Positions 1 to 64,000 of a DNA stretch of 64,000 nucleotides are shown piece by piece (the first letter of the stretch is position 1; each line of letters starts with the position of its first letter). The stretch is from a virus, in the IMG/VR virus record IMGVR_UViG_3300036790_000551, positions 1 to 64,000 of that record; one strand, written 5' to 3'. The notes under the pieces are model-generated. The model saw only the letters and a list, made by a program, of their open reading frames with translations, ran no database searches and was not told where the DNA came from. Both the position numbers and the translations under genes were made by a program.

Positions 1-2
1 GT

Positions 3-398
3 CCCCCGATGGACGGCGGCGAGGAGCACTCGGAGCCGAGCGGCGGGTCCTCCTGGGACGCCCTCGACGACCTCGGCTTCTCCGCAGCGGAGCCCAAGCC
101 CGTGAAGGCCCATCCGAACCAAACCCCGGGTGAGGTCCCCCGGGCCACCGCCGTGGCGGGCGCCGGCAAGCAGAGGCCGTGGTACCTCCGCGACCTCTTC
201 AAGTCTAAGAAGCCGAAGGCGGCCGAGAAAGACACCTGGGACGCCTACGCGAACCACGGCCCGGCCGGCGACCGCGACAGCAAGGACGTCGAGTTAGGCT
301 CGGCGGGGAAGCCCGGGCCGGACAGGCCCAAGAAGAAGGCCAAGGCGAAGAAGCCGGCCGAGAAGAAGCCCGACGAGAAGGACGACGACAACAAGTGA
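3..398 (+). CDS. Lys/Asp-rich protein, probably 5'-truncated by the window edge
   Basis: The frame is open to the left edge, so the true start may lie outside; an ATG at 9 is the first visible start. The visible part has an acidic, Ser-rich beginning and a strongly basic tail of KKAKAKK/AEKKPDEK type. It looks disordered and has no recognisable domain. The stop overlaps the GTG start of the next gene, so the two are probably translated together. Function unknown; a structural or scaffold-like role would be only inference from the neighbouring tail genes. Confidence 0.6.
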   Translation, partial: PPMDGGEEHSEPSGGSSWDALDDLGFSAAEPKPVKAHPNQTPGEVPRATAVAGAGKQRPWYLRDLFKSKKPKAAEKDTWDAYANHGPAGDRDSKDVELGSAGKPGPDRPKKKAKAKKPAEKKPDEKDDDNK

Positions 399-859
399 AG
401 AAGGCGAATCGACTCCTCCGTGAGATGTTTGGCGTGACCGAGGCCACGCCGACCGGACAGGCCCGGCGGGAACCCGGCGGCGGCGGCTCCCGGCCGACGC
501 AGCAGCAGCAGTCCCCCCGCTACACCCCCAGCACGGCGCAGGCGCAGGCCGACGTCGACAGCGGCCAGTCGGTGGCCAAGAAGGAGGGCGCCGTGGACGA
601 GTCAATCGACACCGGTCTCCGAGTCTCCGGCGACAAGGCCACGCTGGGAGCCCTCTGCGACTGCCTCCACGAGGCGTCGGTCGCCATCGGTGACAACCAG
701 GACCTGGCCGACTGGGCCGAGCAGGCGTACAAGGCCTGCGCCCAGGCCTTCCGTCTGACCACCACCTCACCGAGCGTCACCCTGCCGCCGTTCGAGGAGA
801 CTCCTGACATCGATAGTTTCAATGACGACCCAGGCACCGGCGCCTCGGACGAGGATTGA
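395..859 (+). CDS. Hypothetical protein with basic N-terminal helix
   Basis: The GTG start overlaps the preceding TGA (GTGA), indicating translational coupling. The N-terminus (KKANRLLREMFG) is a short basic amphipathic helix. A Gly/Pro/Gln-rich linker follows, then a compact helical part from about residue 75 to 125 with two Cys. The next gene follows after a few bases. No family recognised; the layout resembles virion-associated phage proteins with a short docking helix and a flexible linker, but that is inference. Confidence 0.7.
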   Translation: MKKANRLLREMFGVTEATPTGQARREPGGGGSRPTQQQQSPRYTPSTAQAQADVDSGQSVAKKEGAVDESIDTGLRVSGDKATLGALCDCLHEASVAIGDNQDLADWAEQAYKACAQAFRLTTTSPSVTLPPFEETPDIDSFNDDPGTGASDED

Positions 860-867
860 GGAACCAT

Positions 868-1440
868 ATGACCCGCGTAACCACGAGCAGTTGGCACCGC
901 CTCCGGGAGTCCACCGAGGGACCGAACGTCACGATAGAGATTCCCCGGGAGTGGGCCGAGGAACTCCTTCGCTCGCTCGCGACCGCTCTCGAGATTGAGG
1001 ACGACGGCGGCGAGGAGCCGGACGCGATGGGCATGCCCCACACGGAGCCGGACGAGGACGACCTCGGCGGAGCGGACGACGGTGACGGTGACGCCGACGG
1101 TACCGACGAACTCGACTTCGACCTCCCGGCCGGCGACGACGCCGAGGACGACGAGGAGCCGGACGAAGACGACGATGATGACGAAGACGACGAGGAGGAC
1201 GAGGCCGTCGACTTCTCCGGCTCCGACCGCGGAACCCGACCGAAGACCGCCCTGGGAGAGGGCGCCACTGGCGGGGCCTGGGCCCTGGTCGAGAAGCACA
1301 TCGGCTTCAAGAAACTGAAGGGCGAACTCTCGCACGAGAGGGGCGTCAAGGACCCCGGCGCGCTGGCCGCCGCAATCGGTCGCAAGAAGTACGGAGCCAA
1401 GGGAATGGCTCGGAAGGCCGCCGCCGGTCGTCGGAAGTGA
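868..1440 (+). CDS. Acidic Asp/Glu-rich hypothetical protein
   Basis: The ATG at 868 is preceded by a GAGG ribosome binding site at 858-861. An upstream in-frame TTG at 856 is less likely because it overlaps that site. The middle third (about residues 45-115) is a nearly uninterrupted Asp/Glu run, and the C-terminus is Lys/Arg-rich. This charge pattern suggests an unfolded chaperone-like or scaffold-like protein, but no family is recognised. A strong hairpin terminator candidate follows at 1467-1496, so this gene probably ends a transcription unit. Confidence 0.7.
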   Translation: MTRVTTSSWHRLRESTEGPNVTIEIPREWAEELLRSLATALEIEDDGGEEPDAMGMPHTEPDEDDLGGADDGDGDADGTDELDFDLPAGDDAEDDEEPDEDDDDDEDDEEDEAVDFSGSDRGTRPKTALGEGATGGAWALVEKHIGFKKLKGELSHERGVKDPGALAAAIGRKKYGAKGMARKAAAGRRK

Positions 1441-1466
1441 CCTGAGCGTCTGAGCGAGGTCGCGGC

Positions 1467-1496
1467 GGGCCGGCCCTGGGGAAACCCGGCCGGCCC
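1467..1496 (+). terminator. Strong GC hairpin with GAAA tetraloop
   Basis: A 9-bp perfect outer stem (GGGCCGGCC at 1467-1475, GGCCGGCCC at 1488-1496) continues past a 2-nt bulge into an inner GGG/CCC stem closed by a GAAA (GNRA) tetraloop. Only a short T-containing tail (GAGTTAGTTT) follows. It sits between the stop at 1440 and the start at 1532, as expected for a terminator. Confidence 0.75.
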
Positions 1497-1531
1497 GAGT
1501 TAGTTTAACCCAGAGGACGGAGGAAGCACGC

Positions 1532-2326
1532 ATGGGATTCACCGGGGAGCCCCGCTACACCGGCCCGCTGGCCAACCACGACGGTCGAATCGCTGCGCTG
1601 GAGAGGCGGGTGACCGCCCTCGCGGTGACCGCCGTGAGTCAGGCCGCCGCGGTCCCGTCCGGCCTCTACCTCGGACGGCAGACGTTCACGGGCTCATTGG
1701 GCAACTACAGTCCCACACCCGGCGCGTCCGCCGCCGTTTGGACCCTTGTCGCGGGCGGGGGCGGGGGCGGCTACGCGGGGGGAACGGCGGGCACAATCGC
1801 GGCCGGCGGCGGCGGGGCGTCGGGGGCGTGGGCGGTCCTTCCCCCGACGCAACCGACTGCCTGCGCGGTCGCGGTCGGAGCCGGCGGCCCGGGGGGCTCC
1901 ACGAGCGTCCTCCTCAACGGCTCCCAAGGGGGGTCGACTTCCATCTCGGGGTCGTTCGGGGTGTACCTCGTTCCGGGCGGCACCGGGGGCAGCGGGAACG
2001 CCGGCTCGTCGTCGACGGCCGTCGTCGGCGGCGGAGTGGTGCTCGTGGCCTCCGCCTCGCTTCCTCCGGGAGTTGCCCTCGGCGGCTGCAACGGCGGCCT
2101 CGGCCGGGCGATTAGCGTCGGCTCGACCCTCGTTGAGACCCAGGCGGGGGAGGGCGGGGCGTCGCCGTGGGGCGTCCCCGGCTACTCAACGGTTCCGCTC
2201 GCCGCCGGCGCCGCTGGGTCCGGCTACGGCGCCGGCGGCTCCGGGGCCAAGAACTTCGGCGCCGGCGTCAACTACGGCGGCGGCGCGGGGGCCCCGGGGT
2301 TCGCCTTCGTCGACGAATACTCGTGA
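1532..2326 (+). CDS. Glycine-rich phage adhesin or tail-tip-like protein
   Basis: The ATG has a good upstream site (GGACGGAGG). After about 60 residues with a short helix (AALERRVTAL) the protein becomes an array of Gly-rich strands, with several long Gly-dominated stretches between residues 75 and 255. Glycine-rich sandwich domains of this kind occur in phage tail-fibre tips such as T-even gp38-type adhesins, which bind host receptors. The position just upstream of the tail tube gene supports a virion role. The exact function is inferred. Confidence 0.6.
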   Translation: MGFTGEPRYTGPLANHDGRIAALERRVTALAVTAVSQAAAVPSGLYLGRQTFTGSLGNYSPTPGASAAVWTLVAGGGGGGYAGGTAGTIAAGGGGASGAWAVLPPTQPTACAVAVGAGGPGGSTSVLLNGSQGGSTSISGSFGVYLVPGGTGGSGNAGSSSTAVVGGGVVLVASASLPPGVALGGCNGGLGRAISVGSTLVETQAGEGGASPWGVPGYSTVPLAAGAAGSGYGAGGSGAKNFGAGVNYGGGAGAPGFAFVDEYS

Positions 2327-2346
2327 AACGCAGGCCCCGGTCCGAC

Positions 2347-2397
2347 ATCCGCGGTCATCGTCTAGGTAAACCCTGAATGCCGCGGATTGTCCCGCGG
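2347..2397 (+). repeat. Inverted repeat ATCCGCGG/CCGCGGAT plus a third CCGCGG
   Basis: ATCCGCGG at 2347-2354 pairs with CCGCGGAT at 2380-2387 (25-nt loop), and another CCGCGG lies at 2392-2397. It sits between the adhesin-like gene and the tail tube gene. It could act as a weak terminator or a leader structure for the abundantly made tube protein. Confidence 0.45.
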
Positions 2398-2429
2398 TCA
2401 CTGAAGAGAGAGCCCAGGAGAACCAAGCG

Positions 2430-2918
2430 ATGGCCGAGATACTCGAGACCAACACGATGCTCGCGAACACGTTCGAGCCCAAGCGGAAGTTCCGCTGGAT
2501 TATGGACATCGACGGCATCGACGCGTTTACCCTGAAGACCGGCGCCCGGCCGCAGATGACCTTCGAGGAGACGGTCATCGACTACATCAACACGAAGCGG
2601 TACGTCGCCGGCAAGATGACGTACAGCCCGCTGAACATCACCCTGCAGGACCCCATCGCGCCCTCCGCTGCACAGAAGGCGATATCCTGGGTCCGGCTCG
2701 CCTACGAGGTCATCACCGGCCGCGGCGGCTACGCCTCGCAGTACAAGAAGAACTTCGACATCAAGATGCTGGACCCGCAGGGAGCGGTGGTCGAGCAGTG
2801 GAACATCCAAGGCGCCTGGATTCAGGATTTCAACGGGGGAGAATTAGATTTTGCCAGTTCTGACAATGCCGAGGTGGCCCTCGTTATCCGTTATGATGCT
2901 GCGATTCATATCATGTAA
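2430..2918 (+). CDS. Tail tube protein (T4 gp19-like)
   Basis: 162 residues, the usual size for myovirus tube subunits. The sequence follows the gp19-type pattern: an early KFRWIMDIDGID strand, then a series of short beta strands including TFEETVIDYINTKR and SPLNITLQDP, and a conserved WIQDFNGGELDFAS strand before the C-terminus. The subunits stack as hexameric rings to form the inner tail tube. A ribosome binding site (AGGAG at 2414-2418) precedes the start. The last 90 bases are clearly AT-richer than the rest of the gene, next to an inserted homing endonuclease gene, as expected for a co-conversion tract. Confidence 0.85.
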   Translation: MAEILETNTMLANTFEPKRKFRWIMDIDGIDAFTLKTGARPQMTFEETVIDYINTKRYVAGKMTYSPLNITLQDPIAPSAAQKAISWVRLAYEVITGRGGYASQYKKNFDIKMLDPQGAVVEQWNIQGAWIQDFNGGELDFASSDNAEVALVIRYDAAIHIM

Positions 2919-3015
2919 GTATTGATTACCATTAGGTAACCTAAACCATTAGGCCATGGTATCTTCACCGTGGCTTTTGTTTTGCCTCCACTCTCCACTG
3001 TCACTACCTACTAAT

Positions 3016-3993
3016 ATGCAATGCAAGTGTGGGTGTCAAAGCGAGTTGAATTCCACGGACCTTCTGCTTGGGAGGGAGTACATGTGGGGTCACAAGACAA
3101 AGAGCGTTCGTCCGACTGCGGCTCTGAATTTTTGTCGATGTGGTTGTGGCACAGCGGTCAGGGGACAGTGGGTCAAGGGACATTATTTGCGTGGAACTCC
3201 TGATGACAGACCTCCGTCACAGTTACAAACTTCATGCAAATGTGGATGCGGAGAACTGGCTTCACCCGGTGCTCGTTATATCGACGGACACTTCCAACGA
3301 ACAGATGGCTTTCGGCTTGAAAAACGGCGAATGATGGAACGGCTATGGAGTGAAAGTCCCGAGCAGTTCGAGGGACGTGACGTTTGGAGTACCGGATTGA
3401 CGAAACAGACCGATGAACGTCTTGTTAAGGTCGGCAGAAAGATTTCAGAAACGTACACCCTAGAAAAGAGAGAGCGCTACAAGCAACTCGGTCGTGAGGC
3501 CGCCAAATTTCTTCCACATCCGTCGGGTCCCGACGCTCACAACTGGCAGGGAGGCATCACTGAGTTTCGGAAGATGGGAAAGGGTGCTAACGGTCGGTCG
3601 GGTCAGACCCTCTATACGGTCTGGAAGCAACCGTTATTGCGAGCGGCTGATAATCGCTGCACATTTTGTGACATCGGTTGGGGAGAACTCCACGAAGATG
3701 GTTCCAAGGCCGAAATCCATGTTCATCATTGCGGTGAAACCATGTCTTCAATCATTAGAATGTTCACCGTTGGCATCACAGACGTAAACGCTCTTTCATG
3801 GGACGAACGAGTGGACATCTGGCAGAACATCATCGATTATCATGTTGATGCAGAGGTTCCGGGACAGGTGTTATGTGATAAGTGTCACTTCAGGGCCCAT
3901 CGTAAGAGCCCAGATGTCGATTATTTCCCGACGCCTACGACGCTGCCGGGTTCTGACGTCGCCGGCAGTGCTACTATATCGTACATGCATTGA
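3016..3993 (+). CDS. HNH homing endonuclease with Cys-rich N-terminal repeats
   Basis: Free-standing homing endonuclease, inferred from an HNH core near the C-terminus (CTFC, then IHVHH, then LCDKCHFRAH, a zinc-binding HNH layout). The N-terminus holds three short C-x-C-G-C modules (CKCGCQ, CRCGCG, CKCGCG), the second and third followed by a GH motif, probably DNA-binding zinc modules. Base composition is clearly AT-richer than the flanking tail genes. The ATG at 3016 directly precedes the first module; an in-frame ATG at 2956 would add 20 hydrophobic residues and is less likely. Insertion next to a conserved tail gene is typical of such elements. Confidence 0.8.
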   Translation: MQCKCGCQSELNSTDLLLGREYMWGHKTKSVRPTAALNFCRCGCGTAVRGQWVKGHYLRGTPDDRPPSQLQTSCKCGCGELASPGARYIDGHFQRTDGFRLEKRRMMERLWSESPEQFEGRDVWSTGLTKQTDERLVKVGRKISETYTLEKRERYKQLGREAAKFLPHPSGPDAHNWQGGITEFRKMGKGANGRSGQTLYTVWKQPLLRAADNRCTFCDIGWGELHEDGSKAEIHVHHCGETMSSIIRMFTVGITDVNALSWDERVDIWQNIIDYHVDAEVPGQVLCDKCHFRAHRKSPDVDYFPTPTTLPGSDVAGSATISYMH

Positions 3994-4015
3994 CCAACAC
4001 GGCATTGGACCGCAA

Positions 4016-4351
4016 GTGAAGTTCGAGGCGCCCGCAGGCCCCCTGTATCACTACGTTATCGTTCGCTCGGACCTCCCTCACGGGGTGCAGGTCGCCCAAA
4101 CGATACATGCCGCCGGAGAGAGTTGCGAGGGACCGCTCCCCAGCGGAACCTACGCCGTCGCTCTGGCGGTTCCCAACGAGGACTCCCTCCGCTCCCTGGC
4201 CCAGCGGCTATGGGACGGGGAGGTCCCCCACACGGTCATCGAGGAGGTCGACGGGCCGTTCGCCGGTCAGGCGATGGCGATTGGATGTTGGCCGACGCGG
4301 GAACGAGAGCGAATGCGGCGGTTCACCAGCAGCCTCCCCTTGGTCCGCTGA
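4016..4351 (+). CDS. PTH2-superfamily protein (peptidyl-tRNA hydrolase-like)
   Basis: About 111 residues from a GTG start. The N-terminus YHYVIVRSDLPHGVQVAQ followed by IHAAGES matches the beta strand and helix that carry the active site in PTH2 enzymes, as does the later QAMAIGCWPT strand. Canonical PTH2 proteins have a Lys-rich KMGKGK turn here; this one has LPHGVQ, so catalysis is uncertain. A second, more canonical PTH2 gene lies at 56581-56952. It follows directly after the homing endonuclease gene. Role inferred: tRNA recycling or an unknown substrate. Confidence 0.65.
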   Translation: MKFEAPAGPLYHYVIVRSDLPHGVQVAQTIHAAGESCEGPLPSGTYAVALAVPNEDSLRSLAQRLWDGEVPHTVIEEVDGPFAGQAMAIGCWPTRERERMRRFTSSLPLVR

Positions 4352-4353
4352 GA

Positions 4354-4359
4354 TAGGAT
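4354..4359 (+). promoter_or_regulatory. -10-like element TAGGAT, leaderless-type
   Basis: TAGGAT ends 6 nt before the ATG at 4366. Transcription from it would begin at or beside the start codon. One of a recurrent set in this window. Confidence 0.6.
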
Positions 4360-4365
4360 GGCTGC

Positions 4366-4608
4366 ATGACAGGAATTAACATCTTTCAAGCCGATAAGAC
4401 GGACATCGTGCTCGCGCACGTCACGAGCATCAAGGAGTACGGAACGAGGCCGGCGTCCTCGGCGTATGAGGTCCGTCTCACGAACGGCGACGGGGTCCTC
4501 GTTTCCAAGGAACAGCGGGAAGCCATCCTCGAGTTGCTCTCGCCGGTTCAGTCGTCCGTTACCGTCTCCGTTTCATCCACTGAGGCGGCCGGCAAGCAGC
4601 AGCAGTGA
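4366..4608 (+). CDS. Small hypothetical protein, predicted leaderless
   Basis: 80 residues. The first 60 look like a small alpha/beta domain (DIVLAHVTSIKEYG, YEVRLTNGDGVLVSKEQREAILELL), followed by a Ser/Val/Gln-rich tail. There is no ribosome binding site; a TAGGAT -10 element lies 6 nt upstream. No family recognised. The tRNA cluster starts about 50 bases downstream. Confidence 0.65.
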   Translation: MTGINIFQADKTDIVLAHVTSIKEYGTRPASSAYEVRLTNGDGVLVSKEQREAILELLSPVQSSVTVSVSSTEAAGKQQQ

Positions 4609-4657
4609 TATAGTTACGCTATGGAGTCGTTGGGGTCAAACCCGGCGGCTCCGCCAA

Positions 4658-4727
4658 GGCTGGGTGGTGTCAATGGAGCACACTTTCTAGAAAAGAAGCG
4701 AAGGTTTGAATCCTTCCCCGGCCACCA
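4658..4727 (+). tRNA. tRNA-like gene, anticodon not assignable, CCA encoded
   Basis: The acceptor stem (GGCTGGG with CCCGGCC, one G-U), a T arm (GAAGG TTTGAAT CCTTC), a D arm (GTGT with GCAC) and a 3' CCA are all present. The region between D and T arms is about 6 nt too short. The best anticodon hairpin (CTTTC TAGAAAA GAAGC) lacks U33 and leaves no variable loop. It is either a degenerate tRNA or an unusual reduced one. A covariance-model search would decide. Confidence 0.5.
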
Positions 4728-4787
4728 TTTTGCTTGGGTCCCCTCGAGGGATGTAGACGGGCAGACCGTTACCCAAGCGCCGTTTTC

Positions 4788-4862
4788 GCCCCCGTAGTTC
4801 AACGTTAGAACAACCGGCTTTTAACCGGGAGACACGCCGTTAAACTCGGTGCGGGGGCACCA
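4788..4862 (+). tRNA. tRNA-Lys (anticodon TTT), CCA encoded
   Basis: A perfect 7-bp acceptor (GCCCCCG with CGGGGGC), a D arm (GTTC AACGTTA GAAC), an anticodon arm with loop CTTTTAA (anticodon TTT) and a T arm (CGCCG TTAAACT CGGTG), then A and CCA. The D loop lacks the usual GG and the T loop departs from TTCGAAT, so the elbow contacts may be weak. The overall cloverleaf is convincing. Confidence 0.8.
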
Positions 4863-4867
4863 GTCTT

Positions 4868-4964
4868 CCTCGTCGCGCATGTGAGCGCTGTCGGATGCAT
4901 TCTGAAGCAAGTGACGACTTGAGGCTTCATGCAGCCTAGCGGGGTTTGAATCCCTGGATGGGGG
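4868..4964 (+). tRNA. Large tRNA-like structured element (class II-like or degenerate)
   Basis: A tRNA-type T arm (CGGGG TTTGAAT CCCTG) is followed by a 3' strand GATGGGG that can pair with CCTCGTC at 4868-4874. A hairpin AGGCT-TCATGC-AGCCT sits where a long variable arm would be. GAAGC/GCTTC and AAGT/ACTT also form a long internal hairpin (4904-4925). No normal anticodon arm can be drawn and no CCA is encoded. It lies between two tRNA genes. Confidence 0.35.
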
Positions 4965-4968
4965 CTAG

Positions 4969-5046
4969 GGTCCATTAAGGCTCACCGGTAGAGCGCCGAG
5001 ACTAATGACCTCGGGTGAGTGGGTTCGATTCCCACATGGACCTCCA
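4969..5046 (+). tRNA. tRNA with an apparent 9-nt anticodon loop, CCA encoded
   Basis: A perfect acceptor (GGTCCAT with ATGGACC), a D arm (GCTC ACCGGTA GAGC), a canonical T arm (GTGGG TTCGATT CCCAC), then T and CCA. The anticodon stem CCGAG/CTCGG closes a 9-nt loop, ACTAATGAC, instead of 7. If the closing A-C is counted as a mismatch pair the loop CTAATGA would give anticodon AAT (Ile). The connector before the D stem is also 2 nt long. Confidence 0.7.
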
Positions 5047-5049
5047 GTT

Positions 5050-5075
5050 TTGACAACTGACCGCTGCGATAGGAT
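5050..5075 (+). promoter_or_regulatory. Promoter candidate TTGACA / TAGGAT
   Basis: TTGACA (5050-5055) and TAGGAT (5070-5075) are separated by only 14 nt, short for a sigma70-type promoter, so the -35 match may be chance. TAGGAT ends 6 nt before the ATG at 5082, the same spacing as at other leaderless-type starts here. Confidence 0.55.
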
Positions 5076-5081
5076 GTGAGC

Positions 5082-5333
5082 ATGCGCATCACCAAACCAC
5101 GGGCCGCCGTTGAGATAGTCCTGGCGTTCCTTATTCCGTTCGCGGTCGTCATGTTCGAGTTCGCGGCCTTCGTGAGAATGAGCATGCTGCTCGAGACCTG
5201 GGCCTATTTCGCAGTCATGGTTCCCGTCGCGGTCACCGTCGGTTGGTTCCTGACGCGAATCACGCGTTGGACGATTGACAGCGTGCTCGGCCAGTGGGGC
5301 GTGTTGGGCGCGACCGGCTCCGGAGACCGCTAG
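5082..5333 (+). CDS. Small membrane protein, two transmembrane segments
   Basis: 83 residues with two hydrophobic segments (about residues 9-32 and 36-58) separated by a short loop, then a basic/amphipathic C-terminus. The ATG at 5082 is chosen over an in-frame GTG at 5076 because it keeps the 6-nt spacing to the -10 element. Two-segment small phage membrane proteins are often holins or superinfection-exclusion factors; nothing here distinguishes these. Confidence 0.6.
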   Translation: MRITKPRAAVEIVLAFLIPFAVVMFEFAAFVRMSMLLETWAYFAVMVPVAVTVGWFLTRITRWTIDSVLGQWGVLGATGSGDR

Positions 5334-5335
5334 GG

Positions 5336-5530
5336 GTGTCCATCGACGGCGATGAGGTCGCGCCGGCATCGGTATCAGCGATGAACCTCGCTGACCCGGA
5401 CTTCGAACCGACCGACCAGCAACTGATTGAACTCTCAAGGCATGCGTTCGCTGGCCTGCCCGAGAAGCGTCGCGCGATTGACGCGAGGGTCCGCGAGGGC
5501 ATTCGGCTCGCGCGGGAGTCCCTGCGGTGA
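5336..5530 (+). CDS. Small helical hypothetical protein
   Basis: 64 residues from a GTG two bases after the previous stop. The C-terminal half is a long, charged helix (ELSRHAFAGLPEKRR onward to RLARESLR). Its stop overlaps the GTG start of the next gene. No family recognised. Confidence 0.5.
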   Translation: MSIDGDEVAPASVSAMNLADPDFEPTDQQLIELSRHAFAGLPEKRRAIDARVREGIRLARESLR

Positions 5531-5745
5531 GCATGCGCGAGCGTCTTTTAGAGTTGATGACGGCCGACCGCTCGGTCTTCACGGCGGCGCGCCTGGCCAT
5601 CGAGTTGGACGTGGGGCTCAGTTCCCTCTCCTCCCTCCTCAATAGGCTCGTGAAGGAGGGGAAGTTGAAGCGGGCCGACGGGGTCGGCCCTCGCGGCGGA
5701 TACGGCTACTACGTCCCCCGTCCACGGAGCACTCGGAGCGTCTGA
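5527..5745 (+). CDS. Winged-helix-like small DNA-binding protein
   Basis: 72 residues. RERLLELMTADRSVFTAAR, then LAIELDVGLSSLSSLLNRLV, then KEGKLKRADG and a Gly/Tyr-rich hairpin (GPRGGYGYYV) read as helix, helix-turn-helix and wing, the layout of small MarR/IclR-type winged helices. Start GTG at 5527 overlaps the previous TGA; ATG at 5533 is an alternative. A regulatory role is inferred from fold only. Confidence 0.6.
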   Translation: MSMRERLLELMTADRSVFTAARLAIELDVGLSSLSSLLNRLVKEGKLKRADGVGPRGGYGYYVPRPRSTRSV

Positions 5746-5748
5746 GCC

Positions 5749-5946
5749 GTGGTTTATCGCGGTCCGGTCTCGTCCTCCTACACCGAGGATGAACTCTGGC
5801 TCAGACTCGACTGGGCCCTCGAGGAGGCCCTTAAGGACCCGTCCCTCTCCTGGGCAATGGCCTGGTCCGTCGCCATGGACTCCGCAGACTTTCGAGACGT
5901 GAGAGTTGCGGCCGAGCGACTGATGGACGAGTTGACGCCTACGTAA
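5749..5946 (+). CDS. Small hypothetical protein
   Basis: 65 residues from GTG, Trp- and acid-rich, mostly helical (EDELWLRLDWALEEAL). Three bases separate it from the preceding stop. No family recognised; coding is supported by its place in an otherwise gap-free gene string. Confidence 0.5.
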   Translation: MVYRGPVSSSYTEDELWLRLDWALEEALKDPSLSWAMAWSVAMDSADFRDVRVAAERLMDELTPT

Positions 5947-5953
5947 CCGCAAC

Positions 5954-6169
5954 ATGCTAAACACCGGTCTACTGAAGTCCCCGACCCTCTGGGTCACCGT
6001 CGTGGCGGCCATCCTCGGCATCCTGCTCTCGCAGGGAGTCATCGTGAGCGGCTCGACCCTTGCTCAAATCGCCGGCTGGGTCCTCACCCTCCTCGGCTCG
6101 GGCGCCACGGGCCACACGATTGCGTCGCTCAACTCGGCCGCTGCGTCGGCGACCCCCGCCGCGAAGTAA
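5954..6169 (+). CDS. Putative holin, two-transmembrane protein
   Basis: 71 residues with two hydrophobic stretches (about 10-31 and 36-55) joined by a short polar turn (SGSTLA) and an Ala-rich tail. Size and topology match small phage holins, which make the timed hole in the membrane for lysis. No endolysin gene is recognisable next to it. Two hairpins follow (6185-6234), so it probably ends a transcription unit. Confidence 0.55.
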   Translation: MLNTGLLKSPTLWVTVVAAILGILLSQGVIVSGSTLAQIAGWVLTLLGSGATGHTIASLNSAAASATPAAK

Positions 6170-6184
6170 GGCACCAAGCCGCAA

Positions 6185-6207
6185 GTTCCATTCGTTATTC
6201 ATGGAAC
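6185..6207 (+). repeat. Inverted repeat GTTCCAT-N9-ATGGAAC
   Basis: Perfect 7-bp arms (6185-6191 and 6201-6207) directly after the holin-like gene and upstream of a second hairpin. Possibly part of a tandem terminator or an operator. Confidence 0.5.
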
Positions 6208-6213
6208 GAGAGG

Positions 6214-6234
6214 GGGACCCGCGGGACGGGTCCC
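6214..6234 (+). terminator. GC hairpin terminator candidate
   Basis: GGGACCCG (6214-6221) pairs perfectly with CGGGTCCC (6227-6234), loop CGGGA, followed by TCGTCATTT. It lies in the gap between the holin-like gene and the baseplate gene. Confidence 0.6.
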
Positions 6235-6303
6235 TCGTCATTTCCCCGTCCGCGTCTACCTACTGTCCAGCGGCCGCTCTCGCGGCCTTGGAAAGCAAGG
6301 AAG

Positions 6304-7194
6304 ATGGTAGACAAGGTTAGCACCAAGGAACTCTGGGCGAACGCGGCCAAGGACATGCCGCCTCCCGCCCCTCCCGCCGCAGGACCCCAGGTCCCGGCTC
6401 CCGCCGTCGCGGCGGACGTTCATCCGGCCGACGCGGACTACCTGCCGCCGGTCAGCACGGTCAAACTCCCCACGCGGGGCCTGGTCTACCCGCCGGACAG
6501 TCCGCTCTACCTGTTGGAGTCGGTCGACGTGAAGTCGGTCTCAGCGAAGGAGGAGAACATCCTTTCCTCGGTGGTCCTCATTAAGAAGGGCATCGTGCTG
6601 AGCACGCTCATGCGGGCGTGCATCACGAACCGGCTCATCGACCCGGACCAGATGCTGCCGGGAGACCGGAACGCCATCCTCGTCGCGATTCGCATCTCGG
6701 CCTACGGGCCCGCGTACTCGGCCCGCGTCGTCTGCACGGAGTGCGGGGAGCAGGGCGAGGCGGACTTCGACCTCACGCGACTCACGCTGAAGACCCTTGA
6801 CGTGGAGCCGGCCGGGGGCCGCGGCACGAACGACTTCACGTTCACGCTGCCGGTCCTTAAGAGGGTCGTGCACTTCCGCCTGCTGCCGGCGGCGGCCGCG
6901 AACCAACTCGATAAGGACCTCGAGGCCATCCGAAAGGCGACCGGCGAGGAGCGGGGGGTGACCATGCGTCTCCAGGCCCAGGTGCTCTCCGTTCAGGGAG
7001 TACCCGAGGAGAGGCTCTCCAAGACCCTCGAGAACCTGCCGGCCCGGGACGCTCGGGCCCTGCGACAGTACATGGACCGAATCGCTCCCGGCGTTGACAT
7101 GACCCATGCGTACGAGTGCGAGTCGTGCGGAAAGACCACAGAGGTCGAAATCCCGATTGGGACCGGTTTCTTTTGGCCTTCCGACGGAGAGTGA
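6304..7194 (+). CDS. Baseplate protein, T4 gp26-like
   Basis: 296 residues. After a Pro/Ala-rich N-terminus (about 18-50) the sequence LPTRGLVYPPDSPLYL, EENILSS and KKGIVLSTLMRACI follows the conserved pattern of T4-type baseplate (gp26 family) proteins needed for hub assembly. Two zinc-ribbon-like pairs are present: C144/C147 (CTEC) and C272/C275 (CESC), as seen in many long members. It opens a baseplate/tape-measure gene run, as expected for this family. The start is an ATG with AAGGAAG upstream. Confidence 0.75.
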   Translation: MVDKVSTKELWANAAKDMPPPAPPAAGPQVPAPAVAADVHPADADYLPPVSTVKLPTRGLVYPPDSPLYLLESVDVKSVSAKEENILSSVVLIKKGIVLSTLMRACITNRLIDPDQMLPGDRNAILVAIRISAYGPAYSARVVCTECGEQGEADFDLTRLTLKTLDVEPAGGRGTNDFTFTLPVLKRVVHFRLLPAAAANQLDKDLEAIRKATGEERGVTMRLQAQVLSVQGVPEERLSKTLENLPARDARALRQYMDRIAPGVDMTHAYECESCGKTTEVEIPIGTGFFWPSDGE

Positions 7195-7201
7195 CCCGAC
7201 A

Positions 7202-7426
7202 TTGCAGAAGGTCTGCGCCGACCGCCAACTCGCCCTCCTCACGGAACTCCGCTACATCGCGACTGAGGTCGGGTTGCATGAGGCGCGGGCGATGCCGACC
7301 GAAATCCGTAAGTGGTGGATTAGCGAGATGGCTCGTGAGCGCCGGTCGCGGGAGGGCAATGAGCCCAACGCCGCTCCCGACGGACGCACCATCGTGAGGG
7401 ACGTGCCGCGGGGTCCGCGAAGGTAA
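7202..7426 (+). CDS. Small tail assembly chaperone-like protein
   Basis: About 74 residues, apparently from a TTG start, with GGAGAG about 10 bases upstream. The core (MPTEIRKWWISEMARERR) resembles the conserved P-x-E-I-x-x-W-W helix found in small proteins encoded just upstream of tape measure genes. It sits between the gp26-like gene and the tape measure gene. A tail assembly chaperone role is inferred mainly from position. No slippery site for a frameshifted longer form was noticed. Confidence 0.55.
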   Translation: MQKVCADRQLALLTELRYIATEVGLHEARAMPTEIRKWWISEMARERRSREGNEPNAAPDGRTIVRDVPRGPRR

Positions 7427-7432
7427 CATCCA

Positions 7433-10400
7433 GTGGCGGGTTATAAGTCAGATTTCGCGGGCAACGTCGACTACGCGTTCGGGGGTCGGACCCGCGACAT
7501 CGCGGGAAACCTAGAGCGGGGAGTCGCCAATGCGACCGCCGGCGCGGGCGGCCTCGCGGCCACGGTCAAACAGGCCGCGGCAGCGCGTCGCAGCATTAAG
7601 GACCTGACGACGGAGATGAACGCCTGGCAGCAGGCCCAGGCCCAGGTCGCGCAGGGGACGCCGCAGTGGGTGGCCCTGCAACAGAAGATTGACGGCGTGC
7701 GGAAGAGCATCGGTGGCCTCCAGAAGGACATGCGGCAGATGCCGTTCGACGTCCTCGAGAAGGGCTTCGGCAAACTAACGAAGGGCCTTATCGGCTTCAA
7801 CACCTCGCTGCTCGCGATTGGATTCGACTTCCTCATCGACTCCATTAAGCGCGTCTACGAACTACAGGAGCGTTGGACGAAGGCCGTCGGCGGCTTCAAC
7901 ATGAAGATTGGAGGCTCCACCGTCGGCCTCAAGTCCATGACTAAGGCCGCGGTCTCCCTCTCCGGTCAACTTCGCGGGTTGACCAACGGTGACATCGCCG
8001 ACGCCATCCAGGGCTTCGGTGAGTTCAACGACGCGCTGGGTAGCACGACGGACAAGGCCGTCAAGTTCGCCCAGACCAGCCTGCAACTCAGTCGAGGCTT
8101 CGACCTCGGTTGGTCGGGGGCGGGCAAGTTGGTGAAGGGCCTCTCCTCGATGGGTGACGGCGTCGGTGACGTCGATGAGACCATGAAGGACCTCGTGAAG
8201 GGGGCCAACGCCGCCGGCGTTTCCACGAACATGGTCGCCAAGGACGTCGAGGAGGCGTCCACGTACATGGTTCGGTTCGGTAAGGAGAACCAGAAGATGT
8301 TCGTGCAGGGCGCCGCGTACGCCCGGAAGTACGGCATCTCCATTGGAGAGGTCCAGAAGTCCGTCGAGGGCCTGGACATGTTCGATGAGGCCACGAAGAC
8401 CGCCGCAAAGTTAAACACCGTCTTCGGAACGATGATTAACTCCATGGACCTCATGATGGAGGACGACCCGGCCAAGCGCCTGGAGACGATTAGACAGCAG
8501 TTCCTGGCCCAGGGCGCCACCTACGACAAACTCACCCCGAAGCAGCGCCGGTTCCTCAGCGAGACCCTGCATCTGAACGAGGAGCAGACGGCGGCCCTCC
8601 TCGACCAGAAGAACGCCAACCAGAGTTACGCTGACTTCCAGGCCAAGGCCGCCGCGAAGGAGAAGGCGGAGATTTCCGCGAAGAAACTGATGCAGCAGCA
8701 ACTTCAGGCGACCTCCCAGACGATGTACGCCTTCGGTGCGGCCTTCGACCGCATCACCGTGGCCATCGCCAACGCCATCAAACCCCTGCTCAGGGTCTTC
8801 GGTCTGGCCAGCGACGGCAACAAGAAGTTCAAGAGTTTCGGGGAGGTCATGGCGTCGGTCACCACGACCGTCGAGTCTTTCTTCAACTCCCTGGCCAAGG
8901 ACCCGAAGTGGCAATCGTTCATGGAGGAACTCGGCCACGACCTCCAGCGCGCTGGGGCCGGCCTCAAGGAGTTCGTGATGGACGGCCGCGCCGCGCAACT
9001 CGTTGGCGACATCGCCTCCGGCATGCACAGTTTCTATAACACGGTTCGGGACCTGGCCATGAAGGCCGTTCCGTTCTTCAAGCCCGTCCTCGACGTCATC
9101 CTGACTCTCTCGAACCACATCGGTCTCCTGGCCACCGCGTGGGGCGGCCTGAAACTCTTCAACGGCCTGGGAGGAATAAACGGCCTCGGTGGAAAGGGAC
9201 TCTCCCTCCTCGGTAAGGGCATGGGCGCCCTCGGCGGCGGCTCGAAGTTGCTCGGCGCGGGCCGGTTGGGCTTCGCCGGCGCGGCGGGAGCGGCCGGCGC
9301 GGCCGTCGGAGGAACGGGCGCCGGCATCGGCTCGGGAGTCGGCGGCCTAATCGGCAGTTTCTTCGGACCGATTGGAATGGCCGCGGGTCCCATCCTCGGT
9401 GGCATCCTCGGTCACGCGATTGAGAGGGCGTTCTTCACCAAGGACAAGACCGCCGTCGAGCGCGCCCACGAGCAGACCCTTCAGACGATGGAGGAGGAGT
9501 CCAAGAAGAGGGAGCAACTCACGGGGGTCGTAGACATGGCGACCTCGCACCAGGAGATTACCGACCGGATTCACAACTCACAGGACCGAATCCTGCAGTC
9601 GATGCATGACTCGGCCATCAAGCAGACGGGACAGCAGTTGACCCTCAACTCGGATGAGGTCGACATGTTGAAGTCCCGACGTGACGAACTCGCTCGCTTC
9701 TCGAAGAGTTCCGAGGTGACCCGCAAACTCATCGACGGGCTGGGCGCCGGCAGCCAACTCAGCGCCTCCCAACTCCAAGACCTCCTGACGGCGGCCCAGG
9801 GGTCGACCGACAGCCTCACGAGGCTCCGCGACGTCGCTAAGCAGCAGGCCGACCTGGAGAGCGCCCAACTCGAGGTCAGCGGGCTCGGACTCAAGAAGGA
9901 GTCCATGGAGTCCACGCAGAAACTCCGCGATTTGCAGATTAAGCAGGCGGAGGCAGACCTCAAGCGAATGGGAGGTAGGGTCGACGTTCGCAACGAGGTC
10001 GGTTCCGACATCAAGGACCTCTATGGTGGCGGCGGCGCGAAGGCCGTCCTCCAGGCAATCAGCCGTCGCGCCGCCACCGGCGGCGTCGCCGTGGACTCGA
10101 AGGTCCTCCAACGCCTGGAGGCCGAGGCGAAACTCGACGACCTACGTGAGCAGAGCGAGAAGGGAGCCCAGGACCTCCAGCGGCTGCAGACCGACTTCGT
10201 TAAGCAGCAGACCATCATCACACTCAGGTCCGCGGTCCGTCAGGACGCGGACTTCCGAACTTTCGCGGGTTCCGCCGGTGAGAAAGACAAGTCACCCGAG
10301 CAACAGATGCTGGACTTCCTTAAGACTCCGGAGGGACTGGCGGCGGTCGGCGGCGAGGGCGGAGCCGCGCTGCTTCGCGAGGGTAACAACTTCGCGCCGG

Positions 10401-10633
10401 TCAGTCGCGCGCAGGCGCTCCCAAGCAACTCCGTGTTCAACACGTCGCCGTCGCCGTACGTGTCAAACCTCCCGCAGCAGACGAACTTCGCCGCTCCGAC
10501 GGGCGGCTCGGGACCGGCCTCACCCATCGTGGTGAACGTGAACACCCACATCGACGGCAAGCAGGTCGGCCGGTCGAGTTCGGTCGTCTCCGGCATGGCG
10601 CAGGGCCTCGTCTGGAACCCGGTTGGAATTTGA
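7433..10633 (+). CDS. Tail tape measure protein
   Basis: 1066 residues from GTG, the longest tail-region gene. Helical, Ala/Lys/Gln-rich N-terminal part (about 1-500). A long Gly/Ala-rich hydrophobic region follows (about 575-665, with GAAGAAGAAVGG and GGLIGSFFGPIG), then coiled-coil-rich sequence (about 690-940). This is the usual tape-measure layout: a scaffold that sets tail length inside the tube, with a hydrophobic part that may insert in the host membrane. At roughly 0.15 nm per residue it would fit a tail of about 160 nm (inference). Neighbours are the chaperone-like and baseplate genes. Confidence 0.85.
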   Translation: MAGYKSDFAGNVDYAFGGRTRDIAGNLERGVANATAGAGGLAATVKQAAAARRSIKDLTTEMNAWQQAQAQVAQGTPQWVALQQKIDGVRKSIGGLQKDMRQMPFDVLEKGFGKLTKGLIGFNTSLLAIGFDFLIDSIKRVYELQERWTKAVGGFNMKIGGSTVGLKSMTKAAVSLSGQLRGLTNGDIADAIQGFGEFNDALGSTTDKAVKFAQTSLQLSRGFDLGWSGAGKLVKGLSSMGDGVGDVDETMKDLVKGANAAGVSTNMVAKDVEEASTYMVRFGKENQKMFVQGAAYARKYGISIGEVQKSVEGLDMFDEATKTAAKLNTVFGTMINSMDLMMEDDPAKRLETIRQQFLAQGATYDKLTPKQRRFLSETLHLNEEQTAALLDQKNANQSYADFQAKAAAKEKAEISAKKLMQQQLQATSQTMYAFGAAFDRITVAIANAIKPLLRVFGLASDGNKKFKSFGEVMASVTTTVESFFNSLAKDPKWQSFMEELGHDLQRAGAGLKEFVMDGRAAQLVGDIASGMHSFYNTVRDLAMKAVPFFKPVLDVILTLSNHIGLLATAWGGLKLFNGLGGINGLGGKGLSLLGKGMGALGGGSKLLGAGRLGFAGAAGAAGAAVGGTGAGIGSGVGGLIGSFFGPIGMAAGPILGGILGHAIERAFFTKDKTAVERAHEQTLQTMEEESKKREQLTGVVDMATSHQEITDRIHNSQDRILQSMHDSAIKQTGQQLTLNSDEVDMLKSRRDELARFSKSSEVTRKLIDGLGAGSQLSASQLQDLLTAAQGSTDSLTRLRDVAKQQADLESAQLEVSGLGLKKESMESTQKLRDLQIKQAEADLKRMGGRVDVRNEVGSDIKDLYGGGGAKAVLQAISRRAATGGVAVDSKVLQRLEAEAKLDDLREQSEKGAQDLQRLQTDFVKQQTIITLRSAVRQDADFRTFAGSAGEKDKSPEQQMLDFLKTPEGLAAVGGEGGAALLREGNNFAPVSRAQALPSNSVFNTSPSPYVSNLPQQTNFAAPTGGSGPASPIVVNVNTHIDGKQVGRSSSVVSGMAQGLVWNPVGI

Positions 10634-10644
10634 GGGCATAGGAC

Positions 10645-12720
10645 ATGGCCGACGAACCGAAAATCACGCCAGACGCACCTCCGGCCCAGCCGTTTAACGT
10701 TAGAGTGTCCCCCGACCCCCCTCCCGCGGTCCCGTTCGACGTGCCGAACTACCCGGACGGACCGCCGGCGCGGCCGTTCGACGTCAAGGTCACGCCCGAC
10801 GGACCGCCGCTGGTCCCGTTCGATGTCCCGACGAACCCAGACTCGCCTCCTGCGGCTCCGTTCAACGTCCCCACGCGTCCCGATGCGCCCCCGGTTTCGC
10901 CCCACCAGGTGCCGAACTACCCGGATGCGCCGCCCAGCGTCCCGTTCGATGTCCCGACGAACCCGGACGGTCCCCCTGGGGTTCCATACGACGTCCCCAC
11001 GACGCCGGACGGCCCTCCCGCGGTGCCCTATGACGTTCCGACGGCTCCGGACGGTCCCCCGGGGGTCCCGTTCAACGTCCCCACGTATCCCGACGGGCCG
11101 CCCAGCGTCCCGTTCGACGTTCTCACGACACCGGACGGACCCCCGGCCGTCCCCGTCGACGTCGCGGTCTCTCCCGACGCGCCGCCGGCGGCTCCGTTCG
11201 ACGTCCCGACCTATCCGGACCTGCCGGCGCTACAGATTCCAGGCCAAGCGGGTGACACGCCGACCGCGCAGGAGATTATCAACGCCGTCTCTAGGTTCGA
11301 TTCGAGCCTCGGTGGTCTCTTGAACGACCTGTTCAACTCGTCGCCGCTGTCGATTTCCACTCCGTACGTCGGGGCGCTCGACCCGGTGTTACTCGCTGAC
11401 TGGTTCGTCAACTATCAGCAGGCGGTTGGGTCGGCCGGAGTCGCGAAGTTCATCGCCGAGCAGTCCGTCCTGTACGCCATGAACCCGGTGGCCGGTAAGG
11501 TGTTCGACCCGGGGTACTTCATTGCGATGGCGATACCCGGGTCGATGGGAAACTACACGACGACCATCGACGTCGCCGCCGGCATCAACACCCAGACTGT
11601 TGCGTTGGCGGCGGACGCGGCCTTGACCCTTGAGGTGAGTTCCTCGCCGCTCGCTGGCGAGGACCTGAACACCTACGGGCCCCGCAACACGTTCAAGGAC
11701 GGCCAGGACTTCACCGTCGATGACCTCGTGGACGCGACGCTCTCTCCCGGCGGCGGAACCAGTGCCTCAAGTCGCTTCCTGAAGAGCGTTCCGGCGGCGG
11801 CGGGAATCGGTGGGAGCATCCAGCGCTTCGATGCCACGAAATACTTCCAAGACCGGGACCCCTCCGGCGGGTCGACGGTTAGGGGGACCGTCAAGGCCCT
11901 CGCCGCCTCGGGAGTCACGCAGGTCTTCAGCACGACCCTCGCCCGCTCGTCGTTCATCGACGGCGTCGTGCGCGTTCCGGTCGGTTCAGGGGAAACGGCC
12001 GACGGAACGGTGCGCACGACCTCCCAAGACCCGTCCGGAGTCGCCCAGGAAGAGGTCGACGACGACGACGCCCGCATCCCGCTGTGCTTCACAGACCTCC
12101 GCAAGGACCCTAAGACGAACTCGTATCGGTCGGTCTACTTTCGGCCGCTCAATCTCAACTTCAGTGAGGCGTTCGCCCCCGAATACAGCGAGGAGGGCGT
12201 CTTCGGACGGGTTGACCCCGTGATTGCCTATCGTCGCACGACTCGGACCGCGAACGTCTCCTTCGAGGTGCACGCCTTCGCGGTTGAGGACCTCCAGGTG
12301 ATGTACAACAAGATGGTCTGGCTCTCGTCGATGGTCTATCCGTCATACGGGTCGGACAGCCTCATTCAATCGGGTCCCGTGTGTCGGCTCCGCGTCGGCG
12401 ACGTCATCTCCAGTGACGAGGGCGGCATTCCGGGAGTGATTAAGAGCCTCAACTTCGATTACGGCGATGCCCTTTGGGAGTTGCGTAAGGGAATGAAGGT
12501 CCCCCGCTCGTTCAAGGTCTCCCTTGACTACACGTTCCTCCACGAGGGACCGGTCGGGCTCCTCAACGGCGTCTTCGGCGTCTTTCAGTTGCCTGGAACG
12601 ATGGACCAGAACACGAACCTGCTCGGGGGACCGACAGACAGCCGTGACGGCACCGTGCCAATCACGCAGAGCACGATGCTGCCGGGAAAGTTTCGCAGGT
12701 TCGGTGAGCCAAAGGGTTAA
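10645..12720 (+). CDS. Baseplate / tail-tube-junction protein with N-terminal proline-rich repeats
   Basis: 691 residues. Residues 7-188 are 13 tandem 14-residue repeats of the form xxPDgPPxxPFDVP. From about 200 the protein becomes globular. The last ~190 residues contain YPSYGSDS, RVGDVISS and DYGDALWELRKGMKVP followed by SFKVSLDYTF, the pattern of tube-cap/baseplate proteins of the gp48/gp54 or tail-tube-initiator type. Function is thus likely baseplate-to-tube connection. The proline repeats may form an extended rod or spacer. The start has GAGGG about 8 bases upstream. Family assignment is tentative. Confidence 0.6.
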   Translation: MADEPKITPDAPPAQPFNVRVSPDPPPAVPFDVPNYPDGPPARPFDVKVTPDGPPLVPFDVPTNPDSPPAAPFNVPTRPDAPPVSPHQVPNYPDAPPSVPFDVPTNPDGPPGVPYDVPTTPDGPPAVPYDVPTAPDGPPGVPFNVPTYPDGPPSVPFDVLTTPDGPPAVPVDVAVSPDAPPAAPFDVPTYPDLPALQIPGQAGDTPTAQEIINAVSRFDSSLGGLLNDLFNSSPLSISTPYVGALDPVLLADWFVNYQQAVGSAGVAKFIAEQSVLYAMNPVAGKVFDPGYFIAMAIPGSMGNYTTTIDVAAGINTQTVALAADAALTLEVSSSPLAGEDLNTYGPRNTFKDGQDFTVDDLVDATLSPGGGTSASSRFLKSVPAAAGIGGSIQRFDATKYFQDRDPSGGSTVRGTVKALAASGVTQVFSTTLARSSFIDGVVRVPVGSGETADGTVRTTSQDPSGVAQEEVDDDDARIPLCFTDLRKDPKTNSYRSVYFRPLNLNFSEAFAPEYSEEGVFGRVDPVIAYRRTTRTANVSFEVHAFAVEDLQVMYNKMVWLSSMVYPSYGSDSLIQSGPVCRLRVGDVISSDEGGIPGVIKSLNFDYGDALWELRKGMKVPRSFKVSLDYTFLHEGPVGLLNGVFGVFQLPGTMDQNTNLLGGPTDSRDGTVPITQSTMLPGKFRRFGEPKG
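10663..11208 (+). repeat. 13 tandem 42-bp coding repeats (14-aa PDGPP units)
   Basis: Imperfect 42-bp units encode xxPD(G/A/S)PPxxP(F/Y)(D/N)VP. Units differ mainly at the two residues before PD and the two after PP. A partial 14th unit (TYPDLPAL) ends the array. Confidence 0.85.
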
Positions 12721-12723
12721 GCC

Positions 12724-13026
12724 ATGGGTAAGAGCAGGTACACGAACACCGAGGTCATCGACGGGAACCACTACGGGACCTGGACCGACCCGACAGCGGG
12801 AAACCCGTTGGGACCCGACATCCTGGACGGCGTGGAGACCGTGGACCACATCCTCGTCGCCGGAGAGCGTCTCGACTCGCTCGCGTACCAGTACTACGGA
12901 GACTCTGAGTACTGGTGGGTGATTGCGCTCGCCAATCGCATCATGGACCCGTTCGCTTTGACCCCGGGAACCCGGCTTCGCATTCCGTCGAACGCGAACT
13001 CCATCGTTAACCAAGTGACTCGCTGA
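12724..13026 (+). CDS. LysM / gp53-like baseplate protein
   Basis: 100 residues. DHILVAGERLDSLAYQYYGD, then YWWVIALANRIMDPFAL and TPGTRLRIPS match the LysM-type fold used by T4 gp53-like baseplate wedge and tail-tube LysM proteins, including the typical W-x-I-A-x-x-N pattern and final LRIP. The start is three bases after the previous stop and the stop abuts the next start, so it is part of the baseplate operon. Confidence 0.75.
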   Translation: MGKSRYTNTEVIDGNHYGTWTDPTAGNPLGPDILDGVETVDHILVAGERLDSLAYQYYGDSEYWWVIALANRIMDPFALTPGTRLRIPSNANSIVNQVTR

Positions 13027-14685
13027 ATGCCGTTCCAAACCGGACCAAACATTCGCCCGTTCGAGTCGTTCTCACAGGACGCCATTGAACTCCTTGAGTC
13101 GATAACGCCTATTCAGAAGGCCTCGGCGGTTCCGCGCATAGTCATCACCAAGATAGACTTTCGCACCGGTCGACCCGACACCAGCGTACGGCCGATGATG
13201 TTCGACCTGACGCAGACCCCGCAATTCGGCGCGCTCGACAGCCAGGACACGTTCGCAGAGAGAGCCAGCGTCTCCCTCATGTCCCTGGAGGTCATTTCGG
13301 AACTCCTGTACGGACCGACCGTTCTCAAGCACGTGAACCTGAAGTTCGTGGTCCACCGGCCCGACATCGTCTTCGTGAAGGACAGTCCAATCGCCTGGCG
13401 ACAGATTCTGGAAGAGAACAACTCGTTCTCCCTCCAGTACGGGTGGACAGCGGACCCAACCGTCTGCGACAATCCGCTCATGAACGGACAGGGGTACACC
13501 GCTGACAACGGCTACACGGTGAAGTCCGAGGAGACCGTCCTCTTAATCGTGGCTCGCTGGAACGTTCATCTCCGCCCGACGGGTGAGGTCGACGTCAACA
13601 TCGAGGCGTATGAGAACGGTGACATCGCACTCCGTGAGAGTCGATTCGCTGACGCCGCTGAGGCAGTCGTCGGCCGGCAGTCGAGCGACGATAACGCCGC
13701 GAAGTCCCTCTTCAACCTCCTGCAATCCGTTCCCATGGTGAAGGTCATCGGCCGCGGTAACATGGTTAGGCTCGGTGACGTGATGGACACCGTCATGGCT
13801 CCCATGATTGCGGCCGTGACCCGCGCCTACGGCTACGTGGGGGTCAACCTCTTCCTGGCGAACTTCAATGAGTCCGCTGGAAGCCAGTCCCAGGCATGGG
13901 GAGGTCGGTACATGGGCGGCGTGACCTCCCTGGCGGACTTCCTGATTCCCGTCTCGGCCCTTAAGGAACTGATGACGGAACACCTAGCGTCGGGCCGCGC
14001 GATGCTTCTCATCAACTTCTTCAACACGGTCATTACGACCATGAATCGACCGGAGGCCTGGGCCGCATCGAACACCGCTCTTCGGCCACACATCGGTGCT
14101 CGATGGGAGACCACGCAGGACGCCTCCGGTGCCTCGACCCTGTCGGGAGTCGTCTTCGACCGCAACTCGCTCGACGACGCGGTGAAGCGACTCACGGCGC
14201 TGCCGGCTGAGCAACAGAGCAAGGACGCGGTGATGCAGAAACTGCGCGGGGCCAACGTTCCCGTCATCGAGTTCGGTCGCGCCGGCTCGATGGTTCTTGA
14301 CGCGGCCTTCGAGATGCAGCCGCATCCCCTCATCCAGTCCATTCAGATTGAGACGGCCGAGCGCTCCCGAAAGGATAGGGGTCAGACGGCGGCCACACCC
14401 GACGTCGAGAGCCGGAAGGGGCAGGCCGCGCCGCATGACATCGTACCCGCGTCCATTCTTGAGGGTGACCTCACCCTCGTTGGAAACTTCGTTTTCGATG
14501 CCTTTCGTCGGCTCTGGATTGAGTTCTACGGAGCCAGCAGCATCAGCGGCATCTTCAACGTCATGACGAAGACCGACCGAATCGAGGCCGGAGTGTTCAC
14601 CTCCGCCTTGCATCTCGTTAGCGACGGCGCCGACCCGCTTGGCACCCGCCAGCGTCCCGGCTTCGACCCGACCGCGAAGCCGTAA
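13027..14685 (+). CDS. Probable baseplate hub-like structural protein
   Basis: 552 residues, starting directly after the LysM gene. Beta-rich regions (FSLQYGWTAD, then LLIVARWNVHLRPTGEVDVN) resemble hub-type proteins that assemble around the tube entrance. A long helical/mixed C-terminal half follows. No catalytic or lysozyme motif is visible. The assignment rests on operon position between LysM and the end of the tail cluster, and on general composition. It could also be a wedge component. Confidence 0.5.
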   Translation: MPFQTGPNIRPFESFSQDAIELLESITPIQKASAVPRIVITKIDFRTGRPDTSVRPMMFDLTQTPQFGALDSQDTFAERASVSLMSLEVISELLYGPTVLKHVNLKFVVHRPDIVFVKDSPIAWRQILEENNSFSLQYGWTADPTVCDNPLMNGQGYTADNGYTVKSEETVLLIVARWNVHLRPTGEVDVNIEAYENGDIALRESRFADAAEAVVGRQSSDDNAAKSLFNLLQSVPMVKVIGRGNMVRLGDVMDTVMAPMIAAVTRAYGYVGVNLFLANFNESAGSQSQAWGGRYMGGVTSLADFLIPVSALKELMTEHLASGRAMLLINFFNTVITTMNRPEAWAASNTALRPHIGARWETTQDASGASTLSGVVFDRNSLDDAVKRLTALPAEQQSKDAVMQKLRGANVPVIEFGRAGSMVLDAAFEMQPHPLIQSIQIETAERSRKDRGQTAATPDVESRKGQAAPHDIVPASILEGDLTLVGNFVFDAFRRLWIEFYGASSISGIFNVMTKTDRIEAGVFTSALHLVSDGADPLGTRQRPGFDPTAKP

Positions 14686-14709
14686 GCCGTCATCGACCGG
14701 TGGCTGAGG

Positions 14710-14715
14710 TATGAT
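14710..14715 (+). promoter_or_regulatory. -10-like element TATGAT, leaderless-type
   Basis: TATGAT ends 6 nt before the ATG at 14722. It marks the boundary between the tail operon and the replication-type genes. Confidence 0.65.
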
Positions 14716-14721
14716 TGGCGT

Positions 14722-14955
14722 ATGGGTCTCTACCTCGAATATCGTGACCGCCAGGGGGTCGTTAGGAACCGCTCCCGCTTCTTCGACGGACTGGTGACAT
14801 GGACCCTCGACTGTCCCGACGAGGAGCGGTGGACTCACGAACGGGTCCGCGAACTCGTTAGGCCGTCGGCCCATCTTCCCATTGAGCAACGGGAGTGGGC
14901 CCTCCGCGTCGTTCCTGACGAATGGGACGACGGCGAGTGGCGGCGGACTTCCTGA
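14722..14955 (+). CDS. Small hypothetical protein, predicted leaderless
   Basis: 77 residues, Trp/Arg/Asp-rich (for example EERWTHERVRELVRP). No family recognised. It is translated from an ATG 6 nt behind a TATGAT element, with no ribosome binding site. The following polymerase gene starts with GTG immediately after its stop. Confidence 0.6.
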   Translation: MGLYLEYRDRQGVVRNRSRFFDGLVTWTLDCPDEERWTHERVRELVRPSAHLPIEQREWALRVVPDEWDDGEWRRTS

Positions 14956-15987
14956 GTGCAACTCGACGGCTGGATTCACCACAGCGTGGCCGATGACTTC
15001 GGTCCGCTGCTCAAGTTGGCCCTGACCGGCAGTCGGCCGCTCGCCTGCCTCGGTCCGGTCTATGAGACCGACCCGGCCCATGAACTTCTGGAACCCTTTC
15101 GGAGGTCGGCTCGGGAGTCCGGCCATCCGTGGACCTCGGAGGAGGAAATGATACCCCCTCAGACGCTCCTGCAGGCCCGAGAACTTAGGCTAGCGGAGTC
15201 CCGGGTTCGGGTTCCCTTTCTCGACTGGGATAAGGCCGTGGAGTGGACCCGTGCCGGCCTGGTTCTTGAGGTTTGTCGACGCCGCGGAGTCCGAGTCCGC
15301 GGCCACGGGACCGTCCATGTGCCCTGGAGACTCAAGGGAACCGTGACCGGTCGCTTCGGGGTTGAACCCGTGCGAATCTCGGGTGACCGGTTGTTCAATC
15401 CGATGATTATACCGACCGACGACCGCTGGACGGTTGTCCCGAGCGCTCCCGGTCGGTCAATCGTCGTGCTTGACTTCATGGCGATGGACCTGTGTTCCCT
15501 CGTGTCCCTGTTGCCTGGGCTCTACGAGCGACTAAAGGGGAACTTCTTTAGTGGGATAAGAATCAGTCACGGGGTGATTGCCGACCACCTAAACGTGGAG
15601 GCGGACGTCGCTAAGCGGGAACTCTTCGTCCACGCCTACGGCGGCCGCTCCCCGCTCGCCGCTGAGTTCGACAGGCATTTCCCTGAGATTTCCGAGGCCC
15701 GTCGTTCACTGGACCACGGTGACATGGCTCGAGTCGTGCAGGAGACGTCAGCCATCGCCTTTCGAGCGGCCCTCTCGCGAGCGCTTCCCCTCCTTCTCGG
15801 CGACGATGTGATGCCTATGTTCACCGTGCACGACGAACTCGTCCTTGACGTTGGACCGGACACCGACCCTGCGATACTCAAACTCTGTTGCGAACTCGAG
15901 GACGGGGCCACGGAGCGCATCGGTGTTCCGTACGGAGTCCGCTGCTCGAGCGGTTCGTCGTACGCGGAGGCGAAGAGGAAACCATGA
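14956..15987 (+). CDS. Reduced family A DNA polymerase (polymerase domain only)
   Basis: 343 residues from GTG. A TGRF motif (131-134) followed by FNPMIIP corresponds to the template-side motif before motif A. Motif A is VVLDFMAMDL (D173; the usual SQIELR is changed and the Arg lost). Motif B is reduced to K220-RELFVHAYG. Motif C is FTVHDELVLDV (H292, D293, E294). There is no 3'-5' exonuclease domain. The two catalytic Asp are kept, so activity is possible, but motif A is divergent. The phage also carries a DnaE-type polymerase (38626), so this enzyme may have a repair, primer-processing or specialised role. Confidence 0.75.
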   Translation: MQLDGWIHHSVADDFGPLLKLALTGSRPLACLGPVYETDPAHELLEPFRRSARESGHPWTSEEEMIPPQTLLQARELRLAESRVRVPFLDWDKAVEWTRAGLVLEVCRRRGVRVRGHGTVHVPWRLKGTVTGRFGVEPVRISGDRLFNPMIIPTDDRWTVVPSAPGRSIVVLDFMAMDLCSLVSLLPGLYERLKGNFFSGIRISHGVIADHLNVEADVAKRELFVHAYGGRSPLAAEFDRHFPEISEARRSLDHGDMARVVQETSAIAFRAALSRALPLLLGDDVMPMFTVHDELVLDVGPDTDPAILKLCCELEDGATERIGVPYGVRCSSGSSYAEAKRKP

Positions 15988-16265
15988 GTTGTCCGAACTG
16001 CGGAGCACGCATGATTCCGTTGCTAACGAGCCTCGTCTGCGCCAACGAATGCGACCGCACCGTCGTTGGGGCCCCTCCGACCGCCGCGGCGCTTGAGTCC
16101 GCGCTCGACTTCGATGCCGAGGAAATCACCCTTGACCTCTGGGTGACCAATCCGTCGTCCCCGACGCCGACGATGTGTGACAAGTGCGGCTCCACGAACG
16201 TGGGACCGTTCGACGTCATGGGTATCCCCCGTACGCATTGCATTCCGTGCGGGCACGTGTGGTGA
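15984..16265 (+). CDS. Double zinc-ribbon protein
   Basis: 93 residues; ATGA overlap with the polymerase gene. An N-terminal pair CPNC (3-6) with CANEC, and a C-terminal pair CDKC with CIPC, form two zinc-ribbon-like modules separated by an acidic linker. Such modules bind nucleic acid or protein partners. Coupling to the polymerase gene suggests an accessory role (inference). Confidence 0.7.
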   Translation: MSCPNCGARMIPLLTSLVCANECDRTVVGAPPTAAALESALDFDAEEITLDLWVTNPSSPTPTMCDKCGSTNVGPFDVMGIPRTHCIPCGHVW

Positions 16266-16271
16266 TAGGAT
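16266..16271 (+). promoter_or_regulatory. -10-like element TAGGAT, leaderless-type
   Basis: TAGGAT ends 6 nt before the ATG at 16278 and begins immediately after the upstream stop codon. Confidence 0.6.
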
Positions 16272-16277
16272 TCCGCA

Positions 16278-16496
16278 ATGGCTAAGGCAACCATCACAAT
16301 CACTGACGAGGACGGCGGCGTCGTTCACGTCAGCGCAGAGTTCGAACCCGAAATCAATGCGGACGCGGGAACCCCCGCGCAACACGCCACCATGGACGCC
16401 CTGCGATTCATGCAGGCGAATGCCCAGGGCTTGCTCGAGGAATTATTCGAGGAGTTGCTTGACGAGATTGAGGAGTCCGATGACCAAGCAGAGTGA
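16278..16496 (+). CDS. Small acidic hypothetical protein, predicted leaderless
   Basis: 72 residues: a short beta part (ATITITDEDGG, VVHVSAEFEPEI) followed by an acidic helix ending ELLDEIEESDDQAE. It overlaps the start of the HD-domain gene by 17 bases and supplies that gene's ribosome binding site. No family recognised. Confidence 0.6.
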   Translation: MAKATITITDEDGGVVHVSAEFEPEINADAGTPAQHATMDALRFMQANAQGLLEELFEELLDEIEESDDQAE

Positions 16497-17118
16497 AAGC
16501 GACGACGCTTACTGGAAACAGGGTGAACTCATGCTCGCCCAGATGATTGTCGAGATGGATTCCATCATCGGTCTTTTCCCCGAGGAGAAGCGGAAGTGCG
16601 TTAGCACCATGATGGAGGGCCCAATCGGAGAGCAGTTCGTCATGGCCCCGGCCTCGACCCGGCGACACTACCACAACGCGTTCCCCTGCGGCCTCCTGGC
16701 CCACTCGCTCGGTGTTGTCAAGAACGCCCTAAGGCTGTCGAAGGCCCTCTGGCCCGGCCGCTGGCCGACCTGGAAGGTCGCCTTCGTGGCCCTCTTCCAT
16801 GACCTCGGAAAGGCCGGGGCGCCCGGCAAGCCGTTCTACGTCCTCACTAAGGAGGAATGGAAGCGGAAGAAGGGCGAGCACTGGGAGGTCTCCAAGGACG
16901 AGTACATGCCGAACCCAGAGCGGGCCATATTCACCCTCCTCAGCCACGGCGTGTCCTTGGACTATGAGGAGTACCAAGCCATTCGTCTGAACGACGGTGC
17001 TGCGGCGGAGGGGAACAAGGACTTCGCCTTCAAGGAGAACCCGCTCTCTCTCATCGTGCACTGGGCTGACCACGCTACGATGATGGACGAGAAGGACGCG
17101 GAGCGAGAGTCCGAGTAG
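16480..17118 (+). CDS. HD-domain metal-dependent phosphohydrolase
   Basis: 212 residues from an ATG with GAGGAG upstream. The HD-superfamily signature is visible: H in GLLAHSLGVV (H75), the doublet in FVALFHDLGK (H107-D108), a further H in LLSHGVS and a closing D in IVHWADHATM. These residues bind metal ions for hydrolysis of nucleotides or other phosphoesters. The substrate cannot be told from sequence; dNTPs or nucleotide signals are plausible in a phage replication region. Confidence 0.75.
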   Translation: MTKQSESDDAYWKQGELMLAQMIVEMDSIIGLFPEEKRKCVSTMMEGPIGEQFVMAPASTRRHYHNAFPCGLLAHSLGVVKNALRLSKALWPGRWPTWKVAFVALFHDLGKAGAPGKPFYVLTKEEWKRKKGEHWEVSKDEYMPNPERAIFTLLSHGVSLDYEEYQAIRLNDGAAAEGNKDFAFKENPLSLIVHWADHATMMDEKDAERESE

Positions 17119-17132
17119 GTCAACGGAGCCAG

Positions 17133-17213
17133 TTGCTCGTCCGGTTCGAGTTAATCGTTCTATTGATAGTTGCGGTTTGGGCCTTCACGCCTCGTCGCAA
17201 CAGTGGGCCTTAG
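17133..17213 (+). CDS. Possible 26-residue membrane micro-ORF
   Basis: A TTG start with GGAG 4 bases upstream opens a 26-residue frame, LLVRFELIVLLIVAVWAF then TPRRNSGP: one transmembrane segment with positive residues after it. It lies in a 158-bp stretch otherwise empty of genes. Coding is plausible but unproven. Confidence 0.35.
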   Translation: MLVRFELIVLLIVAVWAFTPRRNSGP

Positions 17214-17223
17214 AGCCGCCCCG

Positions 17224-17280
17224 GTGCCACCGCCGCTAGTTAAGCGGATGAGCCGCATGATTCCGGGAGTTAAGCCGTGA
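17224..17280 (+). CDS. Possible 18-residue leader micro-ORF
   Basis: GTG at 17224 to TGA at 17280, overlapping the next gene's GTG by 4 bases (GTGA). The coupling is like that of real gene pairs here, so it may be a translated leader. The peptide is basic (PPPLVKRMSRMIPGVKP). Confidence 0.3.
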   Translation: MPPPLVKRMSRMIPGVKP

Positions 17281-17837
17281 GAATCACACGACAAGAGTTG
17301 GCTGAGATGGTCGTGACTGAGGTCCGCCGTCGCCTCCATGAGTTGCACGAGGCCGAGTCCGGGTCAGACAAGCCCAAGAGGAAGAACAGGAAGCCGTCGA
17401 CGAACTCCGCCGACGAGGACCCCGTCCGCAAGGGACCGGGGGTCTCCGGTCCGCAGCCGTCGGGCGACGACGACGACACCGGGCCGAACACCCCGGACCC
17501 CTCCACTCCCGCCGTGGACCAGGACAAGGACCCCGGCGAACCCAGCGTCGACGGCGACCAACCCGACCCGGACGCCGAGGAGCAGGAGGACCAGGACCAG
17601 GACGACGCGGTGGACGCGGACGGCGACAACGGTGAGGAGCCCTCCGGAGCCGTCAATGACTTCGCCAGCGGGAAGACCGTGCAGGCGATAACGATTGAGC
17701 CTGAGAGTTCCATCCTGCCGGGTGCCAAGGAGGTCGTGCTCACGTTTAACGAGACGACGGATTCCATTCGCATACTTGTGACTCCCACCGGCCAAGTGAA
17801 GTTCTTTGCACAGGGTCAGTTGCACGACCTGCCGTGA
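17277..17837 (+). CDS. Acidic low-complexity protein with N-terminal helix and small C-terminal domain
   Basis: 186 residues. Residues 1-23 form an amphipathic helix (RITRQELAEMVVTEVRRRL), an N-terminus common in virion-associated phage proteins. About 30-130 is Pro/Asp/Glu-rich and disordered. The last 50 residues look like a small beta domain (VQAITIEPESS, VVLTFNETTDSIRILV). Function unknown. GTG start. Confidence 0.6.
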   Translation: MRITRQELAEMVVTEVRRRLHELHEAESGSDKPKRKNRKPSTNSADEDPVRKGPGVSGPQPSGDDDDTGPNTPDPSTPAVDQDKDPGEPSVDGDQPDPDAEEQEDQDQDDAVDADGDNGEEPSGAVNDFASGKTVQAITIEPESSILPGAKEVVLTFNETTDSIRILVTPTGQVKFFAQGQLHDLP

Positions 17838-17851
17838 GGGAGTAGAAGCGC

Positions 17852-18157
17852 ATGCCGAACGAGAACGACGAAACGTCTCGGACCGTCTCGCAGCAGGAGG
17901 TCTACATGACCCTGGCTCGACTCGAGGCCGTGGCTGCGACCACCGCGAACGACGTCGGCCAACTCAAGCACACGCTGCTTGAGGGCAACGGAGTCCCGTC
18001 AATCACGGTTCAGGTTGCGACGCTGAACGCCGACATGGCGACGGTGAAACAGCAACTCGCTGACCATCGGATTCCCCGGTCCACGATGATTCCCATGCTC
18101 ATCACAATCATCATCGCGGTGGCGGACATCCTGATGAACTTTCATATGAAGGTCTGA
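17852..18157 (+). CDS. Membrane-anchored coiled-coil protein
   Basis: 101 residues: helical/coiled-coil sequence from about 13 to 70 (EVYMTLARLEAVAATTANDV) and a C-terminal transmembrane segment (MIPMLITIIIAVADILM, about 80-96) with a short basic tail. This tail-anchored topology fits a small holin-like or membrane-tethering protein. Start ATG with GGGAGTAGAAG upstream. Confidence 0.6.
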   Translation: MPNENDETSRTVSQQEVYMTLARLEAVAATTANDVGQLKHTLLEGNGVPSITVQVATLNADMATVKQQLADHRIPRSTMIPMLITIIIAVADILMNFHMKV

Positions 18158-18159
18158 GA

Positions 18160-20418
18160 GTGGCCGGTCGCGAGAACTCCACCGCCATGGCCGTGCTCCC
18201 CGGTGACCCGCCCGGGAGGAACGCCTGCGCCTGGATTCGCGGCCTGCTCGGTGACCGCTCCAAGTTAATCGTTGTAGCCCAGAGCGGGAAACTCGCGCCT
18301 GGCAACTTCGAGCGGCTCCTGCGGGCCTCGATGCCTGACTGCGAGAAGAAACTCCGGGTGATGGACGCGGGCGGCTCCGGACTGGCCGCCGCCGTCAACT
18401 CGGCCGAGCGCAATCGCCTCTATCGACCCGGCCAGGCCCTGCAGGTCTTCTGCGACCGCGAACTCGGCGAGCGGTTCACGCATGAAGTCAAGTCCGGTCA
18501 ACTCAAGTTCGACCCGACCGTCATTCAGGTCCTGCCCTCGGACGTCCCCCGGGACGACCTAAAGGGAATCCTGACCGCGGCGAAGGGCGATGACCTGGCC
18601 GCCCTGCATCGCGTCCTCGACCCCCATGTCTTCTCCAGCCCGGAGGGCGTCGGCGAGTATAAGTCCGCGCTCTTCGATGGACCCGCCGACCCGGACGACG
18701 CCCTCTTCTCCAGCGTCGTCTCGTCGGGACCGCCGCCGAAGCCAAAGAAGAAGAACGAGGGCATCGTGGAGCCCACGTTGGACAGCCAAGCCATCGACGA
18801 GGCCCCCGACAAGATGGTCTCGCTTCAGGCCGCGGAGAAGCGCTGGCCCGACGCCGTCCCGATGATGGACCGCGACCTTCCGCAGGGGGCCGGTAACATC
18901 ACGCTGTTCGTGACTCCCGTGGGGGACCTCGTGGCGAACGTCCGGGGGAGCGGCCAGTATTTTTGGAGCCAAGACGCCGGAGCCTGGATTCCCGGGACCA
19001 AGCCGGGGCAGACGCGCGCCGACCAGGGAAAGCATCGAAGGCGTTGGGCGGTGTGGAACTTCCACGACAACAACCTCTCAGCGACTGAGGCTCAAACTCC
19101 GCAGGAGGCCTTAGAACACTTCTTTGATACCTCACGGGGTGGTGAGAAACTCTCTCGCTTTCGTCCGACCGTTGGCAACCACCCTGTACATTGGGAGTGG
19201 AGTGACTGGGACGTCTATGACGTCTCAACGCCGCAGAAGTTGGCCGCGGTCGCACTGGAGATTGGTAATCAGTTCATCAACCGCGGTGATGCACCGGAGG
19301 ACTTCGCTAGTCACTGGGAGCCCGAGTTCGGTCAGGTGCCGCCATCGGTGATGGACCAGTTGACTGCGCGCTTTGACGCCGCCGGACCAGACGGCGCTGA
19401 TGAGTTAGACGCGTGGTGCCCACACTGTCACTACGTCGGGTATCCGAACCTAGTCGGTGAGCCGTGTCCGGTATGCGCTGATGAGGGTCGACGTACTGTG
19501 ATGACCGCGATGCCTGATAGGAACGAGACCCTCGTCCGCGAGTTCTGGACCGACATCGCTCCCTCCAAGGAGGTGGGCGTCCTCATGGTCCATGACCTGC
19601 TGCGGGCAGTAATGGGTGACCGGGACTTCGAGTCCCTCGAGTACCTGGGCAGCGGTCGCAACGGCTCCGCCTATCGGACGCCCGAGGGACCGGTCCTCAA
19701 GGTCACGACGGACATGGCCGAGGTCGGCTCCGCGATGCGCTTGATTGGCCGGCGGCTGACCCACATCCACGAGGTCTATCGGGTGGCCCCCATCGGCGAC
19801 CCCCCAGGTCGTCTGTACGCCATCCTCCAGGAGGGGGGCCTTGGGGAAGTCCCGGCCTCCTATCGGGAGGAACTCGACCTAGCCTGCGCCATCGTGGAGG
19901 CCGCCGGGGCCTCCCGCTCCCTCCAATGCGGGGACGAGGACGACCTGCTGGCCCGATTGGCGGAGTTCCCGGACGATGAGATGGCCGAGTTCGCGGCCGG
20001 CGTCCTCGACATGTTCTCCGTTCCCGGGATGATGCTGGAGGCCCGGCAGTTCGGGCTCCGCATCGACCTGCACGGGGGCAACGTCCGCCTCCGGGACGGC
20101 TTTCCGGTCCTCGTGGACCTCGGCACGGTCGGCGATGACCCAGAGAGCGAGTCCGAGGGCAATGGCGTGCCTCCTGACCAAGGCGACCGGCTAAGTGAGT
20201 ACGGCACCGGTTCACCGGGGTCAGGCGCGAACGGTCCGCCCACGATGCGGAGTTCCAACTCGTCGTCCTGGTCCTGTGGGGTCGGCGCCCTGAAGCAGCC
20301 GCAGAACCACGTACCCACGGACGACAATGCAACAGAGGACGACCTCGCTCTCGACACCGACATCGTCGGTGGCGGCCTCGACTGGGGCCCCGGCCGCCGA
20401 AACGGCAGCAGTTACTAA
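18160..20418 (+). CDS. Multidomain fusion: nucleotidyltransferase-like, zinc module and kinase-like domain
   Basis: 752 residues from GTG. Residues about 8-170 resemble a divergent phage nucleotidyltransferase-type domain (VLPGDPPGRNACAWIRGLL, KLIVVAQSGK, then DVPRDDLKGIL near the end), without the usual HxGH. About 190-400 is unassigned. A zinc-ribbon (C420, C423, C436, C439) follows. Residues about 490-660 look like a protein-kinase fold: Gly loop GSGRNGS (497-503), K514 in VLKV, I-D-L-H-G-G-N (635-641) and V-D-L-G (652-655) instead of DFG. The last 90 residues are low complexity. It may phosphorylate or bind host proteins; activity is unproven. Confidence 0.55.
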   Translation: MAGRENSTAMAVLPGDPPGRNACAWIRGLLGDRSKLIVVAQSGKLAPGNFERLLRASMPDCEKKLRVMDAGGSGLAAAVNSAERNRLYRPGQALQVFCDRELGERFTHEVKSGQLKFDPTVIQVLPSDVPRDDLKGILTAAKGDDLAALHRVLDPHVFSSPEGVGEYKSALFDGPADPDDALFSSVVSSGPPPKPKKKNEGIVEPTLDSQAIDEAPDKMVSLQAAEKRWPDAVPMMDRDLPQGAGNITLFVTPVGDLVANVRGSGQYFWSQDAGAWIPGTKPGQTRADQGKHRRRWAVWNFHDNNLSATEAQTPQEALEHFFDTSRGGEKLSRFRPTVGNHPVHWEWSDWDVYDVSTPQKLAAVALEIGNQFINRGDAPEDFASHWEPEFGQVPPSVMDQLTARFDAAGPDGADELDAWCPHCHYVGYPNLVGEPCPVCADEGRRTVMTAMPDRNETLVREFWTDIAPSKEVGVLMVHDLLRAVMGDRDFESLEYLGSGRNGSAYRTPEGPVLKVTTDMAEVGSAMRLIGRRLTHIHEVYRVAPIGDPPGRLYAILQEGGLGEVPASYREELDLACAIVEAAGASRSLQCGDEDDLLARLAEFPDDEMAEFAAGVLDMFSVPGMMLEARQFGLRIDLHGGNVRLRDGFPVLVDLGTVGDDPESESEGNGVPPDQGDRLSEYGTGSPGSGANGPPTMRSSNSSSWSCGVGALKQPQNHVPTDDNATEDDLALDTDIVGGGLDWGPGRRNGSSY

Positions 20419-21220
20419 CAACAGCAACAGCAGCAGAAGCGAGACCCGCTTCGGGTGGCGACCGCTGGCCGCCTTCCTGCTCAATGCCGAGTCTCCCCAT
20501 GAGACCGAGGCTCGGCTTGAACTGACGCTCGTGGACGCCCTGGGCCAGGACATAGTCAAGCGAGCCGGGGAGCGGACCCAGAGTCACGACCTGGAAATCA
20601 AGAACAGTGTCTATGCCCGGGTCTTCGGCCTGAGCGAGGGCAAGTACGAGGTCAAGGGTCTCTGGCGAAGGAACGAGTCCTCGGTGTTCGACCGTCGCTT
20701 CAAACTCGGGCGTCGCGGGGAGACGGTTTACGGCCGTCGGGACGCGGCTGTCAAGGCCTTCGCCCTCGGGCTGGAGTCCGAGATTGACGACATCTTGGAG
20801 CACTCTGTCTTCGTGGATAGAAACATCTCCGCTGGGTCCGGTCCGGACGCCCTCCGTAGGTTCGTGGACGACACGCACGACTTCATTGACCGGGCCCTGA
20901 CTCGCCGACATTCCAAGTCATTCGTTGTCCGACTCGAGCGGCTCGCGCGCTCCTCACTGGGAATTCCCAAACTGACGGACGCTGCGCGTCGGGTCCTATC
21001 ATCTGCCGTCCAAGGGCCTGATATCATGGCTGGATTTGCCGATATCGCGGGAGTCTTTTTCGCCGCTGGTCCTATTTACACGTTGGTCAGTCACGACGAG
21101 ATACCGCATTTTCTGTTCTTCGATAGCGCGAGTTCCGAGGGACCGAGGTTGCGATTCGAGGGTGCAGTACCATCCGAAGCAACGTCACTGTCGAAACGAA
21201 AAAGGAAAGAAACGAAATGA
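20327..21220 (+). CDS. Hypothetical protein with overlapping low-complexity N-terminus
   Basis: 297 residues; the first 31 codons lie inside the 3' end of the preceding gene in another frame. The N-terminus is Ser/Thr/Ala-rich, then an alpha/beta region (RLELTLVDALGQDIVKR to KLGRRGETVYGRRD) and helical stretches, ending in a basic tail. No family recognised. The start is uncertain because the overlap is long. The stop overlaps the ssDNA-binding gene (ATGA). Confidence 0.55.
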   Translation: MQQRTTSLSTPTSSVAASTGAPAAETAAVTNNSNSSRSETRFGWRPLAAFLLNAESPHETEARLELTLVDALGQDIVKRAGERTQSHDLEIKNSVYARVFGLSEGKYEVKGLWRRNESSVFDRRFKLGRRGETVYGRRDAAVKAFALGLESEIDDILEHSVFVDRNISAGSGPDALRRFVDDTHDFIDRALTRRHSKSFVVRLERLARSSLGIPKLTDAARRVLSSAVQGPDIMAGFADIAGVFFAAGPIYTLVSHDEIPHFLFFDSASSEGPRLRFEGAVPSEATSLSKRKRKETK

Positions 21221-22083
21221 AACTCGATGAGATTCGCGCCCGCCTGAAGACCCTGCAGGAGGGTCGCCCCAAGAGCAAACGCTGGAAGCCCAAGGACGAG
21301 CACCAGGTCCGCACGCTCCCGCTTCCCGGTGAGGAGGACCTCGCCACGGTCGTGAAGTGGCACTACGGCGTCGACGGCGGCCGCCAGATGTACTGCCCGA
21401 CCACCGACGGCAACGAGTGTGCCTTCTGTGACTTCGTGTCCTACCTTCGCTCGTGGAAGGACGAGAACGGCAAGGACAAGACGAAGGACCGCCGGGACAA
21501 GGACTGGGAGACCATCAAGAAGTTGGACGCGGCGACCAAGCACTACGTTCCAATCGTGGTCCGGAAGAAGGACTCGACGGACGTCGAGGGTCCGTTCCTC
21601 TGGGAGATGACCCCGAAGGTCTATCAGGAACTCCTGAAGATTTGCACGAACGACGACCGCAACGAGGACCACCCGGACGGCGGTGCCCTCCGCGTCCTGA
21701 CCTCAATCATGCACGGCGTCGACCTGACGGTGTCCCTCAAGAAGGCGAACACACCGGGCAACACGACGAGTTACGACAAGACCGAGGTCGAGCCTCGCAT
21801 CAAGTCGAGTCACCTGGTGAAGGGTGACAGGGCGGCGGGTGAGGCCCTAGTGGCCCGCATCCCGTCGATTGACGAGGTTGCCAAGGCCGTCTCCTCCGAG
21901 GAGGCCCAACGGGTCTTCGACGCCTGGATGAGCGGCTCCAGCGCGACCCCGGCCGACAGCGGTGACGCGGGCGTCGAGCACGCCAGCAACAGCGCCGAGA
22001 CCGCGGCGGCGGGCGGCGGCAGCGTCGACGACGTCATCAAGCGCCTCGAGGGCATGCTCGGCGACGACCAGCCGAAGGCCTGA
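21217..22083 (+). CDS. Single-stranded DNA-binding protein, T4 gp32-like
   Basis: 288 residues, near T4 gp32 size. A zinc site fits H49, C60, C68 and C71 (KWHYG, YCPTT, NECAFC), matching the His-x12-Cys-x9-Cys-x2-Cys layout of gp32 with slightly different spacing. A basic N-terminus (RPKSKRWKPKDEH) would serve cooperative binding. The acidic C-terminal tail (VDDVIKRLEGMLGDD) is where gp32-type proteins contact replication partners. It coats ssDNA in replication and recombination together with the RecA protein encoded next but one. A terminator hairpin follows. Confidence 0.8.
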   Translation: MKLDEIRARLKTLQEGRPKSKRWKPKDEHQVRTLPLPGEEDLATVVKWHYGVDGGRQMYCPTTDGNECAFCDFVSYLRSWKDENGKDKTKDRRDKDWETIKKLDAATKHYVPIVVRKKDSTDVEGPFLWEMTPKVYQELLKICTNDDRNEDHPDGGALRVLTSIMHGVDLTVSLKKANTPGNTTSYDKTEVEPRIKSSHLVKGDRAAGEALVARIPSIDEVAKAVSSEEAQRVFDAWMSGSSATPADSGDAGVEHASNSAETAAAGGGSVDDVIKRLEGMLGDDQPKA

Positions 22084-22115
22084 GCCCGCGCTGCACGGTC
22101 GCTGAACGATAGAGA

Positions 22116-22138
22116 GGGAGGGCGCCTGCGGCCCTCCC
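22116..22138 (+). terminator. GC hairpin terminator candidate
   Basis: GGGAGGGC (22116-22123) pairs perfectly with GCCCTCCC (22131-22138), loop GCCTGCG, followed by CTTCC and further on CTTTG. It directly follows the ssDNA-binding protein gene. Confidence 0.65.
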
Positions 22139-22167
22139 CTTCCACAACTTTGTCTGGAGCCTGACAC

Positions 22168-22677
22168 ATGCATGATTCCTGGTATCGGGTCATCGACCCA
22201 CTCTCCCCACTCTTCGGCTGCGACGTCAAGGGCGCGCCCGTCGTAAACCTGGGTCTCCCCATGGGCGAGTATCTCTCTATTTCCGCTCTCCGGCGCGTTG
22301 ACGTCTTCGTCGGCAACCGCCCGTTCCAACTGGTCGCTCCCGAGGGCCTGTTCCTCGGCCTCCTGATTGACGTTGAGCAACTCGAACTTTCACCGATTCA
22401 AGACGATGTGGTCGAACTCGCGGATGACCGTCCGTTCGGACGCTGCATCGACGAGTCTGAGATGACCCGCGCCGACGGCCTCACACTTCGAATCGCTCGG
22501 TACGAGCGCGGCCAACAGGTCGCCCTCGATGAAGGCCTCGGCGGTAAACTGCTGGCCTCGCGAACGTTCGGAGCCCCTGACGGCGCGGACTCGACCGGTC
22601 TGCGAGCGGTCATCAACATGTTCGCCGACGAGCGGCCGGTCGACGACATCACGTACGAGTTGAAGCGGAGGGACTGA
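22168..22677 (+). CDS. Hypothetical protein
   Basis: 169 residues, a soluble mixed alpha/beta composition, no recognised motif. It is separated from the ssDNA-binding gene by a terminator hairpin and followed after 3 bases by recA, so it begins the recombination operon. Conserved-looking segments include LRRVDVFVGNRPFQLVAPEG. Confidence 0.6.
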   Translation: MHDSWYRVIDPLSPLFGCDVKGAPVVNLGLPMGEYLSISALRRVDVFVGNRPFQLVAPEGLFLGLLIDVEQLELSPIQDDVVELADDRPFGRCIDESEMTRADGLTLRIARYERGQQVALDEGLGGKLLASRTFGAPDGADSTGLRAVINMFADERPVDDITYELKRRD

Positions 22678-22680
22678 GGA

Positions 22681-23913
22681 ATGCCACCGAAGAAGATGAG
22701 CGAGGTCGAGGCGGCCAGCGCCACCAAGGCCGTCGACCCCAAGACGATGGCGAACGCCATCCGGAAGTCGCTCAACAAGGACGACGAGGACAAGGTCGCC
22801 TGGGACCTCACGAAGGACGACAGCCCGACGTACATCCGCGACTGGGTCTCGACCGGCTCCACGATACTGGACTACATCATCAGCAACCGCCGCAACGGCG
22901 GCATTCCCTGCGGCAAGATAACCGAGTTGCAGGGTGAGGAGAGCAGCGGCAAGTCCCTGCTCTGCGCACACATCATCGCGAACACCCAGAAGAAGGGCGG
23001 CATCGCGGTCTACTTGGACACGGAGAACGCCTCGAACCCGGACTTCATGCGCCGCATCGGCGTGGACCTGGAGAAACTAATCTACGTCCAGCCGGGAACC
23101 ATCGAGAAGTCCTTTGAAATCATCGAGCAGATTGTGGCGACGCTCCGGGCCAAGGCCCCGACGCAGCCGGTGACTATTCTCTGGGACAGCGTCGGCAACA
23201 CCCCGCCGCAGGCGGAGATTGAGGGCGACTACGACCCGAACAGCCGCATGGGCCTGGGTGCCAAGGCGATGGCCAAGGGGCTCCGCAAAATCACCGACAT
23301 GATTGGCAAGGAGCAGATTACGATGGTCTTCACCCAGCCGCTCACGTACCGGATGGACGCCGGCATGTACGGCGACCCGCTGGGAACGAAGTACGGGAAG
23401 GCGCTGCCCTACCACTCCAGCGTCCGGCTCCGCGTCTCGTCCAGCACGAAACTGAAGGACAAGAGCGGTGAGATTTACGGCCTGGTCACGAACGGTCGCG
23501 TCATCAAGAGCCGGCTCGGAACGTCGCATCGGACCTGCAAGTTCGAGATTCACTTCGACTTCGGCATCGACGACGAGGCCTCGTGGTTCCTCGTGCTGCA
23601 CGAGGCCGGCGTGATTGAGAAGGACAACGGCTACTGCTACATCCCCGCGTTGCCGAGCGGTCGTGTCTGGGACAAGGGCGTGCACGCCGGCAAGGACCGC
23701 GGCATCCAGTTCCGAGAGGCCGAGTTCGGGCAACTCTGTCGGGAGGACAAGCGGGTCCGGGCCTGGGCGCTCGACGCCCTAGAGGCCCTGCTCATCGTGA
23801 AGTACGCCGAGCAGCGGCCGATTCGCGAGGGCGAGGAGGTCCCGAACGAGGAGGCCCAGGTCCCGATTAAGACGCCGCCGCCCAACGACGCCCCGGCCGC
23901 GGAGGACGACTAA
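22681..23913 (+). CDS. RecA / UvsX-type recombinase
   Basis: 410 residues. Walker A is GEESSGKS (85-92). YLDTENA and then TILWDSVGN match the RecA ATPase core, and MVFTQPLTYRMD the region before the L2 loop. It forms filaments on ssDNA for strand exchange, working with the gp32-like protein upstream and supporting recombination-dependent replication. The C-terminus is extended, Pro/Glu-rich and acidic. Start ATG after GAGGA. Confidence 0.85.
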   Translation: MPPKKMSEVEAASATKAVDPKTMANAIRKSLNKDDEDKVAWDLTKDDSPTYIRDWVSTGSTILDYIISNRRNGGIPCGKITELQGEESSGKSLLCAHIIANTQKKGGIAVYLDTENASNPDFMRRIGVDLEKLIYVQPGTIEKSFEIIEQIVATLRAKAPTQPVTILWDSVGNTPPQAEIEGDYDPNSRMGLGAKAMAKGLRKITDMIGKEQITMVFTQPLTYRMDAGMYGDPLGTKYGKALPYHSSVRLRVSSSTKLKDKSGEIYGLVTNGRVIKSRLGTSHRTCKFEIHFDFGIDDEASWFLVLHEAGVIEKDNGYCYIPALPSGRVWDKGVHAGKDRGIQFREAEFGQLCREDKRVRAWALDALEALLIVKYAEQRPIREGEEVPNEEAQVPIKTPPPNDAPAAEDD

Positions 23914-23915
23914 CG

Positions 23916-24167
23916 ATGCTTGACGAAGTAACGCAAGCGAAGCCCGACCCCGAGTACGGGCTGCTTCTGCTTCTCATCGAGCCGAAGATGGCCCAGCACC
24001 CACGACCGTGGCGCATCGAGTACGATTGGACGGTCGCGGTGCTTGACGCCGATGGCGTCTGCGTCCTCGAGTGCCACAACACACAGGAGGCCGAGATGCT
24101 CATCGGCCTGGCCGGCGACGCGGACGACTACTGTTTCAGGGAGATGTTCGAAAAGGAGTACGCTTGA
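23916..24167 (+). CDS. Small hypothetical protein
   Basis: 83 residues, two bases after recA. A small alpha/beta composition (YGLLLLLIEPKM, WRIEYDWTVAVLDADGV). No family recognised. TGATG overlap with the next gene. Confidence 0.55.
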   Translation: MLDEVTQAKPDPEYGLLLLLIEPKMAQHPRPWRIEYDWTVAVLDADGVCVLECHNTQEAEMLIGLAGDADDYCFREMFEKEYA

Positions 24168-24475
24168 TGTCATTGAAACTAACGCGCACGGTGGTTATTA
24201 ACTCAGAGCGACAGGCGCTGCATGATGAACAGTACGAACAGGTCAACTCGAAATGCACGAGTTTCACTGAATTTGTGTTGCCTAAGGCTAATATTCGTCT
24301 GAAGTGGAAACCTGAGGTCACGTTCGTCCCGCACGACGACGCTCCCGTTCCAATGGAATTGGGATTGAAACCATGCGGGTACGTCAACAGTCGGCCTTGC
24401 TACATCCTGCAGCACAAGGATGTCTTCGTGTTCAGGGACAAGTTAAAACTCTGTGTGGGACACTTCTCATGCTAG
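24167..24475 (+). CDS. Hypothetical protein, AT-richer than its neighbours
   Basis: 102 residues, overlapping the preceding stop (TGATG). Beta-rich with several Cys (CTSF, KPCGYV, RPCYIL, LCVGHFSC). The base composition drops here compared with recA, suggesting later arrival. No family recognised. Confidence 0.55.
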   Translation: MSLKLTRTVVINSERQALHDEQYEQVNSKCTSFTEFVLPKANIRLKWKPEVTFVPHDDAPVPMELGLKPCGYVNSRPCYILQHKDVFVFRDKLKLCVGHFSC

Positions 24476-25026
24476 GACAACGCTTCGAGGCCGGCCAATT
24501 CATCACGTTCGTGTACAACCCGCCTCCTCCCCCGCCCCCGAGGGTCCGGCCGGCCCGGGTCGAGAACCAACGCCAGCCCGACGGCTCACTCAAGCAGGTC
24601 GTGATTCCCGCCCGAGTGCCCCCTCCCCCGCCGCCGCCCAGCGACCGGAACAAGGAGGTCTTCGTGTTGCACCCGGCCTGGCATGGAAAACTCCATGCCC
24701 TGGACATGGGGCACCTGACCCCCGCTGAGGGTCAAATCGTGCGGGCCATGATGGACCCCGAGGTGAAGGCCCAGATTGACGCCGGGAAGTGGCCGGTCGA
24801 GGGGGCTCCGCCTTACCCCCTCCTACGTGACATTTTGCATCGCTCGAACCCGGTTGAACTCATCAAAAATCCTCTCGCGTTCTACCAGCAGCTCATCAAA
24901 CCTTTCATCAGACAGAGCGACGCATACCGGCAGTACTGGCCCCAGTACGTGAGCAACGTGCGGGTCGTCCAGGAGTCGAAGGTGCAGGGGCACGTGATGA
25001 ATGTAAAGCCGCTATTTCACAAGTGA
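24469..25026 (+). CDS. Conserved-type phage protein with two polyproline stretches
   Basis: 185 residues, start ATG inside the end of the previous gene. PPPPPPP runs occur at about 19-25 and 50-57, around a basic linker. The rest (EVFVLHPAWHGKLHALDMGHL, then PLLRDILHRSNPVELIKNPLAFY) looks like a compact helical phage protein, often seen near recombination genes; its role is unknown to me. Polyproline tracts may slow ribosomes or bind partners. Confidence 0.6.
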   Translation: MLGQRFEAGQFITFVYNPPPPPPPRVRPARVENQRQPDGSLKQVVIPARVPPPPPPPSDRNKEVFVLHPAWHGKLHALDMGHLTPAEGQIVRAMMDPEVKAQIDAGKWPVEGAPPYPLLRDILHRSNPVELIKNPLAFYQQLIKPFIRQSDAYRQYWPQYVSNVRVVQESKVQGHVMNVKPLFHK

Positions 25027-25035
25027 TAGCCGTCG

Positions 25036-25041
25036 TATAAT
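25036..25041 (+). promoter_or_regulatory. -10 element TATAAT upstream of the AT-rich island
   Basis: A perfect TATAAT ends 8 nt before the ATG at 25050, at the entry to the AT-richer region. It differs from the TATGAT/TAGGAT forms used elsewhere. Confidence 0.6.
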
Positions 25042-25049
25042 TCGTTTAA

Positions 25050-25568
25050 ATGGGTAACAAAAGAAACGAAAATGGAGCCGAAGCTGAATCGTTTGTTCGA
25101 ACTGAACTGAAGAAGTTTTGTGACAAACATCCTGAGGTGGAGTTCACTGCAAATGCTCCGTCGACTCATTGGCTGCTGGCGAAAACTCCAACTGGGAAAA
25201 CTAGAAAGAGGCGTAAGGAGTTTCGACTCAGTAGTCCATCAGGACTACAGGTTTGTGTTGAAGTTAGAGTATCAGGCGGAGGCAGCCTCGATATCCCAAA
25301 GGCTGCCGATGAGGCTCTGAGTTGCTTCTCGTCTGGAAATCAAACACTCGTAGTGATACAGTCAGAAGTGTTTGCTGAGAAACACGGTTATAAATCCAGC
25401 GCCGCAATTGAAATGTTGCATGCGTATGAATACGCAGCGGAACTGATTGGATGCCAACTACGTGTTGCGAAAATGAATGACATGTTTGCTGTTCTTGAGG
25501 AGATGCTCAAACTTGAAACCGCTATTGAAATGGGTGGGGGGAAAGCGTCGCATCCTTCCGGAGGTTGA
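25050..25568 (+). CDS. Possible restriction-endonuclease-like protein in AT-rich island
   Basis: 172 residues, base composition far below the phage average. FVRTELKKFCDKHPEVEF, then GLQVCVEVRVSGGG and LVVIQSEVFAEK, could fit a PD-(D/E)XK-like core (E-V-R in place of E-x-K), but this is weak. The main argument is context: its 3' end overlaps the start of an adenine methyltransferase fragment. A restriction or nuclease role is inference; it could be an unrelated cargo gene. Confidence 0.5.
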   Translation: MGNKRNENGAEAESFVRTELKKFCDKHPEVEFTANAPSTHWLLAKTPTGKTRKRRKEFRLSSPSGLQVCVEVRVSGGGSLDIPKAADEALSCFSSGNQTLVVIQSEVFAEKHGYKSSAAIEMLHAYEYAAELIGCQLRVAKMNDMFAVLEEMLKLETAIEMGGGKASHPSGG

Positions 25569-25704
25569 ACAGGCTCTTCGAGATGTCGGTTATGTTGAAG
25601 GCTCAACATTAGTTGAGCCTTTTTGCGGAGGAATGGCAGTTACACTTTCTCTTTTACCGAAGACCTCCATCATTGGAGATATCGGATGGTCAGATGCCAT
25701 CTGA
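25513..25704 (+). pseudogene. Truncated D12-class DNA adenine methyltransferase (Dam-like), N-terminus only
   Basis: From a TTG start (GAGGAGATG upstream) the frame gives LKPLLKWVGGKRRILPEV and LVEPFCGGMAVTLSLLP, the N-terminal motif X and SAM-binding motif I (FxGxG-like FCGG) of D12/Dam enzymes. A full enzyme is about 260-290 residues and has a DPPY motif; this frame stops after about 63 residues with neither. The sequence then switches to an unrelated frame at about 25685-25704. It is a decayed remnant. Confidence 0.7.
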
Positions 25705-26215
25705 CTTTGAAAAAATCTCTCTAACGTTTTCGCAAACTGCAGATGTTTTAGGCAATTTTTGTGGTTCCGGTGGAGCAGAAAAACAATGGTTTTCTACATT
25801 TCCACTTCTAAAAACGATTGATGGAACATTGAGGGAGTTTGCAGATGCCAATGCGTTTGATGTTCCATGCGAATTGAAAAAGGGGAAATCACGCGGAACC
25901 TTTGTTGATGCACACAAAATTCCAATTCATGATAATGATGTGAATCCGTATTTGCTTTATCTTCAATATGAAGCCAAGACGGGAAGACCAAAGGAATTGT
26001 TCGGTTCATCATTTGGTTTTTTAACGAAGTTTATTTTTGCCAATAAAATTCTATTAGATGAAGGCTGGGAAATTTCAAATATCATTGAAATGAAGAAGAG
26101 GAAGAAAATGCATTCTAAAATGCAGACTAAACTGCCAACACATTTTTTAGATGTGTTTCGTCAGATGTTGGTGAGTGGTGTGCCGGAGGTCTTTTATCGT
26201 GAGTTTAATGTCTAA
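25694..26215 (+). CDS. AT-rich hypothetical protein, possible restriction-enzyme fragment
   Basis: 173 residues from ATG 25694 (overlapping the methyltransferase remnant). Lys-rich and AT-rich, with ELKKGKSRGTF, FGFLTKFIFANKILLDEGW and THFLDVFRQMLV. It joins directly to the broken methyltransferase, so it may be the remaining part of a fused or neighbouring restriction gene brought together by deletion. No family recognised. Confidence 0.5.
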   Translation: MPSDFEKISLTFSQTADVLGNFCGSGGAEKQWFSTFPLLKTIDGTLREFADANAFDVPCELKKGKSRGTFVDAHKIPIHDNDVNPYLLYLQYEAKTGRPKELFGSSFGFLTKFIFANKILLDEGWEISNIIEMKKRKKMHSKMQTKLPTHFLDVFRQMLVSGVPEVFYREFNV

Positions 26216-26423
26216 ACCACACAAATGGAACATCGGCGACGAAATCGACGTCGATGTTAGCGTTCGTCGCGCGCAGGACCCAAGATATCCGCATGTCCAT
26301 GTGCCGAAGTATGAATTGATGACCGTCACGGAATTGAACGATAGCAGCGAGCCTTGCCGTGCTCAGCGCAAGGACTGTTCGTTTTGTTCTCTTCTCGGTA
26401 GGAAAATCAGGATTCCGCAGTGA
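26208..26423 (+). CDS. Small hypothetical protein
   Basis: 71 residues, start overlapping the previous stop by 8 bases. N-terminal HKWNIGDEIDVDVSVRRA suggests a small beta-barrel; C-terminal CRAQRKDCSFC has three Cys. No family recognised. Confidence 0.5.
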   Translation: MSKPHKWNIGDEIDVDVSVRRAQDPRYPHVHVPKYELMTVTELNDSSEPCRAQRKDCSFCSLLGRKIRIPQ

Positions 26424-26641
26424 AGGTTACACCAGAACAGAGGCGACGGTGTAATGCGGCACTCTTGGATTGGCTGTTGAAAACAGGATGTAAAGACCTA
26501 GAAGGTGTTAAATTCAGTCAACTCGTTCATGATTGGTTTCTAGCGAGAGAACGATTGAATGAACCAATCAACTTCAGTATTTTACGTGTGGAACCGGATT
26601 GGGAACTCTGGGAACATTACTTCGAAAAGTATCTCGGATGA
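26420..26641 (+). CDS. Small hypothetical protein
   Basis: 73 residues from GTG, overlapping the upstream stop (GTGA). Helical, Trp-rich (CNAALLDWLLKTG, WELWEHYFEKYLG). Last gene of the AT-richer island. Its TGA overlaps the ATG of the nuclease gene. Confidence 0.5.
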   Translation: MKVTPEQRRRCNAALLDWLLKTGCKDLEGVKFSQLVHDWFLARERLNEPINFSILRVEPDWELWEHYFEKYLG

Positions 26642-27846
26642 CCAAAGCCATCGGTCCCCTTGTCCTAATTGACGGGCACAATTCATTCATTAGGAATTTT
26701 GTCCGCTCTCCCTACATGAACGCCCACGGCGAGCGGGCCGGCGGAACGGTGGGCATGGTCGTCTCGGTGCGTAAAATCATCAACGACTTCGGGGCCTCCA
26801 ACTGCCTCGTGGTCTGGGACGGCGAGGGCGGGAGCCAGCGCCGGAAGGCCATCTATAGCAACTACAAGGCGGGCCGGACCGTCCGCATGAACAAGCGCGA
26901 GGACGACATGGCCGAGACCCCGGAGGAGCAACTCGCCAACCTCCGGAAGCAGGTGGCGGACGCGAAGGAGTACCTCTCCCTCCTCGGCGTTCCGCAGGTC
27001 CGGTGCGACGGGGTGGAGGCCGACGACGTCATGGCCTACGTCGCCGGGAAGATGGACCACCCGAACGGCTGCATCATGGTGACGACGGACCAGGACATGC
27101 TGCAACTGATTCGGGAGAAGAGCCAACAGCACACCGAGGAGTGTGAATTGCGCTACACGCAGATGCAGCCACATGGAGCGCTGTCGGTTCCGCTCGACCT
27201 CACCGGTTACGACCTTAATTCACCGTTGATGACCAGGTACGCGACGACTAAATTGCGAAAGGACTACTACGGTCTGGTTCGTATCTGCGATTGTCCCTCC
27301 TCGTCTGAGGTGAGGGTCTACTCCCCGGTGAAGAAGGTCATGTATGACCGCAAGACGTTCATCTCAGACTACTCTGGGGTCCTGCCGGAGAACTGGCGCC
27401 TCGTCAAGGCGCTCACGGGAGACTCCAGTGATAATATCGAAGGCGTACGGGGGTTCGGACTGAAGACCGTCGTCAAGTCGTTCCCGTTCCTGCTCGAGAG
27501 GCGGGCGACGGCGGACGAGGTGATGGCGGCCGCCAACGGGCTTAAGGGCGTCGCGGGAAAGCGGCTCGTCGAGGACGAAAGTCGATTCCGTGAGAACCTG
27601 ACGCTCATGGACCTATCTGAACCCATGCTCAGCGCCACGGCGGCGAGGCAGGCGCGCGACGCCCTGCGACACGACCTCGGTTGCCGTGAGGTCGAGTTCC
27701 GCGTCCGCGTGGTCCGCGACGGGGTGTCGTTCACCGGTGACAACTTCGTGGGACCGTTCCGGGACCACGTTATTCGCCGCCGCTGGCTGCTGGGTGAGTT
27801 GTACGGGAAGACCGAAGAGTCCGATGACGGGGAGACGCAAGAGTGA
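26638..27846 (+). CDS. 5'-3' exonuclease / flap endonuclease (T4 RNase H-like)
   Basis: 402 residues; ATGA overlap start. LIDGHNSFIRNF (first metal-site Asp), VVWDGEGGSQRRKAIYSNYKAGR, VEADDVMAYVA, VTTDQDMLQLI and LTGDSSDNIEGVRGFGLKTV (second metal site and H3TH) are FEN-family landmarks in order. It removes RNA primers and flaps during lagging-strand synthesis. Between LQLIREK and VRVYSPVKK there is an extra segment of about 65 residues not expected in the family. The helicase gene follows with a GTGA overlap. Confidence 0.85.
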   Translation: MTKAIGPLVLIDGHNSFIRNFVRSPYMNAHGERAGGTVGMVVSVRKIINDFGASNCLVVWDGEGGSQRRKAIYSNYKAGRTVRMNKREDDMAETPEEQLANLRKQVADAKEYLSLLGVPQVRCDGVEADDVMAYVAGKMDHPNGCIMVTTDQDMLQLIREKSQQHTEECELRYTQMQPHGALSVPLDLTGYDLNSPLMTRYATTKLRKDYYGLVRICDCPSSSEVRVYSPVKKVMYDRKTFISDYSGVLPENWRLVKALTGDSSDNIEGVRGFGLKTVVKSFPFLLERRATADEVMAAANGLKGVAGKRLVEDESRFRENLTLMDLSEPMLSATAARQARDALRHDLGCREVEFRVRVVRDGVSFTGDNFVGPFRDHVIRRRWLLGELYGKTEESDDGETQE

Positions 27847-29291
27847 GTGAACTGCAGTCGTTTGAGGAACTTGGCCGCGGCTACCAAGAGAAGTGTGTCC
27901 AGGCGCTTTTCGAGGACCACTTGTACGCTGAGATGATGGCCGACGTCATCGACCCGGAGTACTTCACCTTCACCCACTTGAAGTCCGTGGTGCGGACGTT
28001 CTTCGACTACAAGTCCCGCTATCGCGAGTTCCCGAGCCTCGAGGTCACGCTGATGCAACTCAAGGAGGCGGTCTCGGACGACCCCGCGCTGCTGCAACTC
28101 GCCGCGGAGTTCGCTAAGAAGATGCTGACGACGCCGCTCAACGGCGACAAGGGCTGGGTCCAGGAGAGTTCGCTTGAGTTCTGTAAGCGTCAGAAACTCA
28201 TCGCCGCAATCGGCAAGTGCCTGGAGCAGGTACAGAACCAGCGGTACGAGTCCATCGCCGGCACTATTCGTGAGGCGCTCGACCGAGGCTCCCCCCGCGA
28301 CCACGGACACGAGTACTCCGAGGAACTCGACAGTCGCGCCGTCAAGTCCGTTCGTGAGCCCATCAGCACCGGTTGGCCCGTCCTCGACGGCTACCTGGGT
28401 GGAGGCTATGAGCGGAAGACGATAACGACGTTCATCGCTCCCACCGGCGCCGGTAAGTCCATGTTCCTGGTCAACGCCGCCTGCGCGCTCGTCGAGCAGG
28501 GCCTCAACGTCCTCTACGTGACGCTCGAGATGGCGGACTACAAGATTGGCCTCCGCGCGGACAGTTGGTACTCCGGCGTCAGCATCGACGACATCCCCAA
28601 GAGAAAGGAGGAGGTCAAGAGCGCAATCGGAGCCCGCGCCAAGGGCCGCCTCATCATCAAGGAGTGGCCGACGAAGCGGGCCACCGTCGACACGATTCGG
28701 AGCCACGTGCAGCGGTTGGCCCAGACCAAGGACTTCAAGGTCGACGCGGTCATCGTGGACTACCCGGACCTCCTGCGTAGCGTGAAGAGTTATGGGGAGA
28801 AGCGGCACGAACTCGAGGGAAACTACGAGGAACTCCGCGGCCTCGCTCAGGAGAGCAACTGCGTCATGATTGTGGCCGACCAGACGAACCGCAGCGGCCT
28901 CGACCTCGAACTCGTCACCATCGGAGCCATTTCCGAGGCCTACTCGAAGGCAACGGTCTGCGACCTCATCCTCACCATTAGCCGCACCCCGGAGGACAAG
29001 CAGAACGGGACCGGTCGCCTCTTCATCGCGAAGAGCCGCCTCGGCTCGGACGGCATCGTTCTGCCCTTCACCCTGAAGACCTCTGCAAACGTACGGGTTG
29101 AGGTCTTCGAGAGCAACACGAGCGCCATCGAGTTGGCCCTCAAGGACCCCGAGACGCTGAAGAGGCACATGGCCCAGTCCTTCGCGGGCTACAAGAAGAT
29201 GAAGGTCCAGCAGGACCTCGATGAGAGGAACGCCACGGAACTCATGAAACTCTCCGAGGTTGGCGGCAGCGTTGGAGGAGCGACGAAGTGA
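27843..29291 (+). CDS. DnaB-family replicative helicase (T4 gp41-like)
   Basis: 482 residues from GTG. N-terminal helical domain (1-150), then the RecA-like core: STGWPVLDGYLGGG (DnaB H1a-type), Walker A APTGAGKS (199-206), VLYVTLEM, Walker B region VDAVIVDYPDLL, and VADQTNRSGLD with a later SRLGSDG. It unwinds the fork 5'-3' as a hexamer. Gene order exonuclease-helicase-RNR with 4-base overlaps supports co-translation. Confidence 0.85.
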   Translation: MSELQSFEELGRGYQEKCVQALFEDHLYAEMMADVIDPEYFTFTHLKSVVRTFFDYKSRYREFPSLEVTLMQLKEAVSDDPALLQLAAEFAKKMLTTPLNGDKGWVQESSLEFCKRQKLIAAIGKCLEQVQNQRYESIAGTIREALDRGSPRDHGHEYSEELDSRAVKSVREPISTGWPVLDGYLGGGYERKTITTFIAPTGAGKSMFLVNAACALVEQGLNVLYVTLEMADYKIGLRADSWYSGVSIDDIPKRKEEVKSAIGARAKGRLIIKEWPTKRATVDTIRSHVQRLAQTKDFKVDAVIVDYPDLLRSVKSYGEKRHELEGNYEELRGLAQESNCVMIVADQTNRSGLDLELVTIGAISEAYSKATVCDLILTISRTPEDKQNGTGRLFIAKSRLGSDGIVLPFTLKTSANVRVEVFESNTSAIELALKDPETLKRHMAQSFAGYKKMKVQQDLDERNATELMKLSEVGGSVGGATK

Positions 29292-31327
29292 TTGCGGGAC
29301 TTTCGTTTCGCCTCGACCCCGACTTCATCTCCGGTTTCATCGGTCAACAACCGAATTGGGGACCCATCGGGTACGTTACGTACAAGCGGACATACGCCCG
29401 TCCGCTTGACACCCTCTATCTGTCACACCGTGAGTTTGCGGCCTTCGCGAGCCTCCAGCGGTCGGAGGAGTTCTGGCTGACCCTCTTACGGGTAGTCGAA
29501 GGCACGTTCAGCATCATCCAGGACCACTGCGCCTCCCTCCGACTGCCGTGGGACCCGCATAGGGCCCAGGAAATGGCGAAGGAGATGTACGTCCTGATGT
29601 GGACGTTCCGGTTCACGCCGCCCGGCCGCGGACTCTGGATGATGGGCACGCCGGCGGTTGCCAAGATTGGTGCCGCTGCGCTTATGAACTGCGGCATGGT
29701 CTCCACCGCCAACATCGACGTCGACTTCGCGGACCCGTTCTGTTTCCTGGCGGACATGTCAATGCTGGGCGTCGGCGTCGGGGGGGATACGAAGGGGGCC
29801 GGAAAGGTCCGCTTGGTCGTCCCCGTCTGTGACCCGAGTCCCCACGTCGTGGCCGATTCCAGGGAGGGTTGGGTCGCACTCATTCGTCGGGTCCTCAACT
29901 CGTTCGTGGGGAAGGCCACCCTCCCACTCAACGTAGACTACTCCTTAGTCCGGCCCGCTGGGGCGCCCATCATGACATTCGGAGGGACGGCGTCGGGTCC
30001 GGAGCCGCTGCAGGAACTCATCACCAGCCTGACCACCGTCCTCATGCGTCGGGCCCTCTCAGACAACCCAACCATCACCAGTGACGACATCGTGGACGTC
30101 TTTAACCTCGAGGGTCGCTGCGTTGTGGCCGGTAACGTCCGGCGCTCAGCCGAGATAATGCTCGGGGAGCCCACCGACGACGGCTTCCTGGAATTGAAAG
30201 ACCGGGAGAAGAACGCCGCGGCGCTGGACGGCTGGCGCTGGGCGTCGAACAACTCCATCATCGCTCAGGTCGGGCAGTCGTACGCGAAGGCCGCTCGACA
30301 GACCTCGAAGAACGGCGAGCCCGGCTTCTTCTGGTTGGAGAACGCCCGCCGGTTCGGACGGATGGGACGGGAGCCGAACGGCAAGGACGCGAAGGCCGTC
30401 GGAACGAATCCCTGTTCCGAGCAAACGCTCTTCGATTACGAACTCTGCAACCTCGTGGAGACGTATCCGGCCCACTGTAAGAATGTGACGGAGTACAAGC
30501 ACGCGGTTAAGTTCGCGTACCTCTATGCGAAGGCCGTGACCCTGGTCACGACCCATAACCCGAAGACCAACGCGGTAACGATGAAGAACCGTCGCATCGG
30601 CTGCTCAATGTCCGGCATCGTCCAGGCGATGTCAAAGTTCGGGCGTCGAAGGTTCTTTGAGATGTGCGACGAGGCCTACGACTACATTCAGGCCCTCGAC
30701 GAGGAGTACAGCGGCTGGCTATGCGTTCCGCTGTCCATCAAGACCACGTCCGTCAAGCCTAGCGGGACGGTCTCCCTCCTCTGTGGAGCGACCCCCGGCA
30801 TCCATCATCCCATCGCCCATCGCTATTGGCGGGTCATCCGGTTCGCCAACGACAGTTACATGGTTCCGATACTGCAGGAGGCCGGTTATCCAGTCCATGT
30901 GCTGGACCCAGCCAAGGAGCCGAACACAACGGCGGTTTACTTCCCTGTCGAGGAGCAGAACTTCGAGCGTTCCGAGGATGACGTCTCGATGTGGGAGCAA
31001 CTGGAATACGCGGCCCAGATGCAGGAGCACTGGGCCGACAACCAGGTCTCCGTGACCATCAAGTTCGACCGGGGGGCTGAGGGGCGAGACATCGTTCGGG
31101 CCTTGGAACTCTTCGAGACCCGCCTTAAGGGTGTGTCGTTCCTTCCCAAGGACGACCACGGCTTCGAGCACGCTCCGTATCAGCCCATTAGTCGAGAGCA
31201 GTACCAGGAGGCCGTGGCCAGGCTGCGACCGTTCGACCTAAACGGCTCGACCACTGAGGTTGAGGACAGGTTCTGTGACAGCGATAAGTGCGCGACGCCG
31301 TGGAAAAGTCAGTCGCAACAGGCGTAA
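29288..31327 (+). CDS. Class II (adenosylcobalamin-dependent) ribonucleotide reductase
   Basis: 679 residues from GTG. N-374-P-C-S-E carries the thiyl cysteine C376 and the general base E378. C135 (MNCGMVS) and C387 (ELCNLVE) form the reducing pair; C376 to C387 is 11 residues apart, as in the Lactobacillus leichmannii enzyme (C408/C419). C-terminal C663/C668 (CDSDKC) is the shuttle pair. This is the monomeric B12-type enzyme. It makes deoxynucleotides from ribonucleotides without oxygen or an NrdB partner, but needs host B12. Confidence 0.85.
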   Translation: MIAGLSFRLDPDFISGFIGQQPNWGPIGYVTYKRTYARPLDTLYLSHREFAAFASLQRSEEFWLTLLRVVEGTFSIIQDHCASLRLPWDPHRAQEMAKEMYVLMWTFRFTPPGRGLWMMGTPAVAKIGAAALMNCGMVSTANIDVDFADPFCFLADMSMLGVGVGGDTKGAGKVRLVVPVCDPSPHVVADSREGWVALIRRVLNSFVGKATLPLNVDYSLVRPAGAPIMTFGGTASGPEPLQELITSLTTVLMRRALSDNPTITSDDIVDVFNLEGRCVVAGNVRRSAEIMLGEPTDDGFLELKDREKNAAALDGWRWASNNSIIAQVGQSYAKAARQTSKNGEPGFFWLENARRFGRMGREPNGKDAKAVGTNPCSEQTLFDYELCNLVETYPAHCKNVTEYKHAVKFAYLYAKAVTLVTTHNPKTNAVTMKNRRIGCSMSGIVQAMSKFGRRRFFEMCDEAYDYIQALDEEYSGWLCVPLSIKTTSVKPSGTVSLLCGATPGIHHPIAHRYWRVIRFANDSYMVPILQEAGYPVHVLDPAKEPNTTAVYFPVEEQNFERSEDDVSMWEQLEYAAQMQEHWADNQVSVTIKFDRGAEGRDIVRALELFETRLKGVSFLPKDDHGFEHAPYQPISREQYQEAVARLRPFDLNGSTTEVEDRFCDSDKCATPWKSQSQQA

Positions 31328-31331
31328 GCGG

Positions 31332-31337
31332 TATGAT
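31332..31337 (+). promoter_or_regulatory. -10-like element TATGAT, leaderless-type
   Basis: TATGAT ends 5 nt before the ATG at 31343, right after the RNR stop. Confidence 0.6.
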
Positions 31338-31342
31338 GGGTC

Positions 31343-31579
31343 ATGGCGTACATTCCCGTGGCTCCCGAACTGGCAGAGAAAAGAGCGAGGCTCCAAGAGA
31401 ACCTCATTGAGGCCGCTGCGGCTCTTGGACGAGCGAAGGCCCTCGCCGATGAAATCGGTGTAGAGTTCACTTTCCTGGACCGGACGTACCATCCGAAGCA
31501 ACAGAAAGTCATCGAGGGCGGTTGGGACTACGAAGACGCTGATGACTGGCAGAGTTCCGGTCCTGGGATTGGGTGTTGA
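31343..31579 (+). CDS. W-SS-C paralogue 1
   Basis: 78 residues. An N-terminal Ala/Glu-rich helix (about 5-37) leads into GVEFTFLDRTY, a short variable part, and a C-terminus WQSSGPGIGC. The same plan (helix, hydrophobic x-F-x-F strand, W with SS and a Cys) recurs in four nearby genes (31617, 31871, 32723, 33047). Function unknown; the shared C-terminal Trp-Ser-Ser-Cys suggests a common binding site. Confidence 0.65.
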   Translation: MAYIPVAPELAEKRARLQENLIEAAAALGRAKALADEIGVEFTFLDRTYHPKQQKVIEGGWDYEDADDWQSSGPGIGC

Positions 31580-31616
31580 TGTGTGGGAGCACATCGGACA
31601 GACTGCTCTAGGGTCC

Positions 31617-31871
31617 ATGACCAAGGACGAGGGCCAGCAGCGAGCCCAGGAACTCTTGAGCCAGGCCGAGAAGTTGGTCCGTGAGGCCCAGGACATCGGC
31701 GAACACTTCGGCTTCGACCTCAACTTTCTCGGTGCCCGCTACGACGGAAGTGATGAGATGTGGAGCGTCACTCGGTTCGAGCATACCGTCGAGTGGTCTT
31801 CGTCCTCTTTCTGTATCGAGGACCTCGGCCCGCAGGACTTCAAGCGTCGGATGGAGGGAAAGAGACCGTGA
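31617..31871 (+). CDS. W-SS-C paralogue 2
   Basis: 84 residues from ATG 31617; an in-frame GTG at 31581 would extend it by 12 residues. Helix (QQRAQELLSQAEKLVREAQ), then GFDLNFLGARYDG, then VEWSSSSFC, followed by 15 further residues. The stop shares bases with the next ATG. Confidence 0.6.
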   Translation: MTKDEGQQRAQELLSQAEKLVREAQDIGEHFGFDLNFLGARYDGSDEMWSVTRFEHTVEWSSSSFCIEDLGPQDFKRRMEGKRP

Positions 31872-32212
31872 TGGACGATAAAAAGAAGACCGAACTGCAG
31901 AAGGAAGCGCAGTCGCTTCTTAGCGAGGCCAAGAAGTTATTGAATCAGGCAGGAGCGCTCGCTAGTCAGGGCGGCTTCACCCTCCATTTTGCGGGCGGAG
32001 GCGACTACATCCCGAAGAAACTCATGAACCTCGAGTACTGGCGCGCCCTCGCTGTCGAGGAACTCAAGCAGGAGGGAATAGAGGACCCGGATGAAGAGAG
32101 GGTCAACGACCTAGCCACCGACATGCGTGGCGACTGCGACATTCCGTACACGTATCTTGAGTACGCCGATGAGGACGATGGCGACGTCTGGTGGCAGCCC
32201 TCAAGTTGCTGA
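31871..32212 (+). CDS. W-SS-C paralogue 3
   Basis: 113 residues. Lys-rich N-terminus, helix (LQKEAQSLLSEAKKLLNQAGAL), GFTLHFAGGGDY, a longer acidic middle part, then WWQPSSC at the extreme C-terminus. Next to it lies the 8-bp direct repeat and TIR of the inserted cassette. Confidence 0.6.
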   Translation: MDDKKKTELQKEAQSLLSEAKKLLNQAGALASQGGFTLHFAGGGDYIPKKLMNLEYWRALAVEELKQEGIEDPDEERVNDLATDMRGDCDIPYTYLEYADEDDGDVWWQPSSC

Positions 32213-32228
32213 GGGGCTTGGTTTCATC

Positions 32229-32694
32229 CATGCTTATCCGGTTAACACCCAAGGAGTGACGTAATGCGCAAGAAAGATGAGCTAGACAAGAAGAACACCT
32301 GCATGTCGCACGCCCACTCCAAAGAAATGGTGTTCGTGCTGCTGAGCCGCGATGCGGCGGCGCCTGTCGCTATTCGTGCGTGGGTCGCCGAGCGCCTGCG
32401 GCTCGGCAAGAACGTCGAAAGCGACGAGCAGGTCGTCGAGGCGCTGGCGTGCGCGCAGACGATGGAAACCGAGGGACGCAAGTGGGTTGGCCATCCCGAG
32501 CACTATCCGTTCGGCATGGGTGAGGAATCGCGGCGGTTGCACCGTGAATACGACCGACTTGTTCGCGAGCAAGCGGCCGGAGCCAAGAATGGCGCAGAAG
32601 TCCGCAGGTTGACTGACGAGTGCGAGGCGAAGGGCATCATCCTTGTCACGGGTGGCGAGAACCTGTGACGTTGGGTGACAACCGGATAAGCATG
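32229..32694 (+). mobile_element. 466-bp cassette with 22-bp terminal inverted repeats and 8-bp target duplication
   Basis: Terminal inverted repeats at 32229-32250 and 32673-32694 match at 20 of 22 positions (both begin CATGCTTATCCGGTT read inward). They are flanked exactly by the 8-bp direct repeat GTTTCATC (32221-32228 and 32695-32702). The content is one gene (32264-32668) with its own strong ribosome binding site. It splits an array of related genes. No transposase is present, so it would be a non-autonomous element mobilised in trans; this is inference from structure. Confidence 0.7.
32264..32668 (+). CDS. Cargo gene of the TIR-flanked cassette, hypothetical protein
   Basis: 134 residues, AAGGAG 8 bases upstream of the ATG. 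After a Lys/Asp-rich start, KEMVFVLLSRDAAAPVAIRAWVAERLRLGK and EALACAQTMETEG resemble a conserved small phage/bacterial protein of unknown role; the C-terminal half is helical. Unlike its neighbours it lacks the W-SS-C ending, and it lies wholly inside the inverted repeats. Confidence 0.65.
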   Translation: MRKKDELDKKNTCMSHAHSKEMVFVLLSRDAAAPVAIRAWVAERLRLGKNVESDEQVVEALACAQTMETEGRKWVGHPEHYPFGMGEESRRLHREYDRLVREQAAGAKNGAEVRRLTDECEAKGIILVTGGENL

Positions 32695-32722
32695 GTTTCA
32701 TCTACACGGGAAGGATTCACGA

Positions 32723-33043
32723 ATGCCTATGAAGTCTACGGACAAGCATGAGAAGTCTACGGACAAGCATGAGAAGCACCTACAGACGCTCCTGGTGAAG
32801 GCCCAGGAGGCATTGGACGAGGTCAAGCACTATGCCGTGCTTCACAACCTGGAGTTCGAGTTCGCAGGCCTCCGTCGAGGCTTGGAGGGTAGAGACTACG
32901 GACCCGTCACCCGAGAGGACTTCGGTGGCGAGGACGATGAGTATCTCCAGCGTGAAATCAAGGCCGGCCGATACAGCGTCAAGGTAAGCAGCCTCGACTT
33001 CGATAGCAAATGGATGGGCTCCTGGTCCCCGGGATGCGGCTGA
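32723..33043 (+). CDS. W-SS-C paralogue 4
   Basis: 106 residues. It starts with a duplicated KSTDKHE unit (two tandem copies). A helix follows (LQTLLVKAQEALDEVKHYAV), then LEFEFAGLRRG, a variable part, and GSWSPGCG at the C-terminus. GGGAAGGA lies upstream of the ATG. It continues the paralogue array after the inserted cassette. Confidence 0.65.
   Translation: MPMKSTDKHEKSTDKHEKHLQTLLVKAQEALDEVKHYAVLHNLEFEFAGLRRGLEGRDYGPVTREDFGGEDDEYLQREIKAGRYSVKVSSLDFDSKWMGSWSPGCG
32731..32772 (+). repeat. Two tandem 21-bp repeats
   Basis: Two exact 21-bp copies (32731-32751, 32752-32772) encode KSTDKHE twice near the N-terminus of paralogue 4; the exactness suggests a recent slippage duplication. Confidence 0.85.
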
Positions 33044-33046
33044 GCC

Positions 33047-33448
33047 GTGACCGACGATGTTCATGAACCGGGACCTGTCAGACCGCTGACTGCGGTCGAA
33101 CTCCGACGGGAGGAGGGCCATGCGAAGATGCAGGCGCTCCTGGTCTCCCTCAAGGAGACCATCGACGTCATGTGGGACGTCGCGACTGAGCACGGCATCG
33201 AACGGGTCGAGTTCATGGGAAACTACCTCCACTTCGGGACGGACTTCGGGTACGGCAACTGGGACAGTTTCTCTAATCGCTTTGTCAAGACCGAGGATGG
33301 GTTCGAGGCCGCTGTCGGCGGTCCGGTTCTCAACGATGAGTATTGGTCGCAATCCTCCTATGGCTGCTGGATTGATGATAAGGCTCGGGCGTGGATGTGG
33401 GGACCTGACCCTGCGAAATGGCGGAAGACGAGTTACGATGAAGACTGA
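33047..33448 (+). CDS. W-SS-C paralogue 5
   Basis: 133 residues from GTG, three bases after paralogue 4. Helix (GHAKMQALLVSLKETIDVMW), then GIERVEFMGNYLHFG, then YWSQSSYGCW, followed by a 25-residue extension containing more Trp. It is the longest and most divergent member. Confidence 0.6.
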   Translation: MTDDVHEPGPVRPLTAVELRREEGHAKMQALLVSLKETIDVMWDVATEHGIERVEFMGNYLHFGTDFGYGNWDSFSNRFVKTEDGFEAAVGGPVLNDEYWSQSSYGCWIDDKARAWMWGPDPAKWRKTSYDED

Positions 33449-33460
33449 CGACGGCTGCGG

Positions 33461-33466
33461 TATGAT
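33461..33466 (+). promoter_or_regulatory. -10-like element TATGAT, leaderless-type
   Basis: TATGAT ends 6 nt before the ATG at 33473. Confidence 0.65.
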
Positions 33467-33472
33467 GTCCGC

Positions 33473-34468
33473 ATGCTTCTCATCGGTTCCAAGGCGCTGA
33501 GGCTTCGAGGCATCGACACCGGACGGCCGCCTCTCGACGTCGACGTCATCGCGACCTTCGACGAACTTGGCAAACTCACGCGATGGATGTCGGCCCGCAG
33601 TCGGACGGTTTCGATTCCCCTCTCCGTCAACAAGACGGTCCTTAAGTCTGTTGATGGAACGATAGTTGAGGTCGAGATTGCCTGGCCGGACACCGCGGCC
33701 CACTCCCTCCTCACCGAGGGGAGCGTCTGGGCCCCTGACGTCAAGGACGACTGGTTGATGTCCGCGAACGGGTTCCCGCATCCGTTCGACGTTCAGGTCG
33801 CCACCCTGGACCAACTCTATGCACTGAAGATGTCCCATCGGTACCTGAAGAACAGTCCGCACTTCCTGAAGACGATGCGTGACATCCAACTGATGCGGAG
33901 CATGGGTGCCAAGGTCGTCAGCGCAGACTGGCTGAAGCGGCGTGAACTCGAGACCTACACCTACAAGCATCCGAAGTTGAACGTGATGAAGAAGGACTTC
34001 TTCACGGGCGACGGCGTCCAGTACGTCTTCGAACACGACGACATCCACGTCGCGATGGCTCACTTCAGCGGTAAGTGTGGTGACCCTGTTCCTGCCTACA
34101 CCCTCTACGCTAAGGACGGTGAGCAGGTTAAGAGCGACAAAGTCAAGTTCCTCTCTCTCTCAGAGGATGTTCGCCTCTACGGCGTCCTCGAGGAGGCCCA
34201 GGTCCTGGCCTTGGAGCGCAGCCAGATACCCTTCCGTGGTAAGGTGGAGGCACGTCGGTCGTTCGACATCGCGCTGATGAAGGTCTGTACCAGCATCACG
34301 AGCGGTTGGTTCCGGGAGTATGCCTGGGAGAATTTCGACCGCGTGAACCTGCTCTACGAGAACGACTACGTAGAGCGTTTCTGGAGGGCCGTCGACGACG
34401 GACACGTGAGGAAGATTGCTGAAGCCGACCGACAGGACCCTGTTAGTAACCCACAAAAATTGCCTTGA
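33473..34468 (+). CDS. Nucleotidyltransferase-superfamily-like protein
   Basis: 331 residues, predicted leaderless. LLIGSKALRL followed by PPLDVDVIATFDE (about 21-33) has the G-S ... D-x-D pattern of the polymerase-beta-like nucleotidyltransferase fold, and a later Glu/Asp strand (GTIVEVEIAW) could supply the third acidic residue. Downstream, VATLDQLYALKMSHRY and EHDDIHVAMAHF are typical of a phage protein type of unknown substrate. Possible roles: adding nucleotides to RNA or protein. The 3' end overlaps the DHH gene by 53 bases. Confidence 0.55.
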   Translation: MLLIGSKALRLRGIDTGRPPLDVDVIATFDELGKLTRWMSARSRTVSIPLSVNKTVLKSVDGTIVEVEIAWPDTAAHSLLTEGSVWAPDVKDDWLMSANGFPHPFDVQVATLDQLYALKMSHRYLKNSPHFLKTMRDIQLMRSMGAKVVSADWLKRRELETYTYKHPKLNVMKKDFFTGDGVQYVFEHDDIHVAMAHFSGKCGDPVPAYTLYAKDGEQVKSDKVKFLSLSEDVRLYGVLEEAQVLALERSQIPFRGKVEARRSFDIALMKVCTSITSGWFREYAWENFDRVNLLYENDYVERFWRAVDDGHVRKIAEADRQDPVSNPQKLP

Positions 34469-35342
34469 CGGCACCGGTTCCGCGTTCGTCTTCGTGAAGG
34501 CCGGCGGCCTGCAGGCCAACGTTCGCTTTCGGTTGCCGAACAACTGCGTCCTCAAGCCCAATGACGTCATGGGCCTCGACGAGGTGTGGTTCGTTGACGT
34601 CTGCCCATCGGACCTGACCGACCCGGCCGGCGGACTTCCGTTTCGGGTCATCGACCATCACGTGACGAACGTCCGTCGATTCGATGGTGACCCCCGCTGC
34701 ACGTTCTCCCTGGACCACAGCGGAACGTCGCTGTTGGCCCGAGAGGTCGGGCTCGTGGGCTTTGACCGCCTAGTTCGGGCCCTGGAGGCGTACGACCTCG
34801 GGCGGTTCCATGACGCCGACGGCATGCTGCTAGCCGACCTCGCCTCGACATACGCCCAGGACGAGATGCTGAATCGACTCGTCGGAAGGCTTTCGAAGTC
34901 TGAGAACCTTTACGACAGCCATCCGATTCTCGATAGCGAGTACTTCGTGGCCCGCGCCGAGGGGGTCGCGGGAATGCGTGATGATTGGGCCCGGCGCTGC
35001 GCCCGGTCTGCCTACGTCTTCATCCTCGATGACAACTATGCCCTCGACGACCGCCGGTTCGTGGCAGCCCTCGCGGTCTGTCCGCCTAACTGGACAAACG
35101 CCGTCTCCCAGGCCATCATGGACCGGGACGACTTCAGGTACTGCGGAGCGGACGTGTCAGTGCAGGTCGCCGTCTGCGTCGACCCAAACGGTGGACAGGT
35201 GAGCCTGCGGACCCGGGACGACGCCGTCGACTGTAGTAGGATAGCCGAGGGCTTCGGCGGCGGCGGGCACCGTAAGGCAGCAGGTTTTCGGACCGTCGGC
35301 GGCACCGGCCTCCGCGGTCTCATTGAGGAGATATTCGAATGA
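34416..35342 (+). CDS. DHH-family phosphoesterase (NrnA/RecJ-like)
   Basis: 308 residues from TTG 34416, the only start early enough to keep the first motif. THKNCLDGTGSA (motif I, Asp), VWFVDVCPSD (motif II), RVIDHHVTN (DHH, motif III) and the C-terminal DHHA1 module with GFGGGGHRKAAGF are present in order. Family members degrade short RNA/DNA fragments or cleave linear dinucleotides with Mn ions. It may recycle nucleotides from degraded nucleic acid. Overlaps both neighbours. Confidence 0.75.
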   Translation: MLKPTDRTLLVTHKNCLDGTGSAFVFVKAGGLQANVRFRLPNNCVLKPNDVMGLDEVWFVDVCPSDLTDPAGGLPFRVIDHHVTNVRRFDGDPRCTFSLDHSGTSLLAREVGLVGFDRLVRALEAYDLGRFHDADGMLLADLASTYAQDEMLNRLVGRLSKSENLYDSHPILDSEYFVARAEGVAGMRDDWARRCARSAYVFILDDNYALDDRRFVAALAVCPPNWTNAVSQAIMDRDDFRYCGADVSVQVAVCVDPNGGQVSLRTRDDAVDCSRIAEGFGGGGHRKAAGFRTVGGTGLRGLIEEIFE

Positions 35343-36373
35343 GCCTCAGGGTTTACGGCGACAGTCTGAACTTCATCCATCGGGCGTTGATGCGAGAGTT
35401 AGCGGAGGACCCGGAGTGCGAGAGCGCTCCCCGAGGCAAACCAATCAAGGAACTCATCGCGTCGTCGTTCACGTTGACGGACCCTCGAAACCGGCTCATT
35501 ACGAGTCCGGCCCGGAAGATGAACTACGGGTTCAGCGTCGGGGAGTTCTGTTGGTACCTCCGGGGAGACACGGACCTCGAGACGATGGTCTATTACAACA
35601 AGCGGATGGCCCAGTTCTCTGATGACGGAAAGACCATCAACTCCGCCTACGGAGACAGGATGTTCAATCCGACGCCGGGATACGCCTACGGCGTCATCAA
35701 CGGGAAGTTTGGGCCATACTCCCCGTTCGAGTTTGTGATGGCGGAACTCAAGAGGGACCCCGACAGTCGTCGGGCCGTGATGCACATTAACCGGTCCCAT
35801 GACCTCATCAACGCTGTCTCCAACGGGTCCAAGGACGTCCCCTGTACTATGTCCCTGCAACTCCTCGTCAGGAACCGGAAGTTGCATATGCACGTGCTGA
35901 TGAGGAGCAGCGACATCAATTGGGGGCTTCCTCACGATGTCTTTAGTTTCACGTGCCTCCAAGAGGTCTTTCTCTATGAGTTACAGGCCGCCGGGGTGCC
36001 GGTCGATGACCTGGGGGAGTACCACCACACGGCAGGCTCCCTCCACCTCTATGAGCCATTTTACGGCCTGGCCAAGGAGATAGCGGCCGAGCCCCTTGAG
36101 ACCCCTGCTCCGATGAGCCCGTTCACTCTGGCACAGGTCCAGGGACTGGCTGAGGTGATTGAGCCGGCCATTCGGAACGGAGACCGAGGCAACCTCCTCA
36201 ACGTTGGAACCTCAGAGGGAACGGAGACGCTCTCGTGGATGACCGACCGCCTACTCGACCATCGCGTGAAGCGAGAAGCCGAGGAGGTTGAGCGCAACCG
36301 AAAGGACGCCGCTTTGAACGAACTTAGTCGATTGTCTGAAGAGATTCTTGCCGAGAAGGAGACCGAGAAGTGA
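35339..36373 (+). CDS. Thymidylate-synthase family enzyme, probable dCMP hydroxymethylase
   Basis: 344 residues; ATGA overlap start. ThyA-family core: DPDSRRAVMHIN, catalytic C169 in DVPCTMSLQ, and RSSDINWGLPHDVFSF. Where ThyA has Asn (LGLPFN) this has Asp200 (GLPHD); in T4-type dCMP hydroxymethylases an Asp at this site switches specificity from dUMP to dCMP. HLYEPFY ends the core; a C-terminal 60-residue charged helix is extra. Because a separate ThyX (49425) can supply dTMP, a dCMP-modifying role is likely, giving 5-hydroxymethyl- or methyl-dCMP. A plain thymidylate synthase remains possible. Confidence 0.7.
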   Translation: MSLRVYGDSLNFIHRALMRELAEDPECESAPRGKPIKELIASSFTLTDPRNRLITSPARKMNYGFSVGEFCWYLRGDTDLETMVYYNKRMAQFSDDGKTINSAYGDRMFNPTPGYAYGVINGKFGPYSPFEFVMAELKRDPDSRRAVMHINRSHDLINAVSNGSKDVPCTMSLQLLVRNRKLHMHVLMRSSDINWGLPHDVFSFTCLQEVFLYELQAAGVPVDDLGEYHHTAGSLHLYEPFYGLAKEIAAEPLETPAPMSPFTLAQVQGLAEVIEPAIRNGDRGNLLNVGTSEGTETLSWMTDRLLDHRVKREAEEVERNRKDAALNELSRLSEEILAEKETEK

Positions 36374-36783
36374 GCAGTCGCCCCGACATCGAACTTGCCC
36401 TGGACGTCCGCAGCCATGAGCGCGTCGTCGTGCTGGCTTCCTCGGACTCCGAGTATGAGTATCCGGAGCATTGGATTCGTCCGTCCCGAGCCGCGGAACT
36501 TGAGCAGATAGACGAGGCCACTGTGGTCATCGTCGACCGCGCCGAGTTGCAGCGCCGCACCCTGACGACGGTCGCTGAGCGCCGTCCGCGGCTCCTGGCC
36601 GTCTCTCCGAACGGAGTGGAGGGGGAGAAGGCCGCTCGCCGGATGTTGACATCGCTCTTTCCGTGGTCCGAGGTCTGGACGATACAGACGGCGTTCGGTC
36701 GACTCCTGGTCACGAAGGACGCGGTCGGGCCGGTGTACGACCGAGAGCAACTCGTTGACATGAGAACGTCCGGAGCGGCCTGA
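36370..36783 (+). CDS. Hypothetical protein coupled to the dCMP-modifying enzyme
   Basis: 137 residues from GTG, overlapping the upstream stop by 4 bases. A Rossmann-like alternation of strands (VVVLASSDSE, ATVVIVDRAEL, RLLAVSPNG, GRLLVTKDAVG) and helices. No motif identifies it. Co-translation with the ThyA-family gene hints at a related nucleotide role. Confidence 0.55.
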   Translation: MSSRPDIELALDVRSHERVVVLASSDSEYEYPEHWIRPSRAAELEQIDEATVVIVDRAELQRRTLTTVAERRPRLLAVSPNGVEGEKAARRMLTSLFPWSEVWTIQTAFGRLLVTKDAVGPVYDREQLVDMRTSGAA

Positions 36784-36784
36784 G

Positions 36785-37150
36785 ATGGCAGACAAATTGG
36801 ACAAGGTCTTTGTGAAGCAGCGCGAGTTCGTCGACATGCTCGTCGAGCACGACAAGTTTCCGGAGTATCCGGTCGACTTGACGACAAAAATCGGGCAACG
36901 GTTTGCCAAGGAGGTCATCTTCAATCTTTCTGAAGAACTCTTTGAGGCTTCGTTTACCCTGAAGAACCGTCAGCACAAGTTGAGCAACGACAACGAGTTG
37001 GACTTCGAACACTATCGTGAAGAACTCGGTGATGCGTTCGCGTACTTCATTGAACTCTGTCTCATCAGCGGCATCTCGGCCGACGACATCTACGAGGAGT
37101 ACACCCGAAAGAACGCTATCGTGAAGCAGCGATTGGCGGACGGGTACTGA
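36785..37150 (+). CDS. MazG/dUTPase-type all-alpha NTP pyrophosphatase
   Basis: 121 residues. FNLSEELFEASFTLKN, then EELGDAFAYFIELCLISGIS and YEEYTRKNAIVKQR match the E-x-x-E ... E-x-x-D metal-binding helices of the MazG/dimeric dUTPase superfamily. It hydrolyses (d)NTPs to monophosphates. Next to a dCMP-modifying enzyme, a likely job is removing unmodified dCTP or dUTP from the pool, as T4 gp56 does. Substrate unproven. Confidence 0.7.
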   Translation: MADKLDKVFVKQREFVDMLVEHDKFPEYPVDLTTKIGQRFAKEVIFNLSEELFEASFTLKNRQHKLSNDNELDFEHYREELGDAFAYFIELCLISGISADDIYEEYTRKNAIVKQRLADGY

Positions 37151-37368
37151 TGTTGTATCCGTGGCCGTGCTTCATCTGTCTCTCAGTCGACTGCTGTCCC
37201 CGTAACCATCAGAACGAGTTGCTTAACGATGAGCAAACGCTTCGCTTAGCAAAGGAGATGTTCGATGACAAAGGCCTCAGGGCCGGCCGCGGCCGCATGC
37301 TGGCACGCTGCGTCATTGTTCGATTGACCGGTGTTGACCCCGGTCCTGCCTTTCCTAATGATTATTGA
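37150..37368 (+). CDS. Small Cys-containing hypothetical protein
   Basis: 72 residues, start overlapping the previous stop (TGATG). N-terminal CFICLSVDCCPRNH has four Cys and one His that could hold a zinc ion. The rest is helical. No family recognised. Confidence 0.5.
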   Translation: MLYPWPCFICLSVDCCPRNHQNELLNDEQTLRLAKEMFDDKGLRAGRGRMLARCVIVRLTGVDPGPAFPNDY

Positions 37369-37371
37369 GGA

Positions 37372-37764
37372 TTGAATTCATTGAAGTTCCTTCGCAAGGA
37401 TAAGGACGGCGGCCCAAAATCGACCGTCACGGGATACTGGCTGACTGAGTTAAAAAGGCTCTTCAGCGTCGTGTTGTTGAAGTTCGAGAACGGAAGCCGC
37501 GAAGAATACCACTCCCATGCCTTCACGAGCCTAAACTGGGTCCTCAGTGGCCGAGTTGTTGAGCAACACGTCCAGGGAATCGAGCAGGTCCATGGGCCGA
37601 GCGTCTGGCCGGTCATTACGCACCGTCACACGTACCATCGGGTGGTGAGTGAGGGGACGACCTGGGTCTTCTCTCTCCGCGGACCATGGGCCAAGACCTG
37701 GCTTGAGTTCGACCCGAAGACGAAGCGGGAGACCACTCTGACGCACGGCCGAAAGGAAGTCTGA
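37372..37764 (+). CDS. Cupin-like protein
   Basis: 130 residues from TTG (37372, or 37381 which is better spaced from GAGG). YHSHAFTSLNWVLSGRVVEQ gives the first cupin-type His pair and Gly, and HRHTYHRVVSEG the second His-rich strand. This is a small double-stranded beta-helix that probably binds a metal. Phage cupins of this type have no agreed substrate. TGATG overlap with the next gene. Confidence 0.6.
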   Translation: MNSLKFLRKDKDGGPKSTVTGYWLTELKRLFSVVLLKFENGSREEYHSHAFTSLNWVLSGRVVEQHVQGIEQVHGPSVWPVITHRHTYHRVVSEGTTWVFSLRGPWAKTWLEFDPKTKRETTLTHGRKEV

Positions 37765-37952
37765 TGCTACGCTGTAGTCGGTACGTTTATCATGACTGCC
37801 CGAACCCCCCGACGCTAGTCGGACTTCCGTGGCCGACTCCGCTGTGTGAGGAGTGCGCCGTGGGTTGGTGTGACGGACCGAATCCGTTAGGACAGAAGGA
37901 AGTTCGTCCGATGACTGAGGATGAGTTGCGAAGGGTTAGAGAGAATGGGTGA
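37764..37952 (+). CDS. Small Cys-rich hypothetical protein
   Basis: 62 residues. Cys residues at about 4, 12, 28, 31 and 36, with LCEECAVGWC as a zinc-binding-like cluster, and an acidic helix at the C-terminus. No family recognised. Confidence 0.5.
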   Translation: MLRCSRYVYHDCPNPPTLVGLPWPTPLCEECAVGWCDGPNPLGQKEVRPMTEDELRRVRENG

Positions 37953-38529
37953 CTGCGCTGACGATACGATGAACTGGGAGGACGAGCCTGGAGACCACTA
38001 CGTCGGCGACGGCGGTTTGAGTGACCAACGGCTAGATGAGTATATTCGCGGGCCTGACCGGTTTCGGCGGACATCGACGTATGACCCGAACTCGGAGCGG
38101 GCTAGGTTCGGTCGCGGTTCCGAGGTCTTCCTCGTTGGTCAGTTGAACAAACTCTGTCCCCAGGGAATGCGTCGCGTTCAACTGCTCACCGACAAACAGT
38201 TCCTCACGGCACGGGAAGCCATCGAGAACTCGCGCAACGGCGATGCCGTCGTTCAGGAAATGATTCCCGGGATGGGTTGGCGGCGCCGGCGAACGTTAGA
38301 ACTGAAGTCATCCGACGGCTGGCCGAACGTCACGATTTCAGACAGCGAGTTGGCAGAGAGTGAGGCCGAGTTCATCGTGGCCCTCACCGTCGTTAAGAAC
38401 GACCTGGCCATCTGGGCCTGCACAATGGAAAGCGCACGTGAACACTCCTTCATGCCAGGCAATGCCCGCTTCTGGGTCGTGCCTCGAGACCGAGTGCCGA
38501 CCGTACCCTTGCGAGAGGTGCTGCAGTGA
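37945..38529 (+). CDS. Hypothetical protein
   Basis: 194 residues; ATG overlaps the previous gene's end by 8 bases. An acidic N-terminus, then a basic segment (RFRRTSTYDPNSERARFGRG) and an alpha/beta C-terminal part (EFIVALTVVKNDLAIWACTM). No family recognised. Confidence 0.55.
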   Translation: MGDCADDTMNWEDEPGDHYVGDGGLSDQRLDEYIRGPDRFRRTSTYDPNSERARFGRGSEVFLVGQLNKLCPQGMRRVQLLTDKQFLTAREAIENSRNGDAVVQEMIPGMGWRRRRTLELKSSDGWPNVTISDSELAESEAEFIVALTVVKNDLAIWACTMESAREHSFMPGNARFWVVPRDRVPTVPLREVLQ

Positions 38530-38606
38530 GGGTCGCCTTCACCGGCCACCGGCCGGACAGGATTAACCATCGCGTCAACGAGGTCTATTCGGCCATCCAC
38601 GGATGA
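38526..38606 (+). pseudogene. Truncated SLOG/YpsA-like protein, N-terminus only
   Basis: A 26-residue frame from GTG (GTGA overlap) begins MRVAFTGHRPDRINHRVNEV. The beta strand plus TGHRP loop is the typical start of SLOG/DUF1273 (YpsA-like) nucleotide-sensing proteins, normally about 130-190 residues. Here it stops immediately before the polymerase gene, so it is probably a deletion remnant. Confidence 0.5.
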
Positions 38607-38625
38607 TTAAGTGGGAGAACGATGA

Positions 38626-41600
38626 GTGATTACTCAGATGACTGACCGACGCATCTCCAACCTGCACGGTCATTCATGCTTCAGTTTCCAAGACGGAATC
38701 TGCACTCCCGAGGAAATAATCGAGGCCGCTAAGGCCAAGGGCCTCCGCTCTGTGGCGCTCACGGACCACGGTCACGCACACGGCCACGGCAGGTTCTACT
38801 TGGCCGGCAAGAAGGCCGGAGTCCGCACCCTTCTCGGAATGGAGGCCTATTGCATCAATGACTTCGCCGAGTGGCATGAGTTCAAGGACAAGGTGGCTGA
38901 GGAGAAGCGGGCCCAGAAGGCCGCCGGCAAGGGCGTCGTCCCGTCAATCGACCCGAACGAGGAGCCTGAGGGGCCTGTCGATAAGGCCGCGCTTCTCAAG
39001 GCCATGTCCAAGGTCCTCTATCGCAAGGGCCACCTCGTCCTCCTTGCCCAGAACCGAACCGGCCTCGCGAACATCTACCGCCTCCAGTTCAAGGCCCACA
39101 AGCACGGGTACTACCAGAAGCCGCGCATCGACAAGCGGATGTTGGCCGAGCACGCCGAGGGCATCGTGGCCTCGTCGGCCTGCATGGGCGGAATTCTAAG
39201 CCAGAAAATCTGGGGATTGGAGCGCGGCGAACTCGAGTGGAGCGACGTGGTTCGTGAGGCCCAGGAGTACGCTGAGATATTTCCCGGTCGCTTCTTCCTC
39301 GAACTACAGAGCAACGAGGCGGCGGGCCAACGCTACATCAACGAGCACCTCATCCGGCTCTCCCAGGAGACGGGACTGCCGTTAAACGTCACGATGGACG
39401 CCCACTACGTGGACCCGGAGGACTGGCGCTCACAGCAGATGCTCCACATGCTGATGACCCACCGGGGCGGAAAGGCCCTGACTTTGAACAACCTGCCAGA
39501 GGGTTATTCGTTCGACGTGCGGTCGCTGTTCATCAAGAGCGGCGACGAGTTGTGGGAGAGTTTCCGCCGCCTGAACCCTGAAGTCGACGAGACCACGCTG
39601 GCGCGGGCCTTCGACAACACCCTTTACGCAGACAGTCTCATCAGTGACTTCGAGCCGGACACCTCGATGCGCCTTCCGTCCCTGCCGTATGAGGACACGC
39701 TCGCCGAACTTAGGAGGTCTGCCGCGGCCGGGCTCGTGGCCAAGGGCCTGGTGACCAACGACCAGTACATCGAGCGCCTCAAGTACGAACTCGGCGTCAT
39801 CAAGGAGAAGGGAATCGCGAATTACTTCCTAGTGGTCCGTAACATCTGTGACAGCGCCCGGAAGGAAATGCGCATCGGACCTGGGAGAGGCTCGAGTGCA
39901 GGGTCTTTGATTTGCTACCTGACCGGCATCACGAACATTGACCCGATAGAACACAAGTTGATGTTCGAGCGGTTCATCAACCTGGACCGAGTTGAGTTGC
40001 CGGACATCGACCTCGACTTCGAGGACGTGGACCGCATCAAGGACATTCTCCGTCGCGACTTCGGTGAGGACAACGTTGCGTGTCTCAGCGCCTTCGGAAC
40101 GTCCCAGATTAAGGGCCTGATGAAGGACGTCTGCCGCGTGCACGGCATCGACCACCAGGAGTGCAACCGCACAAACGCCCTCATCGAGCGGGAGATGAAG
40201 GCCCTTTACTCCGAGGGGGAGGGCGTCACTCGGTCGGCAATCACGATTAAACTCGACGACGTCTATCGTCTCAGTCCGTCGTTCAACGCCTTCATCGAGA
40301 AGTATCCCCAGATAGAGCGGGCCATCAAGTCCCTGTACGGCCGCGAGCACCACGTCAGCCGGCACGCCTCAGGCGTCGTCATCGGCGACGACCTGCCGGC
40401 CGAGACCTCTGTCTTCACGTCAAAGGGCGTGGTCCAGGCCTCGTTCACGGACGGAATCGTCGGAAAGACGGCGAGCAGCATGGGCCTGGTGAAGTTCGAC
40501 ATCCTGTCGCTCGCCACGCTCAAGGTCATCGCCAAGGCCCTCGAACTAATTGCCGAACGGACAGGGCGGACCGTGTCCGACGTCGACCGTGAAATCGACC
40601 CGAAAGTCATGGACTTTAACAATCTAGACGTCCTGAAGAAGGTCTTCTGGGAGGGCAACACAACCGGCATCTTCTCCGTGACTTCCGCTGGCATGGTTAA
40701 ACTCTTCCAGCGAGTAAAACCGACCTCATTCGATGACGTTGCCGCCGTTACGGCCCTCTTCCGCCCGGGCCCACTCGGCTCGAAGATGGACGTGATGTTC
40801 GCCAATCGCAAGAACGGCCTCGAGGAGGTCACGTACGACCATCCGATACTCGAGAGCATCATGAAGGACACCTACGGATGTCTCGTCTATCAAGAGCAGA
40901 TGCTGGAAATCGGCCGTCTGATGGGAAAGATGTCATGGAAGGACACCAACCGGCTCCGCAAGTTATTCCTCAAGAAGGACAAGAGCAAGGCGGACGGCTA
41001 CATCGACGAGGAGGAGCGGTACCTCAAGTCCACCCTCATCAAGGGCGTCGTCGAGAATGGGCTCACCGAAGAGCACGGGGAGAAACTCTGGGAGATGTGC
41101 GGGAAGTTCGGGGGCTACGGGTTTAACCGTTCACATTCATATGCCTACGCCATGGTCACGATGCAGACCGCGTACCTGCGCTACCACTACCCGCTCGAGT
41201 TCTTCGCGGCGTTGCTTACGGTCGGTCAGGCCGTCGACCTTCAGACGTACGTGAACGAGATTCGGGCCCAGGGCTTCGAGGTGCTGCCGGTCGACGTCAA
41301 CAGGTCCAAGGCCGCGCACGTCATGGAAGGCAACGCCATCAGGCTCGCCCTCTCCTCTGTGAAGGGCATCGGGCCATCCGCCGTGCAGAAGATTGTGGAC
41401 CACCAGCCCTACGCGGACTGGGAGGCCTTCCTTCTCGACAGCACCTGCTCGAAGACCATCGTGAACGCACTCATCGGTTGCGGGGCCTTCACGGAACTCT
41501 GTCCGGGCCTCTCCGTACGCACCCTGGACGCCCGCCACACCCACTTTCGTGGGGACAAGAAACTCTCCCACAAGAAGAACCGAGACACCGTCCGACCCAC

Positions 41601-42084
41601 GCTGGAGGCCATCTGGGCCGATGCGGATGACCCCATCGAACTGATGGAGCGGGAGCGTGAACTGCTCGGCTTCAACCTTCGCGGGACTCCCTTCGGCATC
41701 AACGGCCGTTACGACAAGGTCGACCGGCTCGTTGAGCAAGGCATCTGCTCCCGCGGTTGGGCTGAGTTCGTCGAGGACCAGTCAGAGCCTGTGCTTGTGG
41801 CCCCGCTCCTGGTGAAGTCCATCAAGGAGCGGGCGCAGAAGAACGGAAAACTCATGGCTTTCCTTCGACTAGAGGACCGTGACGGCAACGATTACGAGGC
41901 ACCGGCGTTCGGTAACGTCTGGGGGCACGTCCGGGAGCACGTCCGGCAGGGGGACGTCTACGTGTGCATCCTCCACCGCAAGGAGGAGGAACCGGACCGG
42001 TTCATCGTGGGGCGGCCGGGTTGGGCCCAGACCGCGAAGTCGGCCCAGCAGAGTTTCATTCCGATTGACAGGCTCACCGTTTAG
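38626..42084 (+). CDS. dnaE: DNA polymerase III alpha subunit (DnaE-type)
   Basis: 1152 residues from GTG 38626 (ATG 38638 also possible). N-terminal PHP domain (NLHGHSCFSF ... VALTDHGHAHG), then the C-family palm with GPGRGSSAGSLICYLTGI and the catalytic PDIDLDFED (D462, D464). Also FRPGPLGSKMD, YGCLVYQEQMLEIGRLMG, a helix-hairpin-helix (VKGIGPSAVQKIV) and a C-terminal OB region. It is close to the usual DnaE length. It is a complete replicative polymerase, which is unusual in a phage that also has a family A polymerase (14956). Clamp and loader genes are not in the window. Confidence 0.9.
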   Translation: MITQMTDRRISNLHGHSCFSFQDGICTPEEIIEAAKAKGLRSVALTDHGHAHGHGRFYLAGKKAGVRTLLGMEAYCINDFAEWHEFKDKVAEEKRAQKAAGKGVVPSIDPNEEPEGPVDKAALLKAMSKVLYRKGHLVLLAQNRTGLANIYRLQFKAHKHGYYQKPRIDKRMLAEHAEGIVASSACMGGILSQKIWGLERGELEWSDVVREAQEYAEIFPGRFFLELQSNEAAGQRYINEHLIRLSQETGLPLNVTMDAHYVDPEDWRSQQMLHMLMTHRGGKALTLNNLPEGYSFDVRSLFIKSGDELWESFRRLNPEVDETTLARAFDNTLYADSLISDFEPDTSMRLPSLPYEDTLAELRRSAAAGLVAKGLVTNDQYIERLKYELGVIKEKGIANYFLVVRNICDSARKEMRIGPGRGSSAGSLICYLTGITNIDPIEHKLMFERFINLDRVELPDIDLDFEDVDRIKDILRRDFGEDNVACLSAFGTSQIKGLMKDVCRVHGIDHQECNRTNALIEREMKALYSEGEGVTRSAITIKLDDVYRLSPSFNAFIEKYPQIERAIKSLYGREHHVSRHASGVVIGDDLPAETSVFTSKGVVQASFTDGIVGKTASSMGLVKFDILSLATLKVIAKALELIAERTGRTVSDVDREIDPKVMDFNNLDVLKKVFWEGNTTGIFSVTSAGMVKLFQRVKPTSFDDVAAVTALFRPGPLGSKMDVMFANRKNGLEEVTYDHPILESIMKDTYGCLVYQEQMLEIGRLMGKMSWKDTNRLRKLFLKKDKSKADGYIDEEERYLKSTLIKGVVENGLTEEHGEKLWEMCGKFGGYGFNRSHSYAYAMVTMQTAYLRYHYPLEFFAALLTVGQAVDLQTYVNEIRAQGFEVLPVDVNRSKAAHVMEGNAIRLALSSVKGIGPSAVQKIVDHQPYADWEAFLLDSTCSKTIVNALIGCGAFTELCPGLSVRTLDARHTHFRGDKKLSHKKNRDTVRPTLEAIWADADDPIELMERERELLGFNLRGTPFGINGRYDKVDRLVEQGICSRGWAEFVEDQSEPVLVAPLLVKSIKERAQKNGKLMAFLRLEDRDGNDYEAPAFGNVWGHVREHVRQGDVYVCILHRKEEEPDRFIVGRPGWAQTAKSAQQSFIPIDRLTV

Positions 42085-42093
42085 TGATATGAT
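42065..42093 (+). promoter_or_regulatory. Promoter TTGACA-N17-TATGAT
   Basis: Consensus -35 TTGACA (42065-42070), 17-nt spacer, TATGAT (42088-42093), and the in-frame ATG 42102 8 nt further. The -35 lies within the end of the polymerase gene. The best two-part promoter in the window. Confidence 0.75.
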
Positions 42094-42101
42094 TGAATGG
42101 G

Positions 42102-42377
42102 ATGCATGAGTACGCGGAGCCCGATAGGTGGGGACGGACGTTCCGCACCTGCACAGCGTGCTTCTATCGGGCCCGTCGCGACGACCGGTACACGATAATT
42201 GACAACGCGTGTCCCGCCTGCAACGGGGGCACGTTGGTCCTTGAGAGCGACCTCCCTGCCTGCTTCTGGGGCGTGATGTGGCTCTGCTTCATTGTTCGAA
42301 TCGTGATGACCGGCTGGCACGCTGAGTTGATGCAGGACGATGCGAGGCTCCGGTTCTCGCTGATGGAATTGGATTGA
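42102..42377 (+). CDS. Zinc-ribbon membrane protein
   Basis: 91 residues. CTAC and CPAC form a zinc ribbon in the first 45 residues, followed by one hydrophobic segment (PACFWGVMWLCFIVRIVM) and an acidic tail. The ATG 42102 is used with an 8-nt distance to TATGAT, so the message is probably leaderless or nearly so. Function unknown. Confidence 0.6.
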   Translation: MHEYAEPDRWGRTFRTCTACFYRARRDDRYTIIDNACPACNGGTLVLESDLPACFWGVMWLCFIVRIVMTGWHAELMQDDARLRFSLMELD

Positions 42378-42384
42378 AAGGTGA

Positions 42385-42390
42385 TAGGAT
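42385..42390 (+). promoter_or_regulatory. -10-like element TAGGAT, leaderless-type
   Basis: TAGGAT ends 6 nt before the ATG at 42397. Confidence 0.6.
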
Positions 42391-42396
42391 ACCGGC

Positions 42397-43383
42397 ATGG
42401 CTGACACCGCACTCGTCGTACCCAGCATTCGGGAGGACAGCCTCAAGAGGTTCATCCGTGAGTGGGAACCGACCGGTTTATTCGACCGCGTCGACCTCAT
42501 AATCATGGAGGACAATTCGCAGAAGTCATTCGAGACGCCTGCGGCCGCCAAACTCCATCTCTGCTGGGAGGACATCGATAACCACGACTGGGGTTGGATA
42601 ATCCCGCGACGGTCAGACACCGTGCGGTCGTACGCCTACTGGCGGGCCTGGAGCGACGGCTACGACTACCTGATGTCGTTTGACGATGACGTCTACCCCG
42701 AGCCCGGGTACGAACCGGTCGATGAAATACACAAGTCGATGCTCACCCGAACCAAGTGGTTCAACACGTTGAACAGCGTGCGACCCCGTGGCACACCGTA
42801 CTACAACCTCGGTCAGCGCCAGGTCCACGTCAACCACGGGCTCTGGACCGGTGTGCTCGACTACGACGCCCCGCAGCAACTGGTGAACCCGATACCCGAG
42901 ACGTTCACCCATGACAACCGCATCGTTCCGCACGGAGCGTTCTTCTCCTTCTGTGGAATGAACGTGATTTTCCGTCGCGAGGCGATGGTGCTCAGTTACC
43001 ACCTCATGATGGGCCAGATGATGACCGACAGCGGTCAACTCGAACGGCTCTTTGCGGATAGAATGGGGGACATTTGGTGCGGCATCATCATGAAGAAGGT
43101 CTGCGACCACCTCCGCTGGGCCGTCAGCAGCGGCACCCCGTACATCCACCACGACCGAGCATCGAACCCGTTCACCAATCTTAGGAAGGAGGCTCCAGGA
43201 ATTGAGGTGAACGAGTGGTTCTGGCAACGCATCGATGAAATCAGGCTCACCGCTAAGACTGCAGTCGGATGCTACAAACAGATAGCGAACGGCGTCCGGG
43301 GCTTCGGCGGTGAACACGCCGCATACTGGGACCGGCTCGCCGAGGCGATGGACGTCTGGGCCTCGCTGTTCATTGGCGGCTGA
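42397..43383 (+). CDS. Glycosyltransferase, GT-A-like (reversibly glycosylated polypeptide type)
   Basis: 328 residues, predicted leaderless. LVVPSIREDSLKRFI, DLIIMEDNS and IPRRSDTVRSYAYWRAW lead to YLMSFDDDVYPEPG, where D96-D98 form a metal-binding DxD-type site. The pattern resembles the RGP/GT75-like group, which handles UDP-sugars. Target could be modified DNA bases or a surface sugar. A nuclease-like gene follows with a shared ATG/TGA region. Confidence 0.65.
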   Translation: MADTALVVPSIREDSLKRFIREWEPTGLFDRVDLIIMEDNSQKSFETPAAAKLHLCWEDIDNHDWGWIIPRRSDTVRSYAYWRAWSDGYDYLMSFDDDVYPEPGYEPVDEIHKSMLTRTKWFNTLNSVRPRGTPYYNLGQRQVHVNHGLWTGVLDYDAPQQLVNPIPETFTHDNRIVPHGAFFSFCGMNVIFRREAMVLSYHLMMGQMMTDSGQLERLFADRMGDIWCGIIMKKVCDHLRWAVSSGTPYIHHDRASNPFTNLRKEAPGIEVNEWFWQRIDEIRLTAKTAVGCYKQIANGVRGFGGEHAAYWDRLAEAMDVWASLFIGG

Positions 43384-43835
43384 TGTCATACTCGGGAACC
43401 TATAAGGGAGTTCGCTTCCGGTCGCTGCTGGAACTGTCAGTCATCAAAAACCTCGAATCCGCCGGGTTTGTGTTGGGTGCCACGATGCTCTACGAGACGA
43501 CTAGGATTCCCTATGGAAAGACTAGGGTGAGGACCTACATCGTCGACCTAACGCTCCCTCAGATGAAAACGTTAGTCGAGGTGAAGCCCAGTTCCCGAGC
43601 CGACAATCGAAACAACCGAGCCAAGCGGTCCGCCGCGGAGGCCTGGTGTCTCGCGAACGGCTGGACGTACGTCATCGTCACCGAGGAGGAGTTGCACGAG
43701 TGCGGCCACGGCATCACCCTCGAGGAGGCAGCGACGATGCCTGACGTGGAGTTGAACGAGCGGGCCAAGCGAGCGAACCGGCGAAAGGCCGCTGCACGGG
43801 CCCGACGGCGTGTTAAGATGAAGGGAAAGAAATGA
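43383..43835 (+). CDS. PD-(D/E)XK nuclease (TnsA / endonuclease I-like)
   Basis: 150 residues. E17 in FRSLLELSVIK, D55 in TYIVDLTL and E66-V-K68 in LVEVKPSS give the complete E...D...ExK active site. A helix and strand follow (AWCLANGWTYVIVTEEEL), and a very basic tail (RRKAAARARRR). Family relatives cut branched or specific DNA. A junction resolvase or packaging-related nuclease is plausible. Confidence 0.7.
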   Translation: MSYSGTYKGVRFRSLLELSVIKNLESAGFVLGATMLYETTRIPYGKTRVRTYIVDLTLPQMKTLVEVKPSSRADNRNNRAKRSAAEAWCLANGWTYVIVTEEELHECGHGITLEEAATMPDVELNERAKRANRRKAAARARRRVKMKGKK

Positions 43836-43999
43836 GCGTAAGGCCAAAACAAGACCCGTTTCGGAGGGTCAGCGGTGACCCGCGGGTCCAACACCAACTC
43901 CTCGCTCGTCGTGTGACTGAACTCGAGGGGACCGTCATAATCCTCGACGCACGGGTGAAACTGCTTGAGGAACTCGTCGCTCATCTCCAAGGTACTTGA
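43832..43999 (+). CDS. Small coiled-coil protein
   Basis: 55 residues; ATGA overlap start, and its stop overlaps the next TTG. The N-terminus is basic, then a heptad-like helix (LARRVTELEGTVIIL, DARVKLLEELVAHL). Tight coupling on both sides supports real translation. Function unknown. Confidence 0.55.
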   Translation: MSVRPKQDPFRRVSGDPRVQHQLLARRVTELEGTVIILDARVKLLEELVAHLQGT

Positions 44000-44535
44000 G
44001 ATTGACTGACGTTCGTTCAATCATCGTCGAGGGCCCCGATAGGGTCGGCAAGACCACAATCGTCAAGCATCTGTCCCAGTGGATGTACCTGCCTGCCTTC
44101 AAGGCACCCTCCGAGAAGATAATCTTCAAAGAGGGAGGCCGACAGTCCCTGGTGTTCGATTACACCCTCACCCACTTCCTGGCGCAGACCGGTCATAGGT
44201 TCATCAGCGACCGTAGTTATCCAAGTGAGTGCGTGTACTCGAAGGTCTTCGAACGGGACACCGATTGGGACCTCTTGAACCGCATCGATGAGGCCCACTC
44301 CAGCATCGGAACGACGATTCTCTACCTCTACTCGTCGACCGAGCCCACGGAGAAGGACGACCTCGTACCCGACGGGATGTACTGGACGGTCAAGGAGCGG
44401 TACGATTGGTTCCGCGACTGGACCGACTGCCGGGTAGTCTCCTACGATACCGCGGACATGCTGAAGGCATTCGGTGAGGGCTACGACGACAGTCCCCTAC
44501 ACGTCCATCGAATTATGAGGGAAATTTTGAAATGA
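43996..44535 (+). CDS. Deoxynucleoside monophosphate kinase (thymidylate kinase-like)
   Basis: About 179 residues from TTG 43996 (TTG 44002 is an alternative). P-loop GPDRVGKT near the N-terminus, ISDRSYPSECVY as the DR(S/Y) motif of thymidylate-kinase-type enzymes, and a lid-like charged stretch (SSTEPTEKDDLVPD). It would convert dNMPs, perhaps including the modified dCMP, to diphosphates, as T4 gp1 does. A glycosyltransferase gene lies three genes downstream. Confidence 0.7.
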   Translation: MRLTDVRSIIVEGPDRVGKTTIVKHLSQWMYLPAFKAPSEKIIFKEGGRQSLVFDYTLTHFLAQTGHRFISDRSYPSECVYSKVFERDTDWDLLNRIDEAHSSIGTTILYLYSSTEPTEKDDLVPDGMYWTVKERYDWFRDWTDCRVVSYDTADMLKAFGEGYDDSPLHVHRIMREILK

Positions 44536-44936
44536 CAGACAGGAAACCGCTACCGACCCTTGTTCAAATCGCCAAGGGCGAGGCTGAGTTCGAGTTCTAT
44601 TCCGATGGAAAGATGCAGTATAGGCTGTGGTGGAGTGAACACGACGACTTCGAGCGTGACCCGGTGTGGCATGAGTTTCACGTCCCCATTCCCGTCGCTG
44701 ATACCGGCGGGGGATTCTTCAATCCCACGATGAAGGGCCTCGAGTTGATGCGTTGGGCTCGTAAGGAACTCGCTCGCCTTCAAGAGGAGGCCGAAATGGT
44801 CGCTAAGGCCCGTGAGGAGTGGTTGACTGAGCAGGACGCGATGATGACGATTATCGAAGCCGACGTTGCCGCCCTCTCCATCACCGAGCGTGGAATTGAA
44901 CTTGATGGCTTCATCAAAAACAAAAAGACGAAGTAG
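44532..44936 (+). CDS. Hypothetical phage protein
   Basis: 134 residues; ATGA overlap start. FHVPIPVADTGGGFFNPTMK followed by LMRWARKELARL is a combination seen in many large phages as a protein of unknown function. The C-terminal half is a long helix. Confidence 0.6.
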   Translation: MTDRKPLPTLVQIAKGEAEFEFYSDGKMQYRLWWSEHDDFERDPVWHEFHVPIPVADTGGGFFNPTMKGLELMRWARKELARLQEEAEMVAKAREEWLTEQDAMMTIIEADVAALSITERGIELDGFIKNKKTK

Positions 44937-45222
44937 CAAGCGTCGAGGCAATTGCTACGTGACCGCCGAGGCGCTCTACCACCTGTTGGGCGGCAAGGCG
45001 GGCGGCTACACGCCGCACACCGTCCGGCACGAGGGCGCGGTCCACTGGTACCTTGTGCAGAACCTCGATGGGTTCGTCCCGGGCGCGAGGCAGGTCATCG
45101 ACCCAACGGCAGCGCAGTTCAAGACACCGCCGCCGTACCATGAAGGCCGCGGTCGCGGCTTCCTGACGAAGGTCCCGAGCAGGCGGACCCGAGAGATGAT
45201 GAAGAGGATGCTCTACGGATGA
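44905..45222 (+). CDS. Conserved-type hypothetical phage protein
   Basis: 105 residues, starting 32 bases inside the preceding gene. Basic N-terminus (SSKTKRRSSKRRG), then NCYVTAEALYHLLGG, VHWYLVQNLDG, VIDPTAAQF and GFLTKVPS, a pattern typical of an uncharacterised small phage protein. The stop overlaps the next ATG (ATGA). Confidence 0.6.
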   Translation: MASSKTKRRSSKRRGNCYVTAEALYHLLGGKAGGYTPHTVRHEGAVHWYLVQNLDGFVPGARQVIDPTAAQFKTPPPYHEGRGRGFLTKVPSRRTREMMKRMLYG

Positions 45223-46403
45223 GGATAGGCTATCTCTTCCGCGGTTACCTTGGTGACGTCAAGTGGGACGCGGCCGGCAACGAGGTCTCCACTCCTGACG
45301 GCAATGCCACATACTCGTGGTCAATCGAGCATGAGTGTGAACGGAGGAAGCATAAACTGATTCCACTCGGAGAGAACCTCGACGCGCCGGCAGCCGCATC
45401 CCTCGGGCCCGACCTCTTCAAGGCCTTCAGCGGCTCCAAGCGGGCCAAGTCATACGAGCGGATGCTCCGTCGCGGCTGGTCCCGGCTCTCTGAACGAACG
45501 TTTCCTGCGCTCGACCTGGTCCTCGTGGAGTGGCGCTGGCCCATTCCCGGTCGAAACACCCCAGCGGACCGAGAGAGCGTCGACTACCGGCGTGACCTCG
45601 AGCGACAATGGGAGGTCCTCAGACACTACTCCAATGCCGGCACCCCCATAGTGGTCTGGGACCTCGACCACAAACTGACCGAGTTGGACGTGGAGATGAT
45701 GCAGGCGGCCGACATGCCGGTCCGCTTCATTGAGACCGCAGTCAAGCCTAAGGCTTGGGCCCGACGAGTTGAGCCTCCGACGCTCGTCGCGGACCTCTGC
45801 CAGCACGACATCAACCCCCGCCTGCCCTCTCACCACCTGGGCTACGTCGGCTCCCGTTACGAGCGGGACGAGACGATAGACAAGTGGATTCACCCCATCG
45901 CGAACGTGAACGGGCATCGGGCCAAGTTCTGGGGAAAATGGGAGCCCTCTGATGAGGTCCGGACCCGCTGGCCGGGAATCACCTTTGCGGGCAGGATTGG
46001 AGTCAGGGACTTCTATGATGCTTATTCAAGAGTTGCAGCGGTTCCGTTGCTGGCAAAGCAGTCGTACTACAGGTCCGGCTTCATTACCCCTCGAGTTTGG
46101 GAGGCGGTCCTGTTCGGCTCCATTCCCATTGGGCTCGCCGGCCACCGCGGCATCGGTCAATACGTGGAGCGGGTGGCCATTGACTCACGGGGCCTCCTTG
46201 AGGCGGCCACGGAGATTCGCAACATCTCATCAATCCGCCGTCGCGTTCTGCGGGAGGAGGCGGCGCATAGGTTATCCCATATGGACGCTCGGCATTTCGT
46301 CGACGTTCTCGAGGGGTTGGTAGATGCGGTGGCCAAGGATTTTGAGTCGACCGCTGAAGTTCCTGAGACGCAAGAAGGCACAGAACATGGCAACCAAGAG
46401 TAA
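45219..46403 (+). CDS. Glycosyltransferase, GT-B-like
   Basis: 394 residues. N-terminal Rossmann-like part (IGYLFRGYLGD ... LVLVEWRWPIPG, IVVWDLDHKL). The C-terminal part YVGSRYERDE, AKFWGKWE, VAAVPLLAKQSYYRSGFITPRVWEAVLFGSIPIGL resembles the nucleotide-sugar-binding half of GT-B enzymes (conserved E in VWEAV). Together with the kinase and dCMP-type enzyme it may glucosylate modified DNA bases; other acceptors are possible. Confidence 0.6.
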   Translation: MRIGYLFRGYLGDVKWDAAGNEVSTPDGNATYSWSIEHECERRKHKLIPLGENLDAPAAASLGPDLFKAFSGSKRAKSYERMLRRGWSRLSERTFPALDLVLVEWRWPIPGRNTPADRESVDYRRDLERQWEVLRHYSNAGTPIVVWDLDHKLTELDVEMMQAADMPVRFIETAVKPKAWARRVEPPTLVADLCQHDINPRLPSHHLGYVGSRYERDETIDKWIHPIANVNGHRAKFWGKWEPSDEVRTRWPGITFAGRIGVRDFYDAYSRVAAVPLLAKQSYYRSGFITPRVWEAVLFGSIPIGLAGHRGIGQYVERVAIDSRGLLEAATEIRNISSIRRRVLREEAAHRLSHMDARHFVDVLEGLVDAVAKDFESTAEVPETQEGTEHGNQE

Positions 46404-46770
46404 CAACAACCCCGAGGCAAACCTCAAGATTCAGTGGCACCTGGACGGCGACGGCATGCGGCCGGTTGAGACCGCGTTCGGGTACGCGGTCCGCAACCCG
46501 CTCGTGGCTTCGATTCCCCCGGGGGCGACCCGCCGGATTGACTTACACGTCGCCACCGACCATCCGATGCACGTGTGGCCCACTCGCGCTCACGCCCCTC
46601 ATTCTCGGGTTGTGAGTGTGGTCCCGGGAATCCTTCAGCCGGGTGAGGACCTGATGATTGACATCGAGAATAAGAGTCAGCACGTCACCCTCACCGTGGA
46701 GACCAAGGAGGTCCTCGTGAACCTCTCTCCCGTCGTCCTACCGGCCGGTATCGCGACGGAGGTCGCGTGA
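46387..46770 (+). CDS. dUTPase-fold-like protein (tentative)
   Basis: 127 residues, start 17 bases inside the previous gene. AFGYAVRNPLV, SIPPGATRRIDLHVA, VVSVVPGILQPGEDLMIDIEN follow the order of strands in trimeric dUTPases (GY-D, IPPG, PG-I, I-x-N), but the catalytic GYD Asp is replaced by Ala and no SSSG motif is seen. It may be a non-catalytic relative, as found among phage regulatory or capsid proteins. Confidence 0.45.
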   Translation: MATKSNNNPEANLKIQWHLDGDGMRPVETAFGYAVRNPLVASIPPGATRRIDLHVATDHPMHVWPTRAHAPHSRVVSVVPGILQPGEDLMIDIENKSQHVTLTVETKEVLVNLSPVVLPAGIATEVA

Positions 46771-46771
46771 G

Positions 46772-47161
46772 ATGAAGCGGACGTTCCGACGACCCGACGG
46801 CGCAGAGGAGACCCTCGAGGGAACCCCCGAGGAGTTGGCCGAGCACGAGCGTCGGCTTCGAGAGCAATCCCAGCCCGTCAAGGCTCCGCCTGACCAGACC
46901 CGAGACGTTCTCCTCGGTAAGACGATGGAGGAGTGGAAGCAATGGCTCGACGAACTCAAGAAGTTGAATCCGTCGTTTCCGCCGCTTCCGCAACCCGAAC
47001 CGTTAATCCACCCTGGGCCAATCTGGATTGTTTCTTGCAGTCTGTGTCAATCCTATCCGTGTCGTTGCAAATCTCTCGGGTGGCCGCATGGGACCATCAC
47101 CGTCACCGGCACGACTGCTTTCATACCCCGGATTGACACGCAGGGTTGGCTGCTGGACTGA
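46772..47161 (+). CDS. Hypothetical protein with Pro-rich linker and Cys cluster
   Basis: 129 residues. Charged helical N-terminus (EETLEGTPEELAEHERRLREQ), FPPLPQPEP linker, then VSCSLCQSYPCRCKSLGWPHG with four Cys and a His (zinc-like), and a short beta end. No family recognised. Confidence 0.55.
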   Translation: MKRTFRRPDGAEETLEGTPEELAEHERRLREQSQPVKAPPDQTRDVLLGKTMEEWKQWLDELKKLNPSFPPLPQPEPLIHPGPIWIVSCSLCQSYPCRCKSLGWPHGTITVTGTTAFIPRIDTQGWLLD

Positions 47162-47163
47162 CC

Positions 47164-47505
47164 GTGTCCGAGATACAGCGACTGCTACGGGTCGCGCAGC
47201 GCCGGTCGACGGCGCGTGAGTATCGCTTTCCGCGATTCAAACTCCAGCGCTCACTGGAGGAGCGGCTGCGGGTCCGGCTCAAGGAGTTGAACATCAGTTC
47301 CGCTGCCTTCATGGAGGCCGTCGTCACGGGCTTCGTGGAGGGCCATCCCTCCGTCATGGCCATGATTGACCAATGGACGCGGGAGAACGAGACCGATTTC
47401 CAGGACGAGAAGCCCTCGCTGCGCTTGAAGGAGTTAGGCGAGGTCTACGGCGCCATCGCGGCCGGCGATGGCCTTATGACTGATGAGGAGAAGGACAATG
47501 AGTAA
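47164..47505 (+). CDS. Small helical, possibly ribbon-helix-helix protein
   Basis: 113 residues from GTG, three bases after the preceding stop. RFPRFKLQRSLEERLRVRL and LNISSAAFMEAVVTGFVEG can be read as strand-helix-helix, the RHH DNA-binding plan, followed by an acidic helical tail. A regulatory role is inferred only. Confidence 0.5.
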   Translation: MSEIQRLLRVAQRRSTAREYRFPRFKLQRSLEERLRVRLKELNISSAAFMEAVVTGFVEGHPSVMAMIDQWTRENETDFQDEKPSLRLKELGEVYGAIAAGDGLMTDEEKDNE

Positions 47506-47836
47506 CAGGACCATCGAACGCAGCGTCGCCCGTGCTCTCTACGCTAAGTTCTCGCGGGACTGGAGGGACCACCTCCGTGCGTCAGGAAAGTACGGTGAGC
47601 CGAAGTCTCCGAAGCGCCCGACTTTCTCCCAGTGGTACGCACTCCACGAGCGCAACCGAGCGATGATGGAGCAGTCCAAGGCCGCGGACGTTCTCGAGTT
47701 CCTGCAGGCCGACCCCTGGGAGCGCTTCGCCAACGAGCACCCGGAGGAGGCCCAGGCCTCGTCTGAGGACGCTTCGGACGATGAACGTGGAGTGGTTCAC
47801 ATCGACCTGAGGACGGGTGAGGAGACGAAGGAGTGA
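47498..47836 (+). CDS. Hypothetical protein
   Basis: 112 residues from ATG, overlapping the previous gene by 8 bases. Basic N-terminal half (RALYAKFSRDWRDHLR), acidic C-terminal half (EEAQASSEDASDDE). No family recognised. Confidence 0.5.
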   Translation: MSNRTIERSVARALYAKFSRDWRDHLRASGKYGEPKSPKRPTFSQWYALHERNRAMMEQSKAADVLEFLQADPWERFANEHPEEAQASSEDASDDERGVVHIDLRTGEETKE

Positions 47837-48060
47837 GGGCCCTCCTGCTCTCCCTCCTGCTCGCCGCCGGTTGCCTGGTCACGACCAATAGGCCGGGTGT
47901 GATAGTCTGCGAGGACATCAACTACGAGGCACCGAGTTGCGCGGGGTACTACGACTGGGTCCCCGGCTTCTGGGCCGGCGGCGTCTGGAACCGCGGCCAC
48001 TACACGCACCGCTACCGCGGCCCACGCTTCAATCACGTCCGCTCCGGTCGCCGTCGCTAG
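47833..48060 (+). CDS. Phage-encoded lipoprotein
   Basis: 75 residues from GTG. A signal peptide MRALLLSLLLAAGC ends in a lipobox (LAAG-C14), predicting processing by signal peptidase II and membrane anchoring outside the cytoplasm. The mature part is Tyr/Trp/Gly/His-rich (YYDWVPGFW, GGVWNRGHYTHRYRG). Candidates are an outer spanin-like subunit or a superinfection-exclusion factor. Confidence 0.65.
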   Translation: MRALLLSLLLAAGCLVTTNRPGVIVCEDINYEAPSCAGYYDWVPGFWAGGVWNRGHYTHRYRGPRFNHVRSGRRR

Positions 48061-48114
48061 GGGCCTCCGCGGTTGGAAGACGAACCCCGTATCATCCGGC
48101 TCGCCCGGAGGAGG

Positions 48115-48255
48115 ATGCTTGTGACTCCCGTTAGGAAACCACCCGAGAAGATTCGAATTCCCGTTCGGGGGTCGACCCGTAAGAAGCCGACCAGGATTGT
48201 GAAGTCAACGACCGTTGCACCGGCCAAACCGAGGCTCAAGCCAAACCACCGGTAA
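48115..48255 (+). CDS. Small basic hypothetical protein
   Basis: 46 residues from an ATG behind GGAGGAGG; TATCAT lies about 20 nt upstream at 48090-48095. Very rich in Lys, Arg and Pro (VRKPPEKIRIPVRGSTRKKP), so it may bind nucleic acid. Ends shortly before the next promoter element. Confidence 0.45.
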   Translation: MLVTPVRKPPEKIRIPVRGSTRKKPTRIVKSTTVAPAKPRLKPNHR

Positions 48256-48261
48256 GCGTGT

Positions 48262-48267
48262 TATGAT
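48262..48267 (+). promoter_or_regulatory. -10-like element TATGAT
   Basis: TATGAT ends 7 nt before a GTG (48275) that opens a 14-codon frame leading into the phosphoesterase gene. Confidence 0.55.
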
Positions 48268-48274
48268 GCCCTCG

Positions 48275-48319
48275 GTGAGCAAGTTAACCGAGGAAGAGCG
48301 AAAGACGACGTGCTGCTAG
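48275..48319 (+). CDS. Possible 14-residue leader peptide
   Basis: GTG at 48275 to TAG at 48319, directly abutting the ATG of the phosphoesterase gene. Peptide SKLTEEERKTTCC after the first residue. Its position suggests that it brings ribosomes to the next gene on a leaderless message. Unproven. Confidence 0.4.
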   Translation: MSKLTEEERKTTCC

Positions 48320-48997
48320 ATGCGTCTAGTTCACTTCTCAGATTTACATTGGTCTGGGTTTGACCGTCTTCCCGAAGCGGACCTGTATGTCTGCACGGGC
48401 GATATGATGGCCGACCACGTTAGTAAGGTCAAGACCGGGTTCCCCGGCGTCTACTCCTGGGACATCGTTCCTGGTCACGCTAAGCACGTGCAGGAGGAGC
48501 AGGCCCGACGCTTCGTGGAACGCGACGGCGGTTACCGTAAGTTCCTCGGGAGCCCCGATGCCCCGCTCGTCTGTGTCCGCGGCAACCATGACTTCACAGA
48601 CCTCCGACACCTGTTCGTCGGCTGTAACCTCGTGCATGAGTTCATCGACAACGAGTTCATCGAGGTGGCCGGTCTGCGGGTCACGGGTCATCGCGGCATT
48701 CCATACATCTACGGCGGTTGGAACGACGAGGTCATGCGCGCGGACCTGCTTGACCGCGCCCGTCGAATGCCGAACGCCGACCTCTTCCTGACGCACTACC
48801 CGCCGCTCGGTATCCTCGACGGCGGGCCGCTGGCATACGGCCTCGAGGGCCTCGCAGCCGTCCTCCAGGGTAAAATGGACGGGCCGGTCGGGGTCCACTG
48901 CTTCGGTCACATCCATGAGAGCCGTGCGGTTCATCGTCCGAGCGATTCAATCGTCTTCTCGAACGCGGCAACGTACTTCAACGTAATCGATATTTGA
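48320..48997 (+). CDS. Calcineurin-like metallophosphoesterase
   Basis: 225 residues. FSDLHWSG, YVCTGDMM, VRGNHDF, LFLTHYPPLG and HCFGHIHES are the five metallophosphoesterase motifs in order, with all metal ligands present. Family members cleave phosphomonoesters or diesters, including nucleotides; substrate here unknown. Confidence 0.8.
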   Translation: MRLVHFSDLHWSGFDRLPEADLYVCTGDMMADHVSKVKTGFPGVYSWDIVPGHAKHVQEEQARRFVERDGGYRKFLGSPDAPLVCVRGNHDFTDLRHLFVGCNLVHEFIDNEFIEVAGLRVTGHRGIPYIYGGWNDEVMRADLLDRARRMPNADLFLTHYPPLGILDGGPLAYGLEGLAAVLQGKMDGPVGVHCFGHIHESRAVHRPSDSIVFSNAATYFNVIDI

Positions 48998-49002
48998 GGA
49001 CC

Positions 49003-49176
49003 ATGTCAGCAAAGACCATGCTCTCTGTCTTATTCGTGTTCATACTGCTCGCTTGGGCCGGCGTAATCGCGTTTGGAGTCGTCACGCACGACTTGGGGCC
49101 AATCCTCGGCGCAACGTTTATGTTCGGAGGCGCGACGTTCGTCATCGTCGTTCTCCAGCGCGACTTGGAGTCCTGA
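49003..49176 (+). CDS. Small two-transmembrane protein
   Basis: 57 residues from ATG (an upstream in-frame TTG 48994 is possible). Two hydrophobic segments (about 6-27 and 34-52) and a short charged end. Holin-like size; function unknown. Confidence 0.5.
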   Translation: MSAKTMLSVLFVFILLAWAGVIAFGVVTHDLGPILGATFMFGGATFVIVVLQRDLES

Positions 49177-49177
49177 A

Positions 49178-49387
49178 ATGGTATTCAAGGTCGTCTACGG
49201 ATTAGAGCACATAAACTTTGGCATCGGCGACGAGCGCAGCGGCTGGTGGATTGTACGCTACCTCTTGAATACATCAAGCAACACGTTGTGGACACAAAGC
49301 CGATTGCGCAGTTTCCGTATGGGCCGGCGAGCGCGCACGACCTGTCGGACTTCGAGGCCTACTGCTTGGAGGGACACGCGGTGCTGA
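49178..49387 (+). CDS. N-terminal part of a split small gene
   Basis: ATG behind GGAG. The first 24 residues (MVFKVVYGLEHINFGIGDE, then RSGWW) look like normal protein. After about 49250 this frame turns into an Arg/Thr/Ser-rich shadow sequence, while another frame (49246-49425) takes on normal character. This suggests a one-base indel, or a programmed shift, near 49245-49255. Confidence 0.45.
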   Translation: MVFKVVYGLEHINFGIGDERSGWWIVRYLLNTSSNTLWTQSRLRSFRMGRRARTTCRTSRPTAWRDTRC

Positions 49388-49425
49388 AGCGTAATGCAAC
49401 GATTGAAGACATGAGGGATGCTTAA
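49246..49425 (+). CDS. C-terminal part of the split small gene
   Basis: 59 residues from GTG 49246: DCTLPLEYIKQHVVD, PIAQFPYGPASAHDL, then acidic helical residues to EDMRDA. It ends with TAATG overlap to thyX, as real gene ends here do. It could be an independent gene starting at GTG, or the frameshifted continuation of 49178. Confidence 0.5.
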   Translation: MDCTLPLEYIKQHVVDTKPIAQFPYGPASAHDLSDFEAYCLEGHAVLKRNATIEDMRDA

Positions 49426-50303
49426 TGCTGATTTCCGCACGCGTCATCGCTGACTCAATCAACCCGGACGGCGACCGCCTGACGACGGTCGAGGCGGTCT
49501 TCAATAGGTGGATACTGGCCGAACTCAACACCCATCGCATGCTGAGTCGGAACTCCGCCAGTTCCCGAGCCATCCCAGTCGCGCGCGTGCTGAAGCAGGT
49601 CTGGCGGGAGCCGGCCTACCCCGTGCACTGGGGCAAGAACCAGGCGGGAATGCAGAGTAAGAGTGAACTCGGAGGACTGCGTCTCTGGTTGGCGAAGCGC
49701 CTCTTCTTCTGGGCCCGCGTCCCCGCGCTGGTCCTCGTTTGGCTCCTCAGCAAGGTCGGCCTCCACAAGCAGGTAGCCAACCGCATTCTGGAGCCCTGGG
49801 TCTGGCACACGGCAATCATCAGCAGCACGACCTGGCACAACTTCTTCAAGTTGCGAGCGCATCCGGATGCCCAGCCCGAGTTCAAGGAGTTGGCTTATAA
49901 GATGAACCAAGCCATTAACTGCAGCGAACCTCGAAGGTTGGAATGGGGTGAGTGGCACCTGCCGTACGCTGACGGGTTGGACGTCAAGACGGCTTCCGGC
50001 GCCGCCGTCCTGCCTTCAATGGTGAAGGTCTCGGCCGCGTGCTGCGCTAGGGTCTCCTACGTTCGACAGAATGACCGGAAGTCTATCGAAGAGGACGTGA
50101 CGCTTTCCGACAGGCTCGGCGCGAACGGACACTTCTCTCCCCTCGAGCATCCGGCCCGGGCGGAGCGCGGCCAATGGGGGAACTTCCGGGGCTGGAAGCA
50201 GGCGCGAAAGTTTTACGCCAATGAATCAGGCGAACCGAAACAGAAGTGCCTCTGTGAGAACGACCTCTACACGTCAGGCTGCCCGACCCACGGGCACAGT
50301 TGA
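49425..50303 (+). CDS. thyX: Flavin-dependent thymidylate synthase ThyX
   Basis: 292 residues. AELNTHRMLSRNSASSRAI (33-51) is the ThyX motif R/T-H-R-x-x-S-x-N-x-x-S-x-R, and LEHPARAERG plus FRGWKQARKF lie in the C-terminal half as in ThyX. An insertion of about 50 hydrophobic residues (LRLWLAKRLFFW ... LVWLLSKVGL, about 84-125) makes it longer than the usual 220-250. A Cys/His-rich end (CLCEND ... CPTHGH) is extra. It makes dTMP from dUMP with FAD and folate. Its presence makes a second thymidylate synthase redundant. Confidence 0.8.
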   Translation: MLISARVIADSINPDGDRLTTVEAVFNRWILAELNTHRMLSRNSASSRAIPVARVLKQVWREPAYPVHWGKNQAGMQSKSELGGLRLWLAKRLFFWARVPALVLVWLLSKVGLHKQVANRILEPWVWHTAIISSTTWHNFFKLRAHPDAQPEFKELAYKMNQAINCSEPRRLEWGEWHLPYADGLDVKTASGAAVLPSMVKVSAACCARVSYVRQNDRKSIEEDVTLSDRLGANGHFSPLEHPARAERGQWGNFRGWKQARKFYANESGEPKQKCLCENDLYTSGCPTHGHS

Positions 50304-50329
50304 AGCCTATCTGTACGCAAAGGAAGCGC

Positions 50330-50635
50330 ATGTCAGACGACTGGAACGTTCCCGACGACGATGAGGACGAGATGCTGGAACTTCCGGGTCTTGACACCGA
50401 GGCCGGTCGCGACGGATGGATTGAGATTCTCGCGCAACAGGACGAGGAGAGCATCGCTGCGAACGGCGGTTGGATTCAAATGATTATCGTCTCGGACGAG
50501 AAGCCTGAGAACGGTGTGATGCGCGTGCGTTACGCCGACGGAACCGAGGACATCTTCGACGTTCAAATCAGACGTAAGATTGGCCTCGTGACTGAGAACG
50601 ACCTCGTGACGGACAACGACAGCGAGAGGAACTGA
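50330..50635 (+). CDS. Acidic hypothetical protein
   Basis: 101 residues from ATG behind AAGGAAG (an in-frame TTG 50300 is possible). A very acidic N-terminus (VPDDDEDEMLELPG) and end; a beta hairpin with VRYADGTEDIFDVQI in the middle. No family recognised. Confidence 0.55.
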   Translation: MSDDWNVPDDDEDEMLELPGLDTEAGRDGWIEILAQQDEESIAANGGWIQMIIVSDEKPENGVMRVRYADGTEDIFDVQIRRKIGLVTENDLVTDNDSERN

Positions 50636-50636
50636 C

Positions 50637-51680
50637 GTGGCCACCCTTTCCACGACGCTTGACATCCATCAGCCCGATGCCAGTTTCACGCCGGACCAAC
50701 TCCATGTTATTGCGGTGGTCCACAACCCGCTCCGCTTCAGGAGCCGAGACGTGCTCTTCCAGCAGTTCGTGCAACACATGCAAGCGGCGGGCGTGACGCT
50801 GCACGTGGTCGAGGCCGCCTTCGGAGAGCGACACCACCGTCACTCCGACCTGGGTGCCCACACCCACACCCTTTTCCAGCACTCGAATGAGATATGGATG
50901 AAGGAGGCGATGATTAACGCGGGGTTCAGTCGGCTTCCAGACGACTGGAAGTACGCCGCGTGGATAGACGGCGACGTCCACTTCGCCCGACCCGATTGGG
51001 CGACCGAAACGATTCACCAGTTGCAACACTATCGGGTCGTCCAGATGTTTCAGACCGCCGCGGACCTCGGTCCGACCGGAGAGATTGTCGACGTTCATAA
51101 CAGTTTCGGCTGGTCTTATGCCGCAGGACTACCGAAGTGGGTGCACGGCAACGCCCCAGAGGCTGCCGTTCATGACGGCCTCGATTACTACTTCTATGAC
51201 GACAGCGAGAGTCTCGGTGGCACCCGACCGGCGGGAAAGTTCTGGCATCCGGGATACGCCTGGGCCATTCGTCGCAAGGCCTTCGATGACCTCGGCGGTC
51301 TGATAGACTGGTCAGGCCTCGGTTCGGCCGACCACATGATGGCGCTAGCGATGATTGGAGAGGTTGAGAAGTCGATTCCAGGAAACCTCCATCCGAACTA
51401 CCTTCGTCACGCTCGACTGTGGCAGGAACTCGCCGCCGAGCACATCCGCGGTGACATGGGGTTCGTTCCGGGGACCATCACTCATTCCTGGCACGGTCGC
51501 AAGCGGGAGCGCTTCTATGTTCCTCGATGGGAGATTTTACGGAAGCATGCCTATGACCCCGAGCGGGACATCCGGCGTGACCACCAGCGCATGGTTCACT
51601 TCACTCGTCCCGGTGAGCGGCTTCGTGACGACATGCGGACCTATTTCAGGTCCCGTAATGAAGACGGAGTCGAGTTGTAA
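50637..51680 (+). CDS. Glycosyltransferase-like protein, GT-A type
   Basis: 347 residues from GTG. LHVIAVVHNPLRFRSR, then WKYAAWIDGDVHFARPDW with a D-G-D metal site, GSADHMMALAMIG and THSWHGRKRERFYVPRW match large-phage glycosyltransferase-like proteins. The third sugar transferase in the window. Acceptor unknown; DNA or virion protein. Confidence 0.6.
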   Translation: MATLSTTLDIHQPDASFTPDQLHVIAVVHNPLRFRSRDVLFQQFVQHMQAAGVTLHVVEAAFGERHHRHSDLGAHTHTLFQHSNEIWMKEAMINAGFSRLPDDWKYAAWIDGDVHFARPDWATETIHQLQHYRVVQMFQTAADLGPTGEIVDVHNSFGWSYAAGLPKWVHGNAPEAAVHDGLDYYFYDDSESLGGTRPAGKFWHPGYAWAIRRKAFDDLGGLIDWSGLGSADHMMALAMIGEVEKSIPGNLHPNYLRHARLWQELAAEHIRGDMGFVPGTITHSWHGRKRERFYVPRWEILRKHAYDPERDIRRDHQRMVHFTRPGERLRDDMRTYFRSRNEDGVEL

Positions 51681-52096
51681 TGTTGACATGTCCCGTGTGC
51701 GGCGAGTACTCATGTAAATACTGGCAATGGTGCAAGATGAATACAGGACCGAAACAATCGACGCCAGTTCCCTCGGGACAGATGAAGACCGACGGAGATA
51801 CCACTCATCGAGTTCCCCGTTTCGAGCCGGAGGCCTTGCCTGAGATATACGGTGAGTCACTCGAGGAGCGTGACAACGACCCAGTGAACCACCCATCGCA
51901 TTACACTGCCAGTGGCATTGAAACGATTGATGTCATCGAGGCATGGGACCTAGACTTCTGTTTGGGGAACGCCGTGAAGTACATCTCTCGTGCCGGCAAG
52001 AAGGACCCCGAGAAGGAACTGGAAGACCTCAAGAAGGCTCGGTGGTACGTTGACCGTCGCATCGAGCAAATTCAAAATCGAGGAAAAACCGGATGA
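51680..52096 (+). CDS. DUF3310 (SaV-like) protein
   Basis: 138 residues. An N-terminal CPVC...C cluster, then the DUF3310 core: DPVNHPSHYTASGIETIDVIE, GNAVKYISRAGKK and DLKKARWYVDRRI. The family is widespread in phages next to nucleotide genes and is sometimes annotated as a nucleotide kinase, without firm proof. Overlaps the HAD gene by 4 bases. Confidence 0.75.
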   Translation: MLTCPVCGEYSCKYWQWCKMNTGPKQSTPVPSGQMKTDGDTTHRVPRFEPEALPEIYGESLEERDNDPVNHPSHYTASGIETIDVIEAWDLDFCLGNAVKYISRAGKKDPEKELEDLKKARWYVDRRIEQIQNRGKTG

Positions 52097-52725
52097 TTTC
52101 ATTACGCTTGCTCGTCAATAATGAGGTCTGTTGCGACGTCGACGGCGTCGTGGCAGACCTCGTGGGCGGCCTGCAGGGGTGGCTCCTCACGACCTATGGC
52201 GTTGAGATGGACCGGTCTCGGGTCGTCTATCACAACGACATGGGTCGCTCTCCCGGCATCAGGGAGACAACGGCTCGAAAACTGATGAGGTTCTTTCCAA
52301 GCGCAGAGACCCCGGAGCAGGCGTTCTCCTTCGCGTTCGAGGCCTTCATGAAGGACCGCGACGTCTACGGTCGCTACATCCCCGTCATTCCCGGGGCGCT
52401 TGAGGGAATCGCGGCCATCCAGCAGAGGTACGAGGTGGTCTTCGTGACCGCCCTCATGAAGAAGGCCCGCGACCACTTTCGCTCCAAGATGGAGTGGATT
52501 GAGCGATGGTTTCCCGGTTGCGAGGTCATCACGGCCACGGCCAGCAAGAAGCGCATGGTCCGCGGCCGGTATGCTATCGATGACCGCTACGACACCTGCG
52601 CCATGTATAGGGCGGCCGGCACCGAGCCCCTGCTCTTCGAACAGCCATGGAACGAGGTTCCCGACGGCGTCGTCGAGCCAAGTTACGACTGGAAGGGAAT
52701 CGTGCAGAGGATATGCGATGAGTGA
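52093..52725 (+). CDS. HAD-family 5'-nucleotidase / phosphatase
   Basis: 210 residues; ATGA overlap. CCDVDGVVAD supplies the nucleophile and acid Asp pair (DxD), EVVFVTALMKKARDH motif II, and YAIDDRYDTCAMYR motif IV with acidic metal ligands. This is the plan of small deoxynucleotidases (NT5C-like). It may dephosphorylate dNMPs to adjust pools. Confidence 0.7.
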   Translation: MISLRLLVNNEVCCDVDGVVADLVGGLQGWLLTTYGVEMDRSRVVYHNDMGRSPGIRETTARKLMRFFPSAETPEQAFSFAFEAFMKDRDVYGRYIPVIPGALEGIAAIQQRYEVVFVTALMKKARDHFRSKMEWIERWFPGCEVITATASKKRMVRGRYAIDDRYDTCAMYRAAGTEPLLFEQPWNEVPDGVVEPSYDWKGIVQRICDE

Positions 52726-53059
52726 AATCGACGGAAAGGTTGCTCCACCGCCGGCCGGGTACACCTCGGTTCGCCTCGGCGCGGCCTTTCTGATGCCTGC
52801 CGACGAGGCCGACCACTACGAACTCTTTCGACAGACTGTGACGGTGGCCAATGAGGGCGACCGGACGGTCAAGAGCGAGGCAATCGGAACCCCGATTGGA
52901 CCCCTGGCTCGCTATCGACGAAAGGGACGGGGTGACAAGACCCCGAAGCACCTGGCCTCGGTGAGCGGGCCACCCCTGGAGATGAAGACTACGGACGCGA
53001 AGGGACAGCCCATGACTTTAATTTTGCTCTGGTGGCCGGGAATGGATAACAACAAATGA
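52718..53059 (+). CDS. Hypothetical protein
   Basis: 113 residues from ATG 52718, overlapping the HAD gene by 8 bases. Beta-rich composition with a positively charged loop (ARYRRKGRGDKTPK) and a hydrophobic C-terminal strand (MTLILLWWPGM). No family recognised. Confidence 0.55.
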   Translation: MSEIDGKVAPPPAGYTSVRLGAAFLMPADEADHYELFRQTVTVANEGDRTVKSEAIGTPIGPLARYRRKGRGDKTPKHLASVSGPPLEMKTTDAKGQPMTLILLWWPGMDNNK

Positions 53060-53181
53060 CAGGCGAAGAGAAAGTCGGTCTCGTGTTCATTGTGATGTGG
53101 GCCCTCTCGGTCCTCGCGAGCCTAGCCATGTCCGCGGCCGTCGTTTACGTTCTGATTCATTTTCTTTCAAAGTATTGGTGA
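53056..53181 (+). CDS. Small single-pass membrane protein
   Basis: 41 residues; ATGA overlap start. One long hydrophobic stretch (VFIVMWALSVLASLAMS onward to VYVLIHFL) after a short charged start. The overlap and spacing to the next gene (one base) support coding. Function unknown. Confidence 0.55.
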   Translation: MTGEEKVGLVFIVMWALSVLASLAMSAAVVYVLIHFLSKYW

Positions 53182-53182
53182 G

Positions 53183-53938
53183 ATGACCGACGTCCAGTTG
53201 TTCAGCGAGCGTCTCACCCAGACGCTGGGGCTCTTGTCCTGGGAAGTGCGTAACGCCCTGTTGGTCAAAATCGGTCACATGGAGTTGCAGATGCGAAGCA
53301 ACGGCCAATGCCAGCCGGTCTGGACCGGTCCCGTGCCCGAGGTCCAGTTGCTGGGTCGCGAGGTCGTTGTACCGACCGACGTCGGCGAGCGACGGGGCAT
53401 CGTCGTCTGCTTCGGAGTCATGAACATGGGCGCTGAGTATGAGCGGTCCGTGGTCGTGCACGTCCCGGCCTCTGGCACCGTCCATGAGGCCCCGGGCTCC
53501 TCCACCAGGCTGGCGTCTGCAGAGGACTCCAGACGCATCCAGGAGGAACTGGCGATGGCTCGGAAGTTGAGCGAGGCGACCGAACGGGTGCAGGCGGAGC
53601 CGCCGGCCGGCAAGGCCAGGCGTCGCGGCCACAAGGACCCCGCCCTTCAGAAGTGGATGCTCGAGCACGGAGCGGCCCATCCCAACGTCCGTCAAGCGGT
53701 TGAGGGCGGCGGCTGCCTTAAGTTGGTCGGTCTCGATGGTGACAAGCGCCTTTACGTCTTTCGCGGACAACTTCGGGTCGACGTCAGCGGCTTCGTCGTC
53801 GGTCATCCGTCCGTTCGTCAGATATCCGAGGCCGAGGCCAAGGAGATGCACCTCGGAAAGGTCCGCGGACAGTTCATCTTCGAGGACCCCGCCGCGGCTC
53901 GTGAGGCCTTCGAACTCGCTCTCTCCCTCCTCGGTTAG
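53183..53938 (+). CDS. Hypothetical protein
   Basis: 251 residues. N-terminal helices (ERLTQTLGLLSWEVRNALL), then a beta-rich section, a basic linker (GKARRRGHKD), and a C-terminal alpha/beta part (GQFIFEDPAAAREAFELALSLL). Resembles no family I can name; may be a nucleic-acid-interacting protein. Confidence 0.55.
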   Translation: MTDVQLFSERLTQTLGLLSWEVRNALLVKIGHMELQMRSNGQCQPVWTGPVPEVQLLGREVVVPTDVGERRGIVVCFGVMNMGAEYERSVVVHVPASGTVHEAPGSSTRLASAEDSRRIQEELAMARKLSEATERVQAEPPAGKARRRGHKDPALQKWMLEHGAAHPNVRQAVEGGGCLKLVGLDGDKRLYVFRGQLRVDVSGFVVGHPSVRQISEAEAKEMHLGKVRGQFIFEDPAAAREAFELALSLLG

Positions 53939-53946
53939 ACGTTTGC

Positions 53947-53960
53947 GACGGACGTCCGTC
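53947..53960 (+). repeat. Perfect 14-bp palindrome GACGGACGTCCGTC
   Basis: Lies 11 bases before the TACAAT element and just after the upstream stop, where an operator or -35-region regulator site would be expected. Confidence 0.6.
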
Positions 53961-53970
53961 GCCGTTGTGG

Positions 53971-53976
53971 TACAAT
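53971..53976 (+). promoter_or_regulatory. -10-like element TACAAT, leaderless-type
   Basis: TACAAT ends 6 nt before the ATG at 53983. Confidence 0.6.
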
Positions 53977-53982
53977 GGACGC

Positions 53983-54234
53983 ATGCCGCAACAGGTAATG
54001 CCGCCCTACGTCGAGACCGAGGCCCTTCGCCAGGACCGAATCATTCGTGTGATTGAGTTCATCATGGAGACCGAGAGCGATGTGACGCTCGAGAACGGGC
54101 CGCTGACGATGACTGTCCGCGGCCACGAAATCAAGGTCCGCGACAACAAGACCGGGTTCCTAGTGGCCTATTCCATGACCAAGGCGGACTTTGAGCAGTC
54201 CGTCGATGAGTTCGTCTCCGACTTCATGGCCTGA
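53983..54234 (+). CDS. Small hypothetical protein, predicted leaderless
   Basis: 83 residues: helix (RQDRIIRVIEFIMETES), a beta hairpin (LTMTVRGHEIKVRDN) and a C-terminal acidic helix. A palindrome upstream suggests regulated expression. No family recognised. Confidence 0.6.
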   Translation: MPQQVMPPYVETEALRQDRIIRVIEFIMETESDVTLENGPLTMTVRGHEIKVRDNKTGFLVAYSMTKADFEQSVDEFVSDFMA

Positions 54235-54281
54235 ACGGCGGTGGAGCGGGCGGAAGTCCGCGGACGGCGGTACCTATTCGC

Positions 54282-55403
54282 ATGTCCGGTTCCTGGATGC
54301 AACTTCGCGGCCTCCTCCTGGTGGGAGAGGCCAAGACCTCGGTCGACTACAAGAACGCCCTGGCGCGGTACATGGTCGGTCGGTACGGTGAGCACGCGGC
54401 CGATGAGGCCATATCGCTCCTGCAGCGCAGCCGTCCACAGGACTTCCAGAAGCAGTTGGCTCTGAAGTACATGGACAGTCGGCTCGACGGTATCGTTAAG
54501 GACCTCGTGAAGTCCATGACGCCGACGACGAACGCCCCCAAGTCGAAGGACGAACCCGAGGCAGGCTTCAAGGCTGCGGACGACGACGAAGAAAGCGACG
54601 ACGGACCGGCCTTCAAGACCCCCGATGAGGTGGCTGCGCAGCGAGCGAAGACGACCGCCACCGCCGCGAGCCGTCCGGACCGGGCCGGCACGACCTCCAA
54701 CGTGCAGCGGCCCGCCGGCGGCGGCACCAGGGCCGAGCCCGGTAAGGCGACCGCGAGCGTCATGGGCACCGCCGGCCAGTACCAGATAAAGAAGCCGAGC
54801 GCTGACCCCAGCATCAAGCCGACGGTGAAGGCTAAGCCCGGAGAGTCGGGAATGTCTAACTCCCAGAAGAAGGTCGACTACGTCACCCAGACGTACGGTC
54901 AGGCCACCGGTGACCGCCTCGCCAAGAAACTGGGTGTTCCGACATCCGCCGAGCGCGGCGGTGTACTCGGAGTCGGAATGGGGTCCCCCTGGAAGACCAA
55001 GCCGAAGGTCGTCTCCGGTCAGGCCGCCCAGAAGGCAGCCGACCCGGACTCCCCGACAGCGGCACCCACTCCGCGAAACGCCCGCGATATTCCACCCAGG
55101 CCGGTCGCTCAACGACCGGGCGGTAGCAACGGTAAGCCGCTGGTGCGAACGAGGAACCCCGAGACCGGTGAGGACGAGGTCGGGGTGCGGCCGGGGGACT
55201 TCGTCGGCCAGCGCTGGAAGCCGCACGGCATCTCCAAGAAGGTAGCCACGGCCCGTCCAGACGCGGCCACTGGCAACTTCCAGCGCGGCAGTCGACTCAC
55301 GAACCCCTCCCAGGAGGGACAGGAAATGGTCTGGGACGGCAGTGACTGGGTCCTCCCGAGCGTCTACGCCGCCTCCCGGGCCCAAGCGAAAGCGAGCAAC
55401 TGA
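54282..55403 (+). CDS. Low-complexity virion-type protein with N-terminal helical domain
   Basis: 373 residues. Residues about 1-75 are helical (QLRGLLLVGEA, YKNALARYMVGRYG, ISLLQRSRPQDFQKQL). About 85-310 is Pro/Ala/Lys/Asp-rich and disordered, ending in EMVWDGSDWVLPS. This plan is common for phage internal or scaffold proteins. No motif proves a function. Confidence 0.55.
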   Translation: MSGSWMQLRGLLLVGEAKTSVDYKNALARYMVGRYGEHAADEAISLLQRSRPQDFQKQLALKYMDSRLDGIVKDLVKSMTPTTNAPKSKDEPEAGFKAADDDEESDDGPAFKTPDEVAAQRAKTTATAASRPDRAGTTSNVQRPAGGGTRAEPGKATASVMGTAGQYQIKKPSADPSIKPTVKAKPGESGMSNSQKKVDYVTQTYGQATGDRLAKKLGVPTSAERGGVLGVGMGSPWKTKPKVVSGQAAQKAADPDSPTAAPTPRNARDIPPRPVAQRPGGSNGKPLVRTRNPETGEDEVGVRPGDFVGQRWKPHGISKKVATARPDAATGNFQRGSRLTNPSQEGQEMVWDGSDWVLPSVYAASRAQAKASN

Positions 55404-56015
55404 ATGCGTCTCCCCCTCTCTCCAATGCTGGCCCTCGCCGTCGGGGCCTGCGTCCACATGCCGCGACTGAACCCCGAGTATCGCCTGGAGACCGACCAGG
55501 AGCGATACGCCGTGGTCGTCGAGTCCGGTTGCGCCGAGGACGCGCCGATTCCGAATCACCTGCCGATTGAGTGGAGGCCCGGGCGCCACGGCTCGGGCGT
55601 GCTCATCGACGGCCGCCACGTCCTGACGGCCCTTCACGTCGTAGACTGCCCGATTCTGCCGGCGGTAACGGTCTACCTCGAGGACGGTACACCCTTCTTT
55701 ATGAACGTGGTCCGTGAGGACCGCGACCGGGACCTCGCCCTCCTCGAGGTGGCGTCCCAGGGAAACATCTCGAACCGCGTTGCTCCGCCGACCCTGGGTT
55801 TGCCTGAGGGTCGGCTCTGCTCCCAGGCCGCGTGGCCGTATCGAATGAGTCGCTGTGGGGAGTTCGATTCGCCCGACGGCTTCTGGACAGCGAGCGTCAG
55901 GGGCAACTCGGGGGCCGGCGTCTACGATGAGTTCGGTGCCCTGGTCGGCATCGTGACGCGCTCCACCGAAGCGGAGACCACGTTTAGTCGCCTCGACAGC
56001 GACTGGGTCCGTTAA
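55404..56015 (+). CDS. Trypsin-like serine protease with lipobox-type signal
   Basis: 203 residues, starting directly after the previous stop. N-terminal hydrophobic signal ending AVGA-C16 (lipobox-like). Catalytic triad readable as H78 (VLTALHVVDC), D110 (RDRDLALLEV) and S169 (RGNSGAGVYD), with GALVGIVTRS after it, the S1/trypsin-like plan. Predicted to be exported and perhaps membrane-anchored. Targets may be host surface proteins or competing phage. An exported protease in a phage is uncommon. Confidence 0.7.
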   Translation: MRLPLSPMLALAVGACVHMPRLNPEYRLETDQERYAVVVESGCAEDAPIPNHLPIEWRPGRHGSGVLIDGRHVLTALHVVDCPILPAVTVYLEDGTPFFMNVVREDRDRDLALLEVASQGNISNRVAPPTLGLPEGRLCSQAAWPYRMSRCGEFDSPDGFWTASVRGNSGAGVYDEFGALVGIVTRSTEAETTFSRLDSDWVR

Positions 56016-56049
56016 CGCTTCCAGCACCGGTCCCCGCTTGCCCTCGAGG

Positions 56050-56055
56050 TATGAT
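56050..56055 (+). promoter_or_regulatory. -10-like element TATGAT, leaderless-type
   Basis: TATGAT ends 6 nt before the ATG at 56062. Confidence 0.65.
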
Positions 56056-56061
56056 GGCCGC

Positions 56062-56334
56062 ATGCTTCGACGCATCCTCAATGCCGCCGCCGTTCTCCTT
56101 GAGGACGGGATAGAACGCTGGGCCAACCTGAACCGGGGAACCGTGCGGGTTGACCGCGCGACGATTGACCGCGCCGCGGAACTGGCCCTCGAGAACGCTC
56201 GCCTTCGGGACGAGGTGGCGCGGCTCCATGCCGCTCTGTTTGTGAGCGATGACCCCGGTCAAGACGTTGATGCGGATTGGCTCGCGAAGTGGTGTGACTC
56301 AATCGAATCAATTAAACCTGAGGACCCGTTCTGA
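56062..56334 (+). CDS. Small helical hypothetical protein, predicted leaderless
   Basis: 90 residues, with a likely coiled coil (AAELALENARLRDEVARLHAAL cut into heptads) in the middle. The ATG at 56062 is chosen by its 6-nt distance from TATGAT, over an upstream in-frame TTG. Its stop overlaps the next ATG. Confidence 0.6.
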   Translation: MLRRILNAAAVLLEDGIERWANLNRGTVRVDRATIDRAAELALENARLRDEVARLHAALFVSDDPGQDVDADWLAKWCDSIESIKPEDPF

Positions 56335-56579
56335 TGTCGGACAAGTCGGGGCCGGTCGACCACGGGCTCATGATGCGAATCGGACACGCAATCGATGCGT
56401 TGGCCCATCAGTTGATTGAACTGGGAGACAGACTGACTCCGGAGCAGGAGGACGCGCTGCTCGCCGGCGCGCTGGGCGGAGCACCACTCGTGGAGTTGAT
56501 GAACTCGCTCTCCCTCGTCGTTGAGGTGCAGAACGAGACCGGGTTCATGAACGTCTTCCTCAACGAGGGAGTGAACTGA
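56334..56579 (+). CDS. Small helical hypothetical protein
   Basis: 81 residues, mostly helical (MRIGHAIDALAHQLIELG, ELMNSLSLVVEVQN). Overlaps the upstream stop and lies one base before the PTH2 gene. No family recognised. Confidence 0.55.
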   Translation: MSDKSGPVDHGLMMRIGHAIDALAHQLIELGDRLTPEQEDALLAGALGGAPLVELMNSLSLVVEVQNETGFMNVFLNEGVN

Positions 56580-56580
56580 G

Positions 56581-56952
56581 ATGGCGGACACCAAGCAGGT
56601 CATCGTGATGCGAACTGACCTCAACATGAGAAAGGGAAAGATGGTTGCCCAGGGCTCCCATGCCTCCCTGGGTGCCGTCCTTCGCATTCAGGACGAGGGC
56701 AACCACGACTGGACTGCGGCCTTGAGCGAATGGCTCGACTCGTCCTTCAAGAAAATCTGCGTTGGGGTCGATAGCGACACGACCCTGTTGGAACTCAAGG
56801 CGGCCCTCGATGCCGCCGGCCTGCCGTGCAAACTGGTCACGGACCTCGGTCACACCGAGTTCCATGGCAAACCCACAGTCACGTGCCTCGCGGTGGGCCC
56901 GTACTACTCAGACGTGATTGACAGGTTCACGGGAGGGTTGAGGCTGCTATGA
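56581..56952 (+). CDS. Peptidyl-tRNA hydrolase, PTH2 family
   Basis: 123 residues, the normal PTH2 length. VIVMRTDLNMRKGKMVAQGSH carries the conserved Lys/Gln/His region of the active site, and later KLVTDLGHTEF and TVTCLAVGP match the family ending. It frees tRNA from peptidyl-tRNA released by stalled ribosomes, useful when the phage degrades or stalls host translation. A divergent relative is at 4016. Confidence 0.8.
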   Translation: MADTKQVIVMRTDLNMRKGKMVAQGSHASLGAVLRIQDEGNHDWTAALSEWLDSSFKKICVGVDSDTTLLELKAALDAAGLPCKLVTDLGHTEFHGKPTVTCLAVGPYYSDVIDRFTGGLRLL

Positions 56953-57101
56953 AGACCATTAAGGAAACGCTGCGGAGGTTCCTTGCTCTGGCGCATCTCG
57001 TCCTTGAGACGGCCACGGGGCTCATGGCGCTTCTCCTGGCGTTCACGCTCTGCACTTGGCTCGTCACTCTGTTAGCGACACGCATCATCAAACTGATGTA
57101 A
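56949..57101 (+). CDS. Small single-pass membrane protein
   Basis: 50 residues from ATG overlapping the PTH2 stop by 4 bases. Basic N-terminus, then a hydrophobic stretch (LMALLLAFTLCTWLVTLL). Function unknown. Confidence 0.55.
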   Translation: MKTIKETLRRFLALAHLVLETATGLMALLLAFTLCTWLVTLLATRIIKLM

Positions 57102-57107
57102 TACGAT
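57102..57107 (+). promoter_or_regulatory. -10-like element TACGAT, leaderless-type
   Basis: TACGAT ends 6 nt before the ATG at 57114 and starts right after the preceding TAA. Confidence 0.6.
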
Positions 57108-57113
57108 GGCCTC

Positions 57114-57437
57114 ATGGCAGGCCTTCGAGTCACCCTCGGCGAGCGTCTCGGTGGATACCGGGATGTCGCCATTGTGCATCAACCGAAACCCGTCTCAGAC
57201 GAAACGGAGGGGGCTCCGGAGTACGTGGAACTCGAGTTGGCCGGGCCGGTCGTCAAGTTGGCCCAATGCCGGTCCGCGACGCTTCCCTTCGGTGCTCCGT
57301 TCGAGCGACCCGACGACGACGGACCCGCTCGGGTCCGAGGAGAGATGGTTTGGACTCACAAGACCGCGCCGACCCTCGTCATTGAGGGTAGGCCGGGAAT
57401 GACCGCGGACGAGTACGCTGCGGGGAGGAGGCGTTGA
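57114..57437 (+). CDS. Hypothetical protein, predicted leaderless
   Basis: 107 residues, beta-rich (LRVTLGERLGGYRDVAIVHQ, EYVELELAGPVVKLAQ). No family recognised. Overlaps the next ATG by one base. Confidence 0.55.
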   Translation: MAGLRVTLGERLGGYRDVAIVHQPKPVSDETEGAPEYVELELAGPVVKLAQCRSATLPFGAPFERPDDDGPARVRGEMVWTHKTAPTLVIEGRPGMTADEYAAGRRR

Positions 57438-57616
57438 TGTCGAGCAAAGAGGCTTGGGTTAGGTTCAACATACCAGCGCTGCTTGTCGTCCTCGTCGTCG
57501 CCATGGCGCTCGGGTTCATCGGCGGCCTGCTGCTCGGACACGCCGACGGTGTCAACGACGGCTGGACGCAGGCGGCCCAGGCCTTCAGGCACGACGGAGA
57601 CTTTAAGTCGCCTTAG
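57437..57616 (+). CDS. Small membrane protein
   Basis: 59 residues; one transmembrane segment (ALLVVLVVAMALGFIGGLLLG, split around residue 24) followed by an amphipathic tail. It is convergent with the only minus-strand gene; the two stops overlap within a hairpin. Confidence 0.55.
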   Translation: MSSKEAWVRFNIPALLVVLVVAMALGFIGGLLLGHADGVNDGWTQAAQAFRHDGDFKSP

Positions 57617-57623
57617 CGGCGAC
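57607..57623. terminator. Bidirectional hairpin at convergent stops
   Basis: GTCGCC (57607-57612) and GGCGAC (57618-57623) form a 6-bp stem with loop TTAGC. The loop contains the overlapping stop codons of both converging genes. A short symmetric stem suits termination from both sides. Confidence 0.5.
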
Positions 57624-58032
57624 CGTTGCCCGAGAGCGAGTCGAGCCAGTCGCCGTCGGCCTCGGTCTCGTCGTCGGGAGCGCCCGCGTCCTGCGCGGAG
57701 CCGACGTTCATGCCGCCCGGCACGGACCCACCGGTCGCCTGGGGCAGCATGCTGCCCTTCGATGGCGGTCCGAAGAGGGGGTTGGTCTGGCCCGGCCTAT
57801 CCGTCCCGTTGGGAATCGGCGGCGGTGGCTTTCCCTGGCCCCTCATCGCCGGACGCTGGCCGTCCTGGGCCGCGCCGGTGCCGCTCGCGTTGAAGTACGG
57901 CATCGGACCCTGTTTGTTGCGGCGGTCCATGGTGCCGTAGCGGGCGATGTTGCGTCGCTTGGCGACGGCGTCCCAGTTCGCCTCGGTCTCGATGCCGAGC
58001 GCCTCGGCCAGCCGCATCCAAGAGTTGCTCAT
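57613..58032 (-). CDS. Minus-strand hypothetical protein, Pro/Gly-rich
   Basis: 139 residues, the only convincing gene on the - strand. NSWMRLAEALGIETEANWDAV and AKRRNIARYG give a normal helical N-terminus, followed by a disordered Pro/Gly/Asn-rich body and an acidic end (DDETEADGDWLDSLSG). An AGGT-type site precedes the ATG on that strand. The plus-strand frames over it are Ser/Arg/Pro-rich and unconvincing. No family recognised. Confidence 0.65.
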   Translation of the reverse strand: MSNSWMRLAEALGIETEANWDAVAKRRNIARYGTMDRRNKQGPMPYFNASGTGAAQDGQRPAMRGQGKPPPPIPNGTDRPGQTNPLFGPPSKGSMLPQATGGSVPGGMNVGSAQDAGAPDDETEADGDWLDSLSGNGRR

Positions 58033-58112
58033 GGCGTTACCTAGCGCGGTTGCGGTTACCGCGGCCGCCGTTCGCTGAACTTGAATACCTTGTTCCGGGA
58101 GGCCGCGGCGCT

Positions 58113-58316
58113 ATGGACCACGACTCGACGGTTGCGGAGGTTGAACGCCTGGTCGAACGGGCCAGGCGGATGCTATCGGACGCCGCAGACATGCTGCGTG
58201 GGCCCCTGGTTGAGCCGTCTCGGGCCGCGATGGAGGCCGAGACGGCGGTCACCCGGTCGCTGGACTCCCTCTCCGGGCAACTCTTCAGGGACCGACTGGC
58301 CCGGAGGTTCCGGTGA
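58113..58316 (+). CDS. Small helical hypothetical protein
   Basis: 67 residues from ATG behind GGGAGG. Mostly one long charged helix (AEVERLVERARRMLSDAADML) and a C-terminal basic helix. Divergent from the minus-strand gene across an 80-bp gap that contains a GCGGT-T-ACCGC palindrome. TACCTT at 58088-58093 could be its -10. Confidence 0.55.
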   Translation: MDHDSTVAEVERLVERARRMLSDAADMLRGPLVEPSRAAMEAETAVTRSLDSLSGQLFRDRLARRFR

Positions 58317-58744
58317 CCGACGCCGAGATGCCGCCGAATCGCAAGGAACGTCGCCTGGTCTACCGCTGCCTGCTGGAGCAGGGCGTCCTCATTGGAAACG
58401 AGGAGGAGGTTTGGAGCGTACCGGCGGCGTACCGGGCCCTGGACACGCTTCGGGAGTGCGTCGACGCCATCTGCACATTGATAGGCGGAAGGCATGGGCT
58501 CACCTCCTCGTTCGTTAAGGCCTGCGTGATGCAGGGTGACATGGCCGGTGGTGGTCACGCCCCCTACGTCCTCGATGAGATGGCTGAGTTCCTCGTCCAT
58601 GACGGTGAGGCCCGAGCGTACTGGGAGGGCTTCGTGAGCGACGCCCTCTATCCCCACCGCTGTCCCTTCTGCGGCGCGAGCGCCTTCGTTGGATTCCTAC
58701 AGGTGGACTGCAAGGCCAAGTGCTCGGGACCGCGGCGGTCGTGA
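58313..58744 (+). CDS. Hypothetical protein with C-terminal zinc-finger-like motif
   Basis: 143 residues from GTG (GTGA overlap). Helical body (NRKERRLVYRCLLEQG, AYRALDTLRECVDAIC) and a C-terminal CPFC ... CKAKC cluster that may bind zinc. No family recognised. Confidence 0.6.
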   Translation: MTDAEMPPNRKERRLVYRCLLEQGVLIGNEEEVWSVPAAYRALDTLRECVDAICTLIGGRHGLTSSFVKACVMQGDMAGGGHAPYVLDEMAEFLVHDGEARAYWEGFVSDALYPHRCPFCGASAFVGFLQVDCKAKCSGPRRS

Positions 58745-58926
58745 GTGACATGCGGCTCGTGCCGTGGCCGCTCGTCCTGAACCAGGGATTCGGGAACGTG
58801 TTGCCGAACGGCCGTTGGGGGTTCGAGGGGGCCCAGTTAATCGCCGACGCCATCAACGACGGCGACTGGAGCCTCGTCGAGGAGTACGCGAACCTCCTCG
58901 TTTGGGACGACGCTGCAAGCGACTGA
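58741..58926 (+). CDS. Small hypothetical protein
   Basis: 61 residues from GTG 58741 (GTGA overlap; ATG 58750 possible). VLPNGRWGFEGAQLIADAIN and SLVEEYANLLVWDD are helical and Trp-rich. No family recognised. Confidence 0.5.
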   Translation: MSDMRLVPWPLVLNQGFGNVLPNGRWGFEGAQLIADAINDGDWSLVEEYANLLVWDDAASD

Positions 58927-58952
58927 CGAGGCCTGGCGGCGTTGCGATGCGG

Positions 58953-58958
58953 TATGAT
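58953..58958 (+). promoter_or_regulatory. -10-like element TATGAT, leaderless-type
   Basis: TATGAT ends 6 nt before the ATG at 58965. Confidence 0.65.
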
Positions 58959-58964
58959 TGCGGC

Positions 58965-59387
58965 ATGCCAAACGCAACTAGGAACCTCTCCCGACGCCAA
59001 CGAGCCATCGTCGGCCTCATCATCAAGCGGGCCCGGAAGTACGGCCTGAGCCTCCGGCGCGACGTTGGCCCACTCGAGCACATCGGCCGCCGCATCAGCG
59101 CCCGGCGCGGCTACGGGTGCGCGGTCGACGCCGGCGCCGTCGGGCGGCTCGCGTTGGCGAATGACAGCGGGAACCTGGAGGCCTTCTCGAAGGCCTTCGA
59201 AGTCTCCATGGGCTTCGCGGCGGGCGTCAGCGACGGCTTCGAGAAGGGATTCTCCGCCACTGTCGCCCAGGCGCTCGTGAGTTACGGCTACTGCCTGACG
59301 CCCGACCGGGCCGGAACCAACCGGGAGTACCTCTCAGGCGTTAAGGTCGGGCGCGCGGTGGCCGCGCTGACCGTCGACGCGGTATGA
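58965..59387 (+). CDS. Hypothetical protein, predicted leaderless
   Basis: 140 residues. A basic N-terminal half (RRQRAIVGLIIKRARKYG) and an Ala/Gly-rich helical middle (FSKAFEVSMGFAAGVSDGF). The stop codon lies inside the next TATGAT element. No family recognised. Confidence 0.55.
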   Translation: MPNATRNLSRRQRAIVGLIIKRARKYGLSLRRDVGPLEHIGRRISARRGYGCAVDAGAVGRLALANDSGNLEAFSKAFEVSMGFAAGVSDGFEKGFSATVAQALVSYGYCLTPDRAGTNREYLSGVKVGRAVAALTVDAV

Positions 59388-59388
59388 T
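59383..59388 (+). promoter_or_regulatory. -10-like element TATGAT with short leader
   Basis: TATGAT is followed by a 28-nt gap containing AAAGGA before the ATG at 59417. Unlike most others this message would carry a short leader with a ribosome binding site. Confidence 0.6.
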
Positions 59389-59416
59389 TGCGGATACGAA
59401 AGGACACGACAGCAAC

Positions 59417-59968
59417 ATGAGCGAAGAAGCAACGGTTACCGAGACTGAGACCAAGAAGCGTGAATCCAAGAAGAACTCGATTCCGATGACGGAGATTGAG
59501 AGCCTGATTGCGGGGATTCCGAGTTACACGAAGACCTCGTTCCTCGTGGTCGGACACAAGGGAGGCGTTCGCATCGCGATGCCGAAGACCACCGGCGTCA
59601 GCCGCGCGTACTTCTACGGCAACGACGACTACGCGCTCGTTCCGAAGCACGACGCAATCACGGTCCACTCCGAGGAGGCCCGCAAGGCCGGACGCAAGGG
59701 TGGAATCATGGCCGAGGTGGACTTCTCCAAGAGCAACGAGCAGGCCCGGGAGGCCCTAACGCTGCTCGTTGCTGCGGTCCGTAGGGCCGAGGCGCCGGCT
59801 GCCAAGGCGGTGAAGGCTCCGAAGGAGCCCAAGCAACCCAAGGCCCCAAAGGTCCCTAAGGCAGCCAAGGCCGCCGCCGCTCCCGTGACGCAGCAAGCCG
59901 CCGAGCACGGCGGCGGCATGGCCGGTCACGACGGGGACACCGACGGCGGGGAGACCACCGAGGCGTGA
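59417..59968 (+). CDS. Hypothetical protein with Lys/Pro/Ala-rich tail
   Basis: 183 residues. A folded centre (about 25-115: IESLIAGIPSYTKTSFLVV, VRIAMPKTTGVSRAYF) followed by a tail of KAPKEPK/QPKAPKVPK repeats like histone or DNA-condensing tails. It may bind DNA through the tail. No family recognised. Confidence 0.55.
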   Translation: MSEEATVTETETKKRESKKNSIPMTEIESLIAGIPSYTKTSFLVVGHKGGVRIAMPKTTGVSRAYFYGNDDYALVPKHDAITVHSEEARKAGRKGGIMAEVDFSKSNEQAREALTLLVAAVRRAEAPAAKAVKAPKEPKQPKAPKVPKAAKAAAAPVTQQAAEHGGGMAGHDGDTDGGETTEA

Positions 59969-60375
59969 TATCCGAGGAACGGGCCCGAGAGGTCAACGCT
60001 GCAGCCAAGCCCTTCATGGATGAACTCGTTGAGTTGCTGCGTCCGTTCTTCCCGTTTCATGCCGCGGCGATGTCCAGCGAACTCCACGGAACCAAACTCA
60101 CGTCGGACCGCTGGCATCGCATCGCCGCCGCCGCCGCGTCGCTGCACTCGATTCCCGGCTCGGCGTTGGGTCCGGAGGAACACGACCGACGAAACCTGGG
60201 CCTCGCCGGCTACAACGTGGCCCTAAAGATGGCGGCCATCCTCTTCAACTCCCGGCGTCCCGAGATGGACGCTGACTTCGTGCTTTGGCGCATCGCCTGC
60301 CTACGACAGCAAATCCTAGAGACGCTACCGCAGCAGCAGCAGCAACAACGGAAAGACGAAAGCGAAAACCGATGA
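59965..60375 (+). CDS. Helical hypothetical protein
   Basis: 136 residues from GTG (GTGA overlap). Helical throughout (VNAAAKPFMDELVELLRPFF), ending in a run of six Gln and a charged tail. The stop overlaps the AAA+ gene's ATG, so the two are co-translated and may interact. Confidence 0.55.
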   Translation: MISEERAREVNAAAKPFMDELVELLRPFFPFHAAAMSSELHGTKLTSDRWHRIAAAAASLHSIPGSALGPEEHDRRNLGLAGYNVALKMAAILFNSRRPEMDADFVLWRIACLRQQILETLPQQQQQQRKDESENR

Positions 60376-61328
60376 GCAAGGAAAGCGTCCTCCAGTACAC
60401 GAGGAACGGTTCGACATGGGTTCGTTGCGGGTCCACGGTCGGCGAACTCGAGCCCGGCTTCTACGACCCAACCCAGACGAACCAGGGCTGGGGCCTCACC
60501 CCGCGACAGGCCGTTTCGGACGACTTAATCGACATTCCGGGAACTGTGGCTGACGAGATTTACGCGGACATTGACGTGTTCATGGCGACACGGTCCCGCT
60601 ACTCCGCGTACGGACTAACCCATAAGCGCGGCTACCTCTTCTTCGGTCCTCCAGGCAGCGGCAAGACCAGCCTCGGACTGATGCTCGCTCGGCGCTTCAT
60701 CGACACCATGCGCGGTGTCGTCGTATATGCGAACGGCGTCAGCGAGTTCTATCACGCGGTGGACATCATGCGCGAAGTCGAGCCCGGCCGACCCTCTCTC
60801 TATCTGCTGGAGGAGGCCGATGACGTCGTGAACAACGTCCATTGCCTCAGCATCCTCGACGGTGAGCAGAGCCTCCAGGGCGCGGTCTTCATCGCGATGA
60901 CCAACCATAAGGAGCGACTACCGCCGCGCATCGCGAACCGGCCGGGTCGGTTCGACCGCGTCGTGTACGTTGACTGTCCGCCGCCCGCTGTGCAGGTGGA
61001 GTACCTGCGGCGTGTGGCGGCCCGGAACCCGGGGACGACCGCTGAGGAGGCCGCCAAGACGGCGATGACGATTGTTGAGGCCCTCAGCGGCCTGCCGATA
61101 TCGATGGGTCACCTCCGGGAGGCCTTCATCTCGACAGTTCTGATGGGCGTCGACCTTCGGGTCATTCGCAAAAGGTTCGAGGACATGGCGAGCCTGGACG
61201 TTGAGGCCTCCTCCAGTGTCCTTTCGCTTCTCACAGAGAGGACGGAAGCGTCCGTTCAGGAAGCGACTGACGAATACGACCCCGGCGAAGAGAAGACGGA
61301 GTGGGTGGCCTCCAACGGGTTTTGCTGA
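60372..61328 (+). CDS. AAA+ ATPase
   Basis: 318 residues; ATGA overlap start. Walker A GPPGSGKT (92-99), Walker B LYLLEEADD (143-151), sensor 1 FIAMTNH and an arginine-finger region RIANRPGRFDR are all present, in the style of FtsH/BCS1-like AAA proteins. A roughly 80-residue N-terminal domain precedes it. With the vWA protein two genes on, it recalls MoxR/NorQ-type ATPase-vWA pairs that remodel or load partner proteins. Confidence 0.8.
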   Translation: MSKESVLQYTRNGSTWVRCGSTVGELEPGFYDPTQTNQGWGLTPRQAVSDDLIDIPGTVADEIYADIDVFMATRSRYSAYGLTHKRGYLFFGPPGSGKTSLGLMLARRFIDTMRGVVVYANGVSEFYHAVDIMREVEPGRPSLYLLEEADDVVNNVHCLSILDGEQSLQGAVFIAMTNHKERLPPRIANRPGRFDRVVYVDCPPPAVQVEYLRRVAARNPGTTAEEAAKTAMTIVEALSGLPISMGHLREAFISTVLMGVDLRVIRKRFEDMASLDVEASSSVLSLLTERTEASVQEATDEYDPGEEKTEWVASNGFC

Positions 61329-61334
61329 GTAGCG

Positions 61335-61760
61335 ATGGCCCACACTAAGGGGTCTCCGCCTAAGACCCTAACCGGACAACTGCCGGTCTCAAGCCAGGAC
61401 TCACCCTGGTGGGACGGAGTTGCGTCTGAGTTACGCACTCGGGTCGACCTGGTGGGAAGGACCCTCACGATTGAGGAACTCACTCAGACGCTCCCCTCAT
61501 ACGAGGACGGCCGCCGACCGAGGCCACGCGCGGCCGCCCGACGCTTGCTTGCCCGTGGGGCCGTCGAACTCGTGCTCCGCGGCCCGAACGACTCGCTGGG
61601 CCGAGGCGCGACGTATCGGGTCGTGGAGCCCATCGTGCAGGCAGCGGCGGTATCACCACCGCCGGACTGGCGGCCGACCACCGACGCTCCTGACGACGAA
61701 CTCCGGCCGGACATGGACTGGCTCGAAGCCGCTGTCGAACGCATGACGAAGCCGAAGTGA
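61335..61760 (+). CDS. Hypothetical protein, possible winged helix
   Basis: 141 residues between the AAA+ and vWA genes. RTLTIEELTQTLPSYEDGRR, then RAAARRLLARGAVELVLRGPN and a Gly-rich turn could form a winged helix; the ends are Pro-rich and acidic. No firm family. Confidence 0.5.
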   Translation: MAHTKGSPPKTLTGQLPVSSQDSPWWDGVASELRTRVDLVGRTLTIEELTQTLPSYEDGRRPRPRAAARRLLARGAVELVLRGPNDSLGRGATYRVVEPIVQAAAVSPPPDWRPTTDAPDDELRPDMDWLEAAVERMTKPK

Positions 61761-61766
61761 TACGAT
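61761..61766 (+). promoter_or_regulatory. -10-like element TACGAT with short leader
   Basis: TACGAT begins right after the previous stop; GAAAGGA follows and the ATG is 22 nt downstream (61789). The leader resembles the one at 59383-59416. Confidence 0.6.
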
Positions 61767-61788
61767 AACGCGAAAGGAACAACACGAC

Positions 61789-62979
61789 ATGGCAAAGGGA
61801 ACGCTACTGACGGCCCAGCAGGCCGCCAATCTCATCGGGGTCTCCGTGGAGACGCTGCGCAAGCACGCCGCTGCCGGCAAGGTCAAGGGTCAGAAGGTCA
61901 ACGGCTTCTGGGTCTTCAACGAGAGCGACCTGCCGCAGGGCAAGGGCAAGGCGACCAAGGCCGCACCCGTGAAACGCAGCGTGACGGACGTGGTCTTCGT
62001 GCTTGACGGTTCGGGCTCGATGAACGGCCTGCATTCGGACGTGCGGAGGAGCCTAGAGCAACAGATTGCCGCTCTGGCGAACGCCGCGAACGAGAGCAAC
62101 ACGTACGAGTTCAGCGTCATTAACTTCGGCGGCCTCACCGTCGAACAAACGCCGTTCAGAGACGTCCGGGACGGCTTCAGTCCGTCCCTCTACAGGCCGC
62201 CCGGCGGCGGGACACCGCTGCACGACGCAATCGGGAGGGCAATCAATACTTGCGCCGCGCGCGACGACAACGCCCGCTCGTTCCTCATCTCTGTCCTGAC
62301 GGACGGTGAGGAGAACCAATCAACGACATACAAGCATGTTCTGATTGACATGCTCAAGAGATACACCAAGACCGACCGCTATACGTTCACGTTCGCGGGC
62401 CCACATGGGTGTCAGAGCGAAGCCTTGGGGCTCGGCATCCCAAGCGGCAACATCACGTCCTGGGAGCAGACCGCTGCCGGCCTGAAGTTCCTCTCGAGCG
62501 TCTCGACGCAGTCACTGTCCACGTACACGAGCAATCGCTCGGCCGGCATCCGCGGCAGCACCAGTTTCTACGTCCAACCGAACACGACGGACGCCGCGAA
62601 TTTCGCCCAACAGTTGCAGAAGGTCGTTCCGGCCCTGGCTCCGACCGACTTCCGGGTCGAGCGCGTCGGCAAGTCCGACCCACTGGTGGTAAGCAAGTTC
62701 GCGGAGAAGAGGCTCGGCGGATTCCAAAAGGGCAAACTGTACTACGAGTTGACCTCCTCGGAAAAGGTCCAGAGTTACAAGCAGTTAATCGTGCATGACA
62801 CGAAGACCGGTCAGTTCTACGCCGGTCAACGCGACGCCCTCTCCCTCCTCGGAGTGCCGAACTTCAGCGGGACCGTTCGCCTGAAGCCGGGTAACCTCGG
62901 TGAGTTCAAGGTGTTCGTGCAGTCGACGTCGACGAACCGCAAGTTGGTTCCCGACACCGCTGTGGTCGTTCTGAAGTAA
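61789..62979 (+). CDS. HTH (excisionase-type) plus von Willebrand factor A domain protein
   Basis: 396 residues. Residues about 7-50 (LTAQQAANLIGVSVETLRKH, then KVKGQKVNGFWVF) are a MerR/excisionase-type helix-turn-helix. After a Lys/Ala linker, a vWA domain starts at about 66 with VVFVLDGSGSM (MIDAS D-x-S-x-S at 73-77), GGGTPLHDAIG and VLTDGEEN as the other MIDAS residues. The last ~110 residues are beta-rich. An HTH joined to vWA is uncommon; with the AAA+ protein nearby it may form a DNA-targeted remodelling complex (inference). Confidence 0.75.
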   Translation: MAKGTLLTAQQAANLIGVSVETLRKHAAAGKVKGQKVNGFWVFNESDLPQGKGKATKAAPVKRSVTDVVFVLDGSGSMNGLHSDVRRSLEQQIAALANAANESNTYEFSVINFGGLTVEQTPFRDVRDGFSPSLYRPPGGGTPLHDAIGRAINTCAARDDNARSFLISVLTDGEENQSTTYKHVLIDMLKRYTKTDRYTFTFAGPHGCQSEALGLGIPSGNITSWEQTAAGLKFLSSVSTQSLSTYTSNRSAGIRGSTSFYVQPNTTDAANFAQQLQKVVPALAPTDFRVERVGKSDPLVVSKFAEKRLGGFQKGKLYYELTSSEKVQSYKQLIVHDTKTGQFYAGQRDALSLLGVPNFSGTVRLKPGNLGEFKVFVQSTSTNRKLVPDTAVVVLK

Positions 62980-62999
62980 CAGCGTAAGAGACGCAGACC

Positions 63000-63158
63000 G
63001 TGAACTACTACTACTTGTTCGGGCTCCCAATTGTCCTCGCCGCGCTCTGGCTGGTCGGATGGGTTGCCGCAGGTCGCGAGCGTGAGCGCGCTCGCTTGCG
63101 AGCGCGCGGTCTGGCTAGCGATGTACCGCAACGTTGTTGCGGTATGATGTGGAGGTAA
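63000..63158 (+). CDS. Small single-pass membrane protein
   Basis: 52 residues from GTG. One transmembrane segment (YLFGLPIVLAALWLVGWVA), then a strongly charged Arg/Glu tail (GRERERARLRARG) and Cys-Cys near the end. A very stable hairpin is part of its coding sequence. Confidence 0.5.
   Translation: MNYYYLFGLPIVLAALWLVGWVAAGRERERARLRARGLASDVPQRCCGMMWR
63086..63107 (+). repeat. Perfect 10-bp inverted repeat with 2-nt centre
   Basis: GCGCGCTCGC (63086-63095), TT, GCGAGCGCGC (63098-63107), inside the small membrane protein gene, about 35 nt before the next -10 element. It has no T run, so termination is uncertain; it may be an operator or an RNA stability hairpin. Confidence 0.65.
63143..63148 (+). 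promoter_or_regulatory. -10-like element TATGAT with GGAGG leader
   Basis: TATGAT is followed by GTGGAGGTAACG and the ATG at 63161, so this transcript would start about at the ribosome binding site. Confidence 0.6.
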
Positions 63159-63160
63159 CG

Positions 63161-63670
63161 ATGACGAAGCAACTGGACGACATGATAGCAGACATCCTGC
63201 GACCCGTGACGCCCAGTCGCTTCGGCAATCGCGTCACTGTGGTTTACCCGGAGACCGCGGTCGTTCAGGACTACCTGGACGAATGCGTCCCTCATCCAAT
63301 CAACGATTATTCAAATCACTTCCTCATGCGTCGCTTCTGTGACGTGAGGACTTCGATGGCGGCCTGGCCGATTCCCGCAGAGAACGGTTTTCGTGGACAG
63401 GTCACGTATCCGTGGTTCGTCCACGAGAAGAACGCCGATGGGTCTTGGCTCATCGTTGACGGTCACCTCGCCAGCAGGGGTAAGACGGCATACTCCGACA
63501 CCGCGGAACGTGAGATGCCCTGGCGATGCTTCCACGGTGACGCCGACTGGCCGTGCAGCGAGTGTGGCCATGCCGAACGCTGCCATGACCGCAGCCACGC
63601 ATGGGACAATTGCGACGCTACCACCAATGAGGGACATCCCTGTAACTGCGGCAACAACGTTGGCCGCTGA
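63161..63670 (+). CDS. Hypothetical protein with C-terminal Cys/His cluster
   Basis: 169 residues from ATG behind GGAGG. Mixed N-terminal two-thirds (IADILRPVTPSRFG, FRGQVTYPWFVHEK). Then a Cys/His-rich end: CFHGDADWPCSECGHAERCH, then CDATTNEGHPCNC, probably binding one or two zinc ions. No family recognised. Confidence 0.6.
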   Translation: MTKQLDDMIADILRPVTPSRFGNRVTVVYPETAVVQDYLDECVPHPINDYSNHFLMRRFCDVRTSMAAWPIPAENGFRGQVTYPWFVHEKNADGSWLIVDGHLASRGKTAYSDTAEREMPWRCFHGDADWPCSECGHAERCHDRSHAWDNCDATTNEGHPCNCGNNVGR

Positions 63671-63686
63671 AGAGAGAGAGAACCGA

Positions 63687-63944
63687 ATGAGAGCGCTTTC
63701 AGAACCCAATTCCACCGTCGACCTTCGCAACCCCCTCTCCCGTGTGGCCACCGGCACGGACATCGTCTTGGCCGACGGCCGCCGCGGATACGTGGCCGGG
63801 CCTGCGCCCCTGGCTGGTAAGTTGGTCTTCGTCCAGCGCGGGGAGCGGACCAACAAGGTCACTGAAATCTGGGCCGGAGAACTGCGTGACCACCGCGTGG
63901 TTCTGCCTGACCGGCTTTCCTGGCGAGCCCCGGAGGAGGAGTAG
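63687..63944 (+). CDS. Small beta-rich hypothetical protein
   Basis: 85 residues; GAGAGAGA precedes the ATG. Strand-rich (TDIVLADGRRGYVAGP, GKLVFVQRGERTN, DHRVVLPDRL), like a small SH3-type barrel. No family recognised. Confidence 0.5.
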   Translation: MRALSEPNSTVDLRNPLSRVATGTDIVLADGRRGYVAGPAPLAGKLVFVQRGERTNKVTEIWAGELRDHRVVLPDRLSWRAPEEE

Positions 63945-63948
63945 TAGC

Positions 63949-64000
63949 ATGGCGAAGCGTCTTCGAATGAGCATCGGCAGGTTCAACGAACTGCAGGAAA
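63949..64000 (+). CDS. Start of a gene cut by the window end
   Basis: An ATG behind GGAGGAGG opens a frame (AKRLRMSIGRFNELQE after Met) that runs off the right edge. Too short to assign. Confidence 0.5.
   Translation, partial: MAKRLRMSIGRFNELQE

Follow-up and report, generated by a model that had tools for sequence, protein, structure and literature searches.

A phage protein with nucleotidyltransferase-like and kinase-like domains, from a family whose domain order is shuffled

One gene of a 92.8-kb virus contig raises the question of what kind of protein would combine a nucleotidyltransferase-like domain, a zinc-type cysteine site and a kinase-like domain in one chain, and whether this order is a fixed architecture. 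The window, by which we mean the whole 64,000-nucleotide stretch of the contig that was analysed, carries this gene at 18160-20418 on the + strand, as is the case for all the domains and neighbouring genes described below. From its GTG start to the stop at 20418, the gene encodes 752 residues without interruption, as the sequence-only reading had proposed, and its frame is the best-coding one along nearly the whole length; the only competing frame is that of the following gene (20327-21220), which starts within the last part of the target. Queried directly, the 752-residue protein gave 0 matches in Pfam, PHROGs (E up to 10) and PADLOC and no tblastn match among 50,697 phage records, and NCBIfam returned weak matches confined to the Cys region. 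Genome contigs scanned with the close clade (the window protein, L002, L003 and L006) gave no match. The entire close clade is missed by current profile libraries and would therefore not show up in annotated phage genomes.

Relatives were sought in viral contigs with the neighbouring UvsX/RecA-like recombinase gene (22681-23913; phrog_97, E 2.6e-65) as the anchor, and in each locus we inspected the position upstream of a nuclease-like gene, a single-strand DNA-binding protein (SSB) gene and uvsX. Homologs occupied this position in L002, L003, L004, L005, L006, L007, L015 and L017, with L108 as a further relative (a 74% sibling of L017), and the close relatives were 47-51% identical to the window protein across the aligned parts. 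Because these relatives were found via UvsX, the domain guesses made from the sequence could be confirmed: where direct searches were empty, profiles from the distant relatives were significant for both the nucleotidyltransferase (NTase)-like and the kinase-like domain.

The kinase-like domain spans residues 471-660 (19570-20139), as delimited by alignment, cross-clade profile, structure model, Foldseek and VIA. The residues expected of it are in place, with a Gly loop at 495-501 (including G497 and G499), K514, Q557-E558, the catalytic loop D636-L-H-G-G-N641 with H638, and D653-L-G655 where DFG would stand. In seven domains of the family, G497, G499, K514, E558, D636, N641, D653 and G655 are invariant, with the distant kinase domains at 23-26% identity. 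A profile built from members outside the close clade reached the window kinase at E 9.7e-14 (4173 ORFs; the matches listed were family members only), which together with the motif upholds the kinase-like assignment. The hits of a PDB profile search were nearly all protein kinases; they were weak (E about 0.01) and their alignments lay over the catalytic motif. Foldseek recovered aminoglycoside phosphotransferases (APH; E 2e-4, probability 1.00) as top matches alongside protein kinases, and in VIA protein kinases and APH were tied (Z 8-9). Among the relatives, there were matches to Bud32 (E 5.7e-6) and to two PHROGs, one of T7 gp0.7-type kinases (E 3.8e-4) and one described as a phage 'kinase' (E 8e-5), and Pfam APH was the best kinase family for L005 and L017, below threshold. 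No match was obtained by tblastn of the family kinase domains against the phage records.

The domain is nevertheless not a full kinase. It stops about 5 residues past DLG, and the VIA alignments end at model residue 656-669. Because the alignments stop there and the last 92 residues are predicted to be disordered, the C-terminal lobe is missing; the catalytic residues claimed earlier stand, in a truncated domain. With aminoglycoside phosphotransferases, Bud32 and T7 gp0.7 the window protein shares the N-lobe, the DxHxxN catalytic loop and the DxG metal site, and it differs from them in that the chain ends after DLG. Such a small and defined fragment (about 200 residues, no C-lobe) is directly assayable. 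Since PF18762 (Kinase-PolyVal) had no match at E <= 1 in any of eight records of the family, one of them the genome of the window, we did not file the kinase under that family. Q557, a candidate for the conserved Gln in the last N-terminal-subdomain strand of Kinase-PolyVal, is found in the window protein, L003, L006 and both L005 kinases, and not in L004 or L007.

The N-terminus had been described as a divergent nucleotidyltransferase, and its fold was borne out. Residues 6-172 (18175-18675) form an NMNAT/cytidylyltransferase-fold domain by alignment, cross-clade profile, model and VIA, in which model residues 6-185 superposed on the archaeal NMN adenylyltransferase 4yp6 (Z 11.6, rmsd 3.8, 150 aligned), ranked first and well above the second match. 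An outside-clade profile built from L005, L007, L015 and L017 only reached this domain at E 7.7e-4 (4173 ORFs, the matches listed being family members only), and the reciprocal profile recovered all four (E 7e-10 to 7e-4). The distant members exceed the cut-off of CTP_transf_like (PF01467), and the NTase domains of L007 and L017 match NMNAT models of NCBIfam.

Catalysis is another matter. Where FQPFHAGH (the HxGH motif) is expected, the window protein reads GDPPGRNAC. L007, L017 and L015 retain HxGH intact, and L005 has a partly degraded version (GRFQPFHRDW). None of the four close members (the window protein, L002, L003 and L006) has it; they share the replacement PPGK/R-N/H. The window clade also has a deletion (VPRDD------ILTA) in place of the ISGTRLR segment (ISxxxR/K motif) kept in L007 and L017. 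Because both catalytic motifs are lost, the domain is probably a pseudoenzyme; it shares the fold of the archaeal enzyme (4yp6; TIGR01527) without HxGH and ISxxxR, and adenylylation is not expected of it. The nucleotidyltransferase claim therefore holds for the fold and probably not for a working enzyme. We take the common PPGK/R-N/H loop to be still under selection in the close clade, and a changed chemistry of the domain may be possible.

Between the two folds, the window protein has 282 extra residues (173-454) compared with its close relatives. Residues 173-240 (18676-18879) are a linker with low-confidence structure and native-like codon usage (GC3 0.90). Residues 241-454 (18880-19521) make up an orphan module, marked out by alignment and codon statistics, that is absent from every relative and was not found in viral contigs, genomes or phages. 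Its GC3 over residues 281-454 is 0.655, below all 180 control windows, whereas the remaining genes of the window have 0.82 +/- 0.05. Because of this atypical codon usage and the absence from all relatives, the zinc-bearing part is a probable in-frame insertion into the conserved NTase-kinase unit; no convincing repeats were seen in the flanking sequences. The four-Cys zinc-type site itself, CPHC-x12-CPVC (C420, C423, C436 and C439; 19417-19476), was verified in the sequence, so that the site stands and the module as a stable part of the fusion does not, being an insertion found in this genome only. AlphaFold parsing was likewise divided, with confident models for the NTase-like part (residues 1-172, pLDDT about 93) and the kinase (about 94), and not for the inserted module, which modelled alone gave pLDDT 57, a best VIA Z of 5.1 and no fold match. 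The best phage match of the module (E 9) was antisense to an annotated gene and was discarded as noise, and an anti-TRAP zinc protein identity of the Cys region (E 0.074) was too weak to go beyond the look of a zinc knuckle.

The relatives answer whether the order is fixed. In L003 (498 aa), nothing separates the NTase-like domain from the kinase; in L006 (763 aa), the N-terminus is much extended and between the two domains lies a weakly supported ParB-like segment (NCBIfam Noc, E 0.005; phrog_3264, E 0.008); in L002 (308 aa), the kinase is absent. The larger proteins carry an InPase domain (Pfam PF18823, E 5e-37) with two kinases and the NTase (L005, 1185 aa), an SLT lysozyme domain with kinase and NTase (L007, 2012 aa), a 2'-5' RNA ligase-like domain with three kinases and NTase (L015, 1178 aa), or three kinases around the NTase (L017, 2281 aa, cut off by the contig end). 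The C-terminal module of the L007 and L017 proteins is homologous to a gene that elsewhere stands separately 3' of the target. In view of these varied arrangements, the domain order at the locus is shuffled and not fixed, and the conserved unit, as the alignments have it, is the NTase-like domain plus the kinase, with a conserved tail of 70-90 residues in addition. The order described for the window protein is new to phages in the databases searched, and as an architecture it is one arrangement of many. The fixed genomic slot allows this domain swapping to be followed.

Some smaller features of these loci can be recorded here. In L015 (3583-7119), the three kinase domains follow one another, and the middle one is without most of the segment from N-lobe to catalytic loop. 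The N-termini of L002 6452 and L006 5454 share (M)P(F/Y)KSQxQRxWM...HPxMAxRWxAHT, which also occurs in a small L005 protein; a GNAT identity for the L006 N-terminus, seen by eye only, had no PDB match and was dropped. A small ORF 5' of the target homolog in L003 (4050-4379) resembles by eye the IF3 C-terminal domain. The KxDG ligase-like domain of L007 and L017 gave no profile match with the S-RIM4 neighbour protein.

The chain ends in a tail of residues 661-752 (20140-20415). Its core, LSE-YGTGSPGSGANGPPTMRSSNSSSWS...DDNATEDD, is conserved in L002, L003 and L006 although predicted to be disordered, and in all close members the tail is the same serine/glycine-rich segment; conservation of this kind makes a signal or binding segment likely. 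Directly before the tail stands a hydrophobic-x-E triplet (LSE, LRE, VNE and VHE in the close four), also present in the distant members L007, L015, L017 and L005 as INE, ISE or VME.

The target gene lies between tail/baseplate-like genes, recognized by eye, and replication genes. Two genes upstream is an acidic protein (17277-17837) conserved in L002 and L003 and without a family match, followed directly upstream by a 101-residue protein with a C-terminal hydrophobic stretch (17852-18157), with counterparts upstream in L002 and L003. The next gene (20327-21220) overlaps the 3' end of the target and corresponds to the module fused C-terminally in L007 and L017, to which it is linked via L015_7026 (E 1.3e-4 and 2.6e-5 with two profiles); its DxE...YEVK pattern, read by eye, suggests a PD-(D/E)xK nuclease. 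A gp32-like single-strand DNA-binding protein (21217-22083; phrog_224, E 1.6e-8) serves with UvsX as a synteny anchor.

What, then, is the protein? It is a member of a so far nameless multi-domain family in T4-like phages of environmental bacteria, and as a kind it belongs with the known polyvalent, or virion-effector, proteins, its parts being known separately as cyanophage virion proteins. Polyvalent-protein kinases have lost the whole C-terminal subdomain and are thought to modify host proteins (Iyer, Burroughs, Aravind, PMC5512222). The family resembles polyvalent proteins (PMC5512222) in its many unrelated enzymatic domains per chain, its cassette-like swapping at one locus, its kinase without C-terminal subdomain but with the active site kept, and its late-gene neighbourhood, and the InPase (PF18823), SLT lysozyme and ParB-like modules of the relatives are typical of the class. 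It differs in that PF18762 is unmatched and no metallopeptidase or ArdC-type hub domain was seen in the family, and no NMNAT-type domain figures among those found in PMC5512222.

The cyanophages provide a second comparison. Mass spectrometry of S-CREM2 virions picked up a cytidylyltransferase together with an APH/ChoK-like kinase, for which the authors allow contamination (PMC10665884; compare S-RIM4, QBQ75066.1), and the role of NMNAT-like proteins and such kinases in cyanophage virions is not agreed. Profile matches (E 9e-12 to 5e-13) place the 'cytidylyltransferases' of S-RIM4, S-H35 and S-CREM1 in one NTase family with the domain described here, and the pair of activities is the same, whereas NTase and kinase are separate genes there and the kinases are linked to those of the family by description only. 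These cyanophage NTases keep GRFNPPTxGH, and their N-termini, MKKFSAFLSEA in S-RIM4 and MKRYTNFLSEA in S-CREM1 (L103 5764-6912, L105 3773-4906), are closely like the T4 internal-protein capsid-targeting peptide; such peptides would support their presence in virions as real and not contamination. The window protein has neither feature: its N-terminus, MAGRENSTAM, is no capsid-targeting-like peptide, and the in-frame stretch 5' of the GTG holds neither a start codon nor such a peptide. In a crude test, capsid-targeting-like N-termini were not enriched in the late genes of the window (4/14 vs 10/45). A T4 gp21-type prohead protease (PF03420) is above cut-off in four of the nine relative records, the four largest, where its genes adjoin T4-type capsid and portal genes by eye. 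Given the protease in relatives, the head-targeted look of the cyanophage NTases and the S-CREM2 detection, we favour delivery with the phage genome as the most economical reading by analogy.

We therefore propose, tentatively and short of an even chance, that the window protein is a virion-delivered, host-modifying mini-kinase with a dead NMNAT-fold scaffold and a swappable zinc adaptor. It would be a late product that is packed into the head and enters the cell along with the phage DNA as infection starts. ATP would then be bound by the Gly loop and K514 of the mini-kinase, which would use D636, N641 and D653 to pass phosphate to a host (or phage) protein, in the manner of T7 gp0.7, which phosphorylates host proteins. 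With the C-terminal lobe absent, the substrate would have to be found via other parts of the protein; the NMNAT-fold pseudoenzyme may act as a binding or scaffolding domain, and the inserted zinc module may determine targeting as an exchangeable adaptor. That the NTase chemistry is lost while the kinase chemistry is strictly retained points to phosphorylation having been kept in this branch, and the fusion of the two folds in phages whose heads are of T4 type suggests a joint function. Against a packaged kinase, the neighbouring replication genes would also fit an ordinary intracellular enzyme, and the kinase, lacking its C-lobe, could be without activity.

The first of these objections leads to a middle or late enzyme that is never packaged and works with SSB, UvsX and the nuclease in phage DNA metabolism. 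Its conserved place just 5' of those genes in the relatives and the N-terminus of the window protein are in keeping with this; yet the locus also bears modules characteristic of packaged polyvalent proteins, among them lytic transglycosylase and pyrophosphatase, and the homologous cyanophage NTases look head-targeted, which leaves an intracellular role unlikely. The top Foldseek matches and the sub-threshold APH hits of L005 and L017 would suit a phosphotransferase of APH/choline-kinase type acting on a metabolite or antibiotic and not on a protein. We regard this as unlikely, since VIA ties protein kinases with APH, the relatives match Bud32 and T7-kinase models, and the APH substrate-binding helices past the metal-binding Asp are missing.

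Could both folds be relics in a degenerate structural or scaffold protein? The lost NTase site, the absent C-lobe and the kinase-free L002 speak for it, but decay would not leave kinase catalytic residues invariant in seven domains at such low identity, and we consider it very unlikely. A role in NAD salvage, in which NMNAT and kinase act like NadR (adenylyltransferase plus ribosylnicotinamide kinase) and raise NAD in infection, draws on the intact motifs and NMNAT-model matches of L007 and L017 and on one cyanophage relative annotated 'bifunctional NadR-like'. The NadR kinase has a P-loop fold, unlike the APH/protein-kinase fold of the window kinase, and both NMNAT motifs are gone in the window clade; on these grounds NadR-type salvage was set aside for the window protein as highly improbable.

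The mini-kinase proposal has a more far-reaching extension. Because the hydrophobic-x-E before the tail is conserved and the protease is found in relatives, the locus could be a cassette system in which T4-like phages of this lineage swap whole enzyme modules inside a single head-packaged polyprotein, and the gp21-type protease would cut (L/I)xE sites of linkers and tail in the prohead, releasing separate enzymes for delivery. The density of (L/I)xE, 1.23 per 100 residues in linkers vs 0.92 in domains, was not convincing, and we hold such processing to be quite unlikely. The same low standing attaches to the set of enzymes that would be delivered in this way, namely nucleases, lysozyme, zinc adaptors, truncated kinases and an NMNAT in live or dead form.

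Elsewhere in the window, a 343-residue protein (14956-15987) matches only the C-terminal part of phrog_17 (DNA polymerase; E 2e-4), and a full-size DNA polymerase is also present (38626-42084; phrog_405), so the shorter protein may be a repurposed polymerase fragment. Two different thymidylate synthase families occur in this one phage, at 35339-36373 and 49425-50303 (phrog_5131/160 and phrog_85). The window further encodes tRNA-Lys (ttt) and tRNA-Ile with the anticodon aat, at 4788-4862 and 4969-5046, the latter anticodon being unusual in a bacterial phage.
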